The notes beneath the pieces were generated by a model, which was given only the letters and a program-made list of their open reading frames with translations, searched no databases and had not been told where the DNA came from. Shown in pieces: positions 1 through 64,000 of a stretch of 64,000 nt of DNA; the first letter of the stretch is position 1; every line of letters starts with the position of its first letter. This stretch comes from Candidatus Nitrosothermus koennekei (GTDB taxonomy: Archaea; Thermoproteota; Nitrososphaeria; Nitrososphaerales; Nitrosocaldaceae), in contig JACAFH010000001.1 of the NCBI GenBank assembly GCA_013538715.1, positions 1-64,000 of the forward strand, given 5' to 3'. The translations under genes were made by a program, and so were the position numbers.

Positions 1-2
1 TG

Positions 3-86
3 GAGACTCCACCAAGGAACCCATACGTAGCAGAGCTATACAAGTTAGCATTAGAAGGTAAGTTATATAGCAGAAGTATACCATAA
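3..86 (+). CDS. C-terminal end of an unidentified protein (partial)
   Basis: An open frame enters from the left edge and stops with TAA at 84-86, giving 27 visible residues ending in a basic, proline-terminated tail (ending RSIP). It is in frame through the whole visible part. Too little is left to name a family. About 65 bp of AT-rich spacer separates it from the next gene on the same strand. Confidence 0.5.
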   Translation, partial: ETPPRNPYVAELYKLALEGKLYSRSIP

Positions 87-151
87 AATTATTATATACT
101 TATTTTTTTATTTGATAGCATTAATAAATAGCTTAGTGGTTTATATTATAT

Positions 152-850
152 ATGAAAGGAGTAATACTTGCAGGAGGTTTAGGAACAAGAATGCAACCTT
201 ATACATTCTTTTTGCCAAAACCGATGTTGCCATTGGCAGATAAGCCACTATTGGAATATATCATATCATGGCTAAAAGAGAATGGTATAGAGGAGATAGT
301 TATATGCATAAGCTATCTAGGTAAAACAATAGAAGATTATTTTAAAGATGGTAATTCATTTGGTGTAAAGATAGAATATGCGAGATCTGATAGACCATTA
401 GGAACTAGTGGACAGTTAAAGAGTGCAGAGAAACATCTAAATGATAGGTTTATTTGCGTATATGGGGATAGTATATATGAGTTTTCTCTTTCAAACATAA
501 TTGAGGAGCATATAAAGAAAAGAGCGTTTATAACTATGACACTTATGCGCTATACAACGAGATTAGAATATGGATTTATAGATGTTAATGGAGATGGAAG
601 AGTTAAAGCATGGCATGAGAAACCTGAGTACCAAGGGTTGATAAATATTGGTTGCTACATTATGGAACCAGAGATATTTAATTATATAGAGAGTAATAAG
701 GCGATTGGCATGGATGAACTATTTAGGAGTTTGCTAAAAGAGAAGTCTATCTATAGTTATATAATAGATAAAGGTTTCATAGATATAGGAAATAAAAAGA
801 CATATAAAGAGGCTTATAGACAATATCTAGCTAGATTAGGGAAGATTTAA
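152..850 (+). CDS. Sugar-phosphate nucleotidyltransferase (NTP transferase)
   Basis: Predicted to transfer NMP from an NTP to a sugar 1-phosphate, making an activated nucleotide sugar in the cytosol. The N-terminus carries the family signature GVILAGGLGTRM (residues 3-14) followed by the FLPKPMLPLADKPLLEY segment, and a metal/substrate region VYGDSIYE near residue 105. At 232 residues it holds only the Rossmann-like catalytic domain; the left-handed beta-helix tail found in GlmU or RmlA-long homologues is missing, so the exact sugar (glucose or mannose) cannot be assigned. It ends 15 bp inside the convergent acetyltransferase gene and lies next to a phosphosugar isomerase, which fits sugar-nucleotide metabolism. 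Confidence 0.85.
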   Translation: MKGVILAGGLGTRMQPYTFFLPKPMLPLADKPLLEYIISWLKENGIEEIVICISYLGKTIEDYFKDGNSFGVKIEYARSDRPLGTSGQLKSAEKHLNDRFICVYGDSIYEFSLSNIIEEHIKKRAFITMTLMRYTTRLEYGFIDVNGDGRVKAWHEKPEYQGLINIGCYIMEPEIFNYIESNKAIGMDELFRSLLKEKSIYSYIIDKGFIDIGNKKTYKEAYRQYLARLGKI

Positions 851-1327
851 TTCGTTACTTCTTGCAATCATTATAACTTCGTCACCTCTAAAAAAGTGTG
901 GTATTATTGCAACTGGTTTGGCGTTTAATACTTTCTTATATAATCTCTGTGCTTCATTAGATGTTCCAGTAGTAACCTTTATTAGCTTAAGGTTAGATCC
1001 TCTACTCTCTAACTCTCTCTTTACATCCTTGAGAGATTCTTTTATTAATCTAGAACCTAATCCTTTACCCTGATACATCTTCTCTATAGCTATCTGTTCA
1101 AGTTCAATCACAGCATCTTTCCTGAACCCACCCAGCTCTATCCATAATATATAACCTCTAACTTCATTATCTTCTATAACATAATATCTATTTGCAGGAT
1201 AACCAATATATTTTAGTCTTATCCATTTCTCTACTTCTTCAACTTTATTCATACCATGGAAAGATTCAAGATATATCTTTACAATCTTCGCTATATCGTC
1301 TTGATTAGCAAGTCTAACATTGTACAT
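836..1327 (-). CDS. GNAT family N-acetyltransferase
   Basis: Predicted cytosolic acetyl-CoA dependent acetyltransferase of 163 residues. The acetyl-CoA binding motif A is visible as YQGKGLGSRLI, matching Q/R-x-x-G-x-G/A, after the beta-4 strand IELEQIAI; the C-terminal strand pattern EAQRLYKKVLNAKPV also fits GNAT. The start ATG (1325-1327) overlaps the end of the upstream isomerase gene by 14 bp, so the two are probably cotranscribed and translationally coupled. The substrate (protein N-terminus, polyamine or small molecule) cannot be read from the sequence. Confidence 0.8.
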   Translation of the reverse strand: MYNVRLANQDDIAKIVKIYLESFHGMNKVEEVEKWIRLKYIGYPANRYYVIEDNEVRGYILWIELGGFRKDAVIELEQIAIEKMYQGKGLGSRLIKESLKDVKRELESRGSNLKLIKVTTGTSNEAQRLYKKVLNAKPVAIIPHFFRGDEVIMIARSNELNLP

Positions 1328-2348
1328 AGTTATATTCTCTCATTCTCTCCTTTAATTTATTTATAGGTTCTATTGATAATGGATCTACTCCTTTGAGTGC
1401 TGCTAGATGTATACTAGCATAATCTAATATGTATATAAAAGATATTATATCACAAAATATATTATTTGAGAATTGTGGAAGACTAAGAACATCATGTCCA
1501 TACTCATTTAATATCTCATTGAAGATTTCAAATCTATTATTTATAGCAGGAGTATCAATACTACTCTTAACTATGATAGCTTTATATTCATGTTTATTAG
1601 ACCATGCTGCTATCTCGTTATGCGATGCCTCTATTATGTCTGCAGTTATAGATAAGATCTTTGCATTCTCATTCAATGAATTTTTGAATCTAATACCTAC
1701 ACTCTTTAATAATGGTGATGTATATGTTACTGGTATATTATTGCCTATATATAGCGCAATAGTTTTTGCTATATTTTTATCATTATTTACACCTATAATC
1801 TTAGAAATATTCTTCATAATGTTAATTGCACTCTTTGCATCATCTCTTAACCATTGCAAAGAATCTATATTAGATATAAGGTTTAATGTTGTGAATAATA
1901 CATCAGGTAATGAGTATCGAGGTGCAAGATGTTGAGTTATCTTTATATGCATCAAATTATTCTTAGTACAAAATCTCTCTAATAAACCACCAGCAGATAC
2001 TCCTATTAGATTTATATTCTTTTTATATGCTTCTTTTGCTATATTTAATGTTTCCTCCGTATTGCCAGATACACTAATGGCTATTATTAAGGCATTGTTA
2101 TCTACAAATTGTGGTATGGAATATCCTTTTATTGTGTAAATAGGTATATCTGAATTATGCATAAGATCTGATATTATATCTGCAGTGGTTCCAGAACCTC
2201 CCATTCCTGCTACTACTAACATTGAAGGTTCTAATTCTTTAATATTAATCTCTCTTTCAAGAGCATTATTTGCTATCTCGGGCCATCTTCTATATACTCT
2301 ATCTATCTGATTCTTGCTAATAATAAATATATTATTAGTGTTATCCAT
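1314..2348 (-). CDS. Bifunctional phosphoglucose/phosphomannose isomerase
   Basis: Interconverts glucose 6-phosphate or mannose 6-phosphate with fructose 6-phosphate. The 344-residue protein has two SIS-type sugar-isomerase halves: an N-terminal GMGGSGTTADI phosphate-binding loop, the SVSGNTEETL loop typical of SIS domains, and a C-terminal part with the NEIAAW motif (here SHNEIAAWS) and a conserved HLAALKGVDP stretch near the end. Length fits the archaeal PGI/PMI family, which replaces classical PGI in many archaea. It is followed by the GNAT gene in the same transcript. Role: gluconeogenesis and mannose-based glycan precursors. Confidence 0.88.
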   Translation of the reverse strand: MDNTNNIFIISKNQIDRVYRRWPEIANNALEREINIKELEPSMLVVAGMGGSGTTADIISDLMHNSDIPIYTIKGYSIPQFVDNNALIIAISVSGNTEETLNIAKEAYKKNINLIGVSAGGLLERFCTKNNLMHIKITQHLAPRYSLPDVLFTTLNLISNIDSLQWLRDDAKSAINIMKNISKIIGVNNDKNIAKTIALYIGNNIPVTYTSPLLKSVGIRFKNSLNENAKILSITADIIEASHNEIAAWSNKHEYKAIIVKSSIDTPAINNRFEIFNEILNEYGHDVLSLPQFSNNIFCDIISFIYILDYASIHLAALKGVDPLSIEPINKLKERMREYNYVQC

Positions 2349-2429
2349 TAATACATATGCAAGATAGTTATAGATAAATATTATCTATATTTCATAATGA
2401 CTTAATATAAGTACATATATTATCTCATC

Positions 2430-3413
2430 ATGGATATAAGCGAATTGATGTGGGTTGAGAAGTATAGACCAAAAAGAATAGACGAGATTGTTAATCAGAA
2501 AGATGTTGTAACGAGTGCAAAGAAGATAGTAGCAGATGCTACAGAGATGCCTCATCTACTCTTTGTTGGACCTGCTGGAGTAGGCAAGACTACATTAGCT
2601 TTGTGTTTAGCAAGAGAGTTACTTGGAGAGAATTGGCGAGATAATACACTTGAGCTAAACGCTTCTGATGAACGTGGTATAAATATGATTAGAGAAAAAG
2701 TAAAGATGTTTGCTAGGTTTACGAGTGTGCAGAATGTGCCATTTAAGATAATAATACTAGATGAGTCAGATGAGATGACAAATGATGCTCAAACAGCATT
2801 AAGAAGGATTATGGAAGATACTTCTAGAACAACTAGATTTATACTAATATGTAATTATCTTTCAAAGATTATAGAACCTATACAAAGCAGATGTGTAATC
2901 TTTAGATTTAAACCATTAGAGAAGAATGATATTATATCTCATCTAGAGAAGATATGTAAAAAAGAAGATATAAAATATGATAATAAAGCACTCGAAGAGA
3001 TATACGAATTTACTGAAGGGGATCTTAGGCATTCTATTAATATATTACAAGCAGCAGCAACATTAGGTTATGTGAATACATCTAATGTTAAGAGTATAAT
3101 AGGTGTATCAGATAAGAAAAAGGTTAAAGAGGTTTTATTACTAGCATTATCTGGTAAATTTACTGATGCAAGAAATAAATTGATAGAGTTAGTAAGGGTC
3201 TATGGCTTATCTGAAAGCGATTTTCTTAAACTTGCTAATGAAGAACTACAAAGTATTCATGAGCCTAAATTAATTGAAAGATTAGCAGAATATGATTATA
3301 GACTAGCAGTCGGTGCACATGCAGATATTCAACTTGCAGCATTTTTAGCAGAAATTGCAAAGATAGGTAAGGATATTAACTTCGATATCTCTAAATATAG
3401 CAAAGATGGATGA
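2430..3413 (+). CDS. rfcS: Replication factor C small subunit (clamp loader)
   Basis: AAA+ subunit of the clamp loader that places PCNA on primed DNA. The 327-residue protein has WVEKYRP near residue 8, the Walker A loop GPAGVGKTT, Walker B ILDESD (the usual DEAD is DESD here), sensor 1 CNYLSK and the SRC arginine-finger motif (QSRC). The C-terminal collar domain follows from about residue 235. Length is normal for archaeal RfcS. The large subunit is not in the window. It is followed after 6 bp by a small Lrp-type domain protein, probably in one transcript. Confidence 0.95.
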   Translation: MDISELMWVEKYRPKRIDEIVNQKDVVTSAKKIVADATEMPHLLFVGPAGVGKTTLALCLARELLGENWRDNTLELNASDERGINMIREKVKMFARFTSVQNVPFKIIILDESDEMTNDAQTALRRIMEDTSRTTRFILICNYLSKIIEPIQSRCVIFRFKPLEKNDIISHLEKICKKEDIKYDNKALEEIYEFTEGDLRHSINILQAAATLGYVNTSNVKSIIGVSDKKKVKEVLLLALSGKFTDARNKLIELVRVYGLSESDFLKLANEELQSIHEPKLIERLAEYDYRLAVGAHADIQLAAFLAEIAKIGKDINFDISKYSKDG

Positions 3414-3419
3414 AGTAGT

Positions 3420-3665
3420 ATGCCAATAGCATATGTTTTGATAAACTGCGATCTAGGACATGAAGAAGAGATAATTAACGAACTAGCAAAGATACCAGAA
3501 ATAAAAGAGGTTAGAGGAGTCTATGGAGTGTACGATATATTTGTTAAAGTAGCTGCTGATGACGCAGCAAAAGTAAGAGAAGTTGTAACAAATAAGATAC
3601 GAAGGATGGAAAGAGTAAGAGCAACCAATACATTAATGGCTATTGAAGGTCAAGGAGGAAGGTAA
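3420..3665 (+). CDS. Stand-alone Lrp/AsnC ligand-binding (RAM) domain protein
   Basis: An 81-residue protein consisting only of the alpha-beta RAM domain of Lrp/AsnC regulators, without the helix-turn-helix. The pattern AYVLINCDLGHEEEI, then VRGVYGVYDIFVKV and a final TNTLMAIEG strand match the fold. Such proteins bind amino acids and form oligomeric rings; without DNA-binding they may modulate full-length Lrp proteins such as the one at 14468-14941 (inference). It starts 6 bp after rfcS and its last 16 bp overlap the convergent phosphate permease gene. Confidence 0.85.
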   Translation: MPIAYVLINCDLGHEEEIINELAKIPEIKEVRGVYGVYDIFVKVAADDAAKVREVVTNKIRRMERVRATNTLMAIEGQGGR

Positions 3666-4510
3666 TAAGCTATTAAGAGACTAGTAATAGTAGATAGGAT
3701 CGATGATGTAACTAGCATTAAGAGTTTACTTTTATTATATATACGAGGTCTCTTATGAAGATTGTTAACAATCAATCCTGCTAAGACCATCTGTGTTAAT
3801 GATATTGGTATTGAGAATTGTGTAAAAAGCCATAATAATGATGAACTTGCTATAAACGTGCTAAGTATCGTTAATCTACTCTGGCCTACTATATCTTCAC
3901 TAATTACAAACGCTACCTTCTTATTTATCATACCAATAATTGCCATAAATGGTAGGATGAATGATAATGAATCTATTGATAATAATGCTATGTTATTTGC
4001 TGATAATGCATATGCCATGTAGAATGTAGTTACTAGAGTAGCAATACTATAGAATTTATTTAGAGAAAGTAACGATATATTATTTACCATTCTTTTAAGT
4101 ATTTCATAGAGTATAATAGAAGACAAGATCGTAACTAATGGTGCTATGATCCATGCAATAAGTATTGATGCAAGTATAGTAAGATCTATCTCTGCATTAA
4201 TCGCTAATGCCTTTCCTATATGTGCTGCTATTAGAAGATTAACCATACTGACTGGCATGCCTATAATTGTAAATATTGTTAATAATATACTAGTTACGAC
4301 TAATTGTATCTCTATATCAATCTTGCTTATACTTTCTAAAGTGTTAGCAATTTTCTCTCCTTCTATTACAAAACCAATTATAAATCCTATTATAATTATG
4401 ATGATAGAATTTCTATATGACATTCCACCAGCTACTAAAGTTCCACTTAGTAATCCTGCATTATTCATTCCTAATATGAATGCTAGATAGAGGGAGAGTA
4501 ACTCTATCAA
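3650..4510 (-). CDS. PiT-family inorganic phosphate permease
   Basis: Integral membrane protein of 286 residues with about eight to nine hydrophobic helices. The N-terminal motif region (FILGMNNAG) aligns with the GANDAANA signature of PiT permeases but is degenerate (GMNNAG), and the repeat copy in the second half (residues 160-175) is weaker still. It is shorter than bacterial PitA (about 500 residues) and near the short archaeal forms. Its ATG overlaps the stop of the upstream DUF47/PhoU-like gene by 4 bp (ATGA), the usual arrangement of a DUF47-PiT phosphate uptake operon. Given the weak motif, substrate assignment rests largely on this neighbour. Confidence 0.75.
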   Translation of the reverse strand: MIELLSLYLAFILGMNNAGLLSGTLVAGGMSYRNSIIIIIIGFIIGFVIEGEKIANTLESISKIDIEIQLVVTSILLTIFTIIGMPVSMVNLLIAAHIGKALAINAEIDLTILASILIAWIIAPLVTILSSIILYEILKRMVNNISLLSLNKFYSIATLVTTFYMAYALSANNIALLSIDSLSFILPFMAIIGMINKKVAFVISEDIVGQSRLTILSTFIASSSLLWLFTQFSIPISLTQMVLAGLIVNNLHKRPRIYNKSKLLMLVTSSILSTITSLLIAYYLPP

Positions 4511-5154
4511 GAATATCCCTTTGCTAACATTATCTGTATGATATCACTAGCATCTTCACTATTATCTGCGATGGCATCTATTAAATATATGAACTCTTTA
4601 AATTGTAGAAGAGTTAATATATCATACATGCTTGAATTATTATATAACTCTTTAAGTACTGTAAGTTTTAATCGATCACTCTCTTCCTCTAATCCTTCTA
4701 TAACCCTTATCTGATTGATTATAGCATCTCTCTTCTTATCCAATATCTTAATAAGAGTATACAATTCTTTTGCTGCATTGATGCTAATCTCTATGTAAGA
4801 TATTAGATTGTAATTTACGAACGCTTTAATATAACTGAGCTGTATATCTCTAACTATAAGAACATTAACTGCTTCTTTTGCTACATCTGCTATATTATCA
4901 GCAAGCTCCATAAACCTTATTATATCTTCTCTTAGATAACCAAAGATAGAACCTTTACATATCTTCTCAACATTTCTTCTATGGATAGCATCTGAATTCT
5001 TCTCATATTCATTAACTAATCTACTAAATTCTATCGCTTTTAATATCTCAGTCTCTTTAATACTTTTAATCATCTCTTGTAAGTATCTTAGAGTTTCTAG
5101 CACTTGTTCCATATGTTCCTCTAAGAGTTTCTGCATATTATCTCGGAATAGCAT
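4507..5154 (-). CDS. DUF47 / PhoU-like phosphate transport accessory protein
   Basis: All-helical cytosolic protein of 215 residues with the DUF47 pattern: a central stretch around EDIIRFMELADNIADVAKEA and a C-terminal EFIYLIDAIADNSEDASDII, the two E-x-x-D-x-x-x-D/A-N-type metal-binding repeats typical of PhoU-like proteins. DUF47 proteins are encoded beside PiT permeases and are thought to regulate them. Here the gene overlaps the permease start by 4 bp. The first codon at 5154 is preceded by an AT-rich region shared with the divergent gene at 5206. Confidence 0.85.
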   Translation of the reverse strand: MLFRDNMQKLLEEHMEQVLETLRYLQEMIKSIKETEILKAIEFSRLVNEYEKNSDAIHRRNVEKICKGSIFGYLREDIIRFMELADNIADVAKEAVNVLIVRDIQLSYIKAFVNYNLISYIEISINAAKELYTLIKILDKKRDAIINQIRVIEGLEEESDRLKLTVLKELYNNSSMYDILTLLQFKEFIYLIDAIADNSEDASDIIQIMLAKGYS

Positions 5155-5205
5155 AAGTATATTGTGAAGTAAGAGTTAATAAATCAAATCTAATTTATAT
5201 ATGTC

Positions 5206-5436
5206 ATGATACCTAAACATTGTAGCATTATAAACAATAAGAGGAATTGTCTAAATGTGCCATCATATATAGTATCTGTTAAAGTAGATAATGAAGATTA
5301 CATGATTGGTGTAGTATGCTCAATCCATAAAGATATTATGGAGAAATTACTTAAAGTAAAGTATGTATCAGTAGATTTCGAGCCATTACATTATATAGCT
5401 ACTAAATGCGCACTTGAATCTATGAATAAAGTATAG
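5206..5436 (+). CDS. Small conserved-looking hypothetical protein (76 aa)
   Basis: I do not recognise a family. The 76-residue product has no membrane segment or signal peptide, mixed alpha-beta character and four cysteines (about 6, 15, 38 and 68), which do not form a clear CxxC pair. It is divergent from the DUF47 gene with a 51 bp intergenic region containing an AT-rich TATA-like stretch. Length, codon use and placement make it a probable real gene, not a shadow. Confidence 0.5.
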   Translation: MIPKHCSIINNKRNCLNVPSYIVSVKVDNEDYMIGVVCSIHKDIMEKLLKVKYVSVDFEPLHYIATKCALESMNKV

Positions 5437-5789
5437 TTACAATATACAAACAAGATACATCAATATATTGTTAAATATTCGGTAATATTTACATTATAGC
5501 GATTTGTAAAACTTAATATTCTTTATAGCTCGGATTGTAAGATTGTAAAAAGATCCAAAAATAACAAAAATCAAATTCTAAATAATCATAATTAAATGTG
5601 TTGATTTGAGAAATTATTATAATTAAACAATTCTTATTATATATTGTTTATTACTTATCTAGGATAAGCTCAATCTAAATCTCATATAATAATTATTTGT
5701 GTGACAATCGTATGTGAATATTTTAGATTTTATATGATCTCGCATCAATACAATCATCTTAATTCTATTGTGTTAATATTAACATAATC
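5437..5789. other. AT-rich intergenic region, no gene seen
   Basis: About 350 bp of very AT-rich DNA between the small hypothetical gene and the convergent nadX gene. All frames are broken by stops. I see no tRNA, repeat or convincing hairpin; it probably holds the termination signals of both genes. Confidence 0.5.
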
Positions 5790-6596
5790 TTATGTTCCAA
5801 TCTTTATCCTATCATCACATATACTTCTTAAACATTCTATTGCAGATAATATTGCTAAATAACTTGTCTTTGGGTTAGCTGGACTAGGAATATTATCGAC
5901 CCTAAACATAAATTCACCAAATTTGCCTTTTACAAATATTTCATGCCTATTTGTATGTATATTAGGATCTGCTATTATCTTTACTTTAGTATTAGAAGCG
6001 CCTACTCCTACTAAACTTAATGTAGCAGCGACGTTTATATTAGCAGGAAAATACCTAACAGCCTCTTTAGCATATCCTTCATATATGAGTTTAGGTTTAT
6101 TTATTGTCAGATCTAGATTATTCATCTTAACATATAAAGCATCTTTTAATGCATTAGGGTGCTTTGTTGAGATTATTTCTATCTCATCTATTAGAGCTTT
6201 AACACTCTTTATAGCATCTATACCAGCAATAGCTCCCGTAGGAAGGTATAATCTTGTATTATATTTTAGAGTAGTCTCATAAATCTTATTGAATAATTTC
6301 TCATCCAATAATGCTCCAATACTCATTGCCATTAAATCATACTTCTCAAGTATCTTTATAGCATATTCTCTTAAAGCATCTTGAGACGCCGCTTCTATGA
6401 CGAGATCTATCTCATTTATATCATCCACACTCTTTATCATTTTAGGTTTAGAGTTTAGCAAAGTATACAGATGATTCATAGTATTATAATTTAGATCAAA
6501 TATTATTGTTAGTTTTGCATCAATCTTTGCACTATCTATAAACTTTGCAATTTCGCATCCTATAGCACCACAACCAATTAGAGCAATCCTCTTCAT
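5790..6596 (-). CDS. nadX: L-aspartate dehydrogenase
   Basis: Oxidises L-aspartate to iminoaspartate with NAD(P)+, the first step of NAD synthesis in organisms that lack aspartate oxidase. The 268-residue protein begins with the Rossmann motif IALIGCGAIGCEIA, has an EAAS-type substrate loop near residue 72, a long middle part typical of NadX (SIGAL, then TGAIAGIDA) and ends with the FRVDNIPSPANPKTSYLAILSAI stretch diagnostic of the family, with the P-x-N-P-K-T-S core. Another NAD pathway gene, nadE, lies at 44.2 kb. It stands alone; its upstream side faces the transposase remnant. Confidence 0.9.
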   Translation of the reverse strand: MKRIALIGCGAIGCEIAKFIDSAKIDAKLTIIFDLNYNTMNHLYTLLNSKPKMIKSVDDINEIDLVIEAASQDALREYAIKILEKYDLMAMSIGALLDEKLFNKIYETTLKYNTRLYLPTGAIAGIDAIKSVKALIDEIEIISTKHPNALKDALYVKMNNLDLTINKPKLIYEGYAKEAVRYFPANINVAATLSLVGVGASNTKVKIIADPNIHTNRHEIFVKGKFGEFMFRVDNIPSPANPKTSYLAILSAIECLRSICDDRIKIGT

Positions 6597-6751
6597 AATA
6601 ATTGTAATTAGTATTTACTATTTATATGAGTTTAGTGATAATGGGCTTTGGCACAAAATAATTCGAGTGTATTATCTATTGGATAGCAAGATTGATCTAG
6701 CATTTCAAACTGTACCTAAGAGGAGAATGGAGTGATTATGAAAGGGTTAAA

Positions 6752-7552
6752 TTGAGTGAATATGATGGAATGCTTAGTATAGCAGCAAAGATTGTATATA
6801 GTCTCCATGGAAGCATCATAAAGCATTGGAAACCAAATGATGATCCAAGAGCATTGTTATTATGTATGTTGCTCAAGATATGGCTAAAGAAGAGCTATAG
6901 GGATACTGTATCATTCATACATGGAAGTAAAGATCTATGGAATATCATAGGTCTTAAGAAGGCATAAGAGGATTATCTTCAGAGAGATATGAAGATGCTT
7001 GATAGAGACTATCTGGAGAGATTGAACAAGAAGATTGTAAATCATCATAAAAAGTAAGAGTATAGGAGCTATAGATAGCACTGCAGACGGATATACAAGA
7101 TGGAATGATGTGATATGAACACTAGATTTTTCTAAAACTACATCTTCTGGTAGATGTTAGATAATTGCTAATACTATCATTCATAATAACAGGTAATATA
7201 GCAGATGTAAGTATCATACTTTATGAAGCATATACTCCCTAGCATCTGTATGTGATGATAAAGTATACCTTTCCAAAAATGTAGTAAAGCATGAGTATCT
7301 CCATACATACCAGAGTAATACCAAAAGATGGAGCAGAGGGAGCAAGGCCTGGAGGGAGATGGTATTCTTGTATAAGAACAAGGAACTACTACTATCAATA
7401 TAGAGTAATTTAGCTTATTATATCAGCAGTAAAGAGAAGATTTGATCATTGAAGTGTCAAGAAGGAGAAGTAATCGGGAGAAGAAATTGATGCTGAAGTT
7501 GATAACATACAATCTGCCAATAGTAGATAGGATGTCTATCAAAGCATATTAA
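6752..7552 (+). pseudogene. Decayed IS5-like transposase
   Basis: Only the first part (6752-6967, 71 residues, with DDPRALLLCMLLKIW and SYRDTV) is open. Further pieces of the same transposase appear in shifting frames: an AIDST box around 7060 (first catalytic Asp of the DDE triad), a LHLLVDVR...IITGNIADVS segment around 7133-7210 and a C-terminal KKLMLKLITYNL segment ending at a stop at 7550-7552. Order and spacing match IS5/IS1182-type DDE transposases. Several stops and frameshifts separate the pieces, so it is inactive. I could not find terminal inverted repeats by eye, so element ends are uncertain; the true 5' end may lie near 6650. Confidence 0.75.
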
Positions 7553-7682
7553 TGAAGTCGTGATAATGACAAGATTTAATATATAGAATAAATTAATTTA
7601 TATCATAAAATATTGTATTAAATAGACGATGTAATACAATGTATTATATATAATTTAAATATAATAAAAGAATAAAGGTGTT

Positions 7683-8012
7683 ATGAGCTTAAACACAAAG
7701 ATCGAAAACGAGGATATATTAATGATATTAACTAATCCTCAAAATAGAGATATATTGATTTATCTCATAGCTAAGCCTCGTTCAATAAGTGAAATAGGTA
7801 AGAAGTTTATGATACCAAAGAGCACAGTCTATAGAAGAATCATGGAATTAAGAAATGCAGGATTGGTTAATGTTGTAAGTTCAATCATAAATGTAAGAGG
7901 AAGGAGAACTTATCTGTATATGAGTAGAATAAATAAGATTAACATCTCATTAAGTAATGATGGTTTAGATATAAACATAGAGAGGAACAATCTTAAATAT
8001 AATACAATCTAA
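7683..8012 (+). CDS. ArsR-like winged-helix transcriptional regulator
   Basis: A 109-residue DNA-binding protein. Residues 16-75 form an ArsR/HTH_20 winged helix: NPQNRDILIYLIAKPRSISEIG, a recognition helix PKSTVYRRIMELRNAGLV and a short wing with GRRTYLY. No cysteine metal site is visible, so it is not a classical metal sensor. The ATG follows an AAGGTG ribosome-binding-like sequence (7675-7680). The gene is flanked by AT-rich spacers; its target is unknown. Confidence 0.8.
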   Translation: MSLNTKIENEDILMILTNPQNRDILIYLIAKPRSISEIGKKFMIPKSTVYRRIMELRNAGLVNVVSSIINVRGRRTYLYMSRINKINISLSNDGLDINIERNNLKYNTI

Positions 8013-8207
8013 TATTATATCATATACAATAAAATAATAATTATATACAATATATTATTATATTTTTATTATATATTATCTTATTATTAAGGATTAAATA
8101 ATATATTATGTAAGTATATATAATATGAATTAGTAATTATTTTTATAGTCTCATTATAATAGAAAGATTAATATAATATAATATAATAATATATATTGTG
8201 ACATAAT

Positions 8208-8549
8208 ATGAAGCACACAAATAATATATTTGTCGAAGATATTAGAGCAAAAGGAAACGATATCATAGACATAATAAATAAGATAAAAAGAAGACCATCC
8301 TACGTCCAGAATTATTGTATATTATATGCTATAAACGCAGAGCCGAATATGAAACTCTATCAGATAGCGAGGATAGTAGAATTAGATTATTATCAATCAA
8401 TGAAGAGGGTAGAAGAGCTATCAAAAAATGGATTTATAACAGTGAATGATGGTCGAATATCCATAACTGATAAAGGAATAGAATTAATGAATGTATTAAA
8501 CAGGCTAATAGTCCTTATGCATGCTGCAAACGAACAACGTATAGATTAA
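8208..8549 (+). CDS. Winged-helix DNA-binding protein
   Basis: A 113-residue protein with a winged helix in the second half: NYCILYAINAEPNMKLYQIARIVELDYYQSM (helices 1-2), KRVEELSKNGFITVNDGRISITDKG (recognition helix and wing), then a C-terminal helix ending near an acidic tail. This resembles the PadR/MarR-like small regulators common in Thaumarchaeota. It ends 52 bp before the tandem SDR gene on the same strand, so it could regulate or be cotranscribed with it (inference). Confidence 0.7.
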   Translation: MKHTNNIFVEDIRAKGNDIIDIINKIKRRPSYVQNYCILYAINAEPNMKLYQIARIVELDYYQSMKRVEELSKNGFITVNDGRISITDKGIELMNVLNRLIVLMHAANEQRID

Positions 8550-8601
8550 AACCCTTAATTTTTTGTTAACATTTATTAATACTGACATATTCTTTTCTGA
8601 T

Positions 8602-10350
8602 ATGAAGTTTAATAATAAAACTGTAGTAATAACAGGAAGTGGTACTGGAATAGGACAAGCTATAGCAAAGAAGTTTGCAGAAGAGGGTGCTAATATAATA
8701 ATTATGGGTAGAAGAAGAGAACCATTAGAAAAGACAAAAGTCATACTAGAAGAGATAATAAAGAATGTTAAGAGTAACGCAAAAGTAAGAGTTTTTCCAG
8801 GCATAGATGTTAGTGACGAAGAAGGAATAAGATACATGTTCGAAACAATAAAAGAAGAGCTAAAGAGTGTAGATATATTAGTTAATAACGCTGGTGTATC
8901 AGGACCAGTCAAATCGTTTCCAGCACAACCATTTAATGAGTTTAAAGAATGTGTTGCAATACATCTAACTGGCACGTTCAGGACCAGTGTACATGCATTA
9001 AGATGTATGAAAGAAGGTAGTAAGATAATAACTATAGCAACATACTTTACAGAAGAAAGACCTTACGAACAACGTCCCTATAGGTTTAGAACCCCTTATA
9101 CAGCTGCTCAAGGCGCAAAAAATAGACTTGGTGAAGCATTAGCATGGGAATTAGTAAGTAAAGGAATAAGATCTATAGTAACCAATCCTGGCCCAGTGCA
9201 TTCTGATAGAATATACAAGACTGTATATCCAAAAGCCGCTGCCGAATTCCTACGAATAGGTGGTTTTCCTGGTTTAACAAGTAAAGAGATAGTTAAGATT
9301 GCAGAACATGCATTACCATTCTTAGGCGAAGATAATTTAGACGATGCTATAAAAAGAGTTGCGGAAGAGATAGTGAGAGAGAGGGGTACAAGTAATATAG
9401 ATGAGATAAAGAATATTGTAAAATCATGTTTAGATAAGATGCAAGAGATTGCTGAGAAGATTCAAAATAATACAAGTAAGATGATAGTAGACGAACAATT
9501 TCTTACACAAGAAGAGACTGCTGAGCTAGTGATAAATCTTGCAGATGATACCATAAGTAGATTGATTAATGGTAGAGTTATTCCTGCAGATAGAGTATTC
9601 TATCCAGTTAAACCGCTGATAGGATGTTATATTCCAAACAATAATAACGTAGAAGGAAAGTTTATTATAATAACTCTAGGAACCAATGAACCAAGATTTA
9701 TAAGCTTAGCAAAGAGGATAGTTGATAGATATAAGAGTAGAAACGCGAAATGTATAATGTTATTATCAAAAGATAACAATCCATCTATACTTGAAGAGTT
9801 AGATGTACATGCTCATATAATAGATCTTAGTGATGAGTCTAGTGTAAAGAGAATATTTAGTATAGCAGCAAAGAATTTTGGCGTGCCAGATCTAGTCATA
9901 CATATAACAGGGAATTATGATTATAACAGAGAGTTAAGTAGTTTAAGTAGAGATGAATGGGATGGTTTAGTTAATAGATATATAAATACACCCGCTCTCA
10001 TAAGTAAAGAAGCTATAAACATAATGGCCCCAGGAGCATTAGATGAACCATCTCTATATAAAGATAGCAAAGGCTCTATAATAATAATAGGACCAGATGC
10101 ACCAGTAGGGAAGAAGATCCATGGTGCAGTTAGAGCCAGATCAGAAGTATTTAAAGGAGCGTTGAGACCATTAGTCTCTACAATAAATCAAGAACTCAAG
10201 GAAGTACTTAATTCTAAGATAAGAGTATATCTATTATTTGCAGGTACCATAGATGGAAGAGAACCAAATGATGATAGAATGATAGATACTTGTATTGCAT
10301 TAACGAATAATCTCTTAAGCGAGGTTATATACTATCCTGATGAAGTCTAA
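8602..10350 (+). CDS. Tandem short-chain dehydrogenase resembling the N-terminal half of malonyl-CoA reductase
   Basis: A 582-residue protein with two successive Rossmann SDR units. The first (residues 1-330) has the TGSGTGIG cofactor loop at 11-18, NNAGVSG near 95 and a NPGPVHSDRI segment after the active site. The second (about 350-575) starts with a degenerate loop TLGTNEP and keeps the SDR strand order (IHITGNYDY). This two-unit layout and the PGP-x-x-SDRI segment recall the N-terminal half of Chloroflexus bifunctional malonyl-CoA reductase, which reduces malonate semialdehyde to 3-hydroxypropionate; that function is inference. The active-site Tyr is followed by Gln where Lys is expected (YTAAQ). 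I prefer the ATG at 8602 over one at 8563 because the Rossmann strand begins there. A U-rich tract follows the stop. Confidence 0.75.
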   Translation: MKFNNKTVVITGSGTGIGQAIAKKFAEEGANIIIMGRRREPLEKTKVILEEIIKNVKSNAKVRVFPGIDVSDEEGIRYMFETIKEELKSVDILVNNAGVSGPVKSFPAQPFNEFKECVAIHLTGTFRTSVHALRCMKEGSKIITIATYFTEERPYEQRPYRFRTPYTAAQGAKNRLGEALAWELVSKGIRSIVTNPGPVHSDRIYKTVYPKAAAEFLRIGGFPGLTSKEIVKIAEHALPFLGEDNLDDAIKRVAEEIVRERGTSNIDEIKNIVKSCLDKMQEIAEKIQNNTSKMIVDEQFLTQEETAELVINLADDTISRLINGRVIPADRVFYPVKPLIGCYIPNNNNVEGKFIIITLGTNEPRFISLAKRIVDRYKSRNAKCIMLLSKDNNPSILEELDVHAHIIDLSDESSVKRIFSIAAKNFGVPDLVIHITGNYDYNRELSSLSRDEWDGLVNRYINTPALISKEAINIMAPGALDEPSLYKDSKGSIIIIGPDAPVGKKIHGAVRARSEVFKGALRPLVSTINQELKEVLNSKIRVYLLFAGTIDGREPNDDRMIDTCIALTNNLLSEVIYYPDEV

Positions 10351-10355
10351 TTATG

Positions 10356-10361
10356 TTTTTT
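10356..10361 (+). terminator. U-rich terminator tract after the tandem SDR gene
   Basis: A run of six T residues begins 5 bp after the TAA stop of the SDR gene and before the promoter of the next gene. Archaeal transcription commonly stops at such U-tracts without a hairpin. Confidence 0.35.
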
Positions 10362-10403
10362 ACTAATACTCATAATTATAAGATATGATTTTTAGAATAA
10401 GAA

Positions 10404-10414
10404 GGTTTTAAATA
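10404..10414 (+). promoter_or_regulatory. TATA box for the siroheme reductase gene
   Basis: The sequence ggttttaaata is centred about 27 bp upstream of the ATG at 10437, the distance expected for an archaeal TATA box driving a leaderless mRNA. This supports the ATG at 10437 as the true start. Confidence 0.5.
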
Positions 10415-10436
10415 GAGTAGAGGAGTTCATAATCTC

Positions 10437-12221
10437 ATGAAACAGAGATTTAAAGAGCATATAAAGCAAGATAAGGAAGAATGGGGTTTGCCTGAAGAGG
10501 TAGAGAGTATAGAGGAGATGATAAGATTGTATAGAGCAGGTAAGATAAGCGATAACGAGTTTAGAAGATTTAGGTTACAATATGGGGCATATGGTGCTAG
10601 ATTGAATCAAGACTTTACAATGATGAGGATCAAAGTACCTGCTGGTATACTCTTTCCAGATCAATTGAGAAGACTAGCAAGTTTATCTGAAGCTTTCTCA
10701 ATAGGAAGTGTGCATGTCTCAACTAGGCAAAATATTCAGATGCATTGGATATATTTAGACGATGTCCCAGAGGTAGAGAGAGGTTTAGTTGAAGTTGGTT
10801 TAACAACGAGGGAATCTTGTGGAAATACTATTAGAAATATAGTAGTATCGCCATTTGCTGGCGTATGTAAGAAAGAACCGTTTGATGTTACACCATATGC
10901 AAAAGCGTTTGCAAAGTTCTTCTTACGTAATACCTTAAACCAAAACTTACCGAGAAAGTTCAAATTTAACTTTGCATGTTGTGAAGAACATAACCTTTCA
11001 AAGATAGCAGATATGGGTTTAGTACCTATAACTAAAGAAGAGAACGGTAAAATTGTTAGAGGATTTAGAGTATATCTAGGTGGAGGATTAGGACCAGCAT
11101 CATTCATAGCAGAATTGTTAGAAGAGTTTACTAATGAAGATCAATTGCTTCCAACAGCTATAGCAGTAATAAGACTATTTGATAGATTAGGAGATAGGAT
11201 TAATATGCATAGAAATAGAATGCGTTATCTTGTTCATGATATGGGTTTTAATAAATTTAAAGAATTGGTATTAAAAGAGAGGGAAATAGTTAACGCTACC
11301 AAATCTATCTATATGAAGTTAGATATTAAAGATATCGAAAAACCAACAAAGGGATTAATATCTATTAAACCTTTCAATGCTTCTAATGAGTATAAAAGAT
11401 GGTTTAATACAAATGTAGTTGAGCAGAAACAACAAGGTTACTATCTAGTCTTCATATCATTACAGATGGGAGATATAAGCGCTAATCAATTGAGAGAACT
11501 AGCAAGAGTAGTAGAAGAATTTTCAGGCGAGAATGCAATAATAACTACTCCACAACAAGGATTTGTAATAAGGTGGGTATTAGGTTCAGATCTACCTAAA
11601 TTATATAAACAATTATCATCAGTGGGTTTAGCAAAACCTGGAGCATTAAGTATAACATCGGCTGTAGCATGTGTAGGAACTACATCATGTAATCTAGCAA
11701 TAACTAATTCTCATAGATTAGGTAAGGAGATACAACAAAGATTACTTGAAAAAGGATTAGACAAAGATAAGGATTTAGAAGGAGTAACAATACACATAAG
11801 TGGTTGTCCAAACTCTTGTGGTCAGCATATGATAGGTACGTTAGGATTTTATGGTGGAGCATCAAGAGTTAATAACACATTGACACCTACATATAACATG
11901 CTTATAGGAGGAAGAATAGGAGAAGATGCAAGATTAGGAAGAGTGATTACAAGGGTACCAGCTAAACGTGTTATAGATGTTATACTTAAAATGATTAGTA
12001 TATACAAGTCAGAGAGAAACGATAAAGAAAAGTTTACTCAATGGATAGATAGGATTCTAGAAGGTAGAGGAAGTAATATAAAAGATGTAGAAGAACTTAG
12101 AAAGATTATCGAAGAGGAAGCGAAGATTCCAGACGCTGATATAGATGCAGATCTCTATCTAGATTATGGGAGCGATAATAAATTTACAGCAAAGACAGCA
12201 AGAGGTGAATGTGCTGCCTAA
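10437..12221 (+). CDS. Siroheme-dependent sulfite/nitrite reductase (ferredoxin type)
   Basis: Six-electron reductase of 594 residues with siroheme coupled to a [4Fe-4S] cluster. Ferredoxin-like half-domains and two sulfite-reductase catalytic domains can be followed in order: ISTRQNIQMHW-type segment (here VSTRQNIQMHW near 98), TTRESCGNTIRNI near 122, and the cluster motif ACVGTTSC (Cx5C) plus SGCPNSCG (Cx3C) in the last third. The family includes both NirA nitrite reductase and assimilatory sulfite reductase; the rhodanese gene overlapping its stop by 1 bp favours sulfur assimilation (inference). Length is normal. A TATA box 27 bp upstream indicates a leaderless transcript. Confidence 0.88.
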   Translation: MKQRFKEHIKQDKEEWGLPEEVESIEEMIRLYRAGKISDNEFRRFRLQYGAYGARLNQDFTMMRIKVPAGILFPDQLRRLASLSEAFSIGSVHVSTRQNIQMHWIYLDDVPEVERGLVEVGLTTRESCGNTIRNIVVSPFAGVCKKEPFDVTPYAKAFAKFFLRNTLNQNLPRKFKFNFACCEEHNLSKIADMGLVPITKEENGKIVRGFRVYLGGGLGPASFIAELLEEFTNEDQLLPTAIAVIRLFDRLGDRINMHRNRMRYLVHDMGFNKFKELVLKEREIVNATKSIYMKLDIKDIEKPTKGLISIKPFNASNEYKRWFNTNVVEQKQQGYYLVFISLQMGDISANQLRELARVVEEFSGENAIITTPQQGFVIRWVLGSDLPKLYKQLSSVGLAKPGALSITSAVACVGTTSCNLAITNSHRLGKEIQQRLLEKGLDKDKDLEGVTIHISGCPNSCGQHMIGTLGFYGGASRVNNTLTPTYNMLIGGRIGEDARLGRVITRVPAKRVIDVILKMISIYKSERNDKEKFTQWIDRILEGRGSNIKDVEELRKIIEEEAKIPDADIDADLYLDYGSDNKFTAKTARGECAA

Positions 12222-13006
12222 TGAGAAAGATTATAATAAAACCAAAGGAGTTACTTAATAAGTTAGACGAATATATAATAATAGATGCAAGAAAAGAAGA
12301 CGAATATAAAGAAGGACATATAATAAATGCTATATCATTACCATTAGCACGAGTGTTAGATGCGAAGGATCCCAATGAGTTAGCAGAAGTATTTAGAAGC
12401 GTAGGAGTAAGTAATGATGATAAAGTAGTTGTTTATGACGATATATTTGGTGCTATTGCAGCAAGAGTAGCATGGACATTAGAGTACATAGGTAATGATA
12501 ACGTCTCTCTCTTATCAGTGACATTTAGTAAATGGAAAAGTATGGGCTATAAGGTAGAGAAGAGAATAAGAAAGAGAAAAGAAGCAAAGAAATTTATAGT
12601 TAGAGTTAACGATGCTATACTCGCAACTGCGGATTATGTTAATGCTATATCTAAGACTAACAATAAGATATTGTTAGATAGTAGAGAGAGACTGAACTAT
12701 CTCGATGCACACATACCACATGCAATTAACATATCATGGAGAGCACTAGGTAATGAGGATAGCATCTTAAAATCCCCAGAAGAGCTAAGGAGGATGCTTA
12801 AGAATAGGAAGATAGATAGAGATAAAGAAATAATTACATATTGTGGAAGTGTAGGTACTTTGTCTGGATTAGCATACTACGCTCTTAAATATGCAGGTTA
12901 TGAAAATATAAAGTTATATGCTAAGAGTTTCAAAGAATGGAAGGCTTTACAGTTACCTATAGAAGAGTTTAAAAATGCTACTTACTGGGATCTTTCAGCA
13001 GAGTAG
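12221..13006 (+). CDS. Two-domain rhodanese sulfurtransferase
   Basis: Transfers sulfane sulfur from thiosulfate or mercaptopyruvate to an acceptor. Two rhodanese domains are visible: the N-terminal one has DARKEDEYKEGHI and an active-site loop beginning with Asp instead of Cys (VVYDDIFG), as is normal for the inactive half; the C-terminal one has LLDSRERLNYLDAHIPHAI and the catalytic loop YCGSVGT with Cys. The ATG at 12221 overlaps the stop of the reductase (TAATG), a coupling arrangement, and is preferred to the in-frame ATG at 12209. The product is 261 residues, cytosolic. It ends convergently with the thiD-thiN gene, overlapping by 29 bp. Confidence 0.88.
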   Translation: MRKIIIKPKELLNKLDEYIIIDARKEDEYKEGHIINAISLPLARVLDAKDPNELAEVFRSVGVSNDDKVVVYDDIFGAIAARVAWTLEYIGNDNVSLLSVTFSKWKSMGYKVEKRIRKRKEAKKFIVRVNDAILATADYVNAISKTNNKILLDSRERLNYLDAHIPHAINISWRALGNEDSILKSPEELRRMLKNRKIDRDKEIITYCGSVGTLSGLAYYALKYAGYENIKLYAKSFKEWKALQLPIEEFKNATYWDLSAE

Positions 13007-14273
13007 CTATCTTGCCTATTTTATTTACTACATCAATAGGATCTAATCCAAACACTATTATCATAGGTTCTTTTCCAAAATCTCCTTTATGATATACCAG
13101 ATCTGGTATATCTTTACCTATCTCTTTCATACCCCATTCTATACTTTTACCTTCCATATACTTTATATCTATAGGTTCTTTAGTTCGATCATAACCTTTT
13201 ATACTCATTCTTAATCTTTTTGCAAGTTCTATAATCTCATCATCATATCTAATGTTTATTGCAGATCTAAAATTCGAATACTTCATAGCAATACGTAATG
13301 CATTTGCTACATGTTTTGATGCATTGTTCTCTATGTATCCTGCTCTTGCATATTCACCAAACCTTACTATCCTACCTTTAACTGCTAAGAACTCATCGTT
13401 TAATGCATGAACAAGATTACTTTGTGACTCTGGTATCAATCTACTAAATCCTTCCATAGTCTCTAACATATCTATAGCTCTCTGTAATATATCCATCTTA
13501 GAATCTATTGGATGAAAAAGGGATGGAATAAGCAAACCCCTTCCTATCTTATAGGAATTATTTAAAGCATGTCTAGTATATGCATGTGCTATTTTAAATG
13601 CCTTAATTATATCAAATCCTTTTGCGATCTCAGCAGTTAATGCTGCAGAGAATATAGTACCAGCACCATGAAACATCTTCTCTATCTTACTACTGCTAAC
13701 CTCATAAAACTCTCCATCATATAATAGATCTACTGGTTTTGAAAGATGACCACCAGTTATTATTACTCGCTTTATTCCTTGATCAACCAATTTCTTTGCT
13801 GCTTCTTTAGCATTTGATACATCTTTTATCTTTATGCCTGTTAACATCTCAGTCTCTGTTATATTTGGAGTTATAACATATGCTAATTTTAATAGTTTAT
13901 TATATGAATCAAATGCGTCTTCTTTTAGTAATAATGCACCAGTACTAGCTTTTAATACAGGATCTATTATTATAGGTATATCTATATCTTTAAGATAATC
14001 TATAAAGAATTCCACTATATCTTTATCATATACCATGCCTATCTTTATAGCGTTTATGCTACTTATATCATCTAATATAGCATCTAATTGATCTTTTACC
14101 TCTTCTTTAGTAAGTGAGTGTATGCTTATTATATTTTGAGTATTTTGTGCTGTTAAAGCTGTTATTACACTTAATCCATATACTTTTAGATTAAAGAATA
14201 CGAGTAAATCTGACTGAATACCTGCACCACTCGATGTATCAGAACCTGCTATTGTTAAAGCCTTTATTATCAT
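12978..14273 (-). CDS. thiDN: Fused HMP/HMP-P kinase and thiamine-phosphate synthase (ThiD-ThiN)
   Basis: Makes thiamine phosphate: residues 1-255 are the ThiD kinase, with TIAGSDTSSGAGIQSDL at the start, DPVLKASTG, TPNITE and the C-terminal GAGTIFSAALTAEIA anion-hole loop; residues about 265-431 are a ThiN domain, an archaeal replacement for ThiE, with RFGEYARAGYIE and SNFRSAINIRYD. The ATG at 14273 follows an AT-rich promoter region. I searched the 194 bp upstream for the conserved cores of a TPP riboswitch (CTGAGA and related boxes) and saw none. Convergent overlap with the rhodanese gene is 29 bp. Confidence 0.92.
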   Translation of the reverse strand: MIIKALTIAGSDTSSGAGIQSDLLVFFNLKVYGLSVITALTAQNTQNIISIHSLTKEEVKDQLDAILDDISSINAIKIGMVYDKDIVEFFIDYLKDIDIPIIIDPVLKASTGALLLKEDAFDSYNKLLKLAYVITPNITETEMLTGIKIKDVSNAKEAAKKLVDQGIKRVIITGGHLSKPVDLLYDGEFYEVSSSKIEKMFHGAGTIFSAALTAEIAKGFDIIKAFKIAHAYTRHALNNSYKIGRGLLIPSLFHPIDSKMDILQRAIDMLETMEGFSRLIPESQSNLVHALNDEFLAVKGRIVRFGEYARAGYIENNASKHVANALRIAMKYSNFRSAINIRYDDEIIELAKRLRMSIKGYDRTKEPIDIKYMEGKSIEWGMKEIGKDIPDLVYHKGDFGKEPMIIVFGLDPIDVVNKIGKIATLLKDPSK

Positions 14274-14351
14274 TATGCGACTAATATTTTTTAGTATATA
14301 AAGTTTACTAAAACTATTTTAGTAATAATATAGATAAATTCTACATAAACT

Positions 14352-14366
14352 TTTTATTTATGGAAT
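14352..14366 (+). promoter_or_regulatory. TATA-like box in front of the GC-rich island
   Basis: The stretch tttttatttatgga lies about 25 bp before the C-rich block at 14387. The stretch before the membrane protein gene at 15024 (ttatatatttatgg) has the same form followed by a similar TGAGA-like downstream sequence. This suggests plus-strand transcription into the island, but no ORF follows. Confidence 0.3.
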
Positions 14367-14384
14367 GAGAGATTATAAGTAATA

Positions 14385-14441
14385 CGCCCAGCCACACCAG
14401 ACCAAGCCAATGCCCAAAGGGGAGGAGATTTTGTCCTCCCC
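14385..14441. ncRNA. Candidate structured RNA or terminator element (C-rich block plus hairpin)
   Basis: In an otherwise very AT-rich intergenic region, 14387-14415 holds CC doublets spaced about every five bases, and 14419-14441 is a perfect 8 bp inverted repeat, ggggagga and tcctcccc, with a 7-base loop. Read on the minus strand, the block is a series of GG runs (GGG, GG, GG, GG, GG, GGG) that could form a two-layer G-quadruplex, preceded by a strong hairpin. It lies between the end of the lrp gene and the promoter of thiDN. It may be the lrp terminator, a small plus-strand RNA behind the TATA-like box at 14352, or a thiDN leader; I cannot choose. Confidence 0.4.
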
Positions 14442-14467
14442 ATAACTAATAATCAAATATATCATCT

Positions 14468-14941
14468 TTATAAAATTCTAAAATCTTCTTTTACTACGTT
14501 TAAAGCGATATGAGTATTAGTCTTATTTACTCCTTCAATGTTATTAAGAGTCTTTACAAATCTATCAAGCTCCTCTATACTTTTAAACTTTGCTATAACA
14601 ATAGAATCACATATGCCAGTTGTATCATAAACTGCACATGTAGATTTCTGTTTTGATAAATACTCTTCTACCTTAAGTATAGAACTTCCATCTGCACTTA
14701 TCTCTATTATAGCTGTTATATCATATCCTAACATCTTATGATCTGTTATGATTGAGTAACTTTTGATATAACCTGCTGATTCTAATGCCTTAATTCTCTT
14801 AAGAATTGTAGTTGGCGATACATGTAAATTACTCGCTAGTTTATGATACGAGCGTTTAGAATTTGTAGCAAGTTCTTCTAGTATACGAATATCTAGTTGG
14901 TCAATATATTCTTCCATACATACTGGATATACATTCATCAT
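14468..14941 (-). CDS. Lrp/AsnC family transcriptional regulator
   Basis: Full-length regulator of 157 residues. The N-terminal helix-turn-helix is clear: DQLDIRILEELATNSKRSY, then HKLASNLHVSPTTILKRIKALE with the AGYIKSY wing. The C-terminal half is the RAM ligand domain (IIEISADG, CAVYDTTGICDSIVIAKF). An alternative start, MEEYIDQL, lies 24 bp downstream of the ATG at 14941. Immediately upstream (14952-14961) is a perfect 10 bp palindrome that could be an autoregulatory operator. It is divergent from a membrane protein gene with an 82 bp shared promoter region, so it may control that gene too (inference). Confidence 0.9.
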   Translation of the reverse strand: MMNVYPVCMEEYIDQLDIRILEELATNSKRSYHKLASNLHVSPTTILKRIKALESAGYIKSYSIITDHKMLGYDITAIIEISADGSSILKVEEYLSKQKSTCAVYDTTGICDSIVIAKFKSIEELDRFVKTLNNIEGVNKTNTHIALNVVKEDFRIL

Positions 14942-14951
14942 ATATTAGTTT

Positions 14952-14961
14952 TTGTATACAA
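14952..14961. promoter_or_regulatory. Palindromic putative Lrp operator
   Basis: TTGTATACAA is a perfect 10 bp palindrome 11 bp upstream of the lrp ATG and inside the divergent promoter region. Lrp-family proteins often bind short palindromes and regulate their own gene. A matching site is present at 45342-45351. Confidence 0.35.
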
Positions 14962-15023
14962 TTAGTCATTATAACAATGAAAAATTATATATTTATGGTG
15001 TGAGAAGATTATATTGGTGATAA

Positions 15024-15554
15024 ATGATGTATGAAACAACTAATGTAATGGGTTATATAAAATCTGGAATATTAGGCGGAATATTTGGTGCATGGGCTAT
15101 ATTTGGATTCATATTGTTAGTCGAATCATCTTTAGGGCTAGAGAGTGGAACATTATACAAAGTCATTGCATTGAGTTTAGGAAGCGATATAAATTCGGCC
15201 ATTTATTTAGGATTTATTGCACATATGACTGTTGGAAGTATTATAGGTATAATGTTTGGATTAGTGATTAGTAGATTTTTCCCTATGATGGATAAGAGAA
15301 TACTTGGATTAGGAATAATAGCTGGTATAATAACATTCTTGGTTTTATTTCTGCCTGTAACATATCTTCTTATAATACCCTCATTAGAAGAACTTAGTAA
15401 TATGCTTGATCAGCCCATGTTACTAAAGATGGTAGAAGGTTATACATTCATTGCAGGAGCATTGTCAATGCATATAATATATGGATTCATACTAGGACTG
15501 ATGCAGTATCTTGGTGTAGTAATAGTTCCTAAAGAAGCTCAATCACTCTCTTAA
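15024..15554 (+). CDS. Four-helix membrane protein of unknown function
   Basis: A 176-residue integral membrane protein with hydrophobic segments at about 13-36, 58-84, 93-119 and 143-166. Glycine-rich helices (SGILGGIFGAWAIFGF, HMTVGSIIGIMFGL) suggest tight packing. I do not recognise a family. It is divergent from the Lrp regulator and has a TATA-like stretch about 30 bp upstream of the ATG, so it may be an Lrp target. It overlaps serA convergently by 12 bp. Confidence 0.7.
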   Translation: MMYETTNVMGYIKSGILGGIFGAWAIFGFILLVESSLGLESGTLYKVIALSLGSDINSAIYLGFIAHMTVGSIIGIMFGLVISRFFPMMDKRILGLGIIAGIITFLVLFLPVTYLLIIPSLEELSNMLDQPMLLKMVEGYTFIAGALSMHIIYGFILGLMQYLGVVIVPKEAQSLS

Positions 15555-16463
15555 TTTCTGTATTATTTTTTCTGCTACTATTGTAGATGCTAATTCTTGT
15601 GCTTCTTTGGTTTGTGCACCTATATGAGGTGTGCATATAACGTTTGATAATCTGACTAGTTCAATATTTCTTGGAGGTTCTTCTTCAAATACATCTAATG
15701 CTGCACCTGCGATCATACCATCCTTTAATACATGATATAAAGCATCTTCATCTATAACTCCTCCTCTTGATGTATTTATAATATATGCACTCTTCTTCAT
15801 TAGCATAAGTTTATCTTTATTGAGCATATGTCTAGTTTGCTCAGTTAATGGAACATGTAGTGTTATGTAATCTGCATTCTTTAATAATGTATCTAAATCT
15901 GCTGTTATCATATTCGTCTCTCTAACAAACTCTTTATCTATCTGAACTACATCATAACCTATTAGATTCATACCTAGAGCTTTTGCTATCCTTCCAACCC
16001 TTTTACCTATCTTTCCTACTCCTATTATGCCTAGATATTTACCTTTAAGCTCATATCCTACTAGTTCTTTCTTAATCCATTTACCATTCTTCATACTAGT
16101 ATCTGCCTTAGTTATTCCTCTTGCTAATCCTATCATCAACCCTATTACTAACTCTGCAACAGAGCTCATAGCAGCTTCTTCAGCATTTATTACGCTAATT
16201 CCTTTCTCTTTAGCATACTTTACATCTATGTTATCCAATCCAACACCTACTCTTGCTATTATCTTTAGGTTACTAGCATCTATAACATCTCTTAAAACCT
16301 TTGTTCTACTTCTAACAATTAAAATGTCATAATCCTTAATTATTTTTAACAATTCTTCCTTCTCTATATCTGGTTTATATGTAACCTTTAATCCATTTCT
16401 ATCTAGTATCTCTATGCCTTTTTTATCTATCTCATCACTTACTATAACATTACTTATATTCAT
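15543..16463 (-). CDS. serA: D-3-phosphoglycerate dehydrogenase (short form)
   Basis: Oxidises 3-phosphoglycerate to 3-phosphohydroxypyruvate, the first step of serine synthesis. The 306-residue protein has RVGVGLDNID, the NAD loop GIIGVGKIGKRVG, NTSRGGVIDEDAL with the catalytic Arg, and CTPHIGAQT with the catalytic His. It stops after the substrate domain: the ACT regulatory domain of many bacterial SerA proteins is absent, as in other short archaeal forms, so serine feedback is not evident. A related hydroxyacid dehydrogenase (glyoxylate reductase) cannot be fully excluded. Confidence 0.85.
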   Translation of the reverse strand: MNISNVIVSDEIDKKGIEILDRNGLKVTYKPDIEKEELLKIIKDYDILIVRSRTKVLRDVIDASNLKIIARVGVGLDNIDVKYAKEKGISVINAEEAAMSSVAELVIGLMIGLARGITKADTSMKNGKWIKKELVGYELKGKYLGIIGVGKIGKRVGRIAKALGMNLIGYDVVQIDKEFVRETNMITADLDTLLKNADYITLHVPLTEQTRHMLNKDKLMLMKKSAYIINTSRGGVIDEDALYHVLKDGMIAGAALDVFEEEPPRNIELVRLSNVICTPHIGAQTKEAQELASTIVAEKIIQKLRE

Positions 16464-16580
16464 ATAAACACTAATTACAAAGGGATAATTAAACTTAACA
16501 ATACCATAAATGGGTAATAAAATTATTAGTAATCTTTATATAGTAAATTTATCTTTTAATTATTATTAAAAGGAAATAAA

Positions 16581-16973
16581 ATGACAAACTACATACTTAG
16601 AATATCAAAGAAGGAATGGATTCCTCTCGTCTTTGGGAATAGAGTATATTATACCTCTATGAAGAGACATTGGGAGGAGAATAGTAAGATACTCTTCATA
16701 AAGAAGAGTAAAGAAGGCGATTCTATAATAGGATATGGAGTTATAGATAGTATTATATCTTTAGAGGCGATGAATGGTGCTGAGAAGGAGATGTGTGTAG
16801 AGTTTGGTTGGGCTAAAAAACTTATCTTTAGGAAGATGATAAGATTTGAACCGCCTATACTTATCAATGATAGAGATATCTCATTATGGTTTAAGAGAAA
16901 CTCTCTTCTTCATGGTAAGTCAATAAGCGATGATTTATTTGAAGATATTCTAAATCTGCATATTAGTGAATAA
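16581..16973 (+). CDS. Hypothetical protein, possible PUA/EVE-like fold
   Basis: A 130-residue soluble protein. The pattern of an N-terminal strand with WIPLV, then KILFIKKSKEGDSIIGYGVI and a later RFEPPI strand resembles PUA-like (EVE/ASCH) domains, which bind RNA or modified nucleotides. The match is by pattern only. It is a monocistronic gene with an AT-rich promoter region upstream and the ATG following AAAGGAAAT. Confidence 0.45.
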   Translation: MTNYILRISKKEWIPLVFGNRVYYTSMKRHWEENSKILFIKKSKEGDSIIGYGVIDSIISLEAMNGAEKEMCVEFGWAKKLIFRKMIRFEPPILINDRDISLWFKRNSLLHGKSISDDLFEDILNLHISE

Positions 16974-17052
16974 TAATACTAATTATTATAATATGAGATT
17001 TACATATATAATAAATCAATTAAAAGATATATATCTAAATATAGTAAGATTA

Positions 17053-18408
17053 TTAGAAGCGACGCTTATTAATTATATTTCTCTTGTTTAAAATGTAATC
17101 AGTGATAAGCATCTTGTCAAGATTTGCTGGGTTTATATAATATGATCTACCTTTTACATGCTTCTCCATATCATTAATATATTTAAGTAACGATTCTTCC
17201 TCACTTATCATTATAGTATCTATTAATATACCATTTTTATAGCATTTCTTTGCTTCATTTATTGTCTTTTCTCCAATGTAGCTATCTACCTTCTTATATC
17301 TATAGCATAGATATACTAAATCTCCACTACTTGTATCTATATGTATTTTCATCTTCTTCTCTACATTATCTAAAGTATTCTTATCTGGTTTATAGAAATG
17401 AGTATAAGATCTAGCGCCAAGTATCTTTTCTTTCTCCATATCATTATCTACAAAACATGCACTAGGATGGCCATCTGTGATGAGTACTAACCTCTTCTCT
17501 GTAGATGGATCCTTCTCCAATATCTTATTGGCTAATCTAAATGCCGATTGATAATTTGTATAATGTAGAAAATCATTTCCTGGCTCAAAAGTCTTTAGAT
17601 ATGGTATATCAGAAGGTTTGATTTTTGTTGCTAATGCACCGAATCCAATTATATAGATTGAATCAGTAGGAAAGAATTTCTCATTTAATATGTAAAGAGA
17701 CCATAATGCTCTCTTTGCTACCTCAATTCTACTCATATCACCTAGAGAGGTTGAGTAACGCATAGTCGAACTAAGATCTATACAATATATTATTGTGGTT
17801 CTAATATCCTTCACGCATTCAAATACTTCGAAATCCTCAACATTGATATCCAAGGGTATGCTTATCTCATTATTGTATCTTGCCAATCTTTGTATGGTGT
17901 TTAGTAATGATTTTGGAACATTTAACAATCTAATATCTTCTCCTATCTCATATTGTTTGCTAGTGTCAAGCGTCGTAGTACCATATCCATATTTTGTAGT
18001 CTCATGCATACCAAAATCTCCTTCTTTTAAAGTGCTCATTATATCTCTTAGCAAGAGTCTGCCTATAACATTAAAACCTTTACTCGTTAGAATCTTCTCA
18101 TCCTCTTTTATGTAGCCTACTTTTTTGATATATCTTATTAAAGGCATGTCATCTCCTTCTGAATTCTCCTTATCTATTTCTATAACTTCATTTCTAAACA
18201 TACTCTCTAATTTTTGTTCCAATTCTCTATTAGTAACATTTCGTTCTCTCATAATCTCTCTTCCAATAGTCATCAGCATCTTCTCTATAATCTCCTTACT
18301 AATCTCCTTCTCTTCTCCTTCTCTCTCATCAGCATCTTCATGCTTTAGATATGCATATCTTTTATAATAGATATTAGATTGTTTCATAACCCCCTTCTCT
18401 CTTATCAA
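17053..18408 (-). CDS. von Willebrand factor A domain protein (MoxR partner)
   Basis: A 451-residue protein with a helical N-terminal half and a vWA domain from about residue 200. The metal-ion site motif is visible as DLSST at 211-215 (DxSxS/T), followed by VLITDGHPSA later in the domain. An internal ATG 21 bp downstream (18387) may be the start, since the first seven residues overlap the end of the upstream ATPase. AAA+ MoxR/ChlI-like ATPases and vWA proteins work together as chaperones or metal-insertion machines; the shared operon with the ATPase (35 bp overlap) supports that. The client is unknown. Confidence 0.85.
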   Translation of the reverse strand: MIREKGVMKQSNIYYKRYAYLKHEDADEREGEEKEISKEIIEKMLMTIGREIMRERNVTNRELEQKLESMFRNEVIEIDKENSEGDDMPLIRYIKKVGYIKEDEKILTSKGFNVIGRLLLRDIMSTLKEGDFGMHETTKYGYGTTTLDTSKQYEIGEDIRLLNVPKSLLNTIQRLARYNNEISIPLDINVEDFEVFECVKDIRTTIIYCIDLSSTMRYSTSLGDMSRIEVAKRALWSLYILNEKFFPTDSIYIIGFGALATKIKPSDIPYLKTFEPGNDFLHYTNYQSAFRLANKILEKDPSTEKRLVLITDGHPSACFVDNDMEKEKILGARSYTHFYKPDKNTLDNVEKKMKIHIDTSSGDLVYLCYRYKKVDSYIGEKTINEAKKCYKNGILIDTIMISEEESLLKYINDMEKHVKGRSYYINPANLDKMLITDYILNKRNIINKRRF

Positions 18409-20005
18409 TTACTGGTGGTCGCAAACTTCTCAAACATTCTAGCACAATTTCAGTAACTGAAGCATGAAACTCTCCATTCATATTCTTTAAAATTAATAGA
18501 TCTTTATCTATACCATATTTAACTAATAATTTTACAAATTCTTCATGTTCCCTCTTGACTCTCTCCTTTATTTTTAGTATTGCAGCATTCAATGATGGGA
18601 ACCTTTTGAGTTGCTCAGTATAAGACTCTCCACCTTCCCCGAGCATAATTTGACTAGTATAAAATATCTTATTTCTCATAAATTCATCTCTTATATCTGA
18701 TATATTTGTAATATCATTAAGATACTCTCTTGAAGTCTCTGCTATACAATCTGCCATTACCTGCTTCAATAAGTTATTTCTATTCTCTATAGTATCATCG
18801 ATATCAGATAATTCAAATTTTATAGATTGATTTATTGCATGAAGGTCAGAAGGTCGTGGTATCACTTGAATATCATTATAGATACCTCTTGTTCTATACG
18901 CTTCACTTAATACCAATTCTAAAGCATAGATGCCTATTCTTACACTAACTCCTTTCTCTTTATTAACTTCTGGATGCTTTCTAAGAGATTGTGTTATTCT
19001 TGCTAATATCTTTAATATGAACAAAGGTAAGAATGCATCTTTACTAGGAGAATGTGCCTCTTGCACCATTATTATCATTTCATCCTCCAAAGTGTTTGGA
19101 TAATGAGTACGAATGTGACTCTTTAATCTATCATATAACGGTTCAATTATCTTTCCAACATGAGTATAATCTATTGGATTTGCTGTTGCTATTATCTTGC
19201 ATTCTGGTTTGAATATCACTGGGTATGACCCAGTTGTGAATCGTCCTTCTTGTAATACACTTAATAACACTACTTGTTTTCTAGGATCTAATACCGGTAA
19301 CTCGTCTATACAGAGTATACCATGTCTAGCTTGTAACAATTGTCCAGGAGAGTATGATGCTATGTCATATATCTCCACACCCTTCTTTGCAACCTTTATA
19401 GCATCTATTTGTCCTACTAGATCTTTAATAGATATATCTGGCGTTGCTAATATGTATCTATATCTTTCTAAACCACTCCTCCATTCTATACGTGTATCTA
19501 ACCCATTATTTCTTATCTCTTCTTCAGAGTCTTTTCCTATATAAAACTCTGGAGTAGTTCTAATAACCTCTTGATCAAGTAAGAGTGAGATCAGATGCTC
19601 TGCTGGTAGTGTAGTTGGAACATCATTCATAGTAGAACCTTTTATCACTGGCATAGGGGATAATAGATTTTTAGCTATAGTCTCTGCAAGTTTAGTCTTT
19701 GCTTGTCCTATCTCTCCTATGTAAAGTATATCATGTCTAGCTAAGATAGCTCTGTCAGTAGAGGGTATGACATCGTCATCATAACCTATAATACCATGAT
19801 AGGGATTTTCATTATTCTTTCTCTTATTAATCAAATTTTTACTTAATTGAGTATATACACTAGCATGTTTATATGATATATTTAATAGATCTCCCAAAGT
19901 TTTTATATCCTTATAATCTTCAGGTAAACCAGCTTGTATCTCATCGTATTTTGGTTGAGATCTATAACTATTATTCACTAACTCTACTATTGCGTCTTTA
20001 TCCAT
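18374..20005 (-). CDS. MoxR/ChlI-like AAA+ ATPase
   Basis: A 543-residue AAA+ ATPase related to magnesium chelatase subunit I and MoxR. Visible motifs are the P-loop GEIGQAKT (near residue 99, with Ala where the last loop Gly is usual), Walker B GILCIDELPVLD, the SVLQEGRFTTGSYP insertion hairpin typical of the ChlI/MoxR clade, sensor ATANPIDY and a downstream arginine region. The lid and a long helical C-terminus follow. No other chelatase or bacteriochlorophyll genes are nearby, so the role is probably protein remodelling with the vWA partner encoded just downstream. Confidence 0.85.
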   Translation of the reverse strand: MDKDAIVELVNNSYRSQPKYDEIQAGLPEDYKDIKTLGDLLNISYKHASVYTQLSKNLINKRKNNENPYHGIIGYDDDVIPSTDRAILARHDILYIGEIGQAKTKLAETIAKNLLSPMPVIKGSTMNDVPTTLPAEHLISLLLDQEVIRTTPEFYIGKDSEEEIRNNGLDTRIEWRSGLERYRYILATPDISIKDLVGQIDAIKVAKKGVEIYDIASYSPGQLLQARHGILCIDELPVLDPRKQVVLLSVLQEGRFTTGSYPVIFKPECKIIATANPIDYTHVGKIIEPLYDRLKSHIRTHYPNTLEDEMIIMVQEAHSPSKDAFLPLFILKILARITQSLRKHPEVNKEKGVSVRIGIYALELVLSEAYRTRGIYNDIQVIPRPSDLHAINQSIKFELSDIDDTIENRNNLLKQVMADCIAETSREYLNDITNISDIRDEFMRNKIFYTSQIMLGEGGESYTEQLKRFPSLNAAILKIKERVKREHEEFVKLLVKYGIDKDLLILKNMNGEFHASVTEIVLECLRSLRPPVIDKREGGYETI

Positions 20006-20472
20006 CTACATTAAATAGAATATTTGATGATTTAAATATTATTACTCTGATAGTATAAGAACATATCATGATTTCATGCACTCATTATCTTTTTCTCACA
20101 ATCCAATAGATGAAATTTTCTAGAAGTTGAAAAAAGATACTATTGCTTTCTTACCTATGCTATATGTTAAATCTCTTCCAAATGATACTCAAATCAAGTC
20201 TCAATAGGAAATAAACCAGAAATACAAGATTTAGTGCATATTTATACACTCTGTTTTCTATCTGTACATTTCACAATCTGGAGTGCTACTTTGTATCCTT
20301 ATGGAAGTTCTCTAAACATATAATCTGCAATTATCTTCTTAACATCCTTAAGCTATGTTATTACATTGAGTTAGTACTGCATGAGTACACAACAATTTCT
20401 CCTCCTATACAAAATTGATTAGCAGAAGCACATCTTTCCTTATATACCATCAAACTTTAGGTATTAGATTTA
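20006..20472. other. Intergenic region with possible minus-strand gene remnant
   Basis: About 470 bp without an intact ORF. On the minus strand short coding-like pieces occur in two frames, one reading DVKKIIADYMFRELP and another YALNLVFLVYFLLRLD, interrupted by stops. This suggests a decayed gene, but I cannot name it. Confidence 0.3.
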
Positions 20473-21513
20473 TTACTTATACTCTTCTATTAACTGCCTC
20501 TTCCTATCATTTAGACCAAATAGTATATCTGTTCTTCTTATGGCATCATCCCTACTCCTCTTAAATACCATACCCTGGAGTAGTATGTGATTTTCTGGGA
20601 TAACTATACCAGTCTGATCATCTGAGTATGCTATCTTTAATGTGTCGTCTTGTACTCTAATAACATCAGCATGTATATGAACCATACATGTATCTCCAAA
20701 AGGATATCTTTTCTCTAATGCCTTTTTTCTAATATCAGCTGTACCTTTTGCAGAATTTAGTATTGCAACTCCAAATTCTTTCTTATATATTTCTATTACT
20801 TCATCTTTATTAGGCGCTTTCTTCTTAAAACGTATATTTAATTGATGCATGTGCATCATTCTAGAAGGCACTTTATATGCATCTACATACAATGGAGGTT
20901 CTTTTATAAAGTCTCTAACATCGTCTTGATGATGAGGTTCTCTTGTAAGTTCTATAGTATCTTTAACTTCTTTTGGATCTTCAAGATCTGCTGCTCTTCT
21001 TATTATTATAGAATCGAATCTTGTTATGTCATCATAATTCTCTATTAAAGGTTGCATTATCCTTCCTAAGCCTGTAACATTACAACTTCCTTGCATTACA
21101 TAGTCATGTGTTATAGCTTTATCATAATTTACTCTTGAGTTATGAATTATGCTAGCAACACTCTTCTCCCCATATCTATCTTCTCCCCCTTGAAATATAG
21201 CCTTTTTTGATAACGGAAGATAATACTTTATCTTATTCTCATAACCTTTACCATCACTAGACGCATCTATTATTATATCTGCTTTCTCTATAGCCTCTTT
21301 AACCGTTCCTACAAAACCATATCCCTTTTCTCTAAATCTATCTATACTCTCTTCTGGTATATATACATCATATCCCTGTTCGTAAGCCTCTTTTAGTCTA
21401 TCATCTGGTGTATACTTTGCTATTCCTATGAACTCGAACTCTTTATCGTTTGCTACTGCATATGCTACTCTTCTACCTATAGTCCCAAAACCATTTACAA
21501 ATACTTTAACCAT
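20473..21513 (-). CDS. gap: Type II glyceraldehyde-3-phosphate dehydrogenase (archaeal)
   Basis: Phosphorylating GAPDH, 346 residues. The N-terminal Rossmann strand VKVFVNGFGTIGRRVA begins right after the ATG at 21513, which I choose over an in-frame ATG at 21567 that would overlap the upstream gene and add a nonhomologous 18 residues. The catalytic cysteine lies in QGSCNVTGLGRI, and the archaeal-specific HHQDD segment (REPHHQDDV) is present. In archaea this enzyme mostly runs in the gluconeogenic direction with NADPH. The flavin oxidase-like gene precedes it by 31 bp on the same strand. Confidence 0.92.
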   Translation of the reverse strand: MVKVFVNGFGTIGRRVAYAVANDKEFEFIGIAKYTPDDRLKEAYEQGYDVYIPEESIDRFREKGYGFVGTVKEAIEKADIIIDASSDGKGYENKIKYYLPLSKKAIFQGGEDRYGEKSVASIIHNSRVNYDKAITHDYVMQGSCNVTGLGRIMQPLIENYDDITRFDSIIIRRAADLEDPKEVKDTIELTREPHHQDDVRDFIKEPPLYVDAYKVPSRMMHMHQLNIRFKKKAPNKDEVIEIYKKEFGVAILNSAKGTADIRKKALEKRYPFGDTCMVHIHADVIRVQDDTLKIAYSDDQTGIVIPENHILLQGMVFKRSRDDAIRRTDILFGLNDRKRQLIEEYK

Positions 21514-21544
21514 GTAACTCTTTTCTTTATAGAGATATAAAATA

Positions 21545-21982
21545 TTATCTATAGATCCATGTAGCAAAGAATCTAGGCTTTATCTTTATTACCACTGATT
21601 CACTTGCTTCATTCAATAACATCTTACTTACTTTACTTTCAAGACTCCCGATATAACGTATAATCATCTCCTTCATCAAAGATAATGCTAATTTTTGATC
21701 TTCAATTAACATAGCATCGCCTTTACCTCTAACACCAGTAGGTTTATCTATATCTATAGTAAAATAGACTTTTTTATTATTTCTTATAATCTTAACCTTC
21801 TTACTCTCCTTATTTGATAATACTAATAATTCTCCATCTTTATAGATATACCATACTGGATGAACCAATGGGTAGTTATCGTTATCTATAACAGCTAGAC
21901 GCATTATTAATGGTTCTTTGAGGAATCTCTCCATCTCTTCCTTATTCATTGCATCATACCATGGATCTGCCTTTAATATCAT
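21545..21982 (-). CDS. Pyridoxamine-5'-phosphate-oxidase-like flavin protein
   Basis: A 145-residue split-barrel protein of the PNPOx/FDOR superfamily. It shows the typical N-terminal helix and strand EEMERFLKEPLIMRLAVIDNDNYPLVHPVWYIYKDGEL, with LSNKESKKVKIIRNNKKVYFTID further on. Members bind FMN, F420 or heme; no residue visible here settles the cofactor. Its stop lies 31 bp before the gap start, so both are probably cotranscribed. Its promoter is shared with the divergent HMG-CoA synthase gene. Confidence 0.75.
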   Translation of the reverse strand: MILKADPWYDAMNKEEMERFLKEPLIMRLAVIDNDNYPLVHPVWYIYKDGELLVLSNKESKKVKIIRNNKKVYFTIDIDKPTGVRGKGDAMLIEDQKLALSLMKEMIIRYIGSLESKVSKMLLNEASESVVIKIKPRFFATWIYR

Positions 21983-22067
21983 ATATCATGTATTATGATA
22001 CATCGATTTAAATATGTATATCACTAGTTATATAAAACATATAAAGATGATTTATATACTTTTTACC

Positions 22068-23459
22068 ATGAAAAAAGTAGGTATAGACGATATATCAATA
22101 TATGTACCCCCTTTATATCTAGATTATAAAGACTTTGCTGAAGCTAGACACTTGGATCCAGCAAAGTTAGAGCATGGACTTGGTGTAAAACAGATGGCTA
22201 TAACGGATTCAGATCAAGACCCAGCATGTATGGCTGCAAACGCATGCCTAAGACTATTAGAAAAGAATGATCTAAAACCTAGCGATATAGGAAGAATATA
22301 TCTTGCTACAGAATCATCAATAGATGAGTCAAAAGCTATGAATTCATATGTAATTGGCATGTTAGAGCAGATATATGGAGATGGTTCATTCTCACACTGT
22401 GGTGGTATAGAATGTAAATTCGCTTGTGTTAGCGGATCATATGCAATATATGATAACACCAACTGGATAAGAGCAATGGAGAATGATAATAAAGCTGCTA
22501 TAGTTATAGTTAGTGATGTAGCTAAATATGAGATGGGTTCGAGTGGAGAATATACACAAGGCGCAGGTGCGCTTGCTATGCTAATAAAAGAAGATCCAAG
22601 AATAATATCGTTTGATCCAAAAGTGACATCTACAGTGATAAGAAATGAATATGATTTCTATAGACCATTTGCAAGAAAGACACCTATAGTAAACGGACAA
22701 TACTCAAACCTAGCATATCTAATACAAGTAAAGAAGGCTATGATGGAGTATGAGAGAAAATCTCTAGAGAGTGGTTTAATAAAGTTAGGAAAGGATGAAT
22801 GCGTGTTAGATCATATAGATCTTATAGCAGTACATTTACCATACGCAAAGATGGGTAAAAACGCATTAGCATATCTCCTAAGACACGAATGGAGAAATCT
22901 ATCGAGATGGAAGGAGATTATAAGTCTAATAGGTATGGATGAACCAAAAACTACAGATAATCTAGGTACAATAGAGTCTATACTTGAAGATACGGAGTTT
23001 ATGAATAAAGATAAAGAGTTTAATAAAAGATTTATGGAGACACCTCATTATAAGAGAGAATTTGTAAACAAATTAGAGAGCTCCTTAATAGCATCATCAA
23101 TAATAGGCAATTTATATACTGGCTCATTATATATGGGATTTAGGAGCGAATTAGAGTATGAATATAAGAAAGGAAGAGATCTAGCAGGATTAAGAGTAGG
23201 ATTTGCGTCATATGGTAGTGGTGCAAGCGCTATGGTATTTAGCGGTGTTATAAGCGATGAGTATAAAGAGGTTGTAAAGATTATGAACCTAGAGAACGAG
23301 ATAGGAAAGAGAAGAAGATTAAGTGTAGAGGAGTATGTGCATCTTCATAAAGATTGGCGAAGTATAGACGAGCCAATAATAAGCAAACATAACGAGTTTG
23401 TGCTTATAAAAGTTGGGGGTAGTAGGGAAGGTTTTAGAGAATATATATATTCTAATTAA
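22068..23459 (+). CDS. Hydroxymethylglutaryl-CoA synthase
   Basis: Condenses acetyl-CoA with acetoacetyl-CoA to HMG-CoA, the entry to the mevalonate pathway for isoprenoid lipids. The 463-residue protein begins VGIDDISIYVPPLYLD, has the ESSIDES motif near 85, the catalytic cysteine at about 120 in ECKFAC, and the C-terminal FASYGSGASAMVFSG glycine loop. I choose ATG 22068 over 22014 because family homology begins there and the upstream 18 residues are AT-driven and hydrophobic. The gene has its own divergent promoter from the flavin oxidase gene. Confidence 0.92.
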   Translation: MKKVGIDDISIYVPPLYLDYKDFAEARHLDPAKLEHGLGVKQMAITDSDQDPACMAANACLRLLEKNDLKPSDIGRIYLATESSIDESKAMNSYVIGMLEQIYGDGSFSHCGGIECKFACVSGSYAIYDNTNWIRAMENDNKAAIVIVSDVAKYEMGSSGEYTQGAGALAMLIKEDPRIISFDPKVTSTVIRNEYDFYRPFARKTPIVNGQYSNLAYLIQVKKAMMEYERKSLESGLIKLGKDECVLDHIDLIAVHLPYAKMGKNALAYLLRHEWRNLSRWKEIISLIGMDEPKTTDNLGTIESILEDTEFMNKDKEFNKRFMETPHYKREFVNKLESSLIASSIIGNLYTGSLYMGFRSELEYEYKKGRDLAGLRVGFASYGSGASAMVFSGVISDEYKEVVKIMNLENEIGKRRRLSVEEYVHLHKDWRSIDEPIISKHNEFVLIKVGGSREGFREYIYSN

Positions 23460-23493
23460 TTTTTATTACAATAATAGTTATTAGGTAATCATT

Positions 23494-24012
23494 ATGAGCA
23501 AGCATTATGAAAGTAAGGGATTTAACACACGTAAGGGTATAATAGTATTAGTAGCAATAGTTGTAATTATATGGATGGGAATAGGCTTACAACAACAATC
23601 AGAGAGGGTTCAAGAAGCAGAAGATATAGAAGAGCAATTACCTACTATATGGTTAGCATATAAAGATAACCTATACAAAGGTGAGATGAAAGGATATTGT
23701 TGGTTTGGAAGATGTAAAGATAATGAACAGCCACTTAATATTACTCATATAACAGTCAATCGTAATGATAGAATAGGATTTGTAGTTAATAGCATAGTAA
23801 ATCATGACTCTTTAGACATTAAGATTTATAATTCTATTATAAATAGTAATGGTAATATTAGTATATTAGATGCAATAGATTATACCATGCCAAAAGTAGT
23901 TCAAGATGTTTATACAATAGATCTAGAATATGGTACATATGTAATAATTGTTAATGCTACATGGAAAGATAGAGAATATGTAGAATATATCTTTAGTGTT
24001 AAGGTTGTGTAG
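23494..24012 (+). CDS. Membrane-anchored hypothetical protein
   Basis: A 172-residue protein with a basic N-terminus, one transmembrane segment at about 15-32 and a predicted extracytoplasmic domain of about 140 residues with a CWFGRC cysteine pair and several N-x-S/T sites. No family recognised. The beta-rich, soluble tail suggests a small surface domain. It ends 14 bp inside the convergent small membrane protein gene. Confidence 0.6.
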   Translation: MSKHYESKGFNTRKGIIVLVAIVVIIWMGIGLQQQSERVQEAEDIEEQLPTIWLAYKDNLYKGEMKGYCWFGRCKDNEQPLNITHITVNRNDRIGFVVNSIVNHDSLDIKIYNSIINSNGNISILDAIDYTMPKVVQDVYTIDLEYGTYVIIVNATWKDREYVEYIFSVKVV

Positions 24013-24196
24013 ATGTAGTATTTGTAATATTTATATTCTGTTCTGCTATCTTTAATGCTTCTCTCTCTTTTAATAATTTATCACTAAAATTATTAGGTAT
24101 GAAGTATATTGCTAATGCTATCAATACTAACGTTATACTCATAAGTAATATCTCCCACCTTATAGCGTATATTGCACTTCTTGGTTCATCTGACAT
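23999..24196 (-). CDS. Small single-span membrane protein
   Basis: A 65-residue protein with one hydrophobic helix at about 15-32 flanked by RWE at the N-side and a charged C-terminal helix. Length and layout suggest an accessory subunit of a membrane complex, but no family is recognised. Convergent 14 bp overlap with the preceding gene. Followed upstream by a 270 bp AT-rich spacer in which I see no gene. Confidence 0.5.
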   Translation of the reverse strand: MSDEPRSAIYAIRWEILLMSITLVLIALAIYFIPNNFSDKLLKEREALKIAEQNINITNTTSTQP

Positions 24197-24438
24197 GAAT
24201 GTAGATTATAAGAAGGGTTTAATTATCTTTTTTATTAGTGTACTTTTATTTACTCTTCAATTACAATAATAATTAGTTTTAAATCTGAGGGGCATATATT
24301 AATGAAGATTTCTTCTAGGAATTATAATATTTCTGATTAATAAAATATAATAGAAGAGATTATCGTTTTTATATACATTATATTTTATAATATAACCTTA
24401 TAAATGATATTTGTGTAAACACATACTAATTATAATAC

Positions 24439-24448
24439 TTATATTATA
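24439..24448 (+). promoter_or_regulatory. TATA box for the family 2 glycosyltransferase gene
   Basis: The stretch cttatattat lies about 25 bp upstream of the ATG at 24469, consistent with a leaderless or short-leader archaeal transcript. Confidence 0.4.
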
Positions 24449-24468
24449 GCAACTAATGTAAAGATATC

Positions 24469-26469
24469 ATGATCGCTTATATAGCATATGCACTATTTCT
24501 TATAGTCTCTTGGATTATATTTGTATATACATTAAATAATTACTATCTTGTATATCTCGCATTAAAGAATAATAAAAAAATAAGAGTATCAAATACTTCT
24601 TTTCCAATAGTTACTGTGCAACTTCCTTTATTTAATGAACGATATGTAGCAGAACGTCTAATTAAAGCAGTTTGTAATATGGATTATCCTAAAGATAAAT
24701 TGCATATTCAAGTACTTGATGATTCTACAGATGATACCATACATATATGTGAAGAGTTAGTAGGTTACTATAGATCAAGAGGATTTGATATAGAGCATAT
24801 TAGAAGAGAAGATAGAACAGGTTATAAGGCTGGAGCGCTTAGAGAGGGACTAAAAAGCGCAAAAGGAGATTTTATAGCTATATTTGATGCGGATTTTGTT
24901 CCTCCTCCATGGTTCTTGAAGAAGGCTCTAGAGGCATTTGATGATAATGTAGGGTTTGTGCAATGTAGATGGGGCCATCTAAATGAAGATTATTCTGCCT
25001 TAACAGAGGCACAAGCACTAAGTCTAGATTTACATTTTCTTATTGAACAGAAAGCAAAGAGTCTAACACATATATTCATGAACTTTAATGGCACTGCTGG
25101 AGTATGGAGAAAAGAGTGTATATATGACGCTGGTGGTTGGCAGATTAATACTCTAGTTGAAGATCTTGATCTTAGTTATAGAGCACAGATAAAAGGATGG
25201 AAATCTGTATTTGTTGAAGATGCTGTAATACCAGCAGAGCTACCAGTCCAAATAAACTCTGTAAAGAGGCAGCAATACAGATGGGCAAAAGGATCTATTC
25301 AATGTGCTGTTAAACTCTTACAAGATGTAATCATGCATAAGCACTTACCAGCAGATACCAAGATTCAAGCGTTTGTACAATTAACAAGACACATTGTATA
25401 TCCGTTATTGCTTATACAGTTTTTGCTTTTACCATTACTCTTAGCAATAGATTATAATATTTATCCAGTTAACATCTATCCTTTAAGTGCTTTGGTTATG
25501 TTTATATTATTCAGTTTTACCTTCCCTCTAATAGTTATAAAGAAGGTATTTAGTAATTCATGGAAGAAGAAAATAAGAGCTTATATATATCTAATACTAT
25601 TTGGTAGTGGTATAGCTGTTAATAATACCATAGCTGTGTTGGACGCATTATATGGCGGTAAACCAGAATTTCTTAGGACTCCAAAATTTGGGATAACAAA
25701 AAAAGGTGAGGAGTGGCGTAATAACATATATGCTCTACCATTTACAAAGACTACACTACTAGAAATATTCTTTGCAGCATATGGAATTCTAGGTATATTT
25801 ATATCAATCTTTAGTAATAATCAGATATATGCACCAATCATAGCGATACAGACTGCAGGATTTATCTATGTATCATATCTAAGTATAGCTCACTCAATCT
25901 TTAAGAATAGACATAATAATGAGATGTTATCTAACAATGTTAGGAGAGTAAATATGAAGTCAAAATTAGCATTAGTAGCAATTCTATCAATACTATTGTT
26001 TGGAGTAGTAATGGCATGGGTAGGTTATAGCACTTCAGTCTATCCATTAGATAAAGCAAGAGGTTATCTTACAGTGGCTATGCAAACATCTAACGCAGAA
26101 GAGATACTTGACTATCTTGCTAGTGTTAAAACATTACTACCGGCTAGTGGTAATCCGGTATGGATGTTCCCAACTCCGAAGAGTGACTTTGGTATAATGC
26201 AGAAGAATCTTGATAATATGATGAACAAAGCAAGATCATTATCTCAATTACAAAAGGACAGTGTAGAATTTAATACAGGTTTATCAGATCTTAGAGGGCA
26301 GTTAACTTTATTAGAAGATTCAATTGAGGAAGCTCAGCCATACGTATATGCAAGTTTTCAGAATATAGTATTTAGTATCATCTGGATAGCAGTTATAATG
26401 ATGATCTTTAGCATCTTAAAGAGAAGTAGTAATAAGATCAAAGAATATGAGAAGTATAATCAAACATGA
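24469..26469 (+). CDS. Membrane family 2 glycosyltransferase with extra C-terminal domain
   Basis: A processive-type glycosyltransferase of 666 residues. After a first membrane helix (5-25) the cytosolic catalytic domain shows DDSTDDT, the metal-binding FDADF (D140, D142), the acceptor motif EDLDLSYRA and QxxRW at Q268-R271-W272, as in cellulose and glucomannan synthases. Membrane helices follow to about residue 480. Residue 496 starts a new stretch (an internal Met followed by a hydrophobic helix) with a 100-residue extracytoplasmic domain and a final helix near 640-660. An AGGAG sequence precedes this internal Met, so it may be a recent fusion or a site of internal initiation. The gene ends 10 bp inside the PIN gene. 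Confidence 0.85.
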   Translation: MIAYIAYALFLIVSWIIFVYTLNNYYLVYLALKNNKKIRVSNTSFPIVTVQLPLFNERYVAERLIKAVCNMDYPKDKLHIQVLDDSTDDTIHICEELVGYYRSRGFDIEHIRREDRTGYKAGALREGLKSAKGDFIAIFDADFVPPPWFLKKALEAFDDNVGFVQCRWGHLNEDYSALTEAQALSLDLHFLIEQKAKSLTHIFMNFNGTAGVWRKECIYDAGGWQINTLVEDLDLSYRAQIKGWKSVFVEDAVIPAELPVQINSVKRQQYRWAKGSIQCAVKLLQDVIMHKHLPADTKIQAFVQLTRHIVYPLLLIQFLLLPLLLAIDYNIYPVNIYPLSALVMFILFSFTFPLIVIKKVFSNSWKKKIRAYIYLILFGSGIAVNNTIAVLDALYGGKPEFLRTPKFGITKKGEEWRNNIYALPFTKTTLLEIFFAAYGILGIFISIFSNNQIYAPIIAIQTAGFIYVSYLSIAHSIFKNRHNNEMLSNNVRRVNMKSKLALVAILSILLFGVVMAWVGYSTSVYPLDKARGYLTVAMQTSNAEEILDYLASVKTLLPASGNPVWMFPTPKSDFGIMQKNLDNMMNKARSLSQLQKDSVEFNTGLSDLRGQLTLLEDSIEEAQPYVYASFQNIVFSIIWIAVIMMIFSILKRSSNKIKEYEKYNQT

Positions 26470-26861
26470 CTCTTTATAGGGGGTTCTATATACTCTGCCT
26501 TTAATCCTTCAACCAATAATCTTTTATCAGCAGTTATTAAGGTAGCACCAGTATGAATAGCTAATGCAATTATATACGAGCCAACCATAGAAAGTTCATA
26601 CATCTTTTTAATCTTTACACTCTTCTTTCCAACTTCATAATCGAATCCTATTATCTTTATCTTAGAGTTTTTTATAGCCTCTAATCTTCTTGCAACCTCT
26701 TGATAATCAAATACATTTAAAAGTTTATTTATTAATTCCATCATCGAACCTTCATAGATGTATCCTTCCTCTCTTCCTTCATTAATCAAATCTATTACCT
26801 CTGCAGCTCTTGTATCTCCAGCAAAGTAAAGCAATAATATGGTATGATCTATAATTATCAT
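26460..26861 (-). CDS. PIN-domain protein (VapC-like)
   Basis: A 133-residue PIN-fold protein, normally a Mg-dependent ribonuclease of toxin-antitoxin modules. The first acidic residue is D5 in IIIDHTILL, an Glu lies around 42 and TADKRLL near 112 carries the last Asp. The third acidic position in the LSMVGSYIIA helix is Gly where Asp is usual, so activity is uncertain. The gene lies 29 bp after an AbrB-type gene on the same strand, the usual antitoxin-toxin order. Confidence 0.7.
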   Translation of the reverse strand: MIIIDHTILLLYFAGDTRAAEVIDLINEGREEGYIYEGSMMELINKLLNVFDYQEVARRLEAIKNSKIKIIGFDYEVGKKSVKIKKMYELSMVGSYIIALAIHTGATLITADKRLLVEGLKAEYIEPPIKSHV

Positions 26862-26890
26862 ATACCTCTAACAATACCTCCTTATGCGAA

Positions 26891-27130
26891 TCATTTCTCA
26901 TTTTTCTCCATTACATCATTAAGTAATCCTTTTATTATAACTTCATTACCTTTATCTATTCCAAACATATTCTTTATAGTTATCATAGGTATCAATTTTA
27001 TACCCTCTTCAGTATCTACAAATTTTAATCTAGAACCAGTTGTTATACCATATTTGCGTCTTATAGGGATTGGTATGGTTATAGTACCTAATCTTGTAAC
27101 TGTATGTATGTACTCTTTCTTTTTCTCCAT
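26891..27130 (-). CDS. AbrB/SpoVT-type DNA-binding protein (VapB-like antitoxin)
   Basis: A 79-residue swapped-hairpin DNA-binding protein: VTRLGTITIPIPIRRKYGITTGSRLKFVDTEEGIKLIPM is the AbrB pattern (split here by reading; key residues R, P-I-R-R, G-I-x-x-G-x-x-L). Such proteins bind operator DNA and neutralise a partner toxin. It is immediately upstream of the PIN gene, with which it forms a probable toxin-antitoxin operon. Confidence 0.75.
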   Translation of the reverse strand: MEKKKEYIHTVTRLGTITIPIPIRRKYGITTGSRLKFVDTEEGIKLIPMITIKNMFGIDKGNEVIIKGLLNDVMEKNEK

Positions 27131-27218
27131 GCCATTTACTTGTATTAATTAATTTAAATCTATTACGTTTTAATATATAATATTATATTAGTAATTGGTT
27201 TATCTATATTCACATTAT

Positions 27219-27230
27219 ACTATAAATAGT
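27219..27230 (+). promoter_or_regulatory. TATA box of the coiled-coil/ATPase operon
   Basis: actataaatagt lies about 27 bp upstream of the ATG at 27251, the position expected for a leaderless archaeal transcript starting the three-gene operon. Confidence 0.5.
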
Positions 27231-27250
27231 AACCTAGAAAGAGATATGTA

Positions 27251-29131
27251 ATGATCAATGAGATTATGGAAGACCTATATAAAAGAATAGAAGATTCTGG
27301 AGAATTAGGTATTAGAAGAACTCAATTAATTAAAGAGTTTGGGAAAAATATTAAAACCAATCTCGATGAATTACTATCTCAAGGTTTTATATCTCTAAAG
27401 AAACATCGTAACAGTATAATATATTATGCTAATAAAAATATAGATGAAAGTAGGTTATCTAAACCTATACAAAATGATAACCAATCTCTAGATAAAATTA
27501 ATTACATAGAGAATGAATCAGATGAGAGAATGCATAATCTATCATCTATAGACGAAAAGTCTAAGTCATTATCAAATGAGAATAGCTCAATTACAAACAT
27601 GTTATCATCTTTAACTAATAGAATAGACACTTTAACAAAAGATAATAGCAATAGCATTCAAGATATACATTCAAAACTAAATGATTTGGCAAATAAATTT
27701 GATGAATTAGTAAATTTGATAGAGAGAAAAGCAGATAAAGATGCATTGGTAGATGTAGAGAATAATATAAACAATCTTACTAGTAATTTAAATAAAGAGG
27801 TTAAAGCACATGCAGCAAATATCAATATTATAAATAATAATGTACATAAATTAGAACATAATATTAATACACTTACAGATAGATTAAATGCAAAAGAGTA
27901 TGAACAATCTATAATAAATATTAAAGAAGAGGTTGGGAGATTAAACTCCATATTAAATACACTCGATACTCAGGTTAAGTCATTATCAAATGAGAATAGC
28001 TCAATTACAAACATGTTATCATCTTTAACTAATAGAATAGACACTTTAACAAAAGATAGAATCAATGAGATATACTTAAGATTAGATGAGCTATCAAGGA
28101 GATTTGATATATTACGAGAAGTTCTAGAGAAGAAAGTAGATAGTGGAGTATTAAGTGAAATTGAGAAGAGTATAATAGATAATCTTAAGAAGGAGATTAG
28201 TATTTATGTTAATAATATAAGCGCTTTAAATAATGAGATTCATAAATTAGAGAATGATATCTCTATATTGAGAGAAAATGTTAATACAAAAGTAGACCAA
28301 GAATCACTTGAGAAGATTAATGAAGAGATCAAGAGATTAGATTCTGTTATAAACTCGTTTACTTCTAGTATAGAATCATTATCAAATGAGAATAGCTCAA
28401 TTACAAACATGTTATCATCTTTAACTAATAGAATAGACACTTTAACAAAAGATAATAGCAATAGCATTCAAGATATACATTCAAAACTAAATGATTTGGC
28501 AAATAAATTTGATGAATTAGTAAATTTGATAGAGAGAAAAGCAGATAAAGATGCATTGGTAGATGTAGAGAATAATATAAACAAGAGTATAAAGATGCTA
28601 GGAGGATTAGAAAGCAACCTTACTAACGCCATTAAAGATACAAATGAAATGTTCGAGAGATTACAGAGACAAATAGGAGGTAAAGCAGATGATATAAAAC
28701 TCTTCGAGATGGAGAAAAGACTTGAGAATCTTTTAGTTATGGATTCAAGATACGCATCTATGGAGAGGTTAATTAATGAATTAGATGCAAAGATTAAAGC
28801 TGTTAAAGGAGAGATGGAGGATAGAATAAGAATGGTAACAGCAGAGTTAAGTCTCTTAAAAGATGGAGATAACGACGATAACAAAATATCATTAGAGCAA
28901 TTTAAGATGGAGTTCGATAGAATAGTAGCAGAGCATACAAACTCTATTGGCTGGATAGAACTCATAGATATTAGGAAGAGAATATGCTCAAAATATAATA
29001 TCTCAAAGAATACATTCTATACATTAGTATCACAATTGTTAGATGCATATAACTCATATGAACTATCATCAGGTGGAAAGGAAGGTATCGTGATTAGAGG
29101 ATTGACACATGGATTTGTGAGGATGATATGA
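27251..29131 (+). CDS. Long coiled-coil protein with terminal winged helices and internal repeats
   Basis: I do not recognise a named family. Residues 1-65 look like a winged helix (MEDLYKRIEDSGELGIRR, IKTNLDELLSQGFISLKK). Residues about 70-540 are heptad-like coiled coil rich in Asn, Ser, Leu and Glu, made of repeating units. Residues 545-626 form a second helical/winged unit (IGWIELIDIRKRICSKY, NTFYTLVSQLLDAY). A unit SLSNENSSITNMLSSLTNRI occurs three times, at residues near 106, 244 and 376, and two of the copies are identical at DNA level over 209 bp. The ATG follows a TATA box by 27 bp. The stop overlaps the ATPase start by 4 bp, so both proteins are made together, suggesting a complex like a kleisin/SMC-type or DNA-tethered assembly (inference). 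Confidence 0.75.
   Translation: MINEIMEDLYKRIEDSGELGIRRTQLIKEFGKNIKTNLDELLSQGFISLKKHRNSIIYYANKNIDESRLSKPIQNDNQSLDKINYIENESDERMHNLSSIDEKSKSLSNENSSITNMLSSLTNRIDTLTKDNSNSIQDIHSKLNDLANKFDELVNLIERKADKDALVDVENNINNLTSNLNKEVKAHAANINIINNNVHKLEHNINTLTDRLNAKEYEQSIINIKEEVGRLNSILNTLDTQVKSLSNENSSITNMLSSLTNRIDTLTKDRINEIYLRLDELSRRFDILREVLEKKVDSGVLSEIEKSIIDNLKKEISIYVNNISALNNEIHKLENDISILRENVNTKVDQESLEKINEEIKRLDSVINSFTSSIESLSNENSSITNMLSSLTNRIDTLTKDNSNSIQDIHSKLNDLANKFDELVNLIERKADKDALVDVENNINKSIKMLGGLESNLTNAIKDTNEMFERLQRQIGGKADDIKLFEMEKRLENLLVMDSRYASMERLINELDAKIKAVKGEMEDRIRMVTAELSLLKDGDNDDNKISLEQFKMEFDRIVAEHTNSIGWIELIDIRKRICSKYNISKNTFYTLVSQLLDAYNSYELSSGGKEGIVIRGLTHGFVRMI
27566..27774 (+). repeat. Direct repeat copy A (209 bp)
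   Basis: Identical base for base to 28376-28584. The spacing of 810 bp is a multiple of three, so both copies are read in the same frame of the coiled-coil gene. The first 79 bp also recur at 27980-28058. Confidence 0.95.
27980..28058 (+). repeat. Direct repeat copy B (79 bp, partial)
   Basis: Identical to the first 79 bp of copies A and C, offset from copy A by 414 bp (in frame). Downstream of it the sequence diverges while keeping coiled-coil character. Confidence 0.95.
28376..28584 (+). repeat. Direct repeat copy C (209 bp)
   Basis: Perfect second full copy of the repeat in the coiled-coil gene. Lack of silent differences over 209 bp implies a recent duplication or gene conversion. Confidence 0.95.
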
Positions 29132-30690
29132 CATACCCATATAATTTAGAGATCAACCCGTATCCGAGTAGCCCTACTCCAACATTAAATGACGTATATA
29201 TATTAGGAGGAAGAAGGCATAAGGAAGCAAAAAATATAATTATAGAATGCATTAATGATGTAAAGAATAAAGATAACGATTTCAGACTTATTACTATAAT
29301 TCAAGATATAGGTAGTGGGAAGACCCATCTTGCATTAAATATCAAAAAGACGCAGAAAGATATATCATGTTCTTATCTAGATCTAAGTAGATTATCGCCA
29401 AGAGGAATAGATAGTATATACAACGCTCTAATTTATGGATTTGAAGATAATATAAAGGAGTTAAGATATGCTCTAATTGAGCATATAAAGACAAAAGCAT
29501 TAAATAATGATAAAGCGTCAAAGAAGTTTTTTAGAATGTCATTTTTTAGTAGAAATATACAGAAACTAGCAGGAGAGGTATTAGAAGGAAAGAGAGATGC
29601 AGATCTTAGTTATGTAGACGAGATATTTAGAGAATATAGCATAAATGAGAAGAGAGTGATAAAGGGAATACTACGTAATGAGTTAGAGAAGAGTAGTAAG
29701 ATGGATGAGATATTAGAGAATCTAGCAGCATTAGCAAAACTGAATAGAATTCTTCTTAAAAAAGTAACTTTAATAGAAGTTGATGAATTGGATGCAGATA
29801 CAGATTCACTAGATTTTACCAAAGCAATTATCAATGCACATTTACCATCCACAATTCTATTAATCATAACTACACCCTCGCTTTATAGTAAAATAAGAGA
29901 CGCTTCATCATCATTATTCGATAGAATGGAGAAAGCTAACTATAAGATAGATCTTGCTGGTGCTAGTATGTTCGATGAGGTTGCTGACATAGTGCTTGAG
30001 TATATAAGAGTTAATGTTAAGGATATAACATTTTCACAATACGAGAGTGATATAATGAATAAGGTAAGAGTAATATATGATGAATTTAAGGAGTTTCGAA
30101 ATATACGCTCGATGTTAAACATAATGTATCATACACTAGAGACTGCTAAGAAGAAGAATGTACCAGTCATAACAGATGAAGTCATAGATGATACACTAAA
30201 CCATGTATATCCTGGTTTAAGAGTCAAAGGCAGTATAATGAATGTTCCAATATCTGAATTCATAAGAATAAGAAGGGAATATAATGATGATAAATTAGAA
30301 GAGAGTGTAAAAGAAGCTATAAAAAGTCTATTAATATTTACTTATGAGAAAGGTAAAGCCTCGCCAGAAGAGATGAATCTGAATAAGGAGAGTGATATAG
30401 ATGCTTTATATATAGATGAAGAAGGTAAGAAAGTTGGTATCATAGTAACTATAAATAAGGATCATACAAAGATATTTGAAAGAATAAGTAAATTACAAAA
30501 GAATGTTGATAAATTATTAATATTAACAAACGCAAATATCATGAATCATAATGGTAGCACTGTAGTAAGTTTAGATAAATGTAAGATGGTAGACCTGATA
30601 TACTTTAGCAATAAGTATAAACAAGAGGATATAGAAGGCGCAGATACAGATAGAGCATTAATATTAGCAAGATCTGTATTACTTTGCTAA
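29128..30690 (+). CDS. Divergent AAA-type ATPase, partner of the coiled-coil protein
   Basis: A 520-residue P-loop ATPase. Walker A is DIGSGKTH (G62-K65-T66), Walker B is LIEVDELDA with D219-E220, and a sensor-1-like IITTPS follows. Residues about 255-340 resemble the helical lid of Orc1/Cdc6- or STAND-like ATPases (EFRNIRSMLNIMYHTLE). The last part (about 415-490) alternates strands and helices, with DIDALYIDEEGKKVGIIVTI, recalling a PD-(D/E)xK nuclease-like fold in which the usual E-x-K is missing. The ATG overlaps the coiled-coil gene stop (ATGA) and its stop overlaps the HAD gene start. No named family recognised; role in DNA handling or defence is inference. Confidence 0.7.
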   Translation: MTYPYNLEINPYPSSPTPTLNDVYILGGRRHKEAKNIIIECINDVKNKDNDFRLITIIQDIGSGKTHLALNIKKTQKDISCSYLDLSRLSPRGIDSIYNALIYGFEDNIKELRYALIEHIKTKALNNDKASKKFFRMSFFSRNIQKLAGEVLEGKRDADLSYVDEIFREYSINEKRVIKGILRNELEKSSKMDEILENLAALAKLNRILLKKVTLIEVDELDADTDSLDFTKAIINAHLPSTILLIITTPSLYSKIRDASSSLFDRMEKANYKIDLAGASMFDEVADIVLEYIRVNVKDITFSQYESDIMNKVRVIYDEFKEFRNIRSMLNIMYHTLETAKKKNVPVITDEVIDDTLNHVYPGLRVKGSIMNVPISEFIRIRREYNDDKLEESVKEAIKSLLIFTYEKGKASPEEMNLNKESDIDALYIDEEGKKVGIIVTINKDHTKIFERISKLQKNVDKLLILTNANIMNHNGSTVVSLDKCKMVDLIYFSNKYKQEDIEGADTDRALILARSVLLC

Positions 30691-31316
30691 AGATACTATC
30701 TTTAGATCTAGATGGAACTATCTTCCCTAACAATATAGACGATAAGTTATGGTTTGAGTTAATTCCTAGAGAGATATCAAAAGCTAAAGGAATAAGCATA
30801 GATGCTGCTATTTCATTTGCTAAAACTGAATATAATAGACTAACTCCTTATGATCCAAGATGGTATATACCAGAGTATTGGTTAGAGAGGTTCATGTTAA
30901 ACATAGATCTAAACTCTCTTCTAAATGAGATGGAGTATGATAAATATATTTATCAGGATCTGAATTCTATAAATTACGGTTTAAAAGTTATAGTATCAAC
31001 TACCAATGCTAGATCCGTTTTATATAAGAAGTTAGATGCTATTAAAAAGATAATACCAATTGACGCAAGTTTCTCAGTAGTCTCAGATCTTAATATAGTA
31101 AATAAGAATAGAAGGTTTTATGAGCATATTTGCAACGTATTAAATGTAAAACCTTATGAGATTATGCATATAGGCGATAATATAATATATGATCTCTTGT
31201 ATGCAAGAAGTTGCGGCTTAAGAAGTATCTTAATAGATAGAGGTAAGAGTATGGAAGGTTATGACGTAATTCATACATTTGATAAACTTGCTGAGTATAT
31301 TAGAAATAATTCTTGA
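30684..31316 (+). CDS. HAD-superfamily hydrolase
   Basis: Predicted phosphatase or phosphonatase-like hydrolase of 210 residues. Motif I is LDLDGTIF with the nucleophile Asp, motif II is VSTTNAR, and motif IV is HIGDNIIYD with the metal-binding Asp residues; a helical cap lies between residues 20 and 95. It overlaps the ATPase gene by 7 bp and so belongs to that operon, which is unusual for a housekeeping phosphatase. Substrate unknown. Confidence 0.8.
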   Translation: MLKILSLDLDGTIFPNNIDDKLWFELIPREISKAKGISIDAAISFAKTEYNRLTPYDPRWYIPEYWLERFMLNIDLNSLLNEMEYDKYIYQDLNSINYGLKVIVSTTNARSVLYKKLDAIKKIIPIDASFSVVSDLNIVNKNRRFYEHICNVLNVKPYEIMHIGDNIIYDLLYARSCGLRSILIDRGKSMEGYDVIHTFDKLAEYIRNNS

Positions 31317-31319
31317 GTA

Positions 31320-32070
31320 CATATTACTTATTGTATAACTCTTCTAGACTTATACAAGCCTTCTCAATAATCTCACATCTTTTTTAATCCTTATTATTCT
31401 CTATATATCTCTATGGTAGAAAGTTGGATAATGTCCTATCTCTTCATGAGACAATATATTATATATTCACTTATCTTTTTATCACTTGTTAACTCAATTC
31501 AATAACTTTTTCTTGAATTGAATATATGGATCTTCTAATGACAAATTAATATTCAAAAATTTTTAATTATCTAATATACCTAAATTCTCGATAAATATTT
31601 TATAGAACTTAGGAATCTTATCTAATCGACTTTATATTTCAAGGATTTATTAAATCATTTTATTGAATTTGTAGAGCTCTGAATTTTTTGTATCTCTTTT
31701 TCATTATATTGATGCTATTATATCAAGAAATGAAGAATCTTCATACTGATAATTTTTTAATATTTACAATTTATTGCATTATATTTTCCAAATCTTTGAT
31801 CAATTTTTTTCTTAAAATCGTCTATTATTTTATATATTTTTAATTTATTTAGTATATGTTTTCTCAAATCTCTTTTTACATCATTTAATATTTTTGGTAA
31901 AGGATAATGTCCATAATCTTTGTTCACAATAAACAAACCTTGATAATCTTTTCTACAGCTTGTTAAGCATATGCTGCTAAACCATCATCTTCTTTGCATA
32001 ATAAAATCTTACTACTCTCAAGATTCTCTTTATATTGTTCTACTAATTTTTATCTTTACTTGAAGTTATA
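31320..32070 (-). pseudogene. Decayed minus-strand gene of unknown function
   Basis: The 800 bp gap between the HAD gene and EF-2 holds no intact ORF, but its minus strand reads like a broken gene: an ATG-less open stretch of about 73 codons ends at 31757-31759, containing NKDYGHYPLPKILNDVKRD; upstream, another frame reads KEDDGLAAYA, and downstream frames read LEDPYIQFKKKLLN and KKISEYII. Stops and frame changes separate them. The composition is coding-like. I do not recognise the family. Confidence 0.4.
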
Positions 32071-32117
32071 TATTCATAAATTAAATAAATATAAATGTGT
32101 TATAAAAATAAAGTAGA

Positions 32118-34323
32118 TTATTCTTTATCTATGAATTCTTCTGCCTTTGGTGGTTCTGGATTCAAACCTTTTCTCTTCCTTATTGCACTAATTATATTCA
32201 TTAACATCGATGATGGAACCGCTTGCCAGAGTTTAAAGTGTGTATTCCACATAGCTTTACCAGCTGTAGCACCTCTCATTGTCTCTGATAGATCAAACGT
32301 CTCAGACGCTGGAATCTCACCGTTTATTATTGCTATAACTCCCTTCTGCTCCATATTCAATAGCTTACCTCGTTTGGACGATAATACACCAGCAACCGCT
32401 CCAATCATATCTGCTGGACATTTAACTTCAATACCTAATACTGGTTCTAGTAATACAGGATCTGCACTAAGCATAGAACCCATTATGGCCCTTCTAGTGG
32501 CAGGCATTAGTTGTGCTAATGTTCTATGCGCAGGATCTTCATGCGGTACAAAGTGGTGTAATACAACCTTTACTCCTCTACATGCCTCTTGTGCTAAAGG
32601 TCCATTAAGGATTACATCAACAAAACCAGATTTGATTGAATCCATAGACTCTTGTAAGAATTGGACACCTTTTGTAGCATCAACTAACATGCTAGTACCT
32701 TCTATAGCAGCTACTCTCCTTGCTTCATCCGCATCCCAACCCTTCTCTCTTAATAATGTTGCTAGTTCCTTCTTATCCATGTTCTCATTTATCTTACCAC
32801 TTCTTATCAGCTCTATAATCTCTTCACTTAACGGTTCTACTCTAACATAAATCTTATTATGTCTATTAGGTGATTTTGCCATTATAGGTCCAGCTTTACT
32901 CTTTATAGTTTCTCTATAATTGATCAAAGGCTGTGATGTTACTATCTCTAATCCAGCATCTTGTATCAATGATGTTGCAATCTCTAGATGTAATACACCC
33001 ATACCAGCCATTAAAGTCTCTCCTGTCTCTTGATTTATATGCACAACTAGGTTTGGATCTTCTATACTTATCCTCCTTAATACTTCTACCAATTTTGGAA
33101 GATCTTTTGGATGCTTTGGTTCTACTGCTACCGTAACTACTGGTTCTGATACATATCTTATAGATTCGAATGGAACAACATCTTTAATACTAGCTATAGT
33201 CTCTCCCGCTCTAGCATTCTGTAAACCCAATAACGCTGGTATATTTCCAGCACTTAATCTACCAACTATCTCTCTTACAGGTCCCATAAACATACTTACT
33301 GATTGTACTCTTGCACTACTCTTTGAATCTATAAGGTATATCTGGTCACCATCACTTATGGTTCCAGAATATAGCCTACCAACAGCTATAGGTCCTGCTT
33401 GTGGATCTACTACAACGTTTGTGATCATCATTATTGCTGGTCCATTCTCATCACAATTCAATAATGCTTTACCTATCTCTGAGTTTAGATCACCTCTCCA
33501 TATCTTTGGTATTCTATATCTTTGTGCAATATGAGGTGGAGGATGATGTTTTATAACCATACTTAGAATAGCATCATGTAATGGAACTTTTTCTGTCAAT
33601 TCTTTAGGATTCCCAGCATTGTATGCTTCATAAACCGTCTTGAAATTAACACCTTTTTTCCCTGCTATACTTGCAGTGAATCCCCACCTATCTTTTGCAG
33701 AACCAAAAGCTACTGTATCATTCTGTATACTAACCTTCCATTTATCCTTGAATTCTGGCTCTGCATATATATCAATCAATCTATTAAAGTCTGCTATTAT
33801 TTTAGCTAGCCATTCTTGCATCTTATCTGGTGTTAATCTTAACTCCTTCACTAGTCTATCTATCTTATTTATATAAAGCACAGGTCTTACCCTTTCTTCT
33901 AATGCCTGTCTAGTTACCGTCTCTGTTTGAGTCATTATACCTTCTACTGAATCACAAACTACACATACTCCATCTATAGCTCTAAGACTTCTTGTTACTC
34001 TTCCTGTAAAATCTATATGCCCAGGTGTATCTATCATATTTATTACATATGGTTTGTCCTCATACTCATAATAGAGTGTAACATTTGCTGCTTTAATGGT
34101 CATCTGTCGCTGTTGCTCTAGATCCCAATAATCCAATGCTAATGCTTGTCCAGCTACTGATGGACTGATCATACCAGTTGCAGCAAGAAGACTATCGCTC
34201 ATAGTCGTCTTTCCATGGTCTACATGGGCAATAACACCAAAATTATTCGGGTTAAACCTTTCGAATTTGGTCTTTATTGCCTATTATCTTTAGTGCTTCT
34301 TGTGTAGTCTTGTATCGTGGCAT
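32118..34323 (-). CDS. Elongation factor 2 (with frameshift near the N-terminus)
   Basis: GTPase that drives ribosome translocation. All EF-2 domains follow in order: DTPGHIDFTGRVTRSLRAIDG (G3), NKIDRL (G4), domain II, then the C-terminal domains with SPNRHNKIYVRVEPL and the diphthamide loop region HFVPHEDPAHR. A start at the internal ATG 34202 would lose the P-loop. Upstream, AHVDHGKTT is encoded in that same frame, but it is preceded by stops, and a 23-codon N-terminus (MPRYKTTQEALKIIGNKDQIR) sits one frame off, ending in TAA at 34252-34254. A TATA box 25 bp upstream of ATG 34323 supports that start. Removing one base near 34254-34260 gives about 734 residues, the normal length. The frameshift is an assembly error or a real recoding event. 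Confidence 0.85.
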
Positions 34324-34341
34324 ATAGTAAAGACTCTTCTC

Positions 34342-34354
34342 ACTTTATTTAATT
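34342..34354 (-). promoter_or_regulatory. TATA box for EF-2
   Basis: On the minus strand the sequence attaaataaag is centred 25 bp upstream of the ATG at 34323. This marks 34323 as the likely leaderless start of EF-2 and not the internal ATG at 34202. Confidence 0.5.
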
Positions 34355-34369
34355 CTAACTTAAAAAATG

Positions 34370-34714
34370 TTATATAGCCTCTTCATTTCTGCTACGTTTA
34401 ACTAGATCTACTGCAGTAACTATATCACTAACGAATATCTTTCCACCTAGAGATTGGTCCCCTCCCATTTTATCTAATATTTTGTTTATTATCTGTTCTA
34501 CTAGTTCATCCTTTACAACAACTTCTATCTTAGTTCTTGGAACAAATTCAGGTACAAAAAACTTTACACCTCTGCCAGTAGCAACAGGTTGCCCTTTAAC
34601 CCTGCCTCTACCTTCTATCCTTGTTACACTCATGCCTCCAATATACATATCCTTTAATAATTCGCTTATATCGTCTAATGCTCTATGCGGCACTATAATC
34701 TCTACTTTTTTCAT
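34370..34714 (-). CDS. glnK: P-II nitrogen regulatory protein (GlnK/GlnB family)
   Basis: Trimeric sensor of ATP, ADP and 2-oxoglutarate that controls ammonium uptake. The start at ATG 34714 gives 114 residues beginning with the P-II strand KKVEIIVPHRALDDISELL; the signature VTRIEGRGRVKG, the T-loop ending VPRTKIEVVVKDE and the GKIFVSD segment are all present. The T-loop lacks the uridylylated Tyr of bacterial P-II. No amt transporter gene is next to it. It is transcribed in the same direction as EF-2 and ends 47 bp before that start. Confidence 0.9.
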   Translation of the reverse strand: MKKVEIIVPHRALDDISELLKDMYIGGMSVTRIEGRGRVKGQPVATGRGVKFFVPEFVPRTKIEVVVKDELVEQIINKILDKMGGDQSLGGKIFVSDIVTAVDLVKRSRNEEAI

Positions 34715-34870
34715 ATGTATGTCTTTTATTAGCATAATAATAAATGTTGCTATTTAACGAACTTACAAATTAATTTACTGTAATATATTATAAAGAATTA
34801 TCTTTTAATGTTATTGATTATTTCTAGGATATAGGCTAAAGACTTAATTTCCTATTCTGCATAGTAAATA

Positions 34871-35284
34871 ATGATGGAAGAAGACGATGAGTATATACAA
34901 GCAAAGATAAATTACGTAGGTTTTGCTGACGCATATGGATTAGAAGGAGTTTTAGTATTAAAGAGTGATGATGGAAAAGAGTTTCATATGAGGGCATTTT
35001 CAGGTGAGGTTGCTAGACATATAGCTAGGTTCCAAACAGGAGATAAACTAAGTATACCTACAGTTTATAATCTTATAGATGAGATTGCTGAGATGAATAA
35101 TCTCTTGCTTACAGAGATTAGAGTATACCAGAGTGGATCTGTGCTAAGAGCAAACCTATACTTCAATGGAAAAGGTGATACTATAGTATTAAGGAATTAT
35201 AGAGCATCAGATTCTATCGCATTAGCAGCATATTACGATATACCAATCAAAGTAAGAAAGAATATGTTTGAGGAACCAAAATAA
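34871..35284 (+). CDS. DUF151 bifunctional-nuclease-like protein
   Basis: A 137-residue protein of the DUF151 (BFN) family, described in plants as having DNase and RNase activity. Diagnostic segments are the RAFSGEVARHIARF strand-helix, PTVYNLIDEIAEMNNLLLTEIRVYQSG, and the C-terminal LYFNGKGDTIVLRNYRASDSIALA, with the RASDA/S-ALA core. No signal or membrane segment. It is divergent from glnK and convergent with purP, whose stop is adjacent. Confidence 0.85.
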   Translation: MMEEDDEYIQAKINYVGFADAYGLEGVLVLKSDDGKEFHMRAFSGEVARHIARFQTGDKLSIPTVYNLIDEIAEMNNLLLTEIRVYQSGSVLRANLYFNGKGDTIVLRNYRASDSIALAAYYDIPIKVRKNMFEEPK

Positions 35285-36373
35285 TTATGTTATAACAGAG
35301 TTGATCATATCATTATCAAACGCTTCTTTTATCTCCATAGCTATTCTCCTCCCAACTCCAAATATCTTACCATACATATACTTACTATATGGGGATGTAG
35401 TTGCTAATATAGGGTTGCCTGGTACTCTTAATGATACATCGTAGACTATGATCTCAAGATCTTTAGTTACTACACTTTGTAAAGAGAAAGGTCCTATCAA
35501 TCCAGGATTATACTCTTCCTTACAGGCTTCAACAAATCTATCACCAATATCTATTACTTTCTCAAGCATTGATTCTCTTATACTTGCTGGTATATGTCCT
35601 ATCTCTATATTCTGTAACTCTATATCCATCTCTAATTGCTCTCTTGCTGGAATATTAACAAAATCATACAAATTGGTTTGTAATCTTCTCTCTATTCCAA
35701 GAAACTCTACTCTTTCATTTATCACAGAATTGAAGAAGTTAAAGTTAAAATACGTACCTATTAGAAGCTCTTCTATAATAGAGTTCTTTAACCCTTCTCT
35801 ATTTACTAAACCCTTTTTTATCTTCTCTTCACTCTTCTTCTTATAATCTTCATATGAATTCACTATGAAGAATGCCCTTTCTAATCTCCTCTCTGCTTCT
35901 TGAACCTTAACTATCGAAGGAGCGTCAATCTCTTCTGGTTTTAATATTCGAGGATGTTTAATTCCCGCTTTCTCTAACAAATAATATTGATTCCTTGCTT
36001 CACTCCTCTCTTCAGCTCTAAATAACATTCTATTACCAAATATTGGTAGTAATAGATCATTTTCTATAGCATCATATCCTAAATATACGATGAATGATCT
36101 GTGAGGAATTATTATAGAATTCTTCCTCTTTAAAAGAATCTGGTTCTCTGGTTTGAGGATATCTTCAAATTTATCTAATATAAGTATATCATCTGCTATT
36201 CTCTTAAATCTTTGATAAGGCTTCTCTCTACCTTTCTGGCATATTACTAGTGTCTTTAAACCTTCGTCCTTAGCTCCATCCATTATCTCTAATGCAGAGT
36301 GACTCCCCAATACTACTATAGTTAAATCATTATACTCTCTAACAATCTTCTCTATAGTATCTTTATCTATCAT
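35285..36373 (-). CDS. purP: FAICAR synthetase PurP (ATP- and formate-dependent)
   Basis: Formylates AICAR using ATP and formate, the archaeal replacement for the folate-dependent PurH step of purine synthesis. The 362-residue protein has the N-terminal LGSHSALEIMDGAKDEG, the IIPHRSFIVYLGYDAIE and IFGNRMLFRAEER segments, and the C-terminal GPFSLQSVVTKDLEIIVYDVSLRVPGNP ATP-grasp metal site with E and D/N residues. PurA, a later purine gene, is at 46955. The upstream 250 bp region holds the divergent promoter with sufB. Confidence 0.93.
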   Translation of the reverse strand: MIDKDTIEKIVREYNDLTIVVLGSHSALEIMDGAKDEGLKTLVICQKGREKPYQRFKRIADDILILDKFEDILKPENQILLKRKNSIIIPHRSFIVYLGYDAIENDLLLPIFGNRMLFRAEERSEARNQYYLLEKAGIKHPRILKPEEIDAPSIVKVQEAERRLERAFFIVNSYEDYKKKSEEKIKKGLVNREGLKNSIIEELLIGTYFNFNFFNSVINERVEFLGIERRLQTNLYDFVNIPAREQLEMDIELQNIEIGHIPASIRESMLEKVIDIGDRFVEACKEEYNPGLIGPFSLQSVVTKDLEIIVYDVSLRVPGNPILATTSPYSKYMYGKIFGVGRRIAMEIKEAFDNDMINSVIT

Positions 36374-36587
36374 TAACCTTATTCATTTCATTCCATATTA
36401 AAAATCATTGCATTATGCAGTAAGATGTATCATATCATTAATATCTATTTAGTAAATAGAATTTGTATATTAGTTATTAACATTTATAATGTGACAAAAT
36501 GTTATAATTATACATGATATTGTAAAAAGTATTTTAACAGTTCTCCATAATATAACTATAGTATATAATACTAATGCATGTTATGTA

Positions 36588-36600
36588 ATGTTTAAATAAT
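36588..36600 (+). promoter_or_regulatory. TATA box of the suf operon
   Basis: atgtttaaataat sits about 28 bp upstream of the sufB ATG at 36623, typical of an archaeal leaderless promoter, and is the only clear one before the five-gene operon. Confidence 0.5.
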
Positions 36601-36622
36601 ATAACAGTGTTATAGATTTGTC

Positions 36623-38020
36623 ATGGTAGAAGAGATAGTTAGAGATTATAGCAGATATGATTTTAAAGATCCTATAGAGATGTATACATATCTTAGCAAA
36701 AAAGGATTAAACAGAGAAACCGTTGAGGAGATTAGTAGGATAAAGAATGAACCAGAATGGATGAGAGAGTTTAGACTTAAATCTTATGAACTATTTATAA
36801 AGATGCCCATGCCTAATTGGGGTGGTGACCTAAGTAACATAGATTTCGATAACGTATATTATTATGCTAAAGCAGTTGAAAAACAAGGAAAGAGTTGGGA
36901 GGATCTACCAGAGAATATAAGAAGAACATTTGAGAGATTAGGCATACCAGAAGCGGAGAGAAAATTTTTGGCAGGAGTGGGTGCACAATATGAATCTGAG
37001 ACTGTATATCATAGCATTAGAGAAGATCTAGCAAAGCAAGGAGTTATATTCATGGATACAGATTCTGCATTAAAGGAGCATGAAGATATATTTAAGAAGC
37101 ATTTTGCTACAGTCGTACCAGCAAGCGATAACAAATTTGCAGCACTTAATAGTGCTGTATGGAGTGGGGGTTCATTTGTATATATACCAAAGGGTGTAGA
37201 GGTTGATATGCCTCTAAACGCATACTTTAGGATAAATGCACAAAATATGGGTCAGTTTGAGAGAACGTTGATAATAGCTGATGAAGGAAGCAAGGTTCAT
37301 TATATCGAAGGATGTACTGCACCAGTATACTCTACAGAATCTTTGCATTGCGCTGTAGTAGAAGTGATAGCAAAGAAGGGATCTACTGTTAGATATACTA
37401 CACTTCAAAATTGGAGTAACGATGTATATAATCTAGTTACTAAACGTGCACATGCTTATGAGAATGCAGTAGTCGAATGGGTAGATGCTAATATTGGTAG
37501 CAAACTAACTATGAAATATCCGTCAGTATATCTATTAGGCAAGGGAGCAAAAGCCGATCTTTTGTCAGTAGCATTTGCAGGAAAAGGGCAGCATCAAGAT
37601 ACAGGTGCAAAAGCAGTCCATATAGCTCCTGATACAACATCAAGGATAATATCAAAGTCTGTAAGCAAAGATGATGGTAGAACAAGCTATAGGGGTTTAC
37701 TATATGTTGCAAAAGGTGCAAAGAATGTAAAGAGTACTGTAAGATGTGACGCGTTATTAATAGATAATCATAGTAGGACTGATACATATCCATATATAGA
37801 GGTTAATGAGGACGATGCTACTATAACACATGAAGCAAGTGTTGGTAAGATTGGAGAAGATCAGATCTTTTACCTTATGAGCCGAGGTTTCACTGAACAA
37901 GAAGCACTTAATTTAGTAGTCTCGGGATTTCTAGAGATATTCACAAAAGAATTACCAATGGAGTATGCAGTAGAGTTTAACAGATTGATAAGATTAGAGA
38001 TGGAAGGTGCAGTAGGTTAA
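36623..38020 (+). CDS. sufB: Fe-S cluster assembly scaffold protein SufB
   Basis: Core scaffold of the SUF iron-sulfur cluster machinery. The 465-residue protein has the N-terminal [13 protein letters not shown] and the long beta-helix core with [38 protein letters not shown] (with the Cys used for cluster assembly) and [21 protein letters not shown] near the end. Length is normal. It leads an operon with sufD (1 bp gap), a Rieske protein, sufS and sufU. The ATPase gene sufC is not in this window. Confidence 0.95.
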
Positions 38021-38021
38021 A

Positions 38022-39377
38022 TTGAAAGTCTTTCTTTCTTCTTTAGATAAGGATAGACTAGATCTTGAACCTAAATGGCTCAAAGATTCTAGAAAAAGGT
38101 CTTTAGAATATTATAATTTATTACCTAATGAGGTATCATCACTTTATAATAAATATACTAGCATTACTTCTCTTAATAGTGATGCTATCTTCTTTGATAT
38201 AGATAAGAAACAACCTTCACAATATATTCTTAAACATTTTAATGAGATGGAGAATTCGGTATTAAGCGTAAATAACAGTATTAACATCAAGATAGATAAA
38301 GAGCTAGAAGAGAAAGGTGTAATTATTAAGAATATAATAAATGCGTTAGAAGATGATAAAGGATTAATAAGAGAGATTATAGAGAAGATAGACCCTTTAG
38401 AAGATAGGTTTTTAGCATTAGAGAATGCATTATTTAATTCTGGTATATTTATATACATACCACCTAATTTAGTTATAGAAAAACCTATAACACTAATTCA
38501 TGAAATGATAGATAGTTCAAACGTAATAAGAAATCTCTTTTATATTGATAGATCTAGTAGTGCTACTATTATTCAAGAGATATATTCTAATACAGAAGAG
38601 CAAGCATTGTTCGAGCTAAATCAATCATATCTATCAAACAATTCTTCACTAAACCATGTAGTATTACAGTCGATGAATAATAGATCTGTTCATATAGCAA
38701 ATTACAAATCTTATATAATGAGAGATGCTAATCTCAACTCATATCTAGGTGCTTTTGGTGGCTTTATATCAAGATACAAGATAGATAATATCTTAGAAGA
38801 AGAAGGGGCTAATGTTGAGCATATGGAGAATGTACTTGGAAATAATGAACAGATATTTGATATAACAGCTAACTTAATCCATAATAGTCATAATACACGA
38901 GGTAAAGCAATATCAAAGAACATAGTTAGAGATAAATCTAAATCATTATTTAAGGGTATGATCAAGATATCAAAAGAGGCAAGAAACTCGGAATCGTATC
39001 TTGCTGGTCATGCTATAATAATGAATAAAGGTGCAAAGGCAGATTCTATACCAAGTTTAGAGATAGAGAATAATGAAGTAAAAGCAACACATTCAGCATC
39101 TGTATCACAGATAAATGAAGAAGAAATATTTTATCTACAAGCTAGAGGCTTTAGCAGAGAAGAGGCAGAGAGATTCATAATCATGGGTTTTGTAGAACCA
39201 TTATTAAGAAGGCTTACTAGCGAGGCTAGAATATGGACTACATATCTGATAGAGAAGAAATGGTATAACATGCCATTGATTATAAATAATGAAGAGGTAC
39301 AAAAGTTTGTTGAGATAGAGAAAGAGAGTAAGAGGATAGAGAAGGATATATTTGAGAAACATTACAAGTATAGGTGA
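38022..39377 (+). CDS. sufD: SufD-family Fe-S assembly protein
   Basis: Partner of SufB in the SufBCD complex. The 451-residue protein keeps the beta-helix core (LENALFNSGIFIYIPPNLVIEKP) and the C-terminal HSASVSQINEEEIFYLQARGFSREEAERFIIMGF shared by SufB and SufD. It starts with TTG one base after the sufB stop. No ATG gives an equally good position: the next is far into the conserved part. It is followed after 6 bp by the Rieske gene. Confidence 0.9.
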   Translation: MKVFLSSLDKDRLDLEPKWLKDSRKRSLEYYNLLPNEVSSLYNKYTSITSLNSDAIFFDIDKKQPSQYILKHFNEMENSVLSVNNSINIKIDKELEEKGVIIKNIINALEDDKGLIREIIEKIDPLEDRFLALENALFNSGIFIYIPPNLVIEKPITLIHEMIDSSNVIRNLFYIDRSSSATIIQEIYSNTEEQALFELNQSYLSNNSSLNHVVLQSMNNRSVHIANYKSYIMRDANLNSYLGAFGGFISRYKIDNILEEEGANVEHMENVLGNNEQIFDITANLIHNSHNTRGKAISKNIVRDKSKSLFKGMIKISKEARNSESYLAGHAIIMNKGAKADSIPSLEIENNEVKATHSASVSQINEEEIFYLQARGFSREEAERFIIMGFVEPLLRRLTSEARIWTTYLIEKKWYNMPLIINNEEVQKFVEIEKESKRIEKDIFEKHYKYR

Positions 39378-39383
39378 GTTAAA

Positions 39384-39683
39384 TTGTTTATAAAAGTGTG
39401 TAAACTCTCTGATCTCAATGAGAGATTAAGTATAGATATCAAAGGTAAAAATATAATGTTGATAAAAAAAGATAATGCTATATATGCATTAGATAGAATC
39501 TGTACACATCAGTATGCAGATCTTGCCAATGGGTTTATAACAGATGATACAATAACATGTCAGTTACATCTAGCACAATTTGATATAGTTAGTGGTAAAG
39601 TTGTAGCTCCTCCAGCAAAAGAACCTCTAAAGAGATATAATGTTAAAATATCAGGAGATGATATATATATAGAGTTGATATAA
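39384..39683 (+). CDS. Rieske-type [2Fe-2S] ferredoxin in the suf operon
   Basis: A 99-residue soluble ferredoxin with a complete Rieske cluster site: CTH near residue 40 and CQLH near 58, each supplying a Cys and a His. It begins with TTG, 6 bp after sufD, and its TAA is directly followed by the TTG of sufS. Rieske proteins occur inside suf operons of some actinobacteria as well, between sufD and sufC, and may donate electrons during cluster assembly (inference). The other Rieske protein of the window is at 48808. Confidence 0.9.
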   Translation: MFIKVCKLSDLNERLSIDIKGKNIMLIKKDNAIYALDRICTHQYADLANGFITDDTITCQLHLAQFDIVSGKVVAPPAKEPLKRYNVKISGDDIYIELI

Positions 39684-40925
39684 TTGTTGAATGTAAAAGA
39701 ATTTGATGTAGAGAAGATAAGGAATGACTTTCCAATCCTGAAGAGGAGTATCAGAGATAAACCACTCATCTATCTAGATAATGCGGCAACTACTCAAAAA
39801 CCTAAACAAGTAATAGATGCATTAATAAGATATTACGAATATCATAATGCAAATATACATAGAGCTGCACATACTTTATCTGAAGAATCTACCAAGGCAT
39901 ATGAAGATGCAAGAGAGAAAGTAGCAAAGTTCATCAATGCTGATAAGGAAGAGATAATATTTGTAAGAAATGCTACAGAGGCTATAAATCTAGTTGCATA
40001 TACATGGGCTAGAGTAAATATAAAAGAAGGAGATAGGATAGTAATTACAGAGTTTGAGCATCATAGTAATATAGTACCATGGCAATTACTAGCAAAAGAG
40101 AAAGGAGCGTTGTTAGAGTATATAAGGATAGATGATGAAGGTATGTTAATAATTGACGATCTTCATAATCTAATATCAAAGAATAACGTAAAGATGTTAT
40201 CATTTAGTCAGATGTCTAATGTATTAGGAAGTATAGCACCAGCAAGAGAGATAATCAAATATGCACATGAGCATAACATAACCACTCTCCTAGACGGAGC
40301 CCAATCTGTTCCTCATATGCCAGTCGATGTTAAGGAATTAGATTGTGATTTTATGGCTTTCTCTGCACACAAGATGCTTGGTCCTACTGGTGTAGGTGTT
40401 TTATATGCAAAGAGGTCGTATCTAGAATCTATGCCTCCTTTCTTAGGAGGAGGCGATATGATAAAAGAGGTTCATAAGTATGATACTAGATGGAATGATC
40501 TTCCATGGAAATATGAAGCAGGAACACCAAATATAGCAGATGTCATATCTTTTGGCTCTGCTATAGATTATCTCTTGGAGGTTGGTATGGAGAATATTCA
40601 TAATTATGAGCAACGTTTAACCAAATACGCTTTAGAGAAGTTGTCATCGATCAAAGGATTAGAGATCTATGGAACATTTGATGTTAAGAAGAGAGGAGGG
40701 ATAGTATCGTTTAATCTAGGAGATATACATCCTCACGATCTAGCAACTATACTTGATGAAGATGGGATAGCCATAAGATCTGGGCATCATTGTGCTCAAC
40801 CACTAATGGACAAGTTAAATGTAGCAGCAACATCAAGAGCAAGTTTCTATCTTTACAATACAAAAGAGGAGATAGACGCATTAGTAAACTCTCTTGAGAG
40901 AGCAAGGATGATATTTAGGATATGA
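39684..40925 (+). CDS. sufS: Cysteine desulfurase SufS
   Basis: PLP-dependent desulfurase that supplies sulfur for clusters. The 413-residue protein has YLDNAATTQKPKQVIDA near residue 29, EFEHHSNIVPWQ, the PLP lysine in AFSAHKMLGPTGVG and the catalytic cysteine in RSGHHCAQP. Group II SufS-type features (RSGHHCAQPLM) are clear. It starts with TTG immediately after the Rieske stop; a second TTG is 3 bp downstream. It is followed after 13 bp by sufU. Confidence 0.95.
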   Translation: MLNVKEFDVEKIRNDFPILKRSIRDKPLIYLDNAATTQKPKQVIDALIRYYEYHNANIHRAAHTLSEESTKAYEDAREKVAKFINADKEEIIFVRNATEAINLVAYTWARVNIKEGDRIVITEFEHHSNIVPWQLLAKEKGALLEYIRIDDEGMLIIDDLHNLISKNNVKMLSFSQMSNVLGSIAPAREIIKYAHEHNITTLLDGAQSVPHMPVDVKELDCDFMAFSAHKMLGPTGVGVLYAKRSYLESMPPFLGGGDMIKEVHKYDTRWNDLPWKYEAGTPNIADVISFGSAIDYLLEVGMENIHNYEQRLTKYALEKLSSIKGLEIYGTFDVKKRGGIVSFNLGDIHPHDLATILDEDGIAIRSGHHCAQPLMDKLNVAATSRASFYLYNTKEEIDALVNSLERARMIFRI

Positions 40926-40938
40926 GGTTTAAGATATT

Positions 40939-41373
40939 ATGGGCACATCAGATATATATAGAGAGATAATACTCGATTATTATAGAAATCCGAGGAATTA
41001 TGGAAAGATAGATGATGCAGATGTTGTAATCAAGGATAGTAATCCACTTTGTGGAGATGAGATAGAGATGCATATAAAGTTCAAGGATGGAAAGATAAGT
41101 GATATAAAATTTAATGGGAAAGGATGTGCAATAAGTCAAGCAAGTGCATCTATGCTTACAGAGATAGTTATGAAGAAGAGTATAGATGAGGTCAGAAAGA
41201 TTGGTAAGAATGATATATTAGAGTCTCTAGGCTTACAGAATCTAGGTCCAGCAAGGATAAAATGTGCATTATTATCATTAAAGACTTTTAAGCTTGCTCT
41301 TTATTCTTATCTAGCTAATAACATGAATAAAGAGGATCAAGAATTAAAAGACGAGGCATCAAAATTATTCTAA
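40939..41373 (+). CDS. sufU: SufU/IscU-type Fe-S scaffold or sulfur-relay protein
   Basis: A 144-residue protein with three conserved Cys ligands: NPLCGDEI, GKGCAISQAS and IKCALLSL, matching SufU/IscU. In SUF systems SufU accepts sulfur from SufS. It is the last gene of the operon and starts at an ATG, unlike its three neighbours that start with TTG. Confidence 0.92.
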   Translation: MGTSDIYREIILDYYRNPRNYGKIDDADVVIKDSNPLCGDEIEMHIKFKDGKISDIKFNGKGCAISQASASMLTEIVMKKSIDEVRKIGKNDILESLGLQNLGPARIKCALLSLKTFKLALYSYLANNMNKEDQELKDEASKLF

Positions 41374-41390
41374 TTATAAAAAATATTAGA

Positions 41391-42050
41391 TTATTCAAAC
41401 CAGTGTTTATCAAATATCTCTTCTTTCTCCTTATAGATTGTATCTATTATATTTCTCACCTTTTTAGCTCTAGCATACCCTATTACATTTGCAAGTTCGT
41501 TAGTATTTGCATTCATTATAGCGTATGGGGAACCAAATTTATCAAGTAGCTTCTCCGCTAATTTTCCTCCTATAGTAGGAAGAGAGGCTATTAAGGCTAA
41601 TTGTTGGTTTTTGATAGAACTACTCTTTTTAATCTTCTTAAGCATTGGTTTACTCTCTTTACCCTTTCTATTTGCTAGTGAGAATAGTATAAGTGCTGTA
41701 TCTCTAGTAGAATAAGAATTAATTATTGATACATTAAACTCTAATATTATTGATATCAATGCACCATAAACTATCAATGGGTTATCTATAACTTCATTCA
41801 GTAATCTATCATATTCTACAATTATTAATGCTCTCTCATAATATTTGATCATCTCTGAACATTGAGTAAACAATCTACCATCGTAGATAGACTTTACAAG
41901 ATCCCTTAAACTCTTTCTCTCTACAACTAATTCTGGTAATGGTATATAATCTCCAACCTCAAGGTGTTCATAATTTATATTTACACCAAACTTCTCAAGC
42001 TCATAAGGAACTTCACTAGCCTTTTCTCTATCATCAACTATAACCCTCAT
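41391..42050 (-). CDS. XPF/ERCC4-type structure-specific endonuclease (short form)
   Basis: Cuts branched DNA in repair or fork processing. The 219-residue protein holds only the nuclease and helix-hairpin-helix domains: VVERKSLRD at 42-50 is the ERKxxxD catalytic motif, with VDDRE at the start, and LIASLPTIGGKLAEKLLDKFGS plus IGYARAKKV are the two HhH motifs near the C-terminus. No helicase domain is present, as in the short crenarchaeal and thaumarchaeal XPF proteins, which act with PCNA. It is separated by 18 bp from the CBS gene on the same strand. Confidence 0.92.
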   Translation of the reverse strand: MRVIVDDREKASEVPYELEKFGVNINYEHLEVGDYIPLPELVVERKSLRDLVKSIYDGRLFTQCSEMIKYYERALIIVEYDRLLNEVIDNPLIVYGALISIILEFNVSIINSYSTRDTALILFSLANRKGKESKPMLKKIKKSSSIKNQQLALIASLPTIGGKLAEKLLDKFGSPYAIMNANTNELANVIGYARAKKVRNIIDTIYKEKEEIFDKHWFE

Positions 42051-42068
42051 AACATCTAATCACAAAAA

Positions 42069-43247
42069 TTAAGATCCTCTATAATCATACTCGCTAGCAT
42101 ATCTTACAGAACTTCTCCTCTTATTATCCTTCTTCTCTAAACGCCTCTTTAACGCATTACTTACATTATCAAATACATTTGCTAGATCCCATCCAATGTC
42201 AATATATGATATATTCTCTTTTGGAGTTATTATATGCATATCAACCTCATATCTCTTCCTTTCTCCTGTAACATCTTTAATCTTTATTCTACATCTCGCT
42301 TCTAGTATATCAGTATAAGTCTTTCGTAAAAGTTTAATTGCTGCTAGGAATTTTGATTTTGCTAGCTCTGCCTCTATCGGATCATCGGGTAAGCCTATTA
42401 TATAGGCTGGAATCTCATCCTTTATCATCTCTTGTGCTAACATAACTAGATCCCTAATAGTGATTATACCTTGTAGTTCATCTCCTATTTTTACTAGAGT
42501 ATATGAGGAGTTGTTACTTAACATTGTATCAATGACATATTTTATACTTGATGTAGCATCTACTGCTACTACATCTTTATCTGCCAATCCTTTAACATTT
42601 AATGGTAGAGTTCTTAACATCCCCTTCTGCTTAGTAGTCATCATATCTGGTTTCTCTGGGGGTGATAAGACGCTCATTAGGTGATAAGATGTTAACATAG
42701 CTAATGGTTTTGTATCTTCAACAATTGGTAAATGATCTATCTTATGTTTTATTATAAGATTCTTTGCAGTTGCACCCTTATCTTCTTCACTAATAGTTAT
42801 TAGATTTGTTGACATTAAACTTGATGCTTTTACATTTAATTCTACATTATTAAGGCGTTTTATAATATCAATAGCATTGATCTGACCTATGACTTTACTA
42901 TCTTCAACAACTGGTAATGCTCTTAATCTATAATGAGTTAACAAACCTGCTGCATGTGCAATAGTATCTCCCCTCTTTAGAGTAGGTACAACCTTTCCTA
43001 CCAACGATGGTTTAGCTGTATCTATATTCTTATATTCAAGTATGTCACGTATATTTATACTTACTATTTTGTTCTTATATGCTATAAATACCTGATATGT
43101 ATTATGCTCCTTCAGTAAACCTATGACCTCTGAGATCGTACTAGTAGGTTTTGCAAGTAACAACTGTGTTATCAGTTCATCAATTCTACTATTGCGTATA
43201 CTTTCTAATCTCTTATAGAGATCTTCAGACATACTTTTTATTGCCAT
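42069..43247 (-). CDS. Four-CBS-domain protein with possible S30AE-like tail
   Basis: A 392-residue soluble protein. Four CBS motifs follow in tandem, for example VLVEDSKVIGQINAIDIIKR-type segments (ending INAIDIIKRL, ITIRDLVMLA), so it probably binds adenine nucleotides. The last about 85 residues (ARCRIKIKDVTGERKRYEVDMHI and DLANVFDNVSNALKRRLEKK) resemble the strand-strand-helix pattern of S30AE/HPF ribosome-hibernation proteins, by eye only. That would make it a nucleotide sensor linked to ribosome binding (inference). It is cotranscribed with the ERCC4 gene. Confidence 0.75.
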   Translation of the reverse strand: MAIKSMSEDLYKRLESIRNSRIDELITQLLLAKPTSTISEVIGLLKEHNTYQVFIAYKNKIVSINIRDILEYKNIDTAKPSLVGKVVPTLKRGDTIAHAAGLLTHYRLRALPVVEDSKVIGQINAIDIIKRLNNVELNVKASSLMSTNLITISEEDKGATAKNLIIKHKIDHLPIVEDTKPLAMLTSYHLMSVLSPPEKPDMMTTKQKGMLRTLPLNVKGLADKDVVAVDATSSIKYVIDTMLSNNSSYTLVKIGDELQGIITIRDLVMLAQEMIKDEIPAYIIGLPDDPIEAELAKSKFLAAIKLLRKTYTDILEARCRIKIKDVTGERKRYEVDMHIITPKENISYIDIGWDLANVFDNVSNALKRRLEKKDNKRRSSVRYASEYDYRGS

Positions 43248-43322
43248 ATCTATATTCAGAATATAACCATATAAAAACTCATCATGGAATTACTTAATTA
43301 GTACATCTTTAATAGATATGGT

Positions 43323-43946
43323 GTGAATATAAGATTTAAGGATAGGATTGATGCTGGTTTGCAATTAGCATCTAGATTAGAATATTTGAAAGACGATCTA
43401 CTTATATTATCTATCCCACGAGGTGGTGTTGTAGTAGGAGATGTAATAGCAAAGAGGCTAAATGCTGAATTAGATGTTATATGTCCTAGAAAACTTGGCG
43501 CATTAAATAATCCAGAATTAGCTATTGGCGCAATAATGCATGATGGAACATTCATACTAAATAATGATATAATACGCTTCCTCTCAATACCAGAGAGTTA
43601 TATAAGAGAAGAGATGGAGAGGAAGAAGAATGAATCATTAAATAGAGTTATGAAATTTAGAGGCAATAGCATCTATAATCTGGAGAGTAAGAGCATAATA
43701 CTTGTTGATGATGGAGTAGCCACCGGTGCAACTGCTCTTGTTGCCGCAAAATGGCTTAGAAAGTATCCTCTTAAAAGGCTTATAATAGCTATACCTGTTG
43801 GACCTCCTGATACTCTTAATAGACTAAAAGAATACGGTGATGTCATATCTGTACTAATGCCATATGACTTTTCAGCAGTTGGAGAATTTTATGATGATTT
43901 TAGCGAGGTTACTGACGATATGGTTTTATCAATATTAAAAGGGTAA
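43323..43946 (+). CDS. Predicted phosphoribosyltransferase
   Basis: A 207-residue type I PRTase. The PRPP-binding loop is IILVDDGVATGATALVA near residue 127, and PRGGVVVGDVIAKRLNAELDV near 40 is the typical phosphoribosyl binding strand of the COG1926 group. It starts with GTG at 43323. The base substrate is unknown; similar genes in bacteria are sometimes fused to hydrolases. It is divergent from the CBS gene. Confidence 0.8.
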   Translation: MNIRFKDRIDAGLQLASRLEYLKDDLLILSIPRGGVVVGDVIAKRLNAELDVICPRKLGALNNPELAIGAIMHDGTFILNNDIIRFLSIPESYIREEMERKKNESLNRVMKFRGNSIYNLESKSIILVDDGVATGATALVAAKWLRKYPLKRLIIAIPVGPPDTLNRLKEYGDVISVLMPYDFSAVGEFYDDFSEVTDDMVLSILKG

Positions 43947-44244
43947 TAAGATATTACTTATGTATCTATATGGAACATACCCTGAGTTGTCCGTTAATGA
44001 ATAAGAATAGAATGACAATATTGGAATTAGATAATGAAAATGATGTAGATATAAAATTGATAGGCATGTATCATTCAGTATTAGAACATACATTTATCTG
44101 GTAGTTGAGGTTGACTAGATTTCTTATAGAGAATAAGATATAATTCTATAAAGCTTGTGCACCTCTCAAGATTATAGAACTTGGTCAATATATGTAGAGA
44201 GATAGAAAAGCATTAAAATTAACATATATTATATTTATATTGTA
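43947..44244. other. Intergenic region, only a tiny ORF
   Basis: About 300 bp between the PRTase and nadE. One 35-codon ORF (43997-44104, plus) is present but lacks any recognisable feature and I treat it as chance. The last 40 bp before nadE are AT-rich and probably hold its promoter. Confidence 0.4.
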
Positions 44245-45021
44245 ATGAATGAGATAATAAATAAGATCATAAATATAGATTATGAGAGAGTAAAGAATGA
44301 CATAGTCTCATTCTTAAGATATGAAGCAGAAAGTAATAACAAGATCTTTATTCTAGGTCTAAGTGGAGGTATAGACTCTTCCGTAGTATTAAAGTTAGCA
44401 TCGTTTACAAAGATAGGTATTGTGTCATTAATAATGCCATACACTAAAGTAACTCCTAAAGAAGATGTAGAAGATGCTATAGAACTTGCTACTGATTGTT
44501 CTGTAGAATATCATATCATAGAACTTGATAATATATATGAAAAGATATTAGATACTCTTCCTACCAATAAATATGCAGCAGGTAATCTACTTGCTAGATT
44601 AAGGATGGCGCTATTGTATTATTATGCTAATCTTAAGAATGGCATGGTGCTTGGTACTAGTGATAGAAGTGAAATACTTATAGGTTACTTTACAAAGTAT
44701 GGGGATGGTGCATCTGATCTCTTACCTATAGCCTCACTATATAAACTTCAAGTTAGAAGATTAGCAGAGTACCTAAATATCAAAGATGAGATAATAAAGA
44801 AGAAGAGCAGTCCAAGGCTATGGGAAGATCATATGGCTGAGACAGAGCTTGGTTTAGGATATGAAGAGATAGATTCTATTCTATACTGTATATTTGATCT
44901 AAAGATGGATATTAGTAGAGTTAAGAGTATTTTCGATGCTACTAAGGTTGATAAGGTAATAGAATTGCATAGAAGAGCAAATCACAAGCGGATAATGCCA
45001 AAAATATGTATAATAAAATAG
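44245..45021 (+). CDS. nadE: NH3-dependent NAD+ synthetase
   Basis: Amidates nicotinic acid adenine dinucleotide to NAD+ with ATP and ammonia. The 258-residue protein shows the PP-loop SGGIDSS at 40-46, TSDRSEILIGYFTKYGDGASDLLPIASLYK (the nucleotide-binding core), and KKKSSPRLWEDHMAETELGLGYEEID. It lacks a glutamine amidotransferase domain, so ammonia is the nitrogen source. It ends 2 bp before the stop of the convergent zinc-ribbon gene. With nadX at 5.8 kb it completes two steps of NAD synthesis in the window. Confidence 0.95.
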   Translation: MNEIINKIINIDYERVKNDIVSFLRYEAESNNKIFILGLSGGIDSSVVLKLASFTKIGIVSLIMPYTKVTPKEDVEDAIELATDCSVEYHIIELDNIYEKILDTLPTNKYAAGNLLARLRMALLYYYANLKNGMVLGTSDRSEILIGYFTKYGDGASDLLPIASLYKLQVRRLAEYLNIKDEIIKKKSSPRLWEDHMAETELGLGYEEIDSILYCIFDLKMDISRVKSIFDATKVDKVIELHRRANHKRIMPKICIIK

Positions 45022-45023
45022 AG

Positions 45024-45170
45024 TTAAGATGCTTTCCCTATTCTATATATCTTTGTGCCACAGATGGGGCATACTCCTTGTATTGCTGGTTTATTATTCT
45101 TCATTGTCACAGTAGTGGCATCTTTGATCTCTACCTTCTTCTTACATTTTACGCAGTAGCCCTCTACCAT
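45024..45170 (-). CDS. DUF5679-like zinc-ribbon protein (48 aa)
   Basis: A 48-residue protein on the minus strand with ATG at 45168-45170 and TAA at 45024-45026. It has two knuckles, Cys6-x2-Cys9 and Cys34-x2-Cys37, with a glycine after the second pair (CPICGTK), and matches the short archaeal DUF5679 zinc ribbons of unknown role, found widely in Thaumarchaeota. The ORF is too short for most automated cut-offs but is convincing by motif, and its upstream region contains AT-rich promoter-like sequence. Confidence 0.8.
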   Translation of the reverse strand: MVEGYCVKCKKKVEIKDATTVTMKNNKPAIQGVCPICGTKIYRIGKAS

Positions 45171-45486
45171 GGCAAATAACATGCCAAACATGTTTATGAA
45201 CTTTTTTATAAGCCTATATACTTTTAAATAATATCTACGACTAAAATGTTATGTTTATTAGTATAGATAAATTGATATGACTCATGTAATATAAATTCTC
45301 TTGGATTCTAATACGAATTTATGACTCATAACAATGTTTATTTGTATACAAACATGGAATATATAATGATAATCATATATCTTCAATTATTGTATATATT
45401 TGATCTCTAGATACGATATTAATCATCTAAAGATATATAATATTACTAACGAATGAAATTTATTTCCTTACTTACTAATACTCTTT
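45171..45486. promoter_or_regulatory. Regulatory spacer between divergent zinc-ribbon and pterin dehydratase genes
   Basis: About 315 bp with no gene. It holds two copies of atgactcat (45277-45285 and 45321-45329, 44 bp apart) and the palindrome tttgtatacaaa at 45341-45352, whose core TTGTATACAA equals the putative operator before the lrp gene. These may be regulator sites; the target gene is unclear. Confidence 0.3.
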
Positions 45487-45780
45487 ATGAAATATAATAA
45501 ATTGTCAGAAGAAGAGATAAAGAGAGAAATGAATTCTTTAAAGGGTTGGAGTTTATCTAATGGCAAGCTCTGTAAAGAGTTTATATTTAAGGATTTTAAT
45601 GAAGCATTTGGATTTATGAGTAAGGTAGCATTAGAAGCAGAGAAGATGAATCATCATCCCGAATGGTTTAATGTTTACAATAAGGTAAGAGTTGAGTTAG
45701 TAACACATGACATAAATGGGATAAGTAATTATGATGTAACTTTAGCAAGGAAGATAGATGAAAGGTATGAGTCTAAATGA
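45487..45780 (+). CDS. Pterin-4-alpha-carbinolamine dehydratase
   Basis: A 97-residue protein of the PCD/DCoH family. The active-site segment [13 protein letters not shown] gives the family pattern H-H-P-x5-Y/W. The enzyme dehydrates 4a-hydroxy-tetrahydropterins. In archaea its physiological substrate is uncertain, possibly a molybdopterin or methanopterin intermediate. The stop lies inside the following SDR gene (23 bp overlap). Confidence 0.9.
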
Positions 45781-46531
45781 GAGAGTTGCCATAATAACTG
45801 GTGCTAATAGTGATCTAGGCATAAAGACTGCATTAGAATTCGCTAATGCAAAAATAAGAGGGTTAGTCTTATGTTATCATAAAGATAATGAGACTATAAA
45901 GAGTATAATTACTAAACTTGAAGAGTGTAATGTAGAAGTTATGGTAGAGCAGGTTGATGTAAGTAATATTGAGAGCGTATGTTCTCTCTACAACTCTATA
46001 CTTAATAGATTTGAAAAGATTGATATATTGGTAGCATATGCTGGCTATCCTGCTGAAAAGGATCTATGGTTTAGAGATCCGCTAGAGTTAGATGACGATA
46101 TGCTAGATAAACCATGGAATGTAGATCTAAAAGGTTCATATAATTGCATTAGGGTATTTGCAAATAATATGAAAAGACATGGATATGGTAAGATTATATT
46201 AACATCATCAACACCTGCAATATATGGAGAGCATATAGGCTTACCATTTACATTAGCCAAGGCAGCTATCATATCTTTAACAAAATCTTTAGCAAAAGTA
46301 CTTGCACCAGAAATATGCATAAATGCATTAGCATTAGGTAGTATAGAGACTAGATCTAATCTAAAGAATTACACTCCTCATGATATAGAGATGCTTACTT
46401 CTAATATACCGTTAAGAAGGTTTGGAAAAGCAGAAGAAGTTGCAAGAGTAGCAAGGTTTCTAGCATCAGATGATTCTAATTATATAACTGGTCAGACTAT
46501 AGTTATAGATGGAGGAGAGGTTAGACATTAG
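45758..46531 (+). CDS. Short-chain dehydrogenase with altered catalytic Tyr
   Basis: A 257-residue SDR. The Rossmann loop [13 protein letters not shown] and the LVAYAGYP strand, then [11 protein letters not shown] with catalytic Ser and [12 protein letters not shown] at the C-terminus are typical of FabG-like SDRs. The YxxxK active site reads LPFTLAKAA: Phe occupies the position of the catalytic Tyr. Start could be 45758 or the ATG at 45767. It overlaps the pterin dehydratase gene by 23 bp, so it may act in the same pathway, possibly as a pteridine reductase-like protein (inference). Confidence 0.8.
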
Positions 46532-46968
46532 ATCTTTATTATAGTAGGTTGCCATGGTGTTAGATGTGGTTGAGGTAGCTCTATCCTAAAGTATCTCATT
46601 ATCTCAACTATCCATCCATGTTGTGAGAATGATTTATAATATATATGGAGAGAGTTATATACATCTCTATACTGATCAAACAGATCATAAATTGTATTTA
46701 CTCTCTTACTATCTATTCCTATATAACCTTCCATGAATCCATCTTTATGAATAATTACATTCATTATCCATTCTTTAATATTCTTCCTTAACCTGTAATC
46801 TTCGTCATATGATATTAACACAAAACCTTTAGTGATCATATGATTATATACACTCTTTATATTAGGTGTATGTAGATAAAATGTTACATCGTATATACTC
46901 TCCAACTCTATGATCTCATTATTAGCAAGTTTAAATATCCGTGGTAAATTTATCTTATAATTTTTCAT
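46528..46968 (-). CDS. Hypothetical protein in the purA operon
   Basis: A 146-residue soluble protein with mixed helices and strands, aromatic-rich near the C-terminus (several Tyr, Trp and Phe) and many charged residues. No family recognised. Its ATG lies 14 bp inside the end of purA, so it is translated from the same mRNA; it may be a conserved archaeal accessory protein. Confidence 0.6.
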   Translation of the reverse strand: MKNYKINLPRIFKLANNEIIELESIYDVTFYLHTPNIKSVYNHMITKGFVLISYDEDYRLRKNIKEWIMNVIIHKDGFMEGYIGIDSKRVNTIYDLFDQYRDVYNSLHIYYKSFSQHGWIVEIMRYFRIELPQPHLTPWQPTIIKI

Positions 46969-47965
46969 TCCTCCTATCTATAATATCAAATACATCTTCT
47001 CCAGTTCCTATCAATGTAACATTAACATTCAATCTATCTTCTATCTCTTCTATAAACTTCTTTGCTCTGTCTGATAGTCGTGAATACTCTCTAACCTTTT
47101 TAGATTCTGGGAATAGTATATCAAGTTTGGTTAATGCTATCTCAGTAGCAGAATTTAGTCTAATTGCTCTCTTTGCTAGATCGAAATCGAATGGTGCTGC
47201 TCTCCTTACTCTTTGTGTAACTGTAGCTATCTCTAACCATCCCCTCTTCTCTGCCTCTTCTCTACTTAACTCTCCTCTTAGCTCCCCTTCTCCCACTCTA
47301 GTTACATAAGATTTGAATACTATCATAATATTATCAACGCGTTTAGGTCCTATACCTATATCAGAGCATATAGCTGATGCAGTAACGTCCTTTGATGTGA
47401 CGTATGGATATGTGCCATGGTATAATGAGAGGAATGTTCCTTGTGTTCCTTCAATTAATAGCTTCCCATTTCTGTCTAGAAGAGTGTTAACCTCGTCACT
47501 AACATCCTTTAGATAATTTGATAGCTCTTTAACATCTTTTGCTAGAGATAATATCCTTAAGGCTCTATCAGCATTAGCTGGTCCAGAACCCGATGCTGTA
47601 GTTCCTATTCTCTCCTTTAGGTCCTTTGCTCTATCCCTCTCTTTATGGGCATCTGTTATTATTCCACAATTTTTATCTACAAAGATCCTGTCTTTTAAAG
47701 AGAATCTTTCTATCTCATCAAACAATACTTTAGGATCTATTACCACTCCAGCACCTATCATCAATGTAGTATCTTTATTTAACAAAGCACTAGGGACCAT
47801 TCTTACTTTATATATATTGTTGTTGATTACAAATGTATGTCCTGCATTTGGACCTACACCACCTCTTACTGCTATATCGACTTTATCATGTAAAGATAGA
47901 TATGCTATTATCTTACCTTTTCCTTCATCGCCAAAGAAACCTCCTACTATAACATCACATGGCAT
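46955..47965 (-). CDS. purA: Adenylosuccinate synthetase (short archaeal form)
   Basis: Joins IMP and aspartate with GTP to adenylosuccinate, the first step to AMP. The 336-residue protein has VGGFFGDEGKGKI at the P-loop, GGVGPNAGHT, and GTTASGSGPANADRAL in the central part, then FKSYVTRVGEGEL. It is about 100 residues shorter than bacterial PurA, as is usual in archaea. It is followed by a hypothetical gene overlapping by 14 bp. Confidence 0.93.
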   Translation of the reverse strand: MPCDVIVGGFFGDEGKGKIIAYLSLHDKVDIAVRGGVGPNAGHTFVINNNIYKVRMVPSALLNKDTTLMIGAGVVIDPKVLFDEIERFSLKDRIFVDKNCGIITDAHKERDRAKDLKERIGTTASGSGPANADRALRILSLAKDVKELSNYLKDVSDEVNTLLDRNGKLLIEGTQGTFLSLYHGTYPYVTSKDVTASAICSDIGIGPKRVDNIMIVFKSYVTRVGEGELRGELSREEAEKRGWLEIATVTQRVRRAAPFDFDLAKRAIRLNSATEIALTKLDILFPESKKVREYSRLSDRAKKFIEEIEDRLNVNVTLIGTGEDVFDIIDRRNEKL

Positions 47966-48034
47966 GAAATGAATTAAGATATCTCTTATTTAATTGATGC
48001 TAGGATTAAATTACTCTTTTTTGCTTGTTAAAGT

Positions 48035-48475
48035 ATGAGTAATTATACAGAGAATATAATAAAGATACTTGCATCGTTGCCAGAATTCCTACGCAAGCCT
48101 ATGATTAGAAGTAGAATTAACGATTTCTTTAATATGGACGATGAAGAGAAGTTTGCAATCATTAGTAATGTGTTATATACACTACCAGAGATAGAGTTTG
48201 ATATATTATCAAAACTTATCAAGACATGGGTTGAGGTTATTAATATACTTGATGAGAAGAAGAGATATGAGATATTTAACATCTATGCTTCTATACTTGA
48301 TAATAATCCATCCATCTTATCTCGACTCAATATAGAAGGTTTAAAGAAGGTATTTGAAGAGATGGATGAGAGTATGAAGGATAAGATAGGTTCATCTATA
48401 AGGACTGCTATTATTAGTAAGACAAACCTTCTTCAAAATCTCTCTAATGATGTTAAGAGTATGTTAAAAATTTAA
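48035..48475 (+). CDS. All-helical hypothetical protein
   Basis: A 146-residue soluble protein made of amphipathic helices (IIKILASLPEFLRKPMI, EEKFAIISNVLYTLPEIEFDIL and EDEKKRYEIFNIYASIL-like segments). I do not recognise a family. It has no signal or membrane segment. It is divergent from purA and converges with a zinc-ribbon gene, overlapping it by 4 bp. Confidence 0.6.
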   Translation: MSNYTENIIKILASLPEFLRKPMIRSRINDFFNMDDEEKFAIISNVLYTLPEIEFDILSKLIKTWVEVINILDEKKRYEIFNIYASILDNNPSILSRLNIEGLKKVFEEMDESMKDKIGSSIRTAIISKTNLLQNLSNDVKSMLKI

Positions 48476-48726
48476 CTCTTGTCTGGAACTCTCTCCTCTT
48501 CTTTGCTAAGATCTCTCACATCCTCTGCCTTCTCTAGACCAAAGTATACTCTCTCGTACTTCTTTAGTAATGCTCTATGCTCTTTTATTGACATATCCAA
48601 TCTAAGATCATTTATAACCATGATGCTATACTTCTTCCATTCATCCCAACAATTATTACATACACTATACTCTTTAGCCTTGGGCTCTGCATGATCAAAC
48701 TCCCCATTACATCTTTTACATATCAT
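48472..48726 (-). CDS. Zinc ribbon fused to YggX-like Fe(II)-trafficking domain
   Basis: An 84-residue protein. The N-terminus has Cys3-x2-Cys6 and Cys23-x2-Cys26, a zinc ribbon. From residue 27, WDEWKKYSIMVINDLRLDMSIKEHRALL follows the pattern W-x-E-W-x-K-x4-M-x-I-N-x2-R-L-x-M-x4-E-H-R-x-L-L of the bacterial Fe(II)-trafficking protein YggX. The resemblance is by eye. If real, it may protect iron-sulfur proteins or deliver iron near the Suf system encoded at 36.6 kb (inference). Confidence 0.6.
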   Translation of the reverse strand: MICKRCNGEFDHAEPKAKEYSVCNNCWDEWKKYSIMVINDLRLDMSIKEHRALLKKYERVYFGLEKAEDVRDLSKEEERVPDKS

Positions 48727-48807
48727 GCTAGTAAGAACTATAGTAGTATTATTATATCTTATGGAAGGATTTTATATTAATTCAATACTTCATATTGAAA
48801 GCGAATT

Positions 48808-49128
48808 TTATAATTCTACATATATGAAGTCATCCCTAATTTCAATCTTATAAACATTTAATTTAACATCTCTTAGAAAATCTAACAATTCACCTGTCCT
48901 AACATTATAGTGCCAAAAATGCCATGGGCATTCAATTATATCACCTATCAACTTTCCTTCTGCTAATGGACCATCCTGATGCCTACACAATGCTTCAGTA
49001 GCGTAATATCTTCCATTAACATTGAATATTGCTATCCTTACTCCATTAGCATTAAACTCTTTACCCTTTCCTATAGGTATTTCATCTTTATTAGCAACCT
49101 TTACTAACATCAATAACCTTTTTATCAT
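48808..49128 (-). CDS. Rieske ferredoxin
   Basis: A small soluble [2Fe-2S] ferredoxin of up to 106 residues. The cluster site is CRHQDGPL with the first Cys-x-His pair and CPWHFWHYN with the Cys-x2-His pair, separated by the usual 16-17 residues. The true start may be the later ATG at residue 7 (MLVKVANKDEI). It resembles the ferredoxin components of dioxygenases; the partner enzyme is not in the window. Confidence 0.88.
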   Translation of the reverse strand: MIKRLLMLVKVANKDEIPIGKGKEFNANGVRIAIFNVNGRYYATEALCRHQDGPLAEGKLIGDIIECPWHFWHYNVRTGELLDFLRDVKLNVYKIEIRDDFIYVEL

Positions 49129-49148
49129 CCATATATTATATTCTTTCT

Positions 49149-50378
49149 ATGAGTAAGATTAAAGATCCTACCCTAAAAGAGAAGGGAAGGTTATCATATG
49201 AATGGGCTAGTTCTAATATGAGTATATTAACGACTACAGTTAAAAAGTTAGAGGATGAGAAACCACTAAAGGGTATAAGATTAGCATTGTGCTTACATGT
49301 GACTAAAGAGAGTAGTGTATTAGCAATGAGTGCAGCAAAGCTCGGCGCAGAGGTTAGTATGGCTGCAGCAAATCCATTATCTACACAAGATGATATCGCA
49401 GCATTTCTAGATTCAGAAGGAATAGATATCTATGCATGGAGAGGTGAGAGTAACGATGAGTATAATGAGTGTATAAGGAATATACTAAGAAACAAACCTC
49501 ATATAATAACAGACGATGGTTCAGATACTCATACGATGCTTCATAACGATGAAGAGTTCAAACATCTAAATCCTAAAGGTGGAACAGAAGAGACTACAAC
49601 TGGTATAACTAGGCTAAAGGCTTTAGAGAGCGAAGGTATATTGAGGTATCCAGTTATTGCAGTTAACAATGCTTATACTAAACATATGTTTGATAACAGA
49701 TATGGTACTGGTCAAAGTACAATTGATGGATTGCTAAGGGCTGCAAGTCTGTTGATTGCTGGGAAGGTATGTGTAGTTTGTGGTTATGGATGGGTTGGGA
49801 AAGGTATTGCGGCAAGAGCAAGAGGTTTAGGAGCAAATGTTATAGTGACTGAGGTAGATCCTATTAAGGCATTAGAGGCTTATATGGATGGATTTAGAGT
49901 AATGTCTATGAGCGATGCATCTAAAAAAGGGGATATATTCATAACAGCAACTGGACAGACAAATGTTATAAGGAAAGAACATATAGATAATATGAAGGAT
50001 AAAGCAATATTACTAAACGCTGGCCATTTCGATGTAGAGATCGATGTAAAGTATCTCGAAGAGCATAAAAAGAGGGAAGTTAGGACAAACCTTGATGAGT
50101 ATATAGTAGATGGTAAGAGAGTATATTTGATAGGAAGAGGTAGAATAGCAAATCTAGTTGCTGCTGAGGGTCATCCTCCAGAGGTAATGGCATTATCATT
50201 CTCAAATCAATTATTATCAATGGTTTATTTAGCAAAACACGATCTAGAGAAGAGAGTATATGACGTGCCAGAAGAGATAGATAGAGAGATAGCAGTAAAC
50301 GCACTAGAAGCAATGGGCATAATGATAGACAAACCTACTAAAGAACAGATAAAATATGCAAAGAGCTGGAGAATATAG
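49149..50378 (+). CDS. S-adenosylhomocysteine hydrolase
   Basis: Splits S-adenosylhomocysteine into adenosine and homocysteine, keeping the methyl cycle running. The 409-residue protein has GTEETTTGITRLKALE, the NAD-binding VCVVCGYGWVGKGIAARARGLGA and VTEVDPIKALEA and the C-terminal VAAEGHPPEVMALSFSNQ motif. MetRS follows after 2 bp, so homocysteine and methionine genes are cotranscribed. Length is normal for archaeal SAHase. Confidence 0.95.
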   Translation: MSKIKDPTLKEKGRLSYEWASSNMSILTTTVKKLEDEKPLKGIRLALCLHVTKESSVLAMSAAKLGAEVSMAAANPLSTQDDIAAFLDSEGIDIYAWRGESNDEYNECIRNILRNKPHIITDDGSDTHTMLHNDEEFKHLNPKGGTEETTTGITRLKALESEGILRYPVIAVNNAYTKHMFDNRYGTGQSTIDGLLRAASLLIAGKVCVVCGYGWVGKGIAARARGLGANVIVTEVDPIKALEAYMDGFRVMSMSDASKKGDIFITATGQTNVIRKEHIDNMKDKAILLNAGHFDVEIDVKYLEEHKKREVRTNLDEYIVDGKRVYLIGRGRIANLVAAEGHPPEVMALSFSNQLLSMVYLAKHDLEKRVYDVPEEIDREIAVNALEAMGIMIDKPTKEQIKYAKSWRI

Positions 50379-50380
50379 AG

Positions 50381-52006
50381 ATGAAGAGCATAATAGTTAC
50401 TAGTGCTTTGCCATATGCAAATGGTGAGATACATTTAGGACATATAGCATCTACCTACCTTCCAGCAGATATATTCGTGAGATATTGTAGGCTTAATAGT
50501 TATAATACTATATTCACTTGTGCTACAGACGATTTCGGTACTCCTATACTAATCAAGGCTGAGAAGGAGCATAAATCTCCAAAGGATTATGTGGCGCATT
50601 GGTATAATCAAGATAAAGAAGATTTTGAGAGATTAGGTATATCATTTGATATATTTGATCAAACTAGTTCTAAAGAGAATATAGAATTTGTAAGATATGT
50701 ATTTAATAGATTATATAATAATAATTATATTTATGAGAAGGATGTAATACAATTCTATTGTGAGTATGATAAGAAATTTCTTCCAGATAGATATGTTATA
50801 GGAACTTGTCCATATTGTGGTGCCAATGATCAATACTCTGATATATGTGAACAATGCTCACGTATTCCAGAGCAGATACTTGATCCTAAATGTGCTATTT
50901 GCGGCAATACTCCAGTCAATAGAGTTAGTAAACATTACTTCTTTAAATTGTCAGCATTCTCATCTAGACTTAAAGAATGGTTAAACACTAACAAAAATCT
51001 GCAAAGTGATATAAAGAACTATGTTCTCAGATGGATAGAGGATGGTTTAAAGGATTGGGATATAACAAGGGATATCAGTTGGGGTGTTCCTATACCATTA
51101 AATGAAGAGCAGGTATTATATGGGTGGTTTGATAACCATCTCTGTTATATATCTGCAACATTAAAATATCTTAATAATAAGGTAGATGATCCCAAACTCT
51201 TCTGGAATAACTCTATCATATACCATTTCATAGGTAAAGATATAATATATCATCACTATCTCTTCTTGCCAGCAATTAGAATGGGTATAGAGGAGGAGTA
51301 TAAATTACCAGACTTTATACCTACTCGAGGACATTTGATGTTAGCCAAGCAGAAGATCTCAAAAAGCAGAAATTGGTATATTAGCTTAAAAGATTTTCTT
51401 GATGTATATCCACCAGATTATCTTAGATTCTATATAGCAAGTATAGTATCATATAGTCAAGAAGATCTTAATTTTGATTGGGATGAATTTGCAAGTAAGA
51501 TAAATAATGAACTTATAGCAAACATAGGAAACTTCATAAATAGAGCGTTAACATTTGCAAGTAAGAAGTTTAATGGTATCGTGCCAGAGTATACAGATCT
51601 AGATTCTTTAGATAGAGCAATTATAGATGAGATAAACAAGATAGGAGATGAAGTGGGCTCATTAATATTTAGCAACGAGATAGATAAAGGTTTAAGACGT
51701 ATATTATCATTCTCTAACACACTTAACCAATACTTTCAAGCTAAAGAACCATGGAGTGATCAGCTCAAGGCTAAAAACTGCATCTATATATCCATAAATG
51801 CTGTTAGAAGTTTAGCAGTTTTATTAAGTCCATATATCCCTTTCTCCTCATCTAATATCTGTAAACAATTGAATATAGATGAGATAGATAGATGGAATCC
51901 ATCTGAATTATTGATAAGACCAAATCACAAACTTGGAGTTATAAAGCCATTATTCAAGAAGATAGAGAATGATGAGATAGAAAAGCAGAAGAAGAGACTA
52001 GGTTAA
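50381..52006 (+). CDS. metG: Methionyl-tRNA synthetase
   Basis: Charges tRNA-Met. The 541-residue class I enzyme shows the HIGH region ALPYANGEIHLGHIAST, the zinc knuckles CPYCG, CEQC and CAICG in residues about 140-185, the KMSKS loop as KISKSR near 325 and a helical anticodon-binding domain. It lacks the C-terminal dimerisation domain of some bacterial MetRS. It is transcribed with the SAHase gene (2 bp gap). Its TAA overlaps the stop of the convergent small zinc-finger gene. Confidence 0.95.
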   Translation: MKSIIVTSALPYANGEIHLGHIASTYLPADIFVRYCRLNSYNTIFTCATDDFGTPILIKAEKEHKSPKDYVAHWYNQDKEDFERLGISFDIFDQTSSKENIEFVRYVFNRLYNNNYIYEKDVIQFYCEYDKKFLPDRYVIGTCPYCGANDQYSDICEQCSRIPEQILDPKCAICGNTPVNRVSKHYFFKLSAFSSRLKEWLNTNKNLQSDIKNYVLRWIEDGLKDWDITRDISWGVPIPLNEEQVLYGWFDNHLCYISATLKYLNNKVDDPKLFWNNSIIYHFIGKDIIYHHYLFLPAIRMGIEEEYKLPDFIPTRGHLMLAKQKISKSRNWYISLKDFLDVYPPDYLRFYIASIVSYSQEDLNFDWDEFASKINNELIANIGNFINRALTFASKKFNGIVPEYTDLDSLDRAIIDEINKIGDEVGSLIFSNEIDKGLRRILSFSNTLNQYFQAKEPWSDQLKAKNCIYISINAVRSLAVLLSPYIPFSSSNICKQLNIDEIDRWNPSELLIRPNHKLGVIKPLFKKIENDEIEKQKKRLG

Positions 52007-52149
52007 GGTTCTATTCCTACTCTTTTATCTTCGTATATCTTCTCATCAAATATATGTAATAGTCTTTCTATACTCTCTTTATGCTCTCTACTCTCTACAT
52101 GCTCTTTTGGATCATTTACTTCCTTCTTACAAGCATTGCAATATTCCAT
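52003..52149 (-). CDS. Short C2H2-like zinc-finger protein (48 aa)
   Basis: ATG at 52147-52149 and TAA at 52003-52005 give 48 residues. Cys4-x2-Cys7, then His17 and His23 make a compact C2H2-like finger, followed by a charged helix. Small single-finger proteins of this type are common in archaea. Its stop codon overlaps the metG stop. The size is below usual ORF cut-offs but the Cys/His spacing is convincing. Confidence 0.65.
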   Translation of the reverse strand: MEYCNACKKEVNDPKEHVESREHKESIERLLHIFDEKIYEDKRVGIEP

Positions 52150-52881
52150 ATTAAGATTAAATAATATTAATTAATAAATAATAATGTTATGCATTTATAA
52201 TTTGTCAGACATGTTTTTAGTATAGATTCAATCTTGTTTACAATGCTCTATTGCTCATCCTTATTGGTATTGTATCTGCATTCATATCTTACAACGATTA
52301 GCTTAAATGCAGTTGATGTATTATCATATACAATACCTGCTAAATCTCTCCTGAGTAGTGTTTATCTTGTACTCTTTTGTTACTTTATAAAGCGATATTT
52401 ATCTTTAATGATTTGCTATACCATTATAGTTAATAATCTTAGTATGGTATACAAAGTTGATATGAGCATTAACTATATTCATTTATATTATCAAGAAACT
52501 CTTTGTCAATTCTGGTTTAGTCAATATCTTTACAAACTTTTATACATAATTAATGATGTGTATATTAAAGAGTTTAGTAATACTCAAGCAATAGATTGGT
52601 AGATAGTAGTAAATACTCTTGATGATTATAGATATGCAGATTAATGAAAAGAGATTAGATATGTTTGAAGAAGGAGTAAAGATATATGGTTAGTAATAGC
52701 TAAAGGTGAAGTTACTGAACTTAACTGTTTGTTATTAATCTATTATAACTATTAATGCTACATCCCATTTTAGTCATATTCAAACAGTATAGCATTCATG
52801 AATTTGTTAGCAAGGTCACACTCGTATCATGTTTTACACGATTTAACAAATACTCTATAGTTATGCATTCATTAATAATAA
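52150..52881. other. Intergenic region with likely decayed sequence
   Basis: About 730 bp. A plus-strand ORF of 122 codons (52234-52602) has odd, hydrophobic AT-driven composition and no conserved motif; further in-phase pieces continue after it with stops. I see no supported gene; it is probably decayed DNA from a lost gene or insertion. Confidence 0.4.
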
Positions 52882-52989
52882 TGGGCCCGAGGGGATTTGA
52901 ACCCCTGACCTACCGGTTTCTCCTTTATATTATGAGCCGGTCGCTCTGCCAGGCTAAGCATCCCGCTATCACATGATAGATACGGGCCC
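52882..52989 (-). tRNA. tRNA-Met(CAT) with two introns
   Basis: On the minus strand the 7 bp acceptor GGGCCCG/CGGGCCC, D-arm GCTT...GAGC, T-arm with GGGGTTCAAATCCCC and discriminator A are all present. The anticodon stem ACCGG/CCGGT encloses the loop CTCATAA with anticodon CAT. A canonical 13-nt intron (52918-52930) sits between positions 37 and 38. A second, 21-nt noncanonical intron (52960-52980) lies between positions 9 and 10, ahead of the D-arm; it contains a small hairpin ctatc...gatag. Removing both gives 74 nt. The anticodon stem suggests elongator Met, but a tRNA-Ile2 (CAT read as AUA) is possible. Confidence 0.85.
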
Positions 52990-53019
52990 TCGGGCTATAG
53001 ATTCTCTCTCTTTTACCGT

Positions 53020-53032
53020 TAATATATTTTAT
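53020..53032 (-). promoter_or_regulatory. TATA box for tRNA-Met
   Basis: An AATATATTTT element (53021-53030) lies about 35 bp upstream of the tRNA 5' end, on the minus strand, at the position expected for an archaeal tRNA promoter with a short leader. Confidence 0.4.
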
Positions 53033-53104
53033 GAAGTTTGTTTTATAATTCTATATAGTCTAAAGTGTTAACTCAGTTTAGATAATGCCTATTAGATTAT
53101 AATA

Positions 53105-54841
53105 TTAGCGCTTTTTAACTATTATAACTGCTGATAATATTCCAAACAATGTTAATATTAACAATATTAGATATCTTGATTCTAAGAGTCTATTTATGAT
53201 AGATGAATCCTTTATTGGATTGAGATAGATAGTAGTATCTCCTTTTATTGTAAAAGTAGAGTCTATCTTTTGAACATAATCTGTTATGTAATAATTATTA
53301 TCTATATTTTCTACACTTATTATAGTTGATTTATCATTCATTATCTTGATCAAATTGAGCTCTTTATCATATACAAGATCAATTGTATTGTTGGCATGAA
53401 TTATTATATCTTCCCTATTTATTCCTACTTTACCTTTATCAGCAGCTATAATCAAGTTGGATGAATTACTTATTCTTATTGGAAGATTCATTGTATTTGT
53501 ATATATTCTCTTATGACTATCATATACCTCTATAGAAGATTCTATAATTGAATAGGTTATATTCAGTATGTTATCATCTTTATGTTTAAGATCTGAATTA
53601 TATAAATGGATGGTGCATGGACATGTATATTGATTATCACTTGTTTCCATAGTAGAATTGTACAATTGCATAGAGAAATGTTTATCAATTATATTATTAT
53701 TTGTGATTATATTATTTGAATCTTTTATATAAAAGTCTATTTTACTATCATCTATTGTATTATTCTCTATAATTATATCATGTGTAGCATCCAATATATA
53801 TATTCCATATGATGAAGATTTTATAGTATTACCATTGATATAATTACTATAAGAGTTAGTACTCAATCTTATTCCATCTTTATTATCAACAATCTTATTA
53901 TCAACAATCGTATTATTATATGACGCAAATAACTTTATCCCATTATCATTATTTATAATAATATTACTCTTGATTAGTGAATTATACGTATCTCTATCTA
54001 ACATTATACCATGTCCCTTATTATTATAAACAGTATTATTTACTATTTGAATATTATAACAATCTCTTGAACATATTATACCATGCTTACCATTGTTATA
54101 AACTTCATTATTAGTTATTATTATATCTCTAGAAAATGTATGAGGATCTAATCCATATACGTAGTTATTATATACCATATTATTATCTATAATCATACCA
54201 TTTACATTATCTGTATATAATCCAAAATAATTATTTGTTATAGTAGAGTTTATGAGAATATGATTTGTCCCCCCATATATTGACAAACCATGACTTCTAG
54301 CAGAGTCATATCCTAGATATCCTATAAATGAATCTCTTATTTCTATCAAACCATTTATTACTAGTATATGTGGTCTACCTTCTCGCGGTGATTTTAGTAT
54401 AGAGTAATAATTTGTGTTTGTATCCCATGAAGTTACATTTATTCCTTCTATAATCAATTTACCCATGACTTCTATATGGTTCTGCTTCTTATTATCTATT
54501 ATCTTTAACCATTTCATATCATCTGAAGTCAATCTAACTGTTACATCACTAGCTATCGATAAAGTACCATTTAATACCCATACACCATCACTCTCTTCAT
54601 ATAAGAGAGTTCTATTATTTAATAGCACATCTAATTCTTTGATATTTAAATCTCCTCCACATACAAATATGAATTCATTATATACATTAGGTTTATAGAC
54701 GTTGACATACCTTTCATATTTAACACAATCATTATCGCTTATCTTATAATCATATCCTACTATTCCATGTGCATATGCATCTGATGATAGAAATGTAATA
54801 TACACAATGAATAATAATACATATATTATGAATATTTTCAT
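53105..54841 (-). CDS. Secreted right-handed beta-helix protein (NosD-like)
   Basis: A 578-residue extracellular protein: signal peptide at 1-27 (MKIFIIYVLLFIVYITFLSSDAYA), then a beta-helix of NosD/CASH-type repeats from about 110 to 410 built on NNTV..N..GI turns (for example HGIICSRDCYNIQIVNNTV), and a C-terminal membrane helix near the end (LILLILTLFGILSAVIIV). Start chosen at ATG 54841, which overlaps the stop of the upstream glycosyltransferase by 4 bp; an in-frame ATG at 54925 would add an unlikely 28 residues. Located at the end of a polysaccharide operon, it may be a carbohydrate epimerase or lyase (inference). Confidence 0.8.
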   Translation of the reverse strand: MKIFIIYVLLFIVYITFLSSDAYAHGIVGYDYKISDNDCVKYERYVNVYKPNVYNEFIFVCGGDLNIKELDVLLNNRTLLYEESDGVWVLNGTLSIASDVTVRLTSDDMKWLKIIDNKKQNHIEVMGKLIIEGINVTSWDTNTNYYSILKSPREGRPHILVINGLIEIRDSFIGYLGYDSARSHGLSIYGGTNHILINSTITNNYFGLYTDNVNGMIIDNNMVYNNYVYGLDPHTFSRDIIITNNEVYNNGKHGIICSRDCYNIQIVNNTVYNNKGHGIMLDRDTYNSLIKSNIIINNDNGIKLFASYNNTIVDNKIVDNKDGIRLSTNSYSNYINGNTIKSSSYGIYILDATHDIIIENNTIDDSKIDFYIKDSNNIITNNNIIDKHFSMQLYNSTMETSDNQYTCPCTIHLYNSDLKHKDDNILNITYSIIESSIEVYDSHKRIYTNTMNLPIRISNSSNLIIAADKGKVGINREDIIIHANNTIDLVYDKELNLIKIMNDKSTIISVENIDNNYYITDYVQKIDSTFTIKGDTTIYLNPIKDSSIINRLLESRYLILLILTLFGILSAVIIVKKR

Positions 54842-56148
54842 ACTATACCTCTTAGAATAAGTAAGAATAAAATATACGCAAGTAAGACAGAAATAGCACT
54901 CGCAATGCCTAATATATGCTTCCATAGTTTAGTCTTATTTGTACCACGAATACTCTTCTGCTCTGTTATTGTTATTAATGAGTATAATTTTATAAATGCT
55001 ATTATATAACTAATAAAAAGATACAAAGGTATCATTATTATATCGCCAGGATGATGATATAAATGTCTAGCATGTTTTATAGATCTACCTATAAACCATA
55101 AACCTAGTATAATATAAGCAAGAGTAAGATGATTATATAATACTGCTAAGATGAATATGGTAGGACTTAATAATATTGTAAATATTGAGATGAAACGATC
55201 TAACATTATAAATAATAAGAATGGTTTCTTAAATACCCATCCTTCCTTCATGCTTTTGAGATCAGAATTGAATGTATTCCTACTCCATCTTATCCTTTGA
55301 GTAATAAATGTTTTAAAATCAGTTACAGCATATGAATATATCTGTGCGTTATTTTGAAAATATACATTATATGATTCTCTTTGAGCTAATCTTGTAAGAC
55401 ATTTATCTTCTCCAGATTCTTTCTTAACTCCGAATATACGCTCATTAAGAAATTCATCTAGATTATTTTGTAAGAAGTCTCTTCTCCAGAATGCTGTTCT
55501 TCCAGATAAACAACTCATAGCCTTACCTACAGCTAAGGCTGGGAGATCATCATGATTTCTAGCATCCCAAAACATATCTGTTATGGTAGCCCATACATTA
55601 TTTCTATTACATGCATTTTGTCTAGTGCAGACTCCCGCTATAGATGGATCTTTAAAAGGTTTTATACCATTCTTTAATGTATTCTCTGCCCATATAACAT
55701 CACTATCTATTAACGCTACTATGTCTCCCTTTGCAATTCTAATCCCTCTTGCTAATGCACTCCTCTTACCCTTCTCATTAGTAGTTATAAAACTTATATG
55801 TGTATTAAGAGATAAAAGACTATTACCTTCTTCATTCTTAGTTATACTCTTTACATACTTTATATTCTCTTTATCTTCTTCATCAATAACGCATATAACC
55901 TCATATGGATTATTACTAAGCACAGAATTTAGTGTCTCTCTGAATATAGACGGATTCTCTTTATATACTGGGATAACTACCGAAACATTACTAGTATATT
56001 CTTCTGTGTATGGTTTATATCTCATGCCTCTAATCTTCTTAATTATCCACCAACTCCATCTCCATATACCTATTATAGATAAAGGTATGTATATATGATA
56101 TAAAGAGAGATATTGCTCATATGCATTAACAATAAAATCTATTGACAT
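54838..56148 (-). CDS. Hyaluronan-synthase-like glycosyltransferase
   Basis: A 436-residue family 2 glycosyltransferase. It has a first membrane helix at about 15-35, VVIPVYKENPSIFRETLNSVL, LIDSDV (DxD metal site), and a GEDKCLTRLA acceptor motif with QRIRWSRN (QxxRW) near 280. These features match HasA and NodC. Membrane helices at about 320-430 complete it. It is sandwiched between the UDP-sugar dehydrogenase (10 bp overlap) and the secreted beta-helix gene (4 bp overlap), the classical arrangement for a glucuronic-acid containing polymer. The second sugar is unknown. Confidence 0.85.
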   Translation of the reverse strand: MSIDFIVNAYEQYLSLYHIYIPLSIIGIWRWSWWIIKKIRGMRYKPYTEEYTSNVSVVIPVYKENPSIFRETLNSVLSNNPYEVICVIDEEDKENIKYVKSITKNEEGNSLLSLNTHISFITTNEKGKRSALARGIRIAKGDIVALIDSDVIWAENTLKNGIKPFKDPSIAGVCTRQNACNRNNVWATITDMFWDARNHDDLPALAVGKAMSCLSGRTAFWRRDFLQNNLDEFLNERIFGVKKESGEDKCLTRLAQRESYNVYFQNNAQIYSYAVTDFKTFITQRIRWSRNTFNSDLKSMKEGWVFKKPFLLFIMLDRFISIFTILLSPTIFILAVLYNHLTLAYIILGLWFIGRSIKHARHLYHHPGDIIMIPLYLFISYIIAFIKLYSLITITEQKSIRGTNKTKLWKHILGIASAISVLLAYILFLLILRGIV

Positions 56149-57059
56149 ACTTTACATCGTGGTGATGGTTTCCAATATATTCCATCTCTTACACTCTTCG
56201 CTGCTAAATTATTCTCTGCCATCTCTTCCAATATATCATTTATCTCATCTATAGATTTTATTAATGGTGCATCTATATTATTTCTTTTTAGCCAACTTAT
56301 AAACCCCTTAGTATCCTTTGGTAAGCATAAACCTCCATAAGGCATTCCGCCTCTTGTGCCATATTTTTTATTCCACGATCCCTCAGCACTTTCTGATACT
56401 ATCTCCATTATTCTATTACCATTTATACCTAATTCTTTAGAAATTAACCATATCTGATTAGTAAATGATATCTTTGCAGCATTAAAGAGATTATGAGTAT
56501 ATTTTGTTAACTCAGCTTCTTCCAGAGTTACTTTGTAAATATATTGCTCGTCTATAAAATCTTTATAAAGATTGTGTAGATTATTATATGCTATATCATT
56601 AGTACAGCCTATCACAATAACCCATGGATTAAGAAAGTCCTCTAATGCTGTTTTGGCTCTAAGGAATTCCGGATTTGTACAGAAATAAAAATCCTTTCCT
56701 TCAACCTTGTTAAGTGCTTCTAATCTATTTATCATATATCTTGAGGTCCCTGGTAATACACTACTCCTCAATACTATTGTAGGCTCATTATCTAATAATT
56801 TTGATAGCAAATTTACTGAAGACTTTACAATACTCATGTCTTGCTCTCTCTTCTTAAAATCATATGGTGTAGGTAGGCATATAAATATGAAATCATAAGA
56901 TCCCCCCTTCAACTCTTCCGGCTTATATGCCTTAAATCCATTTAGATTTTTTATAACAGTATCAGATATATCTACAAATGTTACGTCGTGACCCCTTTTG
57001 CTAAATCCAAATCCTGTAGCTTTGCCTACAAATCCTGCGCCTATAATTAGTATTTGCAT
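56139..57059 (-). CDS. UDP-glucose/GDP-mannose dehydrogenase-like protein, short
   Basis: Oxidises a nucleotide-hexose at C6 to the uronic acid. N-terminal Rossmann loop IIGAGFVGKATGFGF, CLPTPYDF near 52, RSSVLPGTS, NPEFLRAKTALEDF, and the catalytic cysteine in PYGGLCLPKDTK near 256 are all present. It ends after the central helical domain at 306 residues, followed by CKVCQ; the C-terminal UDP-binding domain of typical Ugd (about 100-130 residues) is absent. Its coding neighbours are a HasA-like transferase and a NosD-like protein, so it likely makes UDP-glucuronate for a polymer. Confidence 0.82.
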   Translation of the reverse strand: MQILIIGAGFVGKATGFGFSKRGHDVTFVDISDTVIKNLNGFKAYKPEELKGGSYDFIFICLPTPYDFKKREQDMSIVKSSVNLLSKLLDNEPTIVLRSSVLPGTSRYMINRLEALNKVEGKDFYFCTNPEFLRAKTALEDFLNPWVIVIGCTNDIAYNNLHNLYKDFIDEQYIYKVTLEEAELTKYTHNLFNAAKISFTNQIWLISKELGINGNRIMEIVSESAEGSWNKKYGTRGGMPYGGLCLPKDTKGFISWLKRNNIDAPLIKSIDEINDILEEMAENNLAAKSVRDGIYWKPSPRCKVCQ

Positions 57060-57129
57060 AGTAATTTACTTGCATAATATATCTATATAAATATTAAAGT
57101 AACAATGTTATTAGATACATATTACTTGT

Positions 57130-58173
57130 TTATCTTATCTTTAAAGATATAACAGAGGAGAAATTAATTCTTGATAATCTCTTTATTCTTAAGAGTATAC
57201 CTGCTGACACTACTATTAATGGTAGGAATAATGGAAATTCTGGTATAGTATGAGTATCAAACCTCTCATACTCTTCTCTGATCTTCCAGCTTGAAGGATT
57301 GAATTCGTTATCATAATCTATAACACTGGCATAACCTCCATCAAGAAGAAGTTTATTTATATTTATTAATTCAGCTCCATCTTTTATGTATATAACAGCA
57401 ACTATTCGTTCATATTTATCATATGTATATTTATCATCAATATCTAGATATATATAATCTACTTGCTCTAAGATTGTATTCAGAAATGCCTTAGATTTTA
57501 TACCTTCATTTGTATCTATCTCTGGAGCATTTATATCTGCAAATCTAACTGTAAACTCTTCTCCTTTAAAGAGTCCTCCAATACTTTTTACTCTTATAGT
57601 ATCACCGTCTATTATTGATGATAATTCTACTAGAGAATCTATCTTGTTTATATATTCATTATTAGATTCTATAGCTAGTTGTGCTATATTCTTAGTAGCA
57701 TTATCGAATTTCCATTCTAGTAATGATATTCTCTGCCATGTTTTAGAATCATCTATATTATCAACTAGAACTATACTCTTATCAAGCTCTATTCCATTAC
57801 TATCATATAATGTAAGTATCGTCTCTTTGTTATCAAGCCATTGACGTTTCTTCTCAACTACTATAACATCTTTAGCATGTATAATGCCTTGTAAGGTTAG
57901 AGAATCTCCATCCTCAGTAACTAACCTCCACCCATCTAAAGATATATCATCATCGCTATTGTTGTAAAGTTCTACCCATTCGTGTATATCGCTACCTTCT
58001 GGATTAAGTTCTACTTCGCTTATTATCACTGTTCCTGCCTCTCCATAACTATTTGTAGATTGTGCTACACTCATTACTAACATTGCTGCTATTATTAGAT
58101 TGATTATAACCATGATCTTCTTTCTAAAGCGATGAATATATTGTCTAATTATTATTTCAAATTTATTAATCAA
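57130..58173 (-). CDS. Secreted lamin-tail/thermonuclease protein with PEF-CTERM-like end
   Basis: A 347-residue extracellular protein. After an N-terminal hydrophobic segment (about 21-40; the ATG 60 bp in could be the real start), residues 46-135 form a lamin-tail domain (IISEVELNPEG, WVELYN, GWRL), and about 190-300 a thermonuclease fold (IIDGDTIRV, VRFADINAPE, YDKYERIVAV). The tail is IPEFPLFLPLIVVSAGILLRIKR: a Pro-Glu-Phe-Pro motif, a hydrophobic helix and a basic end, resembling a PEF-CTERM archaeosortase signal. It may digest DNA outside the cell. It follows the polysaccharide operon on the same strand. Confidence 0.8.
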   Translation of the reverse strand: MINKFEIIIRQYIHRFRKKIMVIINLIIAAMLVMSVAQSTNSYGEAGTVIISEVELNPEGSDIHEWVELYNNSDDDISLDGWRLVTEDGDSLTLQGIIHAKDVIVVEKKRQWLDNKETILTLYDSNGIELDKSIVLVDNIDDSKTWQRISLLEWKFDNATKNIAQLAIESNNEYINKIDSLVELSSIIDGDTIRVKSIGGLFKGEEFTVRFADINAPEIDTNEGIKSKAFLNTILEQVDYIYLDIDDKYTYDKYERIVAVIYIKDGAELININKLLLDGGYASVIDYDNEFNPSSWKIREEYERFDTHTIPEFPLFLPLIVVSAGILLRIKRLSRINFSSVISLKIR

Positions 58174-58218
58174 TGTATCTCATATTATATTCTTGATAAG
58201 TATATTATTTTAAGATAT

Positions 58219-58638
58219 CTATAACATCTTACTCATGCAAGATATAATTGAAGAACTTATTTCATTAACAACTTCATATATTAATGAGCTAGATAACGGC
58301 TTTAATAATCCATGAGTGTCTATCTCTATCTTTAATATAATTTTTGTATCATTATCTAATGTTAGATCTATGAGAGCATCAAATGACGAACCAATCGATG
58401 ACCCTCTTATTGCTATCTTTAGGTACTCTAACTCTCTCTTCTCAATTATCCTTGATTCTATTCTAAACTTACCTTTGATAAAGGCAAATCTAGGTTTGAT
58501 AACTAACTTGAATCCATCCTCTAAGTTCTCTAGTTCTTCTATATCAGGTATACATGATGTGATCTCTAAGGTTAAGAAGTTCCAAACTTTTTCTCTATTC
58601 GTATTAATCTCATACTCTTTTACAAGCGATACATGCAC
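58219..58638 (-). CDS. SRPBCC/CoxG-like protein
   Basis: A 139-residue ligand-binding fold protein. The start VSLVKEYEINTNREKVWNFL, then CIPDIEELENLEDGFKLVIKPRFAFIKGKFRIE and a long C-terminal helix match CoxG/polyketide-cyclase-like SRPBCC domains, which bind hydrophobic ligands or assist carbon monoxide dehydrogenase maturation. No CO dehydrogenase genes are visible here. It is divergent from the acyl-CoA dehydrogenase with a 30 bp spacer. Confidence 0.75.
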   Translation of the reverse strand: MHVSLVKEYEINTNREKVWNFLTLEITSCIPDIEELENLEDGFKLVIKPRFAFIKGKFRIESRIIEKRELEYLKIAIRGSSIGSSFDALIDLTLDNDTKIILKIEIDTHGLLKPLSSSLIYEVVNEISSSIISCMSKML

Positions 58639-58668
58639 AGCTAACTTAAAATAATAAGAGGTATAAAA

Positions 58669-59799
58669 ATGGATATGGGTATACTTAATGATGTTGATAG
58701 ATTTTGTAAGAGACTAAGACCAATAGAGGATGTATGTTACCTTGAACATAGATTTAATGATATGCTAATACCACTAGCTAAAGAGTATAACATACTCGGC
58801 ATGCCTATAAGTAAAGAGTTTGGAGGGAGAGGTGCAGATACTTTAACCTATACCAAAGCATTAATGAGGATAGGTATGGAAGGTAGTGGAGTGAGATCTC
58901 TCTTCTCTGCTCATTCATCTTTATCTCAAAAGATATTGGAAAGATATGAAAAAGAAGATTATCTTAAAGCATCAGTAAAAGGCGATATTATACTTGCATT
59001 TGCCTTAACAGAGCCAGATGCTGGAAGTAATCCAAAAGAGATGAAGATGTATTATAGAGAAGAGAGAGATCATTATATACTAAATGGAGTAAAGTATCTC
59101 ATAACAAACGCTACAATTGCTAACGCTATAATCGTGTTTGCAAAGCATAATGATACTATTAGTGCATTTGTAATAGATACTGATAAGGAAGGAATAGAGA
59201 GAGAAGGGTTATCGAAGATGGGTACATTTACAACTGATACAGGTATGTTTGAATTAAAAGATTATAGGGTATCTAAATCAAATCTAATAGGCAAAGAAGG
59301 AGATGGATGGAAGATAGCTAAAGAGGCTTTGATGGATGGAAGGTTAAGTGTAGCAGCTGGTTGTGTAGGAAGTATAAAGGATTGTTTGATAGAAGCAATA
59401 AGTTATGCTAAAGAAAGGTTTCAGCATAATAAACCTATAGCAAAACACCAATTGGTGCAAGAGCATATTGCAATGATAAAGTTACATCTTAGCACTTCTC
59501 TTGCAATAGTATTTAGAGCAAGTAAGATAAAAAGCGAGTATGAGAAGAAGAGGGATAAAGAGAGTATGAAGAGAGCAGATTTGGCTATAGCAGAAGCAAA
59601 ACTATTTGCTAGTAATGCTTCTTATGATGCTGCTGATCGTGCAGTACAGATCTTTGGAGGTAGAGGATACTCCTTTATATATAGAGTAGGAAGACATCTG
59701 ATAGACAATAGAGTATGTAGAATATATGAAGGGAGTGATGAGATAATGAAGTTAAAGATTGCAGAAGGTGTATTAGGAAGAGAGTATAGAGCGTTTTAA
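58669..59799 (+). CDS. Acyl-CoA dehydrogenase
   Basis: FAD enzyme that oxidises acyl-CoA to trans-2-enoyl-CoA. The 376-residue protein has FALTEPDAGSNPKEM and LNGVKYLITNA (FAD/substrate binding), QLVQEHIAMIKL and the catalytic Glu354 in IYEGSDEIMKLKIAEG near the C-terminus. N-terminus is slightly shorter than usual. The neighbour aminotransferase overlaps convergently by 27 bp. Could act in branched-chain or short-chain acyl-CoA metabolism; no electron-transfer flavoprotein genes are in view. Confidence 0.9.
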   Translation: MDMGILNDVDRFCKRLRPIEDVCYLEHRFNDMLIPLAKEYNILGMPISKEFGGRGADTLTYTKALMRIGMEGSGVRSLFSAHSSLSQKILERYEKEDYLKASVKGDIILAFALTEPDAGSNPKEMKMYYREERDHYILNGVKYLITNATIANAIIVFAKHNDTISAFVIDTDKEGIEREGLSKMGTFTTDTGMFELKDYRVSKSNLIGKEGDGWKIAKEALMDGRLSVAAGCVGSIKDCLIEAISYAKERFQHNKPIAKHQLVQEHIAMIKLHLSTSLAIVFRASKIKSEYEKKRDKESMKRADLAIAEAKLFASNASYDAADRAVQIFGGRGYSFIYRVGRHLIDNRVCRIYEGSDEIMKLKIAEGVLGREYRAF

Positions 59800-60990
59800 T
59801 ACATCTTCAAACACATACAAACCCTCATCAATCTCATCTTTACCAATTATTAATGGCGGTGCTATACGAATAGCTTTGCTTCCTCCTGGCAATAATAACA
59901 AGCCTCTCTTAAATGAGTTATGTATTATATCATCCCTAATCTTACTAGTAACAAATTCTAATCCTATCATAAGTCCTATGCCTCTAACATCAACTATAAC
60001 ATCAAACCTATCTTTAATCTCTTTAAATCTCTTCAATAATATAGCACCCATATCTCTTGCATTATCTAAAAGATGCTCTCTTTCTATAGTATCTATTATT
60101 GCTGCTCCTATTGCCATATCTATTCTATGACCACCGCCCCATGTACTTGATATAGCTCCAGCTTCTGGATCAAATCTCTTATTATAGAGAGTAGCACCAA
60201 CTTGCAATCCCTTTGCTACACTCATTATATCTGGCTCTATACCGTAATGTTGATATGCCCACCATCTTCCAGTTCTTCCCATTCCAGATTGTACTTCATC
60301 TACTATCAATGGTATGCCTTGTTCTTTACTTATCTTGTGTATTTTATCTATAAATGGTTTAGATGCTATGTTATACCCACTCTCACCCTGTATCACTTCA
60401 ATTATTATGAATGAGATATTGCTAAGATCCTTTAGTTCATCCAACTCTTCTACTGAATTGAATCTTATTCTCTTTACTGGTAGCTCTGGATAGTCCTTTT
60501 TATGCACTTGTTTACTATATGTAAAGGTTAATGCACCTAATGTTCTCCCATGAAAAGCCCCTATACATGATAAACCTACACTCTTCTTGGTATATCTATA
60601 TGCTACTTTTATAGCATTCTCAACCGCCTCTGCACCACTATTTATAAAGAATACTTTAAAGTTATTAGGTACTATGCTTAATATTTTCTCTGCTAGTTTA
60701 GCATGTTCTATAGAATAAAAGTCTTGTCCAGCAATCTTATGTGCCCCGTTATTTGAGTACTCTTTTAATACACTTATTACTGCTTGATGAGAATAACCTA
60801 GAGGTGTTGAGCATATGTTAGATGTGAAATCTAAATATATGTTATCATCAACATCTCTTATATAACATCCTTCACCATCATGAATTACTAAAGGATAAGT
60901 AAACGTTGATTTAGCACAAAGATTATCTATTATAGATACTATCTTTCTAGCATTAGATCCAGGTGGTTCAACTCTTATATCTATCCTCAT
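59773..60990 (-). CDS. Class III aminotransferase (4-aminobutyrate/ornithine type)
   Basis: PLP-dependent transaminase of 405 residues. Motifs: DFTSNICSTPLGYSH, FINSGAEAVENAIKVA (PLP phosphate), FIIIEVIQGESGY, VDEVQSGMGRTG (Asp binding the pyridine N) and the PLP lysine in SVAKGLQVGAT. The N-terminus (RVEPPGSNARKIVSIID) resembles 4-aminobutyrate and ornithine aminotransferases. The substrate cannot be fixed. Note the convergent overlap with the acyl-CoA dehydrogenase. Confidence 0.9.
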   Translation of the reverse strand: MRIDIRVEPPGSNARKIVSIIDNLCAKSTFTYPLVIHDGEGCYIRDVDDNIYLDFTSNICSTPLGYSHQAVISVLKEYSNNGAHKIAGQDFYSIEHAKLAEKILSIVPNNFKVFFINSGAEAVENAIKVAYRYTKKSVGLSCIGAFHGRTLGALTFTYSKQVHKKDYPELPVKRIRFNSVEELDELKDLSNISFIIIEVIQGESGYNIASKPFIDKIHKISKEQGIPLIVDEVQSGMGRTGRWWAYQHYGIEPDIMSVAKGLQVGATLYNKRFDPEAGAISSTWGGGHRIDMAIGAAIIDTIEREHLLDNARDMGAILLKRFKEIKDRFDVIVDVRGIGLMIGLEFVTSKIRDDIIHNSFKRGLLLLPGGSKAIRIAPPLIIGKDEIDEGLYVFEDVLKRSILSS

Positions 60991-61059
60991 ATAATATTTA
61001 TATCATATCTCTATATTTATAGTGTGATTTTATCTACTTATATAATGAACTCTATATAA

Positions 61060-61133
61060 AGCCTCGGGCGGGCTTCGATCCCGCGACCTAGTGCTTACGA
61101 GGCACTCGCTCTACCATGCTGAGCTACCGAGGC
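61060..61133 (-). tRNA. tRNA-Thr(CGT)
   Basis: Intron-free tRNA of 74 nt on the minus strand. Acceptor GCCTCGG/CCGAGGC, D-arm GCTC...GAGC, anticodon stem AGTGC/GCACT with loop CTCGTAA (anticodon CGT), T-arm GCGGG/CCCGC and discriminator U, as expected for archaeal tRNA-Thr. Confidence 0.95.
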
Positions 61134-61188
61134 ATGTATATCAACTATAGGATAGTTTATAATATCTTTATCCTAACAATATTAATAG

Positions 61189-62472
61189 ATGAAGATCTCA
61201 ATATCTGGAATTAGAGGTATATTTGGTTCAGATCTAACACTTGATACTATCCTATTATTTGCTAAAAGGTTTTCTTCATTATTAAAGAGTAAGGGAATTA
61301 ATAGATGTGTAGTTGGGATGGATACTAGAGAGTCAAGTAAGATAATAAGCAATGTTGCAATATCTGCATTATTGACATATGGTATTAATGTATATAATCT
61401 TGGTATAGCACCTACGCCATTCATCTTCAGAGAGTCACGTAGATATGGTGCTGGATTGATTATAACATCTTCACATAATCCTTTAGAATGGAATGGATTA
61501 AAATTTGTTATAGAAGGTAGAGGATTATTTGAGCATGAACTATCTACTCTCCTAAATATAGAAGAACCTAAATCTAGTTCTATAAGTAAAGAGGAGATTA
61601 TAGAACCATCTTATCTTAATGATATATCATCGTTGAATATAAGTGCTAATGCATCTATTGCGATAGATACAGCCGGAGGCGCTGCTAAAGAATACGCAAA
61701 GATTCTATTAGAGAATATAGGATGTAAAGTTTATAGCATAAATTATGAAAAGGCAGGATATCCAGATCCAACTACAAATACACTATCTAACCTCTCAAAG
61801 ACGGTAAGAGAAAATAACTGTTCACTTGGTTTTGCATATGACTTGGATGGTGATAGACTTGTAGTCATGGATAGATATGGAAATGTACTTCAACCAGATA
61901 CAACTTTATTATTGACAATAGCAAAGTTCGCATCTCTAGGTATTAAGAGATTTGTTGTTAGCGTTGATACAAGCAATTCAATAAGAGATTTAGTGAAAAG
62001 TAAAGGATTGTCATTGATATACTCAAAGGTTGGAGAAGCAAATGTACTTAGAGTTATGTTAGAGAATGATATAAAGGTTGGAGGTGAAGGTAGTAGTGGA
62101 GGAGTTATATACGCTCCATTTAATATGTGTAGAGATGGATTGTTAGCAAGTATGATTATCTCTAGCATGATTAATAGTAAAGAGTATGAAGAGTGTTTAA
62201 ATACAAAATATACTACAATAAGGACAAAATTTAATATTCAAAGTGAGATACATGACAAGGTTATAGGTGCTATAGAGACTAAACTTGAGCATGATTCATA
62301 TGAGATCTCTAGACTTGATGGAATTAAAGGTTTCATAGATGATAATACATGGATATTAGTTAGAAGATCAAATACCGAGGATATAATAAGACTCTCCATA
62401 GAATCTGATAATAAAACAAATGCTAATAAATTATTAAAAGATTATGAGAATTTAATCGAGTCTACACATTAG
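61189..62472 (+). CDS. Phosphoglucosamine/phosphomannomutase family enzyme
   Basis: Interconverts hexose 1- and 6-phosphates. The 427-residue protein has ISGIRGIFG at the start, the phosphoserine loop TSSHNPLEWNG near 95, the metal-binding DLDGDRL near 218, the sugar-specificity loop GEGSSGG near 300 and the C-terminal phosphate loop RRSNTEDIIRLS. Length is normal. It is a single gene just after tRNA-Thr. The specificity, GlmM-like or PMM/PGM-like, cannot be decided. Confidence 0.9.
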   Translation: MKISISGIRGIFGSDLTLDTILLFAKRFSSLLKSKGINRCVVGMDTRESSKIISNVAISALLTYGINVYNLGIAPTPFIFRESRRYGAGLIITSSHNPLEWNGLKFVIEGRGLFEHELSTLLNIEEPKSSSISKEEIIEPSYLNDISSLNISANASIAIDTAGGAAKEYAKILLENIGCKVYSINYEKAGYPDPTTNTLSNLSKTVRENNCSLGFAYDLDGDRLVVMDRYGNVLQPDTTLLLTIAKFASLGIKRFVVSVDTSNSIRDLVKSKGLSLIYSKVGEANVLRVMLENDIKVGGEGSSGGVIYAPFNMCRDGLLASMIISSMINSKEYEECLNTKYTTIRTKFNIQSEIHDKVIGAIETKLEHDSYEISRLDGIKGFIDDNTWILVRRSNTEDIIRLSIESDNKTNANKLLKDYENLIESTH

Positions 62473-62596
62473 TATTACAATCTAGCATATGATGTTTTGC
62501 GATAAGAGATATATATTACTAACAGTAAGATTATTATTGTTTAATCTCTTAATGATAAGTAAAAATTTTAAGAGGGATTATAGGAGTCTATTATAA

Positions 62597-62671
62597 GCCC
62601 TGGTAGTATAGCCTGGCCTAGTATGCGGGCCTGTCACGCCTGCGGCCCGGGTTCAAATCCCGGCCAGGGCG
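62597..62671 (+). tRNA. tRNA-Asp(GTC)
   Basis: Intron-free tRNA of 75 nt. Acceptor GCCCTGG/CCAGGGC, anticodon stem CGGGC/GCCTG (one G-U pair) with loop CTGTCAC (anticodon GTC), T-arm CCGGGTTCAAATCCCGG and discriminator G. Sequence downstream is transposase-derived and richer in GC than the surroundings. Confidence 0.95.
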
Positions 62672-62720
62672 CTATTATATATTGATATGAGCATGTATAA
62701 TTACAGCCATATAACATAGT

Positions 62721-63064
62721 ATGGTCAAGGCGTATAATGAATATGACTATGCTCTAGCCTCTAGGTTCGTTAATGCATTAAGGCTAGCATGTATAGGAGA
62801 GGCTAAGGTTAAGGACTATGCACAGTTCACCTATATGATAATGTGGATTATGCATGGAGGAGTATTACCCCTCCTCTATCACTCACCAGAAGGCAGGGGC
62901 AAATACAAAGAAGGTAAGTACATAAAACAGTAGCAGAACTAACAAGAGATGATGTAGATAGGATAGCAGAATCGGTATTTTCATTAATCAAACAAATCTT
63001 TGGAGAGTGTGTTAAGGCTGTGAAATGGAAGAGAATGGTTAAGGAACTGATGCTGAAGGCATAA
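62721..63064 (+). pseudogene. Remnant of a mobile element with IS5-like transposase C-terminus
   Basis: An open stretch of 70 codons (62721-62933) is followed, in a shifted frame (62924-63064), by ELTRDDVDRIAESVFSLI, then KQIFGECVKAVKWKRMVKELMLKA: this is the C-terminal ESVFS-x-K-x2-FGE-x-V-x-A block of IS4/IS5-like DDE transposases. The first part is not recognised. The remnant lies 50 bp after tRNA-Asp. No terminal repeats or duplicated tRNA end were seen. Confidence 0.6.
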
Positions 63065-63388
63065 TATACAACATATCAATGAATAAGGGGATATATGGAT
63101 AATTTGTATAGTATGGTAATTATTCGACATAGTAGATATTATAACTGCTTCACATGAGAAATTATAACATCGATTCTATATGATAAAGAGTGATAGATTA
63201 ATGCTAGATATCTATTTTTAACCGATCTTCCTCTTTTGCTATATAAGTCAATATTATTACGTAAGTCTAACGATTTGTCATCATCAACCTATCAAACGAT
63301 GATATAATACAACTGGTTATAACTGTAATATGTATAGATAAGATATTACATACTAATAAATATATACATATTACTATATAATAGAGAT
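63065..63388. other. AT-rich intergenic region before the beta-helix gene
   Basis: About 320 bp without an ORF of note. It probably carries the promoter of the gene starting at 63389, and perhaps the right end of the decayed element. I see no repeat with confidence. Confidence 0.4.
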
Positions 63389-64000
63389 ATGTTACTAAAT
63401 ATATCTAATAAAAAGAAGATAACTTATAGTATAACCCTAATAATAATTCTTACTCTACCACAATCACTAAGTATATCTCAGGATGTAACATATTATGTCT
63501 CGCCTAATGGTAATGATAATAACGATGGGTTAAGTATGTTTACGCCTTTCAAAACAATCATGAAAGCATTGAAGCTTGCTAATCCAGGAACTAAAATAAT
63601 ACTTTTGGATGGTATATACAGAGAAGATATAGATAGTGTTAGAAGTGGGACAGTTGACAAACCTATAATAATAGAAGGTAGTAGAAATGCTATACTTAAA
63701 GGCAAAAGCGATAATAAAATTATAGAGTTAAGGCATGATTATATAATATTAGATGGATTTACTATAGATGGTCACTCTAAGAAAAATGGAGTTGATTATT
63801 ATAAGAGTAAACTCATATGGATTGAAGCAAATAATATAAAGATCGTGAATATGATGCTTAAAAACGCAAACGATGAATGTATAAGACTAAAGTTTGCAAG
63901 CTATAATGAATTATCATACAACACAATTACTAATTGTGGTGTTAATGATTTTAAGCTAAATGGTGGAGGAAAGAACGGTGAACACATATACATAGGAACA
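63389..64000 (+). CDS. Secreted right-handed beta-helix protein (partial)
   Basis: 204 codons are visible, running off the right edge. After a signal peptide (about 1-30, KKKITYSITLIIILTLPQS) the start of a parallel beta-helix of the DUF1565/pectate-lyase-like type is clear: TYYVSPNGNDNNDGLS, PFKTIMKALKLANPG, GTKIILLDGIY, then repeated strand turns such as IILDGFTIDG. It resembles carbohydrate-active or surface beta-helix proteins, like the one at 53105, but with a different N-terminus. The function depends on the missing part. Confidence 0.75.
   Translation, partial: MLLNISNKKKITYSITLIIILTLPQSLSISQDVTYYVSPNGNDNNDGLSMFTPFKTIMKALKLANPGTKIILLDGIYREDIDSVRSGTVDKPIIIEGSRNAILKGKSDNKIIELRHDYIILDGFTIDGHSKKNGVDYYKSKLIWIEANNIKIVNMMLKNANDECIRLKFASYNELSYNTITNCGVNDFKLNGGGKNGEHIYIGT

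Follow-up and report, generated by a model that had tools for sequence, protein, structure and literature searches.

A pair of adjacent genes, encoding a protein with winged-helix-type domains at its ends and a coiled coil between them (gene 1) and an Orc1/Cdc6-like AAA+ ATPase (gene 2), forms a conserved unit in distant lineages of Thermoproteota and may constitute a two-protein chromosomal machine for a core DNA transaction, be it replication, segregation or repair, a reading to which we assign a probability of about 0.45. We arrive at it because a protein of DNA-binding type and its Orc1/Cdc6-like ATPase neighbour are conserved together, mostly in single copy, with a pattern that suggests vertical inheritance. 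Replication control, chromosome segregation and the cell cycle are poorly understood in ammonia-oxidising archaea (AOA) and in Thermoproteales, and the adjacency of the two genes across distant lineages, together with their presence in all good Nitrososphaeraceae genomes, makes the pair a strong candidate component of that machinery that has so far gone unseen. The question is directly testable because the pair also occurs in the genetically tractable Sulfolobaceae.

Architecture of the Locus

The pair was studied in a 64-kb stretch of DNA (hereafter the window) from a genome of 1.46 Mb in 34 contigs (G000), and the features discussed below are collected in Table 1. The host is a relative of the AOA (Nitrososphaerales, probably Nitrosocaldaceae-like), judging from contigs of its order named Nitrososphaera and Nitrososphaeraceae, the copies of which nest within family f7. 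The sequence-only reading had described three overlapping genes on one strand behind a single TATA box, and the open reading frames and the sequence confirm this arrangement, with overlaps of 4 bp (ATGA) between genes 1 and 2 and of 7 bp between genes 2 and 3. The TTG start of gene 3 is backed by relatives, whose starts sit one codon off. The TATA-like box lies at the spacing from the gene 1 start that is expected of a leaderless archaeal transcript. The octamer TATAAATA was chosen post hoc, with a chance expectation of about 0.01 copies per 50 bp on one strand, and it occurs 28 times in the window when both strands are counted. As a three-gene operon, however, the earlier description stands in part: the conserved unit consists of two genes, and the third, encoding a HAD-family phosphatase, is lineage-specific, joining the pair only in the family of the window (f1) and its sister family (f2).

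Table 1. Coordinates of the genes, domains, motifs and neighbours of the pair (positions in the window).
Feature	Position	Strand	Basis or remark
TATA-box-like TATAAATA	27221-27228	+	sequence; ~26 nt 5' of gene 1 ATG
Gene 1, 626-aa protein with a coiled coil flanked by winged helices	27251-29131	+	ATG start
N-terminal winged-helix domain, ~aa 1-67	27251-27451	+	alignment A2; AF2 model of relative L018
Coiled coil, ~aa 90-540	27518-28870	+	alignment, heptad period; longer than in relatives
209-nt in-frame repeat, first copy	27566-27774	+	
209-nt repeat, second copy	28376-28584	+	identical to first copy
C-terminal winged-helix-like domain	28883-29128	+	motif YELSSGG-EG---RG--HGFVR; alignments A2 and A9, hhalign
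Gene 2, 520-aa AAA+ ATPase, Orc1/Cdc6-like, C-terminus REase-like and degenerate	29128-30690	+	ATG start
Walker A GSGKTH, aa 62-67	29311-29328	+	G64 and K65 invariant in alignment A10
Walker B Asp-Glu, aa 219-220	29782-29787	+	invariant in A10
Arg266, candidate arginine finger	29923-29925	+	invariant in A10
REase (Mrr/PD-(D/E)xK)-like domain, ~aa 395-500	30310-30627	+	catalytic residues lost
Gene 3, HAD-family phosphatase, 210 aa	30684-31316	+	PF00702; TTG start
GT2 (cellulose-synthase-like)	24469-26469		recurrent upstream neighbour in 11 AOA loci
PIN-domain toxin and MazE/AbrB-type antitoxin	26460-27130	-	directly upstream of the pair

Distribution and Conservation of the Pair

By profile search the pair is found in the Nitrososphaerales, the Thermoproteales and the Sulfolobaceae, as well as in several further families of the phylum; a single-sequence search of genome contigs had returned only two relatives. 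Searches with the ATPase profile covered 400 genomes of the order, 300 of the class and 300 of the phylum, and those for gene 1 covered 70 Nitrososphaeraceae-like genomes, 379 genomes of the phylum and 214 of the order of genome G584, which we take to be a Sulfurisphaera (G480 is presumably a Caldivirga, and the order and family names of the other relatives are likewise assumed). Gene 1 is present in 64 of the 70 Nitrososphaeraceae-like genomes, including all 37 of good quality, and in 12 of 12 genera, and the ATPase is present in 41 of 45 Thermoproteales genomes. Sulfolobaceae carry one to three copies per positive genome, with almost none in the other families of that order (214 genomes). 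The pair is absent from most Nitrosopumilus-like genomes and from most families of the order, and thus it is not universally essential. Searches of viral, phage and plasmid collections, including IMG/VR contigs, gave no relative.

Absence of co-occurrence in other genomes had been set beforehand as a result that would refute the proposal, and the outcome favours it: of the 114 genomes in which loci were read, 107 have gene 1 directly before gene 2, most commonly with a 4-bp overlap. The remaining seven, belonging to family f13, in part to f9, and in one fragmentary case to f45, have the ATPase alone. For each of the two proteins, hhalign comparison of profiles confirms that the AOA form is homologous to the Thermoproteales form (ATPase, probability 99, E = 4e-18; gene 1 C-terminus, probability 96, E = 2.8e-9). 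The ATPase tree of 51 rows, built by a quick method and with some long branches, splits f1, f9 and f13 each from all other rows by a single branch and unites f7 with the two contigs named Nitrososphaera and Nitrososphaeraceae in one clade, and this grouping by family is consistent with vertical descent plus losses. Among f1 genomes, dN/dS is 0.10-0.14 for the ATPase, 0.19-0.31 for gene 1 and 0.20-0.29 for the HAD gene, that is, purifying selection is strong.

Two departures from the pairing were seen. The ATPases of f13 (L030-L032, L098) have no coiled-coil partner detectable anywhere, and those of genus g37 (L100, L101) have no adjacent one, which is odd for an obligate complex.

The Winged-Helix Coiled-Coil Protein

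Winged helices at both ends of the gene 1 product had been claimed from the sequence, and the claim agrees with an AF2 model of a 227-aa relative (L018, mean pLDDT 64) and with the conservation of both end domains, the C-terminal one being less certain. In the model an N-terminal winged helix of H-H-H-b-b order (pLDDT ~60) comes first, residues 75-133 form a helix, and three helices make up the C-terminal domain, whose fold is likely also a winged helix. The latter domain, ending in the motif given in Table 1, is the best-conserved part of the protein and probably contacts the ATPase or binds DNA. Foldseek with the L018 model returned nothing below E = 0.001, the weak matches being winged helices of MarR, TFIIE, LOTUS and Cdt1, and profile searches of the PDB with gene 1 gave no credible match. 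Matches to ATG17, JetC, LmuB, DndD and other coiled-coil families were rejected as driven by the coil, because the short-coil relative L018 does not show them.

Between the conserved ends, the middle segment of the 14 aligned relatives ranges from almost nil to the roughly 450 aa of the window protein. At the lower end stands a protein of 176 aa with almost no middle segment (L027), and the Thermoproteales proteins, of about 160-180 aa, are nearly coil-free. The long coiled coil reported earlier is therefore upheld for the window protein, where a hydrophobic period of 3.5 residues is confined to, or strongest in, aa 90-470, but it is a local exaggeration of the family. Within the coil lie two exact in-frame 209-nt copies, 810 nt apart, and a third, diverged copy (61%) at 27980-28188. 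We take the duplication to mean that the coiled coil lengthened recently, an effect of assembly being less likely.

The AAA+ ATPase and Its Nuclease-Like C-Terminus

Pfam, NCBIfam and PDB profiles place gene 2 in the Orc1/Cdc6-DnaA-STAND part of AAA+, with BrxD also near, although the window ATPase falls below every curated cut-off of Pfam and NCBIfam; the general AAA_22 cut-off is passed by some of its Sulfolobaceae relatives. Against the PDB the best informative matches were Cdc6 (2qby, 2.6e-4) and DnaA (3.6e-4), the others being generic P-loop matches, and the RecA fusion entries that topped this search were discarded as repeat artefacts. An AF2 model built from a 3-sequence alignment reached a pLDDT of only 40, too low for use. 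The identification as a P-loop ATPase was sound: the GxGKT motif, the Asp-Glu pair and the Arg residue (G64, K65, D219, E220, R266) do not vary among 17 members so distant that identity falls to 15%, and from this alignment Arg266 is a probable arginine finger.

A C-terminal fold resembling a nuclease, with its catalytic residues lost, had also been proposed. Members of f13 match Mrr_cat in this region (E = 0.0075), and the site reads D...D-I/V-K in f50, in f29 (L091) and in accessory Sulfolobaceae copies. In a test for the PD-(D/E)xK signature, the D...(D/E)-x-K motif was found in L184, L195, L181, L188, L090 and L091, the first four of which are accessory Sulfolobaceae pairs with the motif intact, the other copies in that family having lost it; the window and the aligned AOA copies mostly keep the first Asp, and the D/E-x-K is gone. 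Because f13 members match Mrr_cat and distant members keep the motif that AOA have lost, the proposal is supported: the window ATPase has probably inherited a genuine nuclease fold, now dead. In Thermoproteales the ATPases, at about 250-280 aa, carry no nuclease-like domain. The nuclease-intact accessory copies, set against the nuclease-dead ones, may indicate how a nuclease-ATPase pair could turn to housekeeping.

Comparison with Named Systems

The statement that no named system has this gene set survived searches of Pfam, NCBIfam, PADLOC, the PDB and the literature (largely open-access papers), none of which yielded a system matching the pair. Of the archaeal protein pairs, SegAB(C) of Sulfolobales is alike in its manner of working, an adjacent DNA-binding protein and ATPase. 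In that system a ParA-type ATPase, SegA, is joined by SegB, which is a ribbon-helix-helix protein. The fold of SegC is ThDP-binding-like (PMC11381335). No component resembles gene 1 or gene 2; the Pfam and NCBIfam matches of the window ATPase include AAA_22 and no ParA family. Neither is the pair described in the papers on CMG and its replication context (PMC3307487, PMC2643942), SegC, BREX, WhiP or UBP.

The closest named families are those of Orc1/Cdc6 (TIGR02928), AAA+ proteins of the same broad clade with which gene 2 shares Walker A and Walker B motifs and a candidate arginine finger. Gene 2 differs in falling far below the TIGR02928 cut-off of 181.3 bits (best E = 1.4e-4, matched in 3 of 16 ATPase members), in that the ATPases of the pair do not appear among the TIGR02928 matches of the genomes, and in having no fused C-terminal winged helix, the position being taken by the Mrr_cat-like domain or by nothing; winged helices are instead found in a separate protein, gene 1. 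BREX BrxC/BrxD and MADS mad8 are likewise Orc1/Cdc6-clade AAA+ ATPases with DNA-binding partners, BrxD being a stand-alone ATPase of ORC-Cdc6 type (PMC12839542), but the loci of the pair have no methyltransferase, PglZ, helicase or kinase in common. In PADLOC the f29 ATPase matched mad8 (2.5e-7) and BrxD (0.0026) and L184 matched mad8 (9e-4), whereas the window ATPase and HAD protein had no match and gene 1 matched through its coil only; for no defence system were all core genes matched.

MukBEF and Wadjet (JetABCD) also combine a coiled coil and winged helices for the handling of chromosomes or plasmids, and gene 1 matches JetC at 5e-10, in the coil only (short-coil L018 has no JetC match). 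Gene 2, however, is an AAA+ protein of the AAA_22/Orc type with no SMC-type head, and here the coil belongs to the other protein. The inventory of McrBC and the CoCoNuTs is similar, a small gene set with an AAA+ ATPase, a PD-(D/E)xK domain, a coiled coil and a winged helix, but here the nuclease domain is fused to the ATPase and, in the window, dead, and Pfam and PADLOC gave no match to the McrB or McrC families.

Genomic Context

The loci of Thermoproteales genus g112 place GINS and then MCM immediately 3' of the pair in 5 of 5 genomes, in the order adenylate kinase, gene 1, gene 2, GINS, MCM (the kinase was seen in the four loci that reach it). This linkage in one genus is suggestive of replication and cannot carry the case alone: it is absent in the other Thermoproteales and in AOA loci, and in AOA the MCM gene is far off or on another contig. 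No proximity of the pair to an origin was seen in complete genomes. A separate true Orc1/Cdc6-type match exists in all 12 genomes tested, 11 of them above cut-off. Around the pair in the window lie the housekeeping genes for GT2, HMG-CoA synthase, EF-2 and P-II, together with the PIN/AbrB toxin-antitoxin.

Possible Function and Rival Explanations

The sequence-only reading had left open a chromosome-organising, partition or defence module. Chromosome maintenance is now favoured over defence, on the grounds of conservation and vertical inheritance. In favour of a chromosomal role we count the adjacency, the breadth of occurrence, the deep homology, the ATPase tree, the low dN/dS, Orc1/Cdc6 as the nearest named family, the g112 linkage to GINS and MCM, the housekeeping neighbours and the lack of copies in the plasmid, phage and viral collections searched; against it count the GINS-MCM linkage in one genus only, the patchiness, the ATPase-only genomes and the distance from origins. 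In such a machine, gene 1 would dimerise through its coil and its winged helices would bind DNA, bridging or marking sites, while the conserved C-terminal domain would dock the ATPase; the ATPase might then assemble on DNA as an ATP-controlled switch of the Orc1/Cdc6 kind, with the dead nuclease domain as a DNA-binding platform. Tentatively, and with well under even odds, the pair could be a chromosome machine of Thermoproteota that has escaped recognition: a winged-helix bridge, evolvable in length, would load or anchor the Orc1/Cdc6-like ATPase, the whole would act with MCM-GINS or in segregation, and its ancestor would have been nuclease-bearing and either mobile or devoted to defence.

That the pair is itself a defence system or a derivative of one seems rather unlikely to us. 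It would then consist of a STAND/BrxD/MADS-type ATPase-sensor that carries a PD-(D/E)xK effector domain and is directed by a winged-helix adaptor, and in AOA, where the nuclease is dead, it would have been domesticated in part. We keep this reading because some Sulfolobaceae copies are motif-intact (the accessory L181, L184, L188 and L195, against the loss in other Sulfolobaceae and AOA copies) and because distant ATPases (f29, L184) resemble mad8 or BrxD; the Pfam matches to nSTAND3, NACHT and NB-ARC and the patchy distribution in Nitrosopumilaceae point the same way. Yet no good Nitrososphaeraceae genome lacks gene 1, the branches of the ATPase tree match the families, purifying selection is strong, the window ATPase has no PADLOC match, Thermoproteales have no nuclease domain at all, and the flanks in the window hold no defence genes except the PIN/AbrB toxin-antitoxin. 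An origin in defence with later domestication would fit both bodies of evidence.

We consider it unlikely that the pair is a repair or recombination complex of the HerA-NurA kind, in which DNA ends would be the substrate of the ATPase and would be bound, or would once have been cut, by the nuclease-fold domain. The fusion of an AAA+ module to a restriction-endonuclease fold, whose D...D-x-K motif is intact in f29, f50 and the accessory Sulfolobaceae copies, would suit such a complex, as would a pair that is core and vertically inherited, but the nuclease is lost in AOA and Thermoproteales, and no Mre11-Rad50-HerA-NurA or other repair genes were recognised in the loci read. Quite improbable is a transcription regulator, in which the winged-helix protein would control its own neighbourhood and the ATPase would be a ligand-sensing switch: the winged helices, the best (non-significant) fold matches to MarR-type regulators and TFIIE, and a Penicillinase_R match of 3.1e-5 in one Sulfolobaceae partner speak for it, whereas the AAA+ motifs point to an oligomeric DNA machine and the ATPase is the only neighbour conserved across the range, so that no regulon is obvious.

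Accessory and Neighbouring Genes

The gene 3 product matches PF00702 (4.7e-7) and has all HAD motifs (DxDGT, the motif-II Thr, the Lys and GD(D/N)...D), with D8, D10, T106, K116, G164, D165 and D170 invariant in its alignment (A3). As a core component the HAD gene was ruled out by its confinement to f1 and f2, and it is an accessory of that one lineage; the HAD gene of f13, two or three genes downstream of the ATPase, belongs to a different neighbourhood. In Nitrososphaeraceae and Nitrosopumilaceae a conserved protein of 140-150 aa with no Pfam match (F02; L026:3512-3955 and relatives) is often encoded just 3' of the pair; it was rejected as a third component because genomes that lack the pair have it too. 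A relative of the PIN gene occupies the equivalent place in G007 (L020). Elsewhere in the window, at 17053-20005 on the minus strand, adjacent genes for a MoxR/AAA_5-type ATPase and a VWA-domain protein form an ordinary MoxR-VWA pair.
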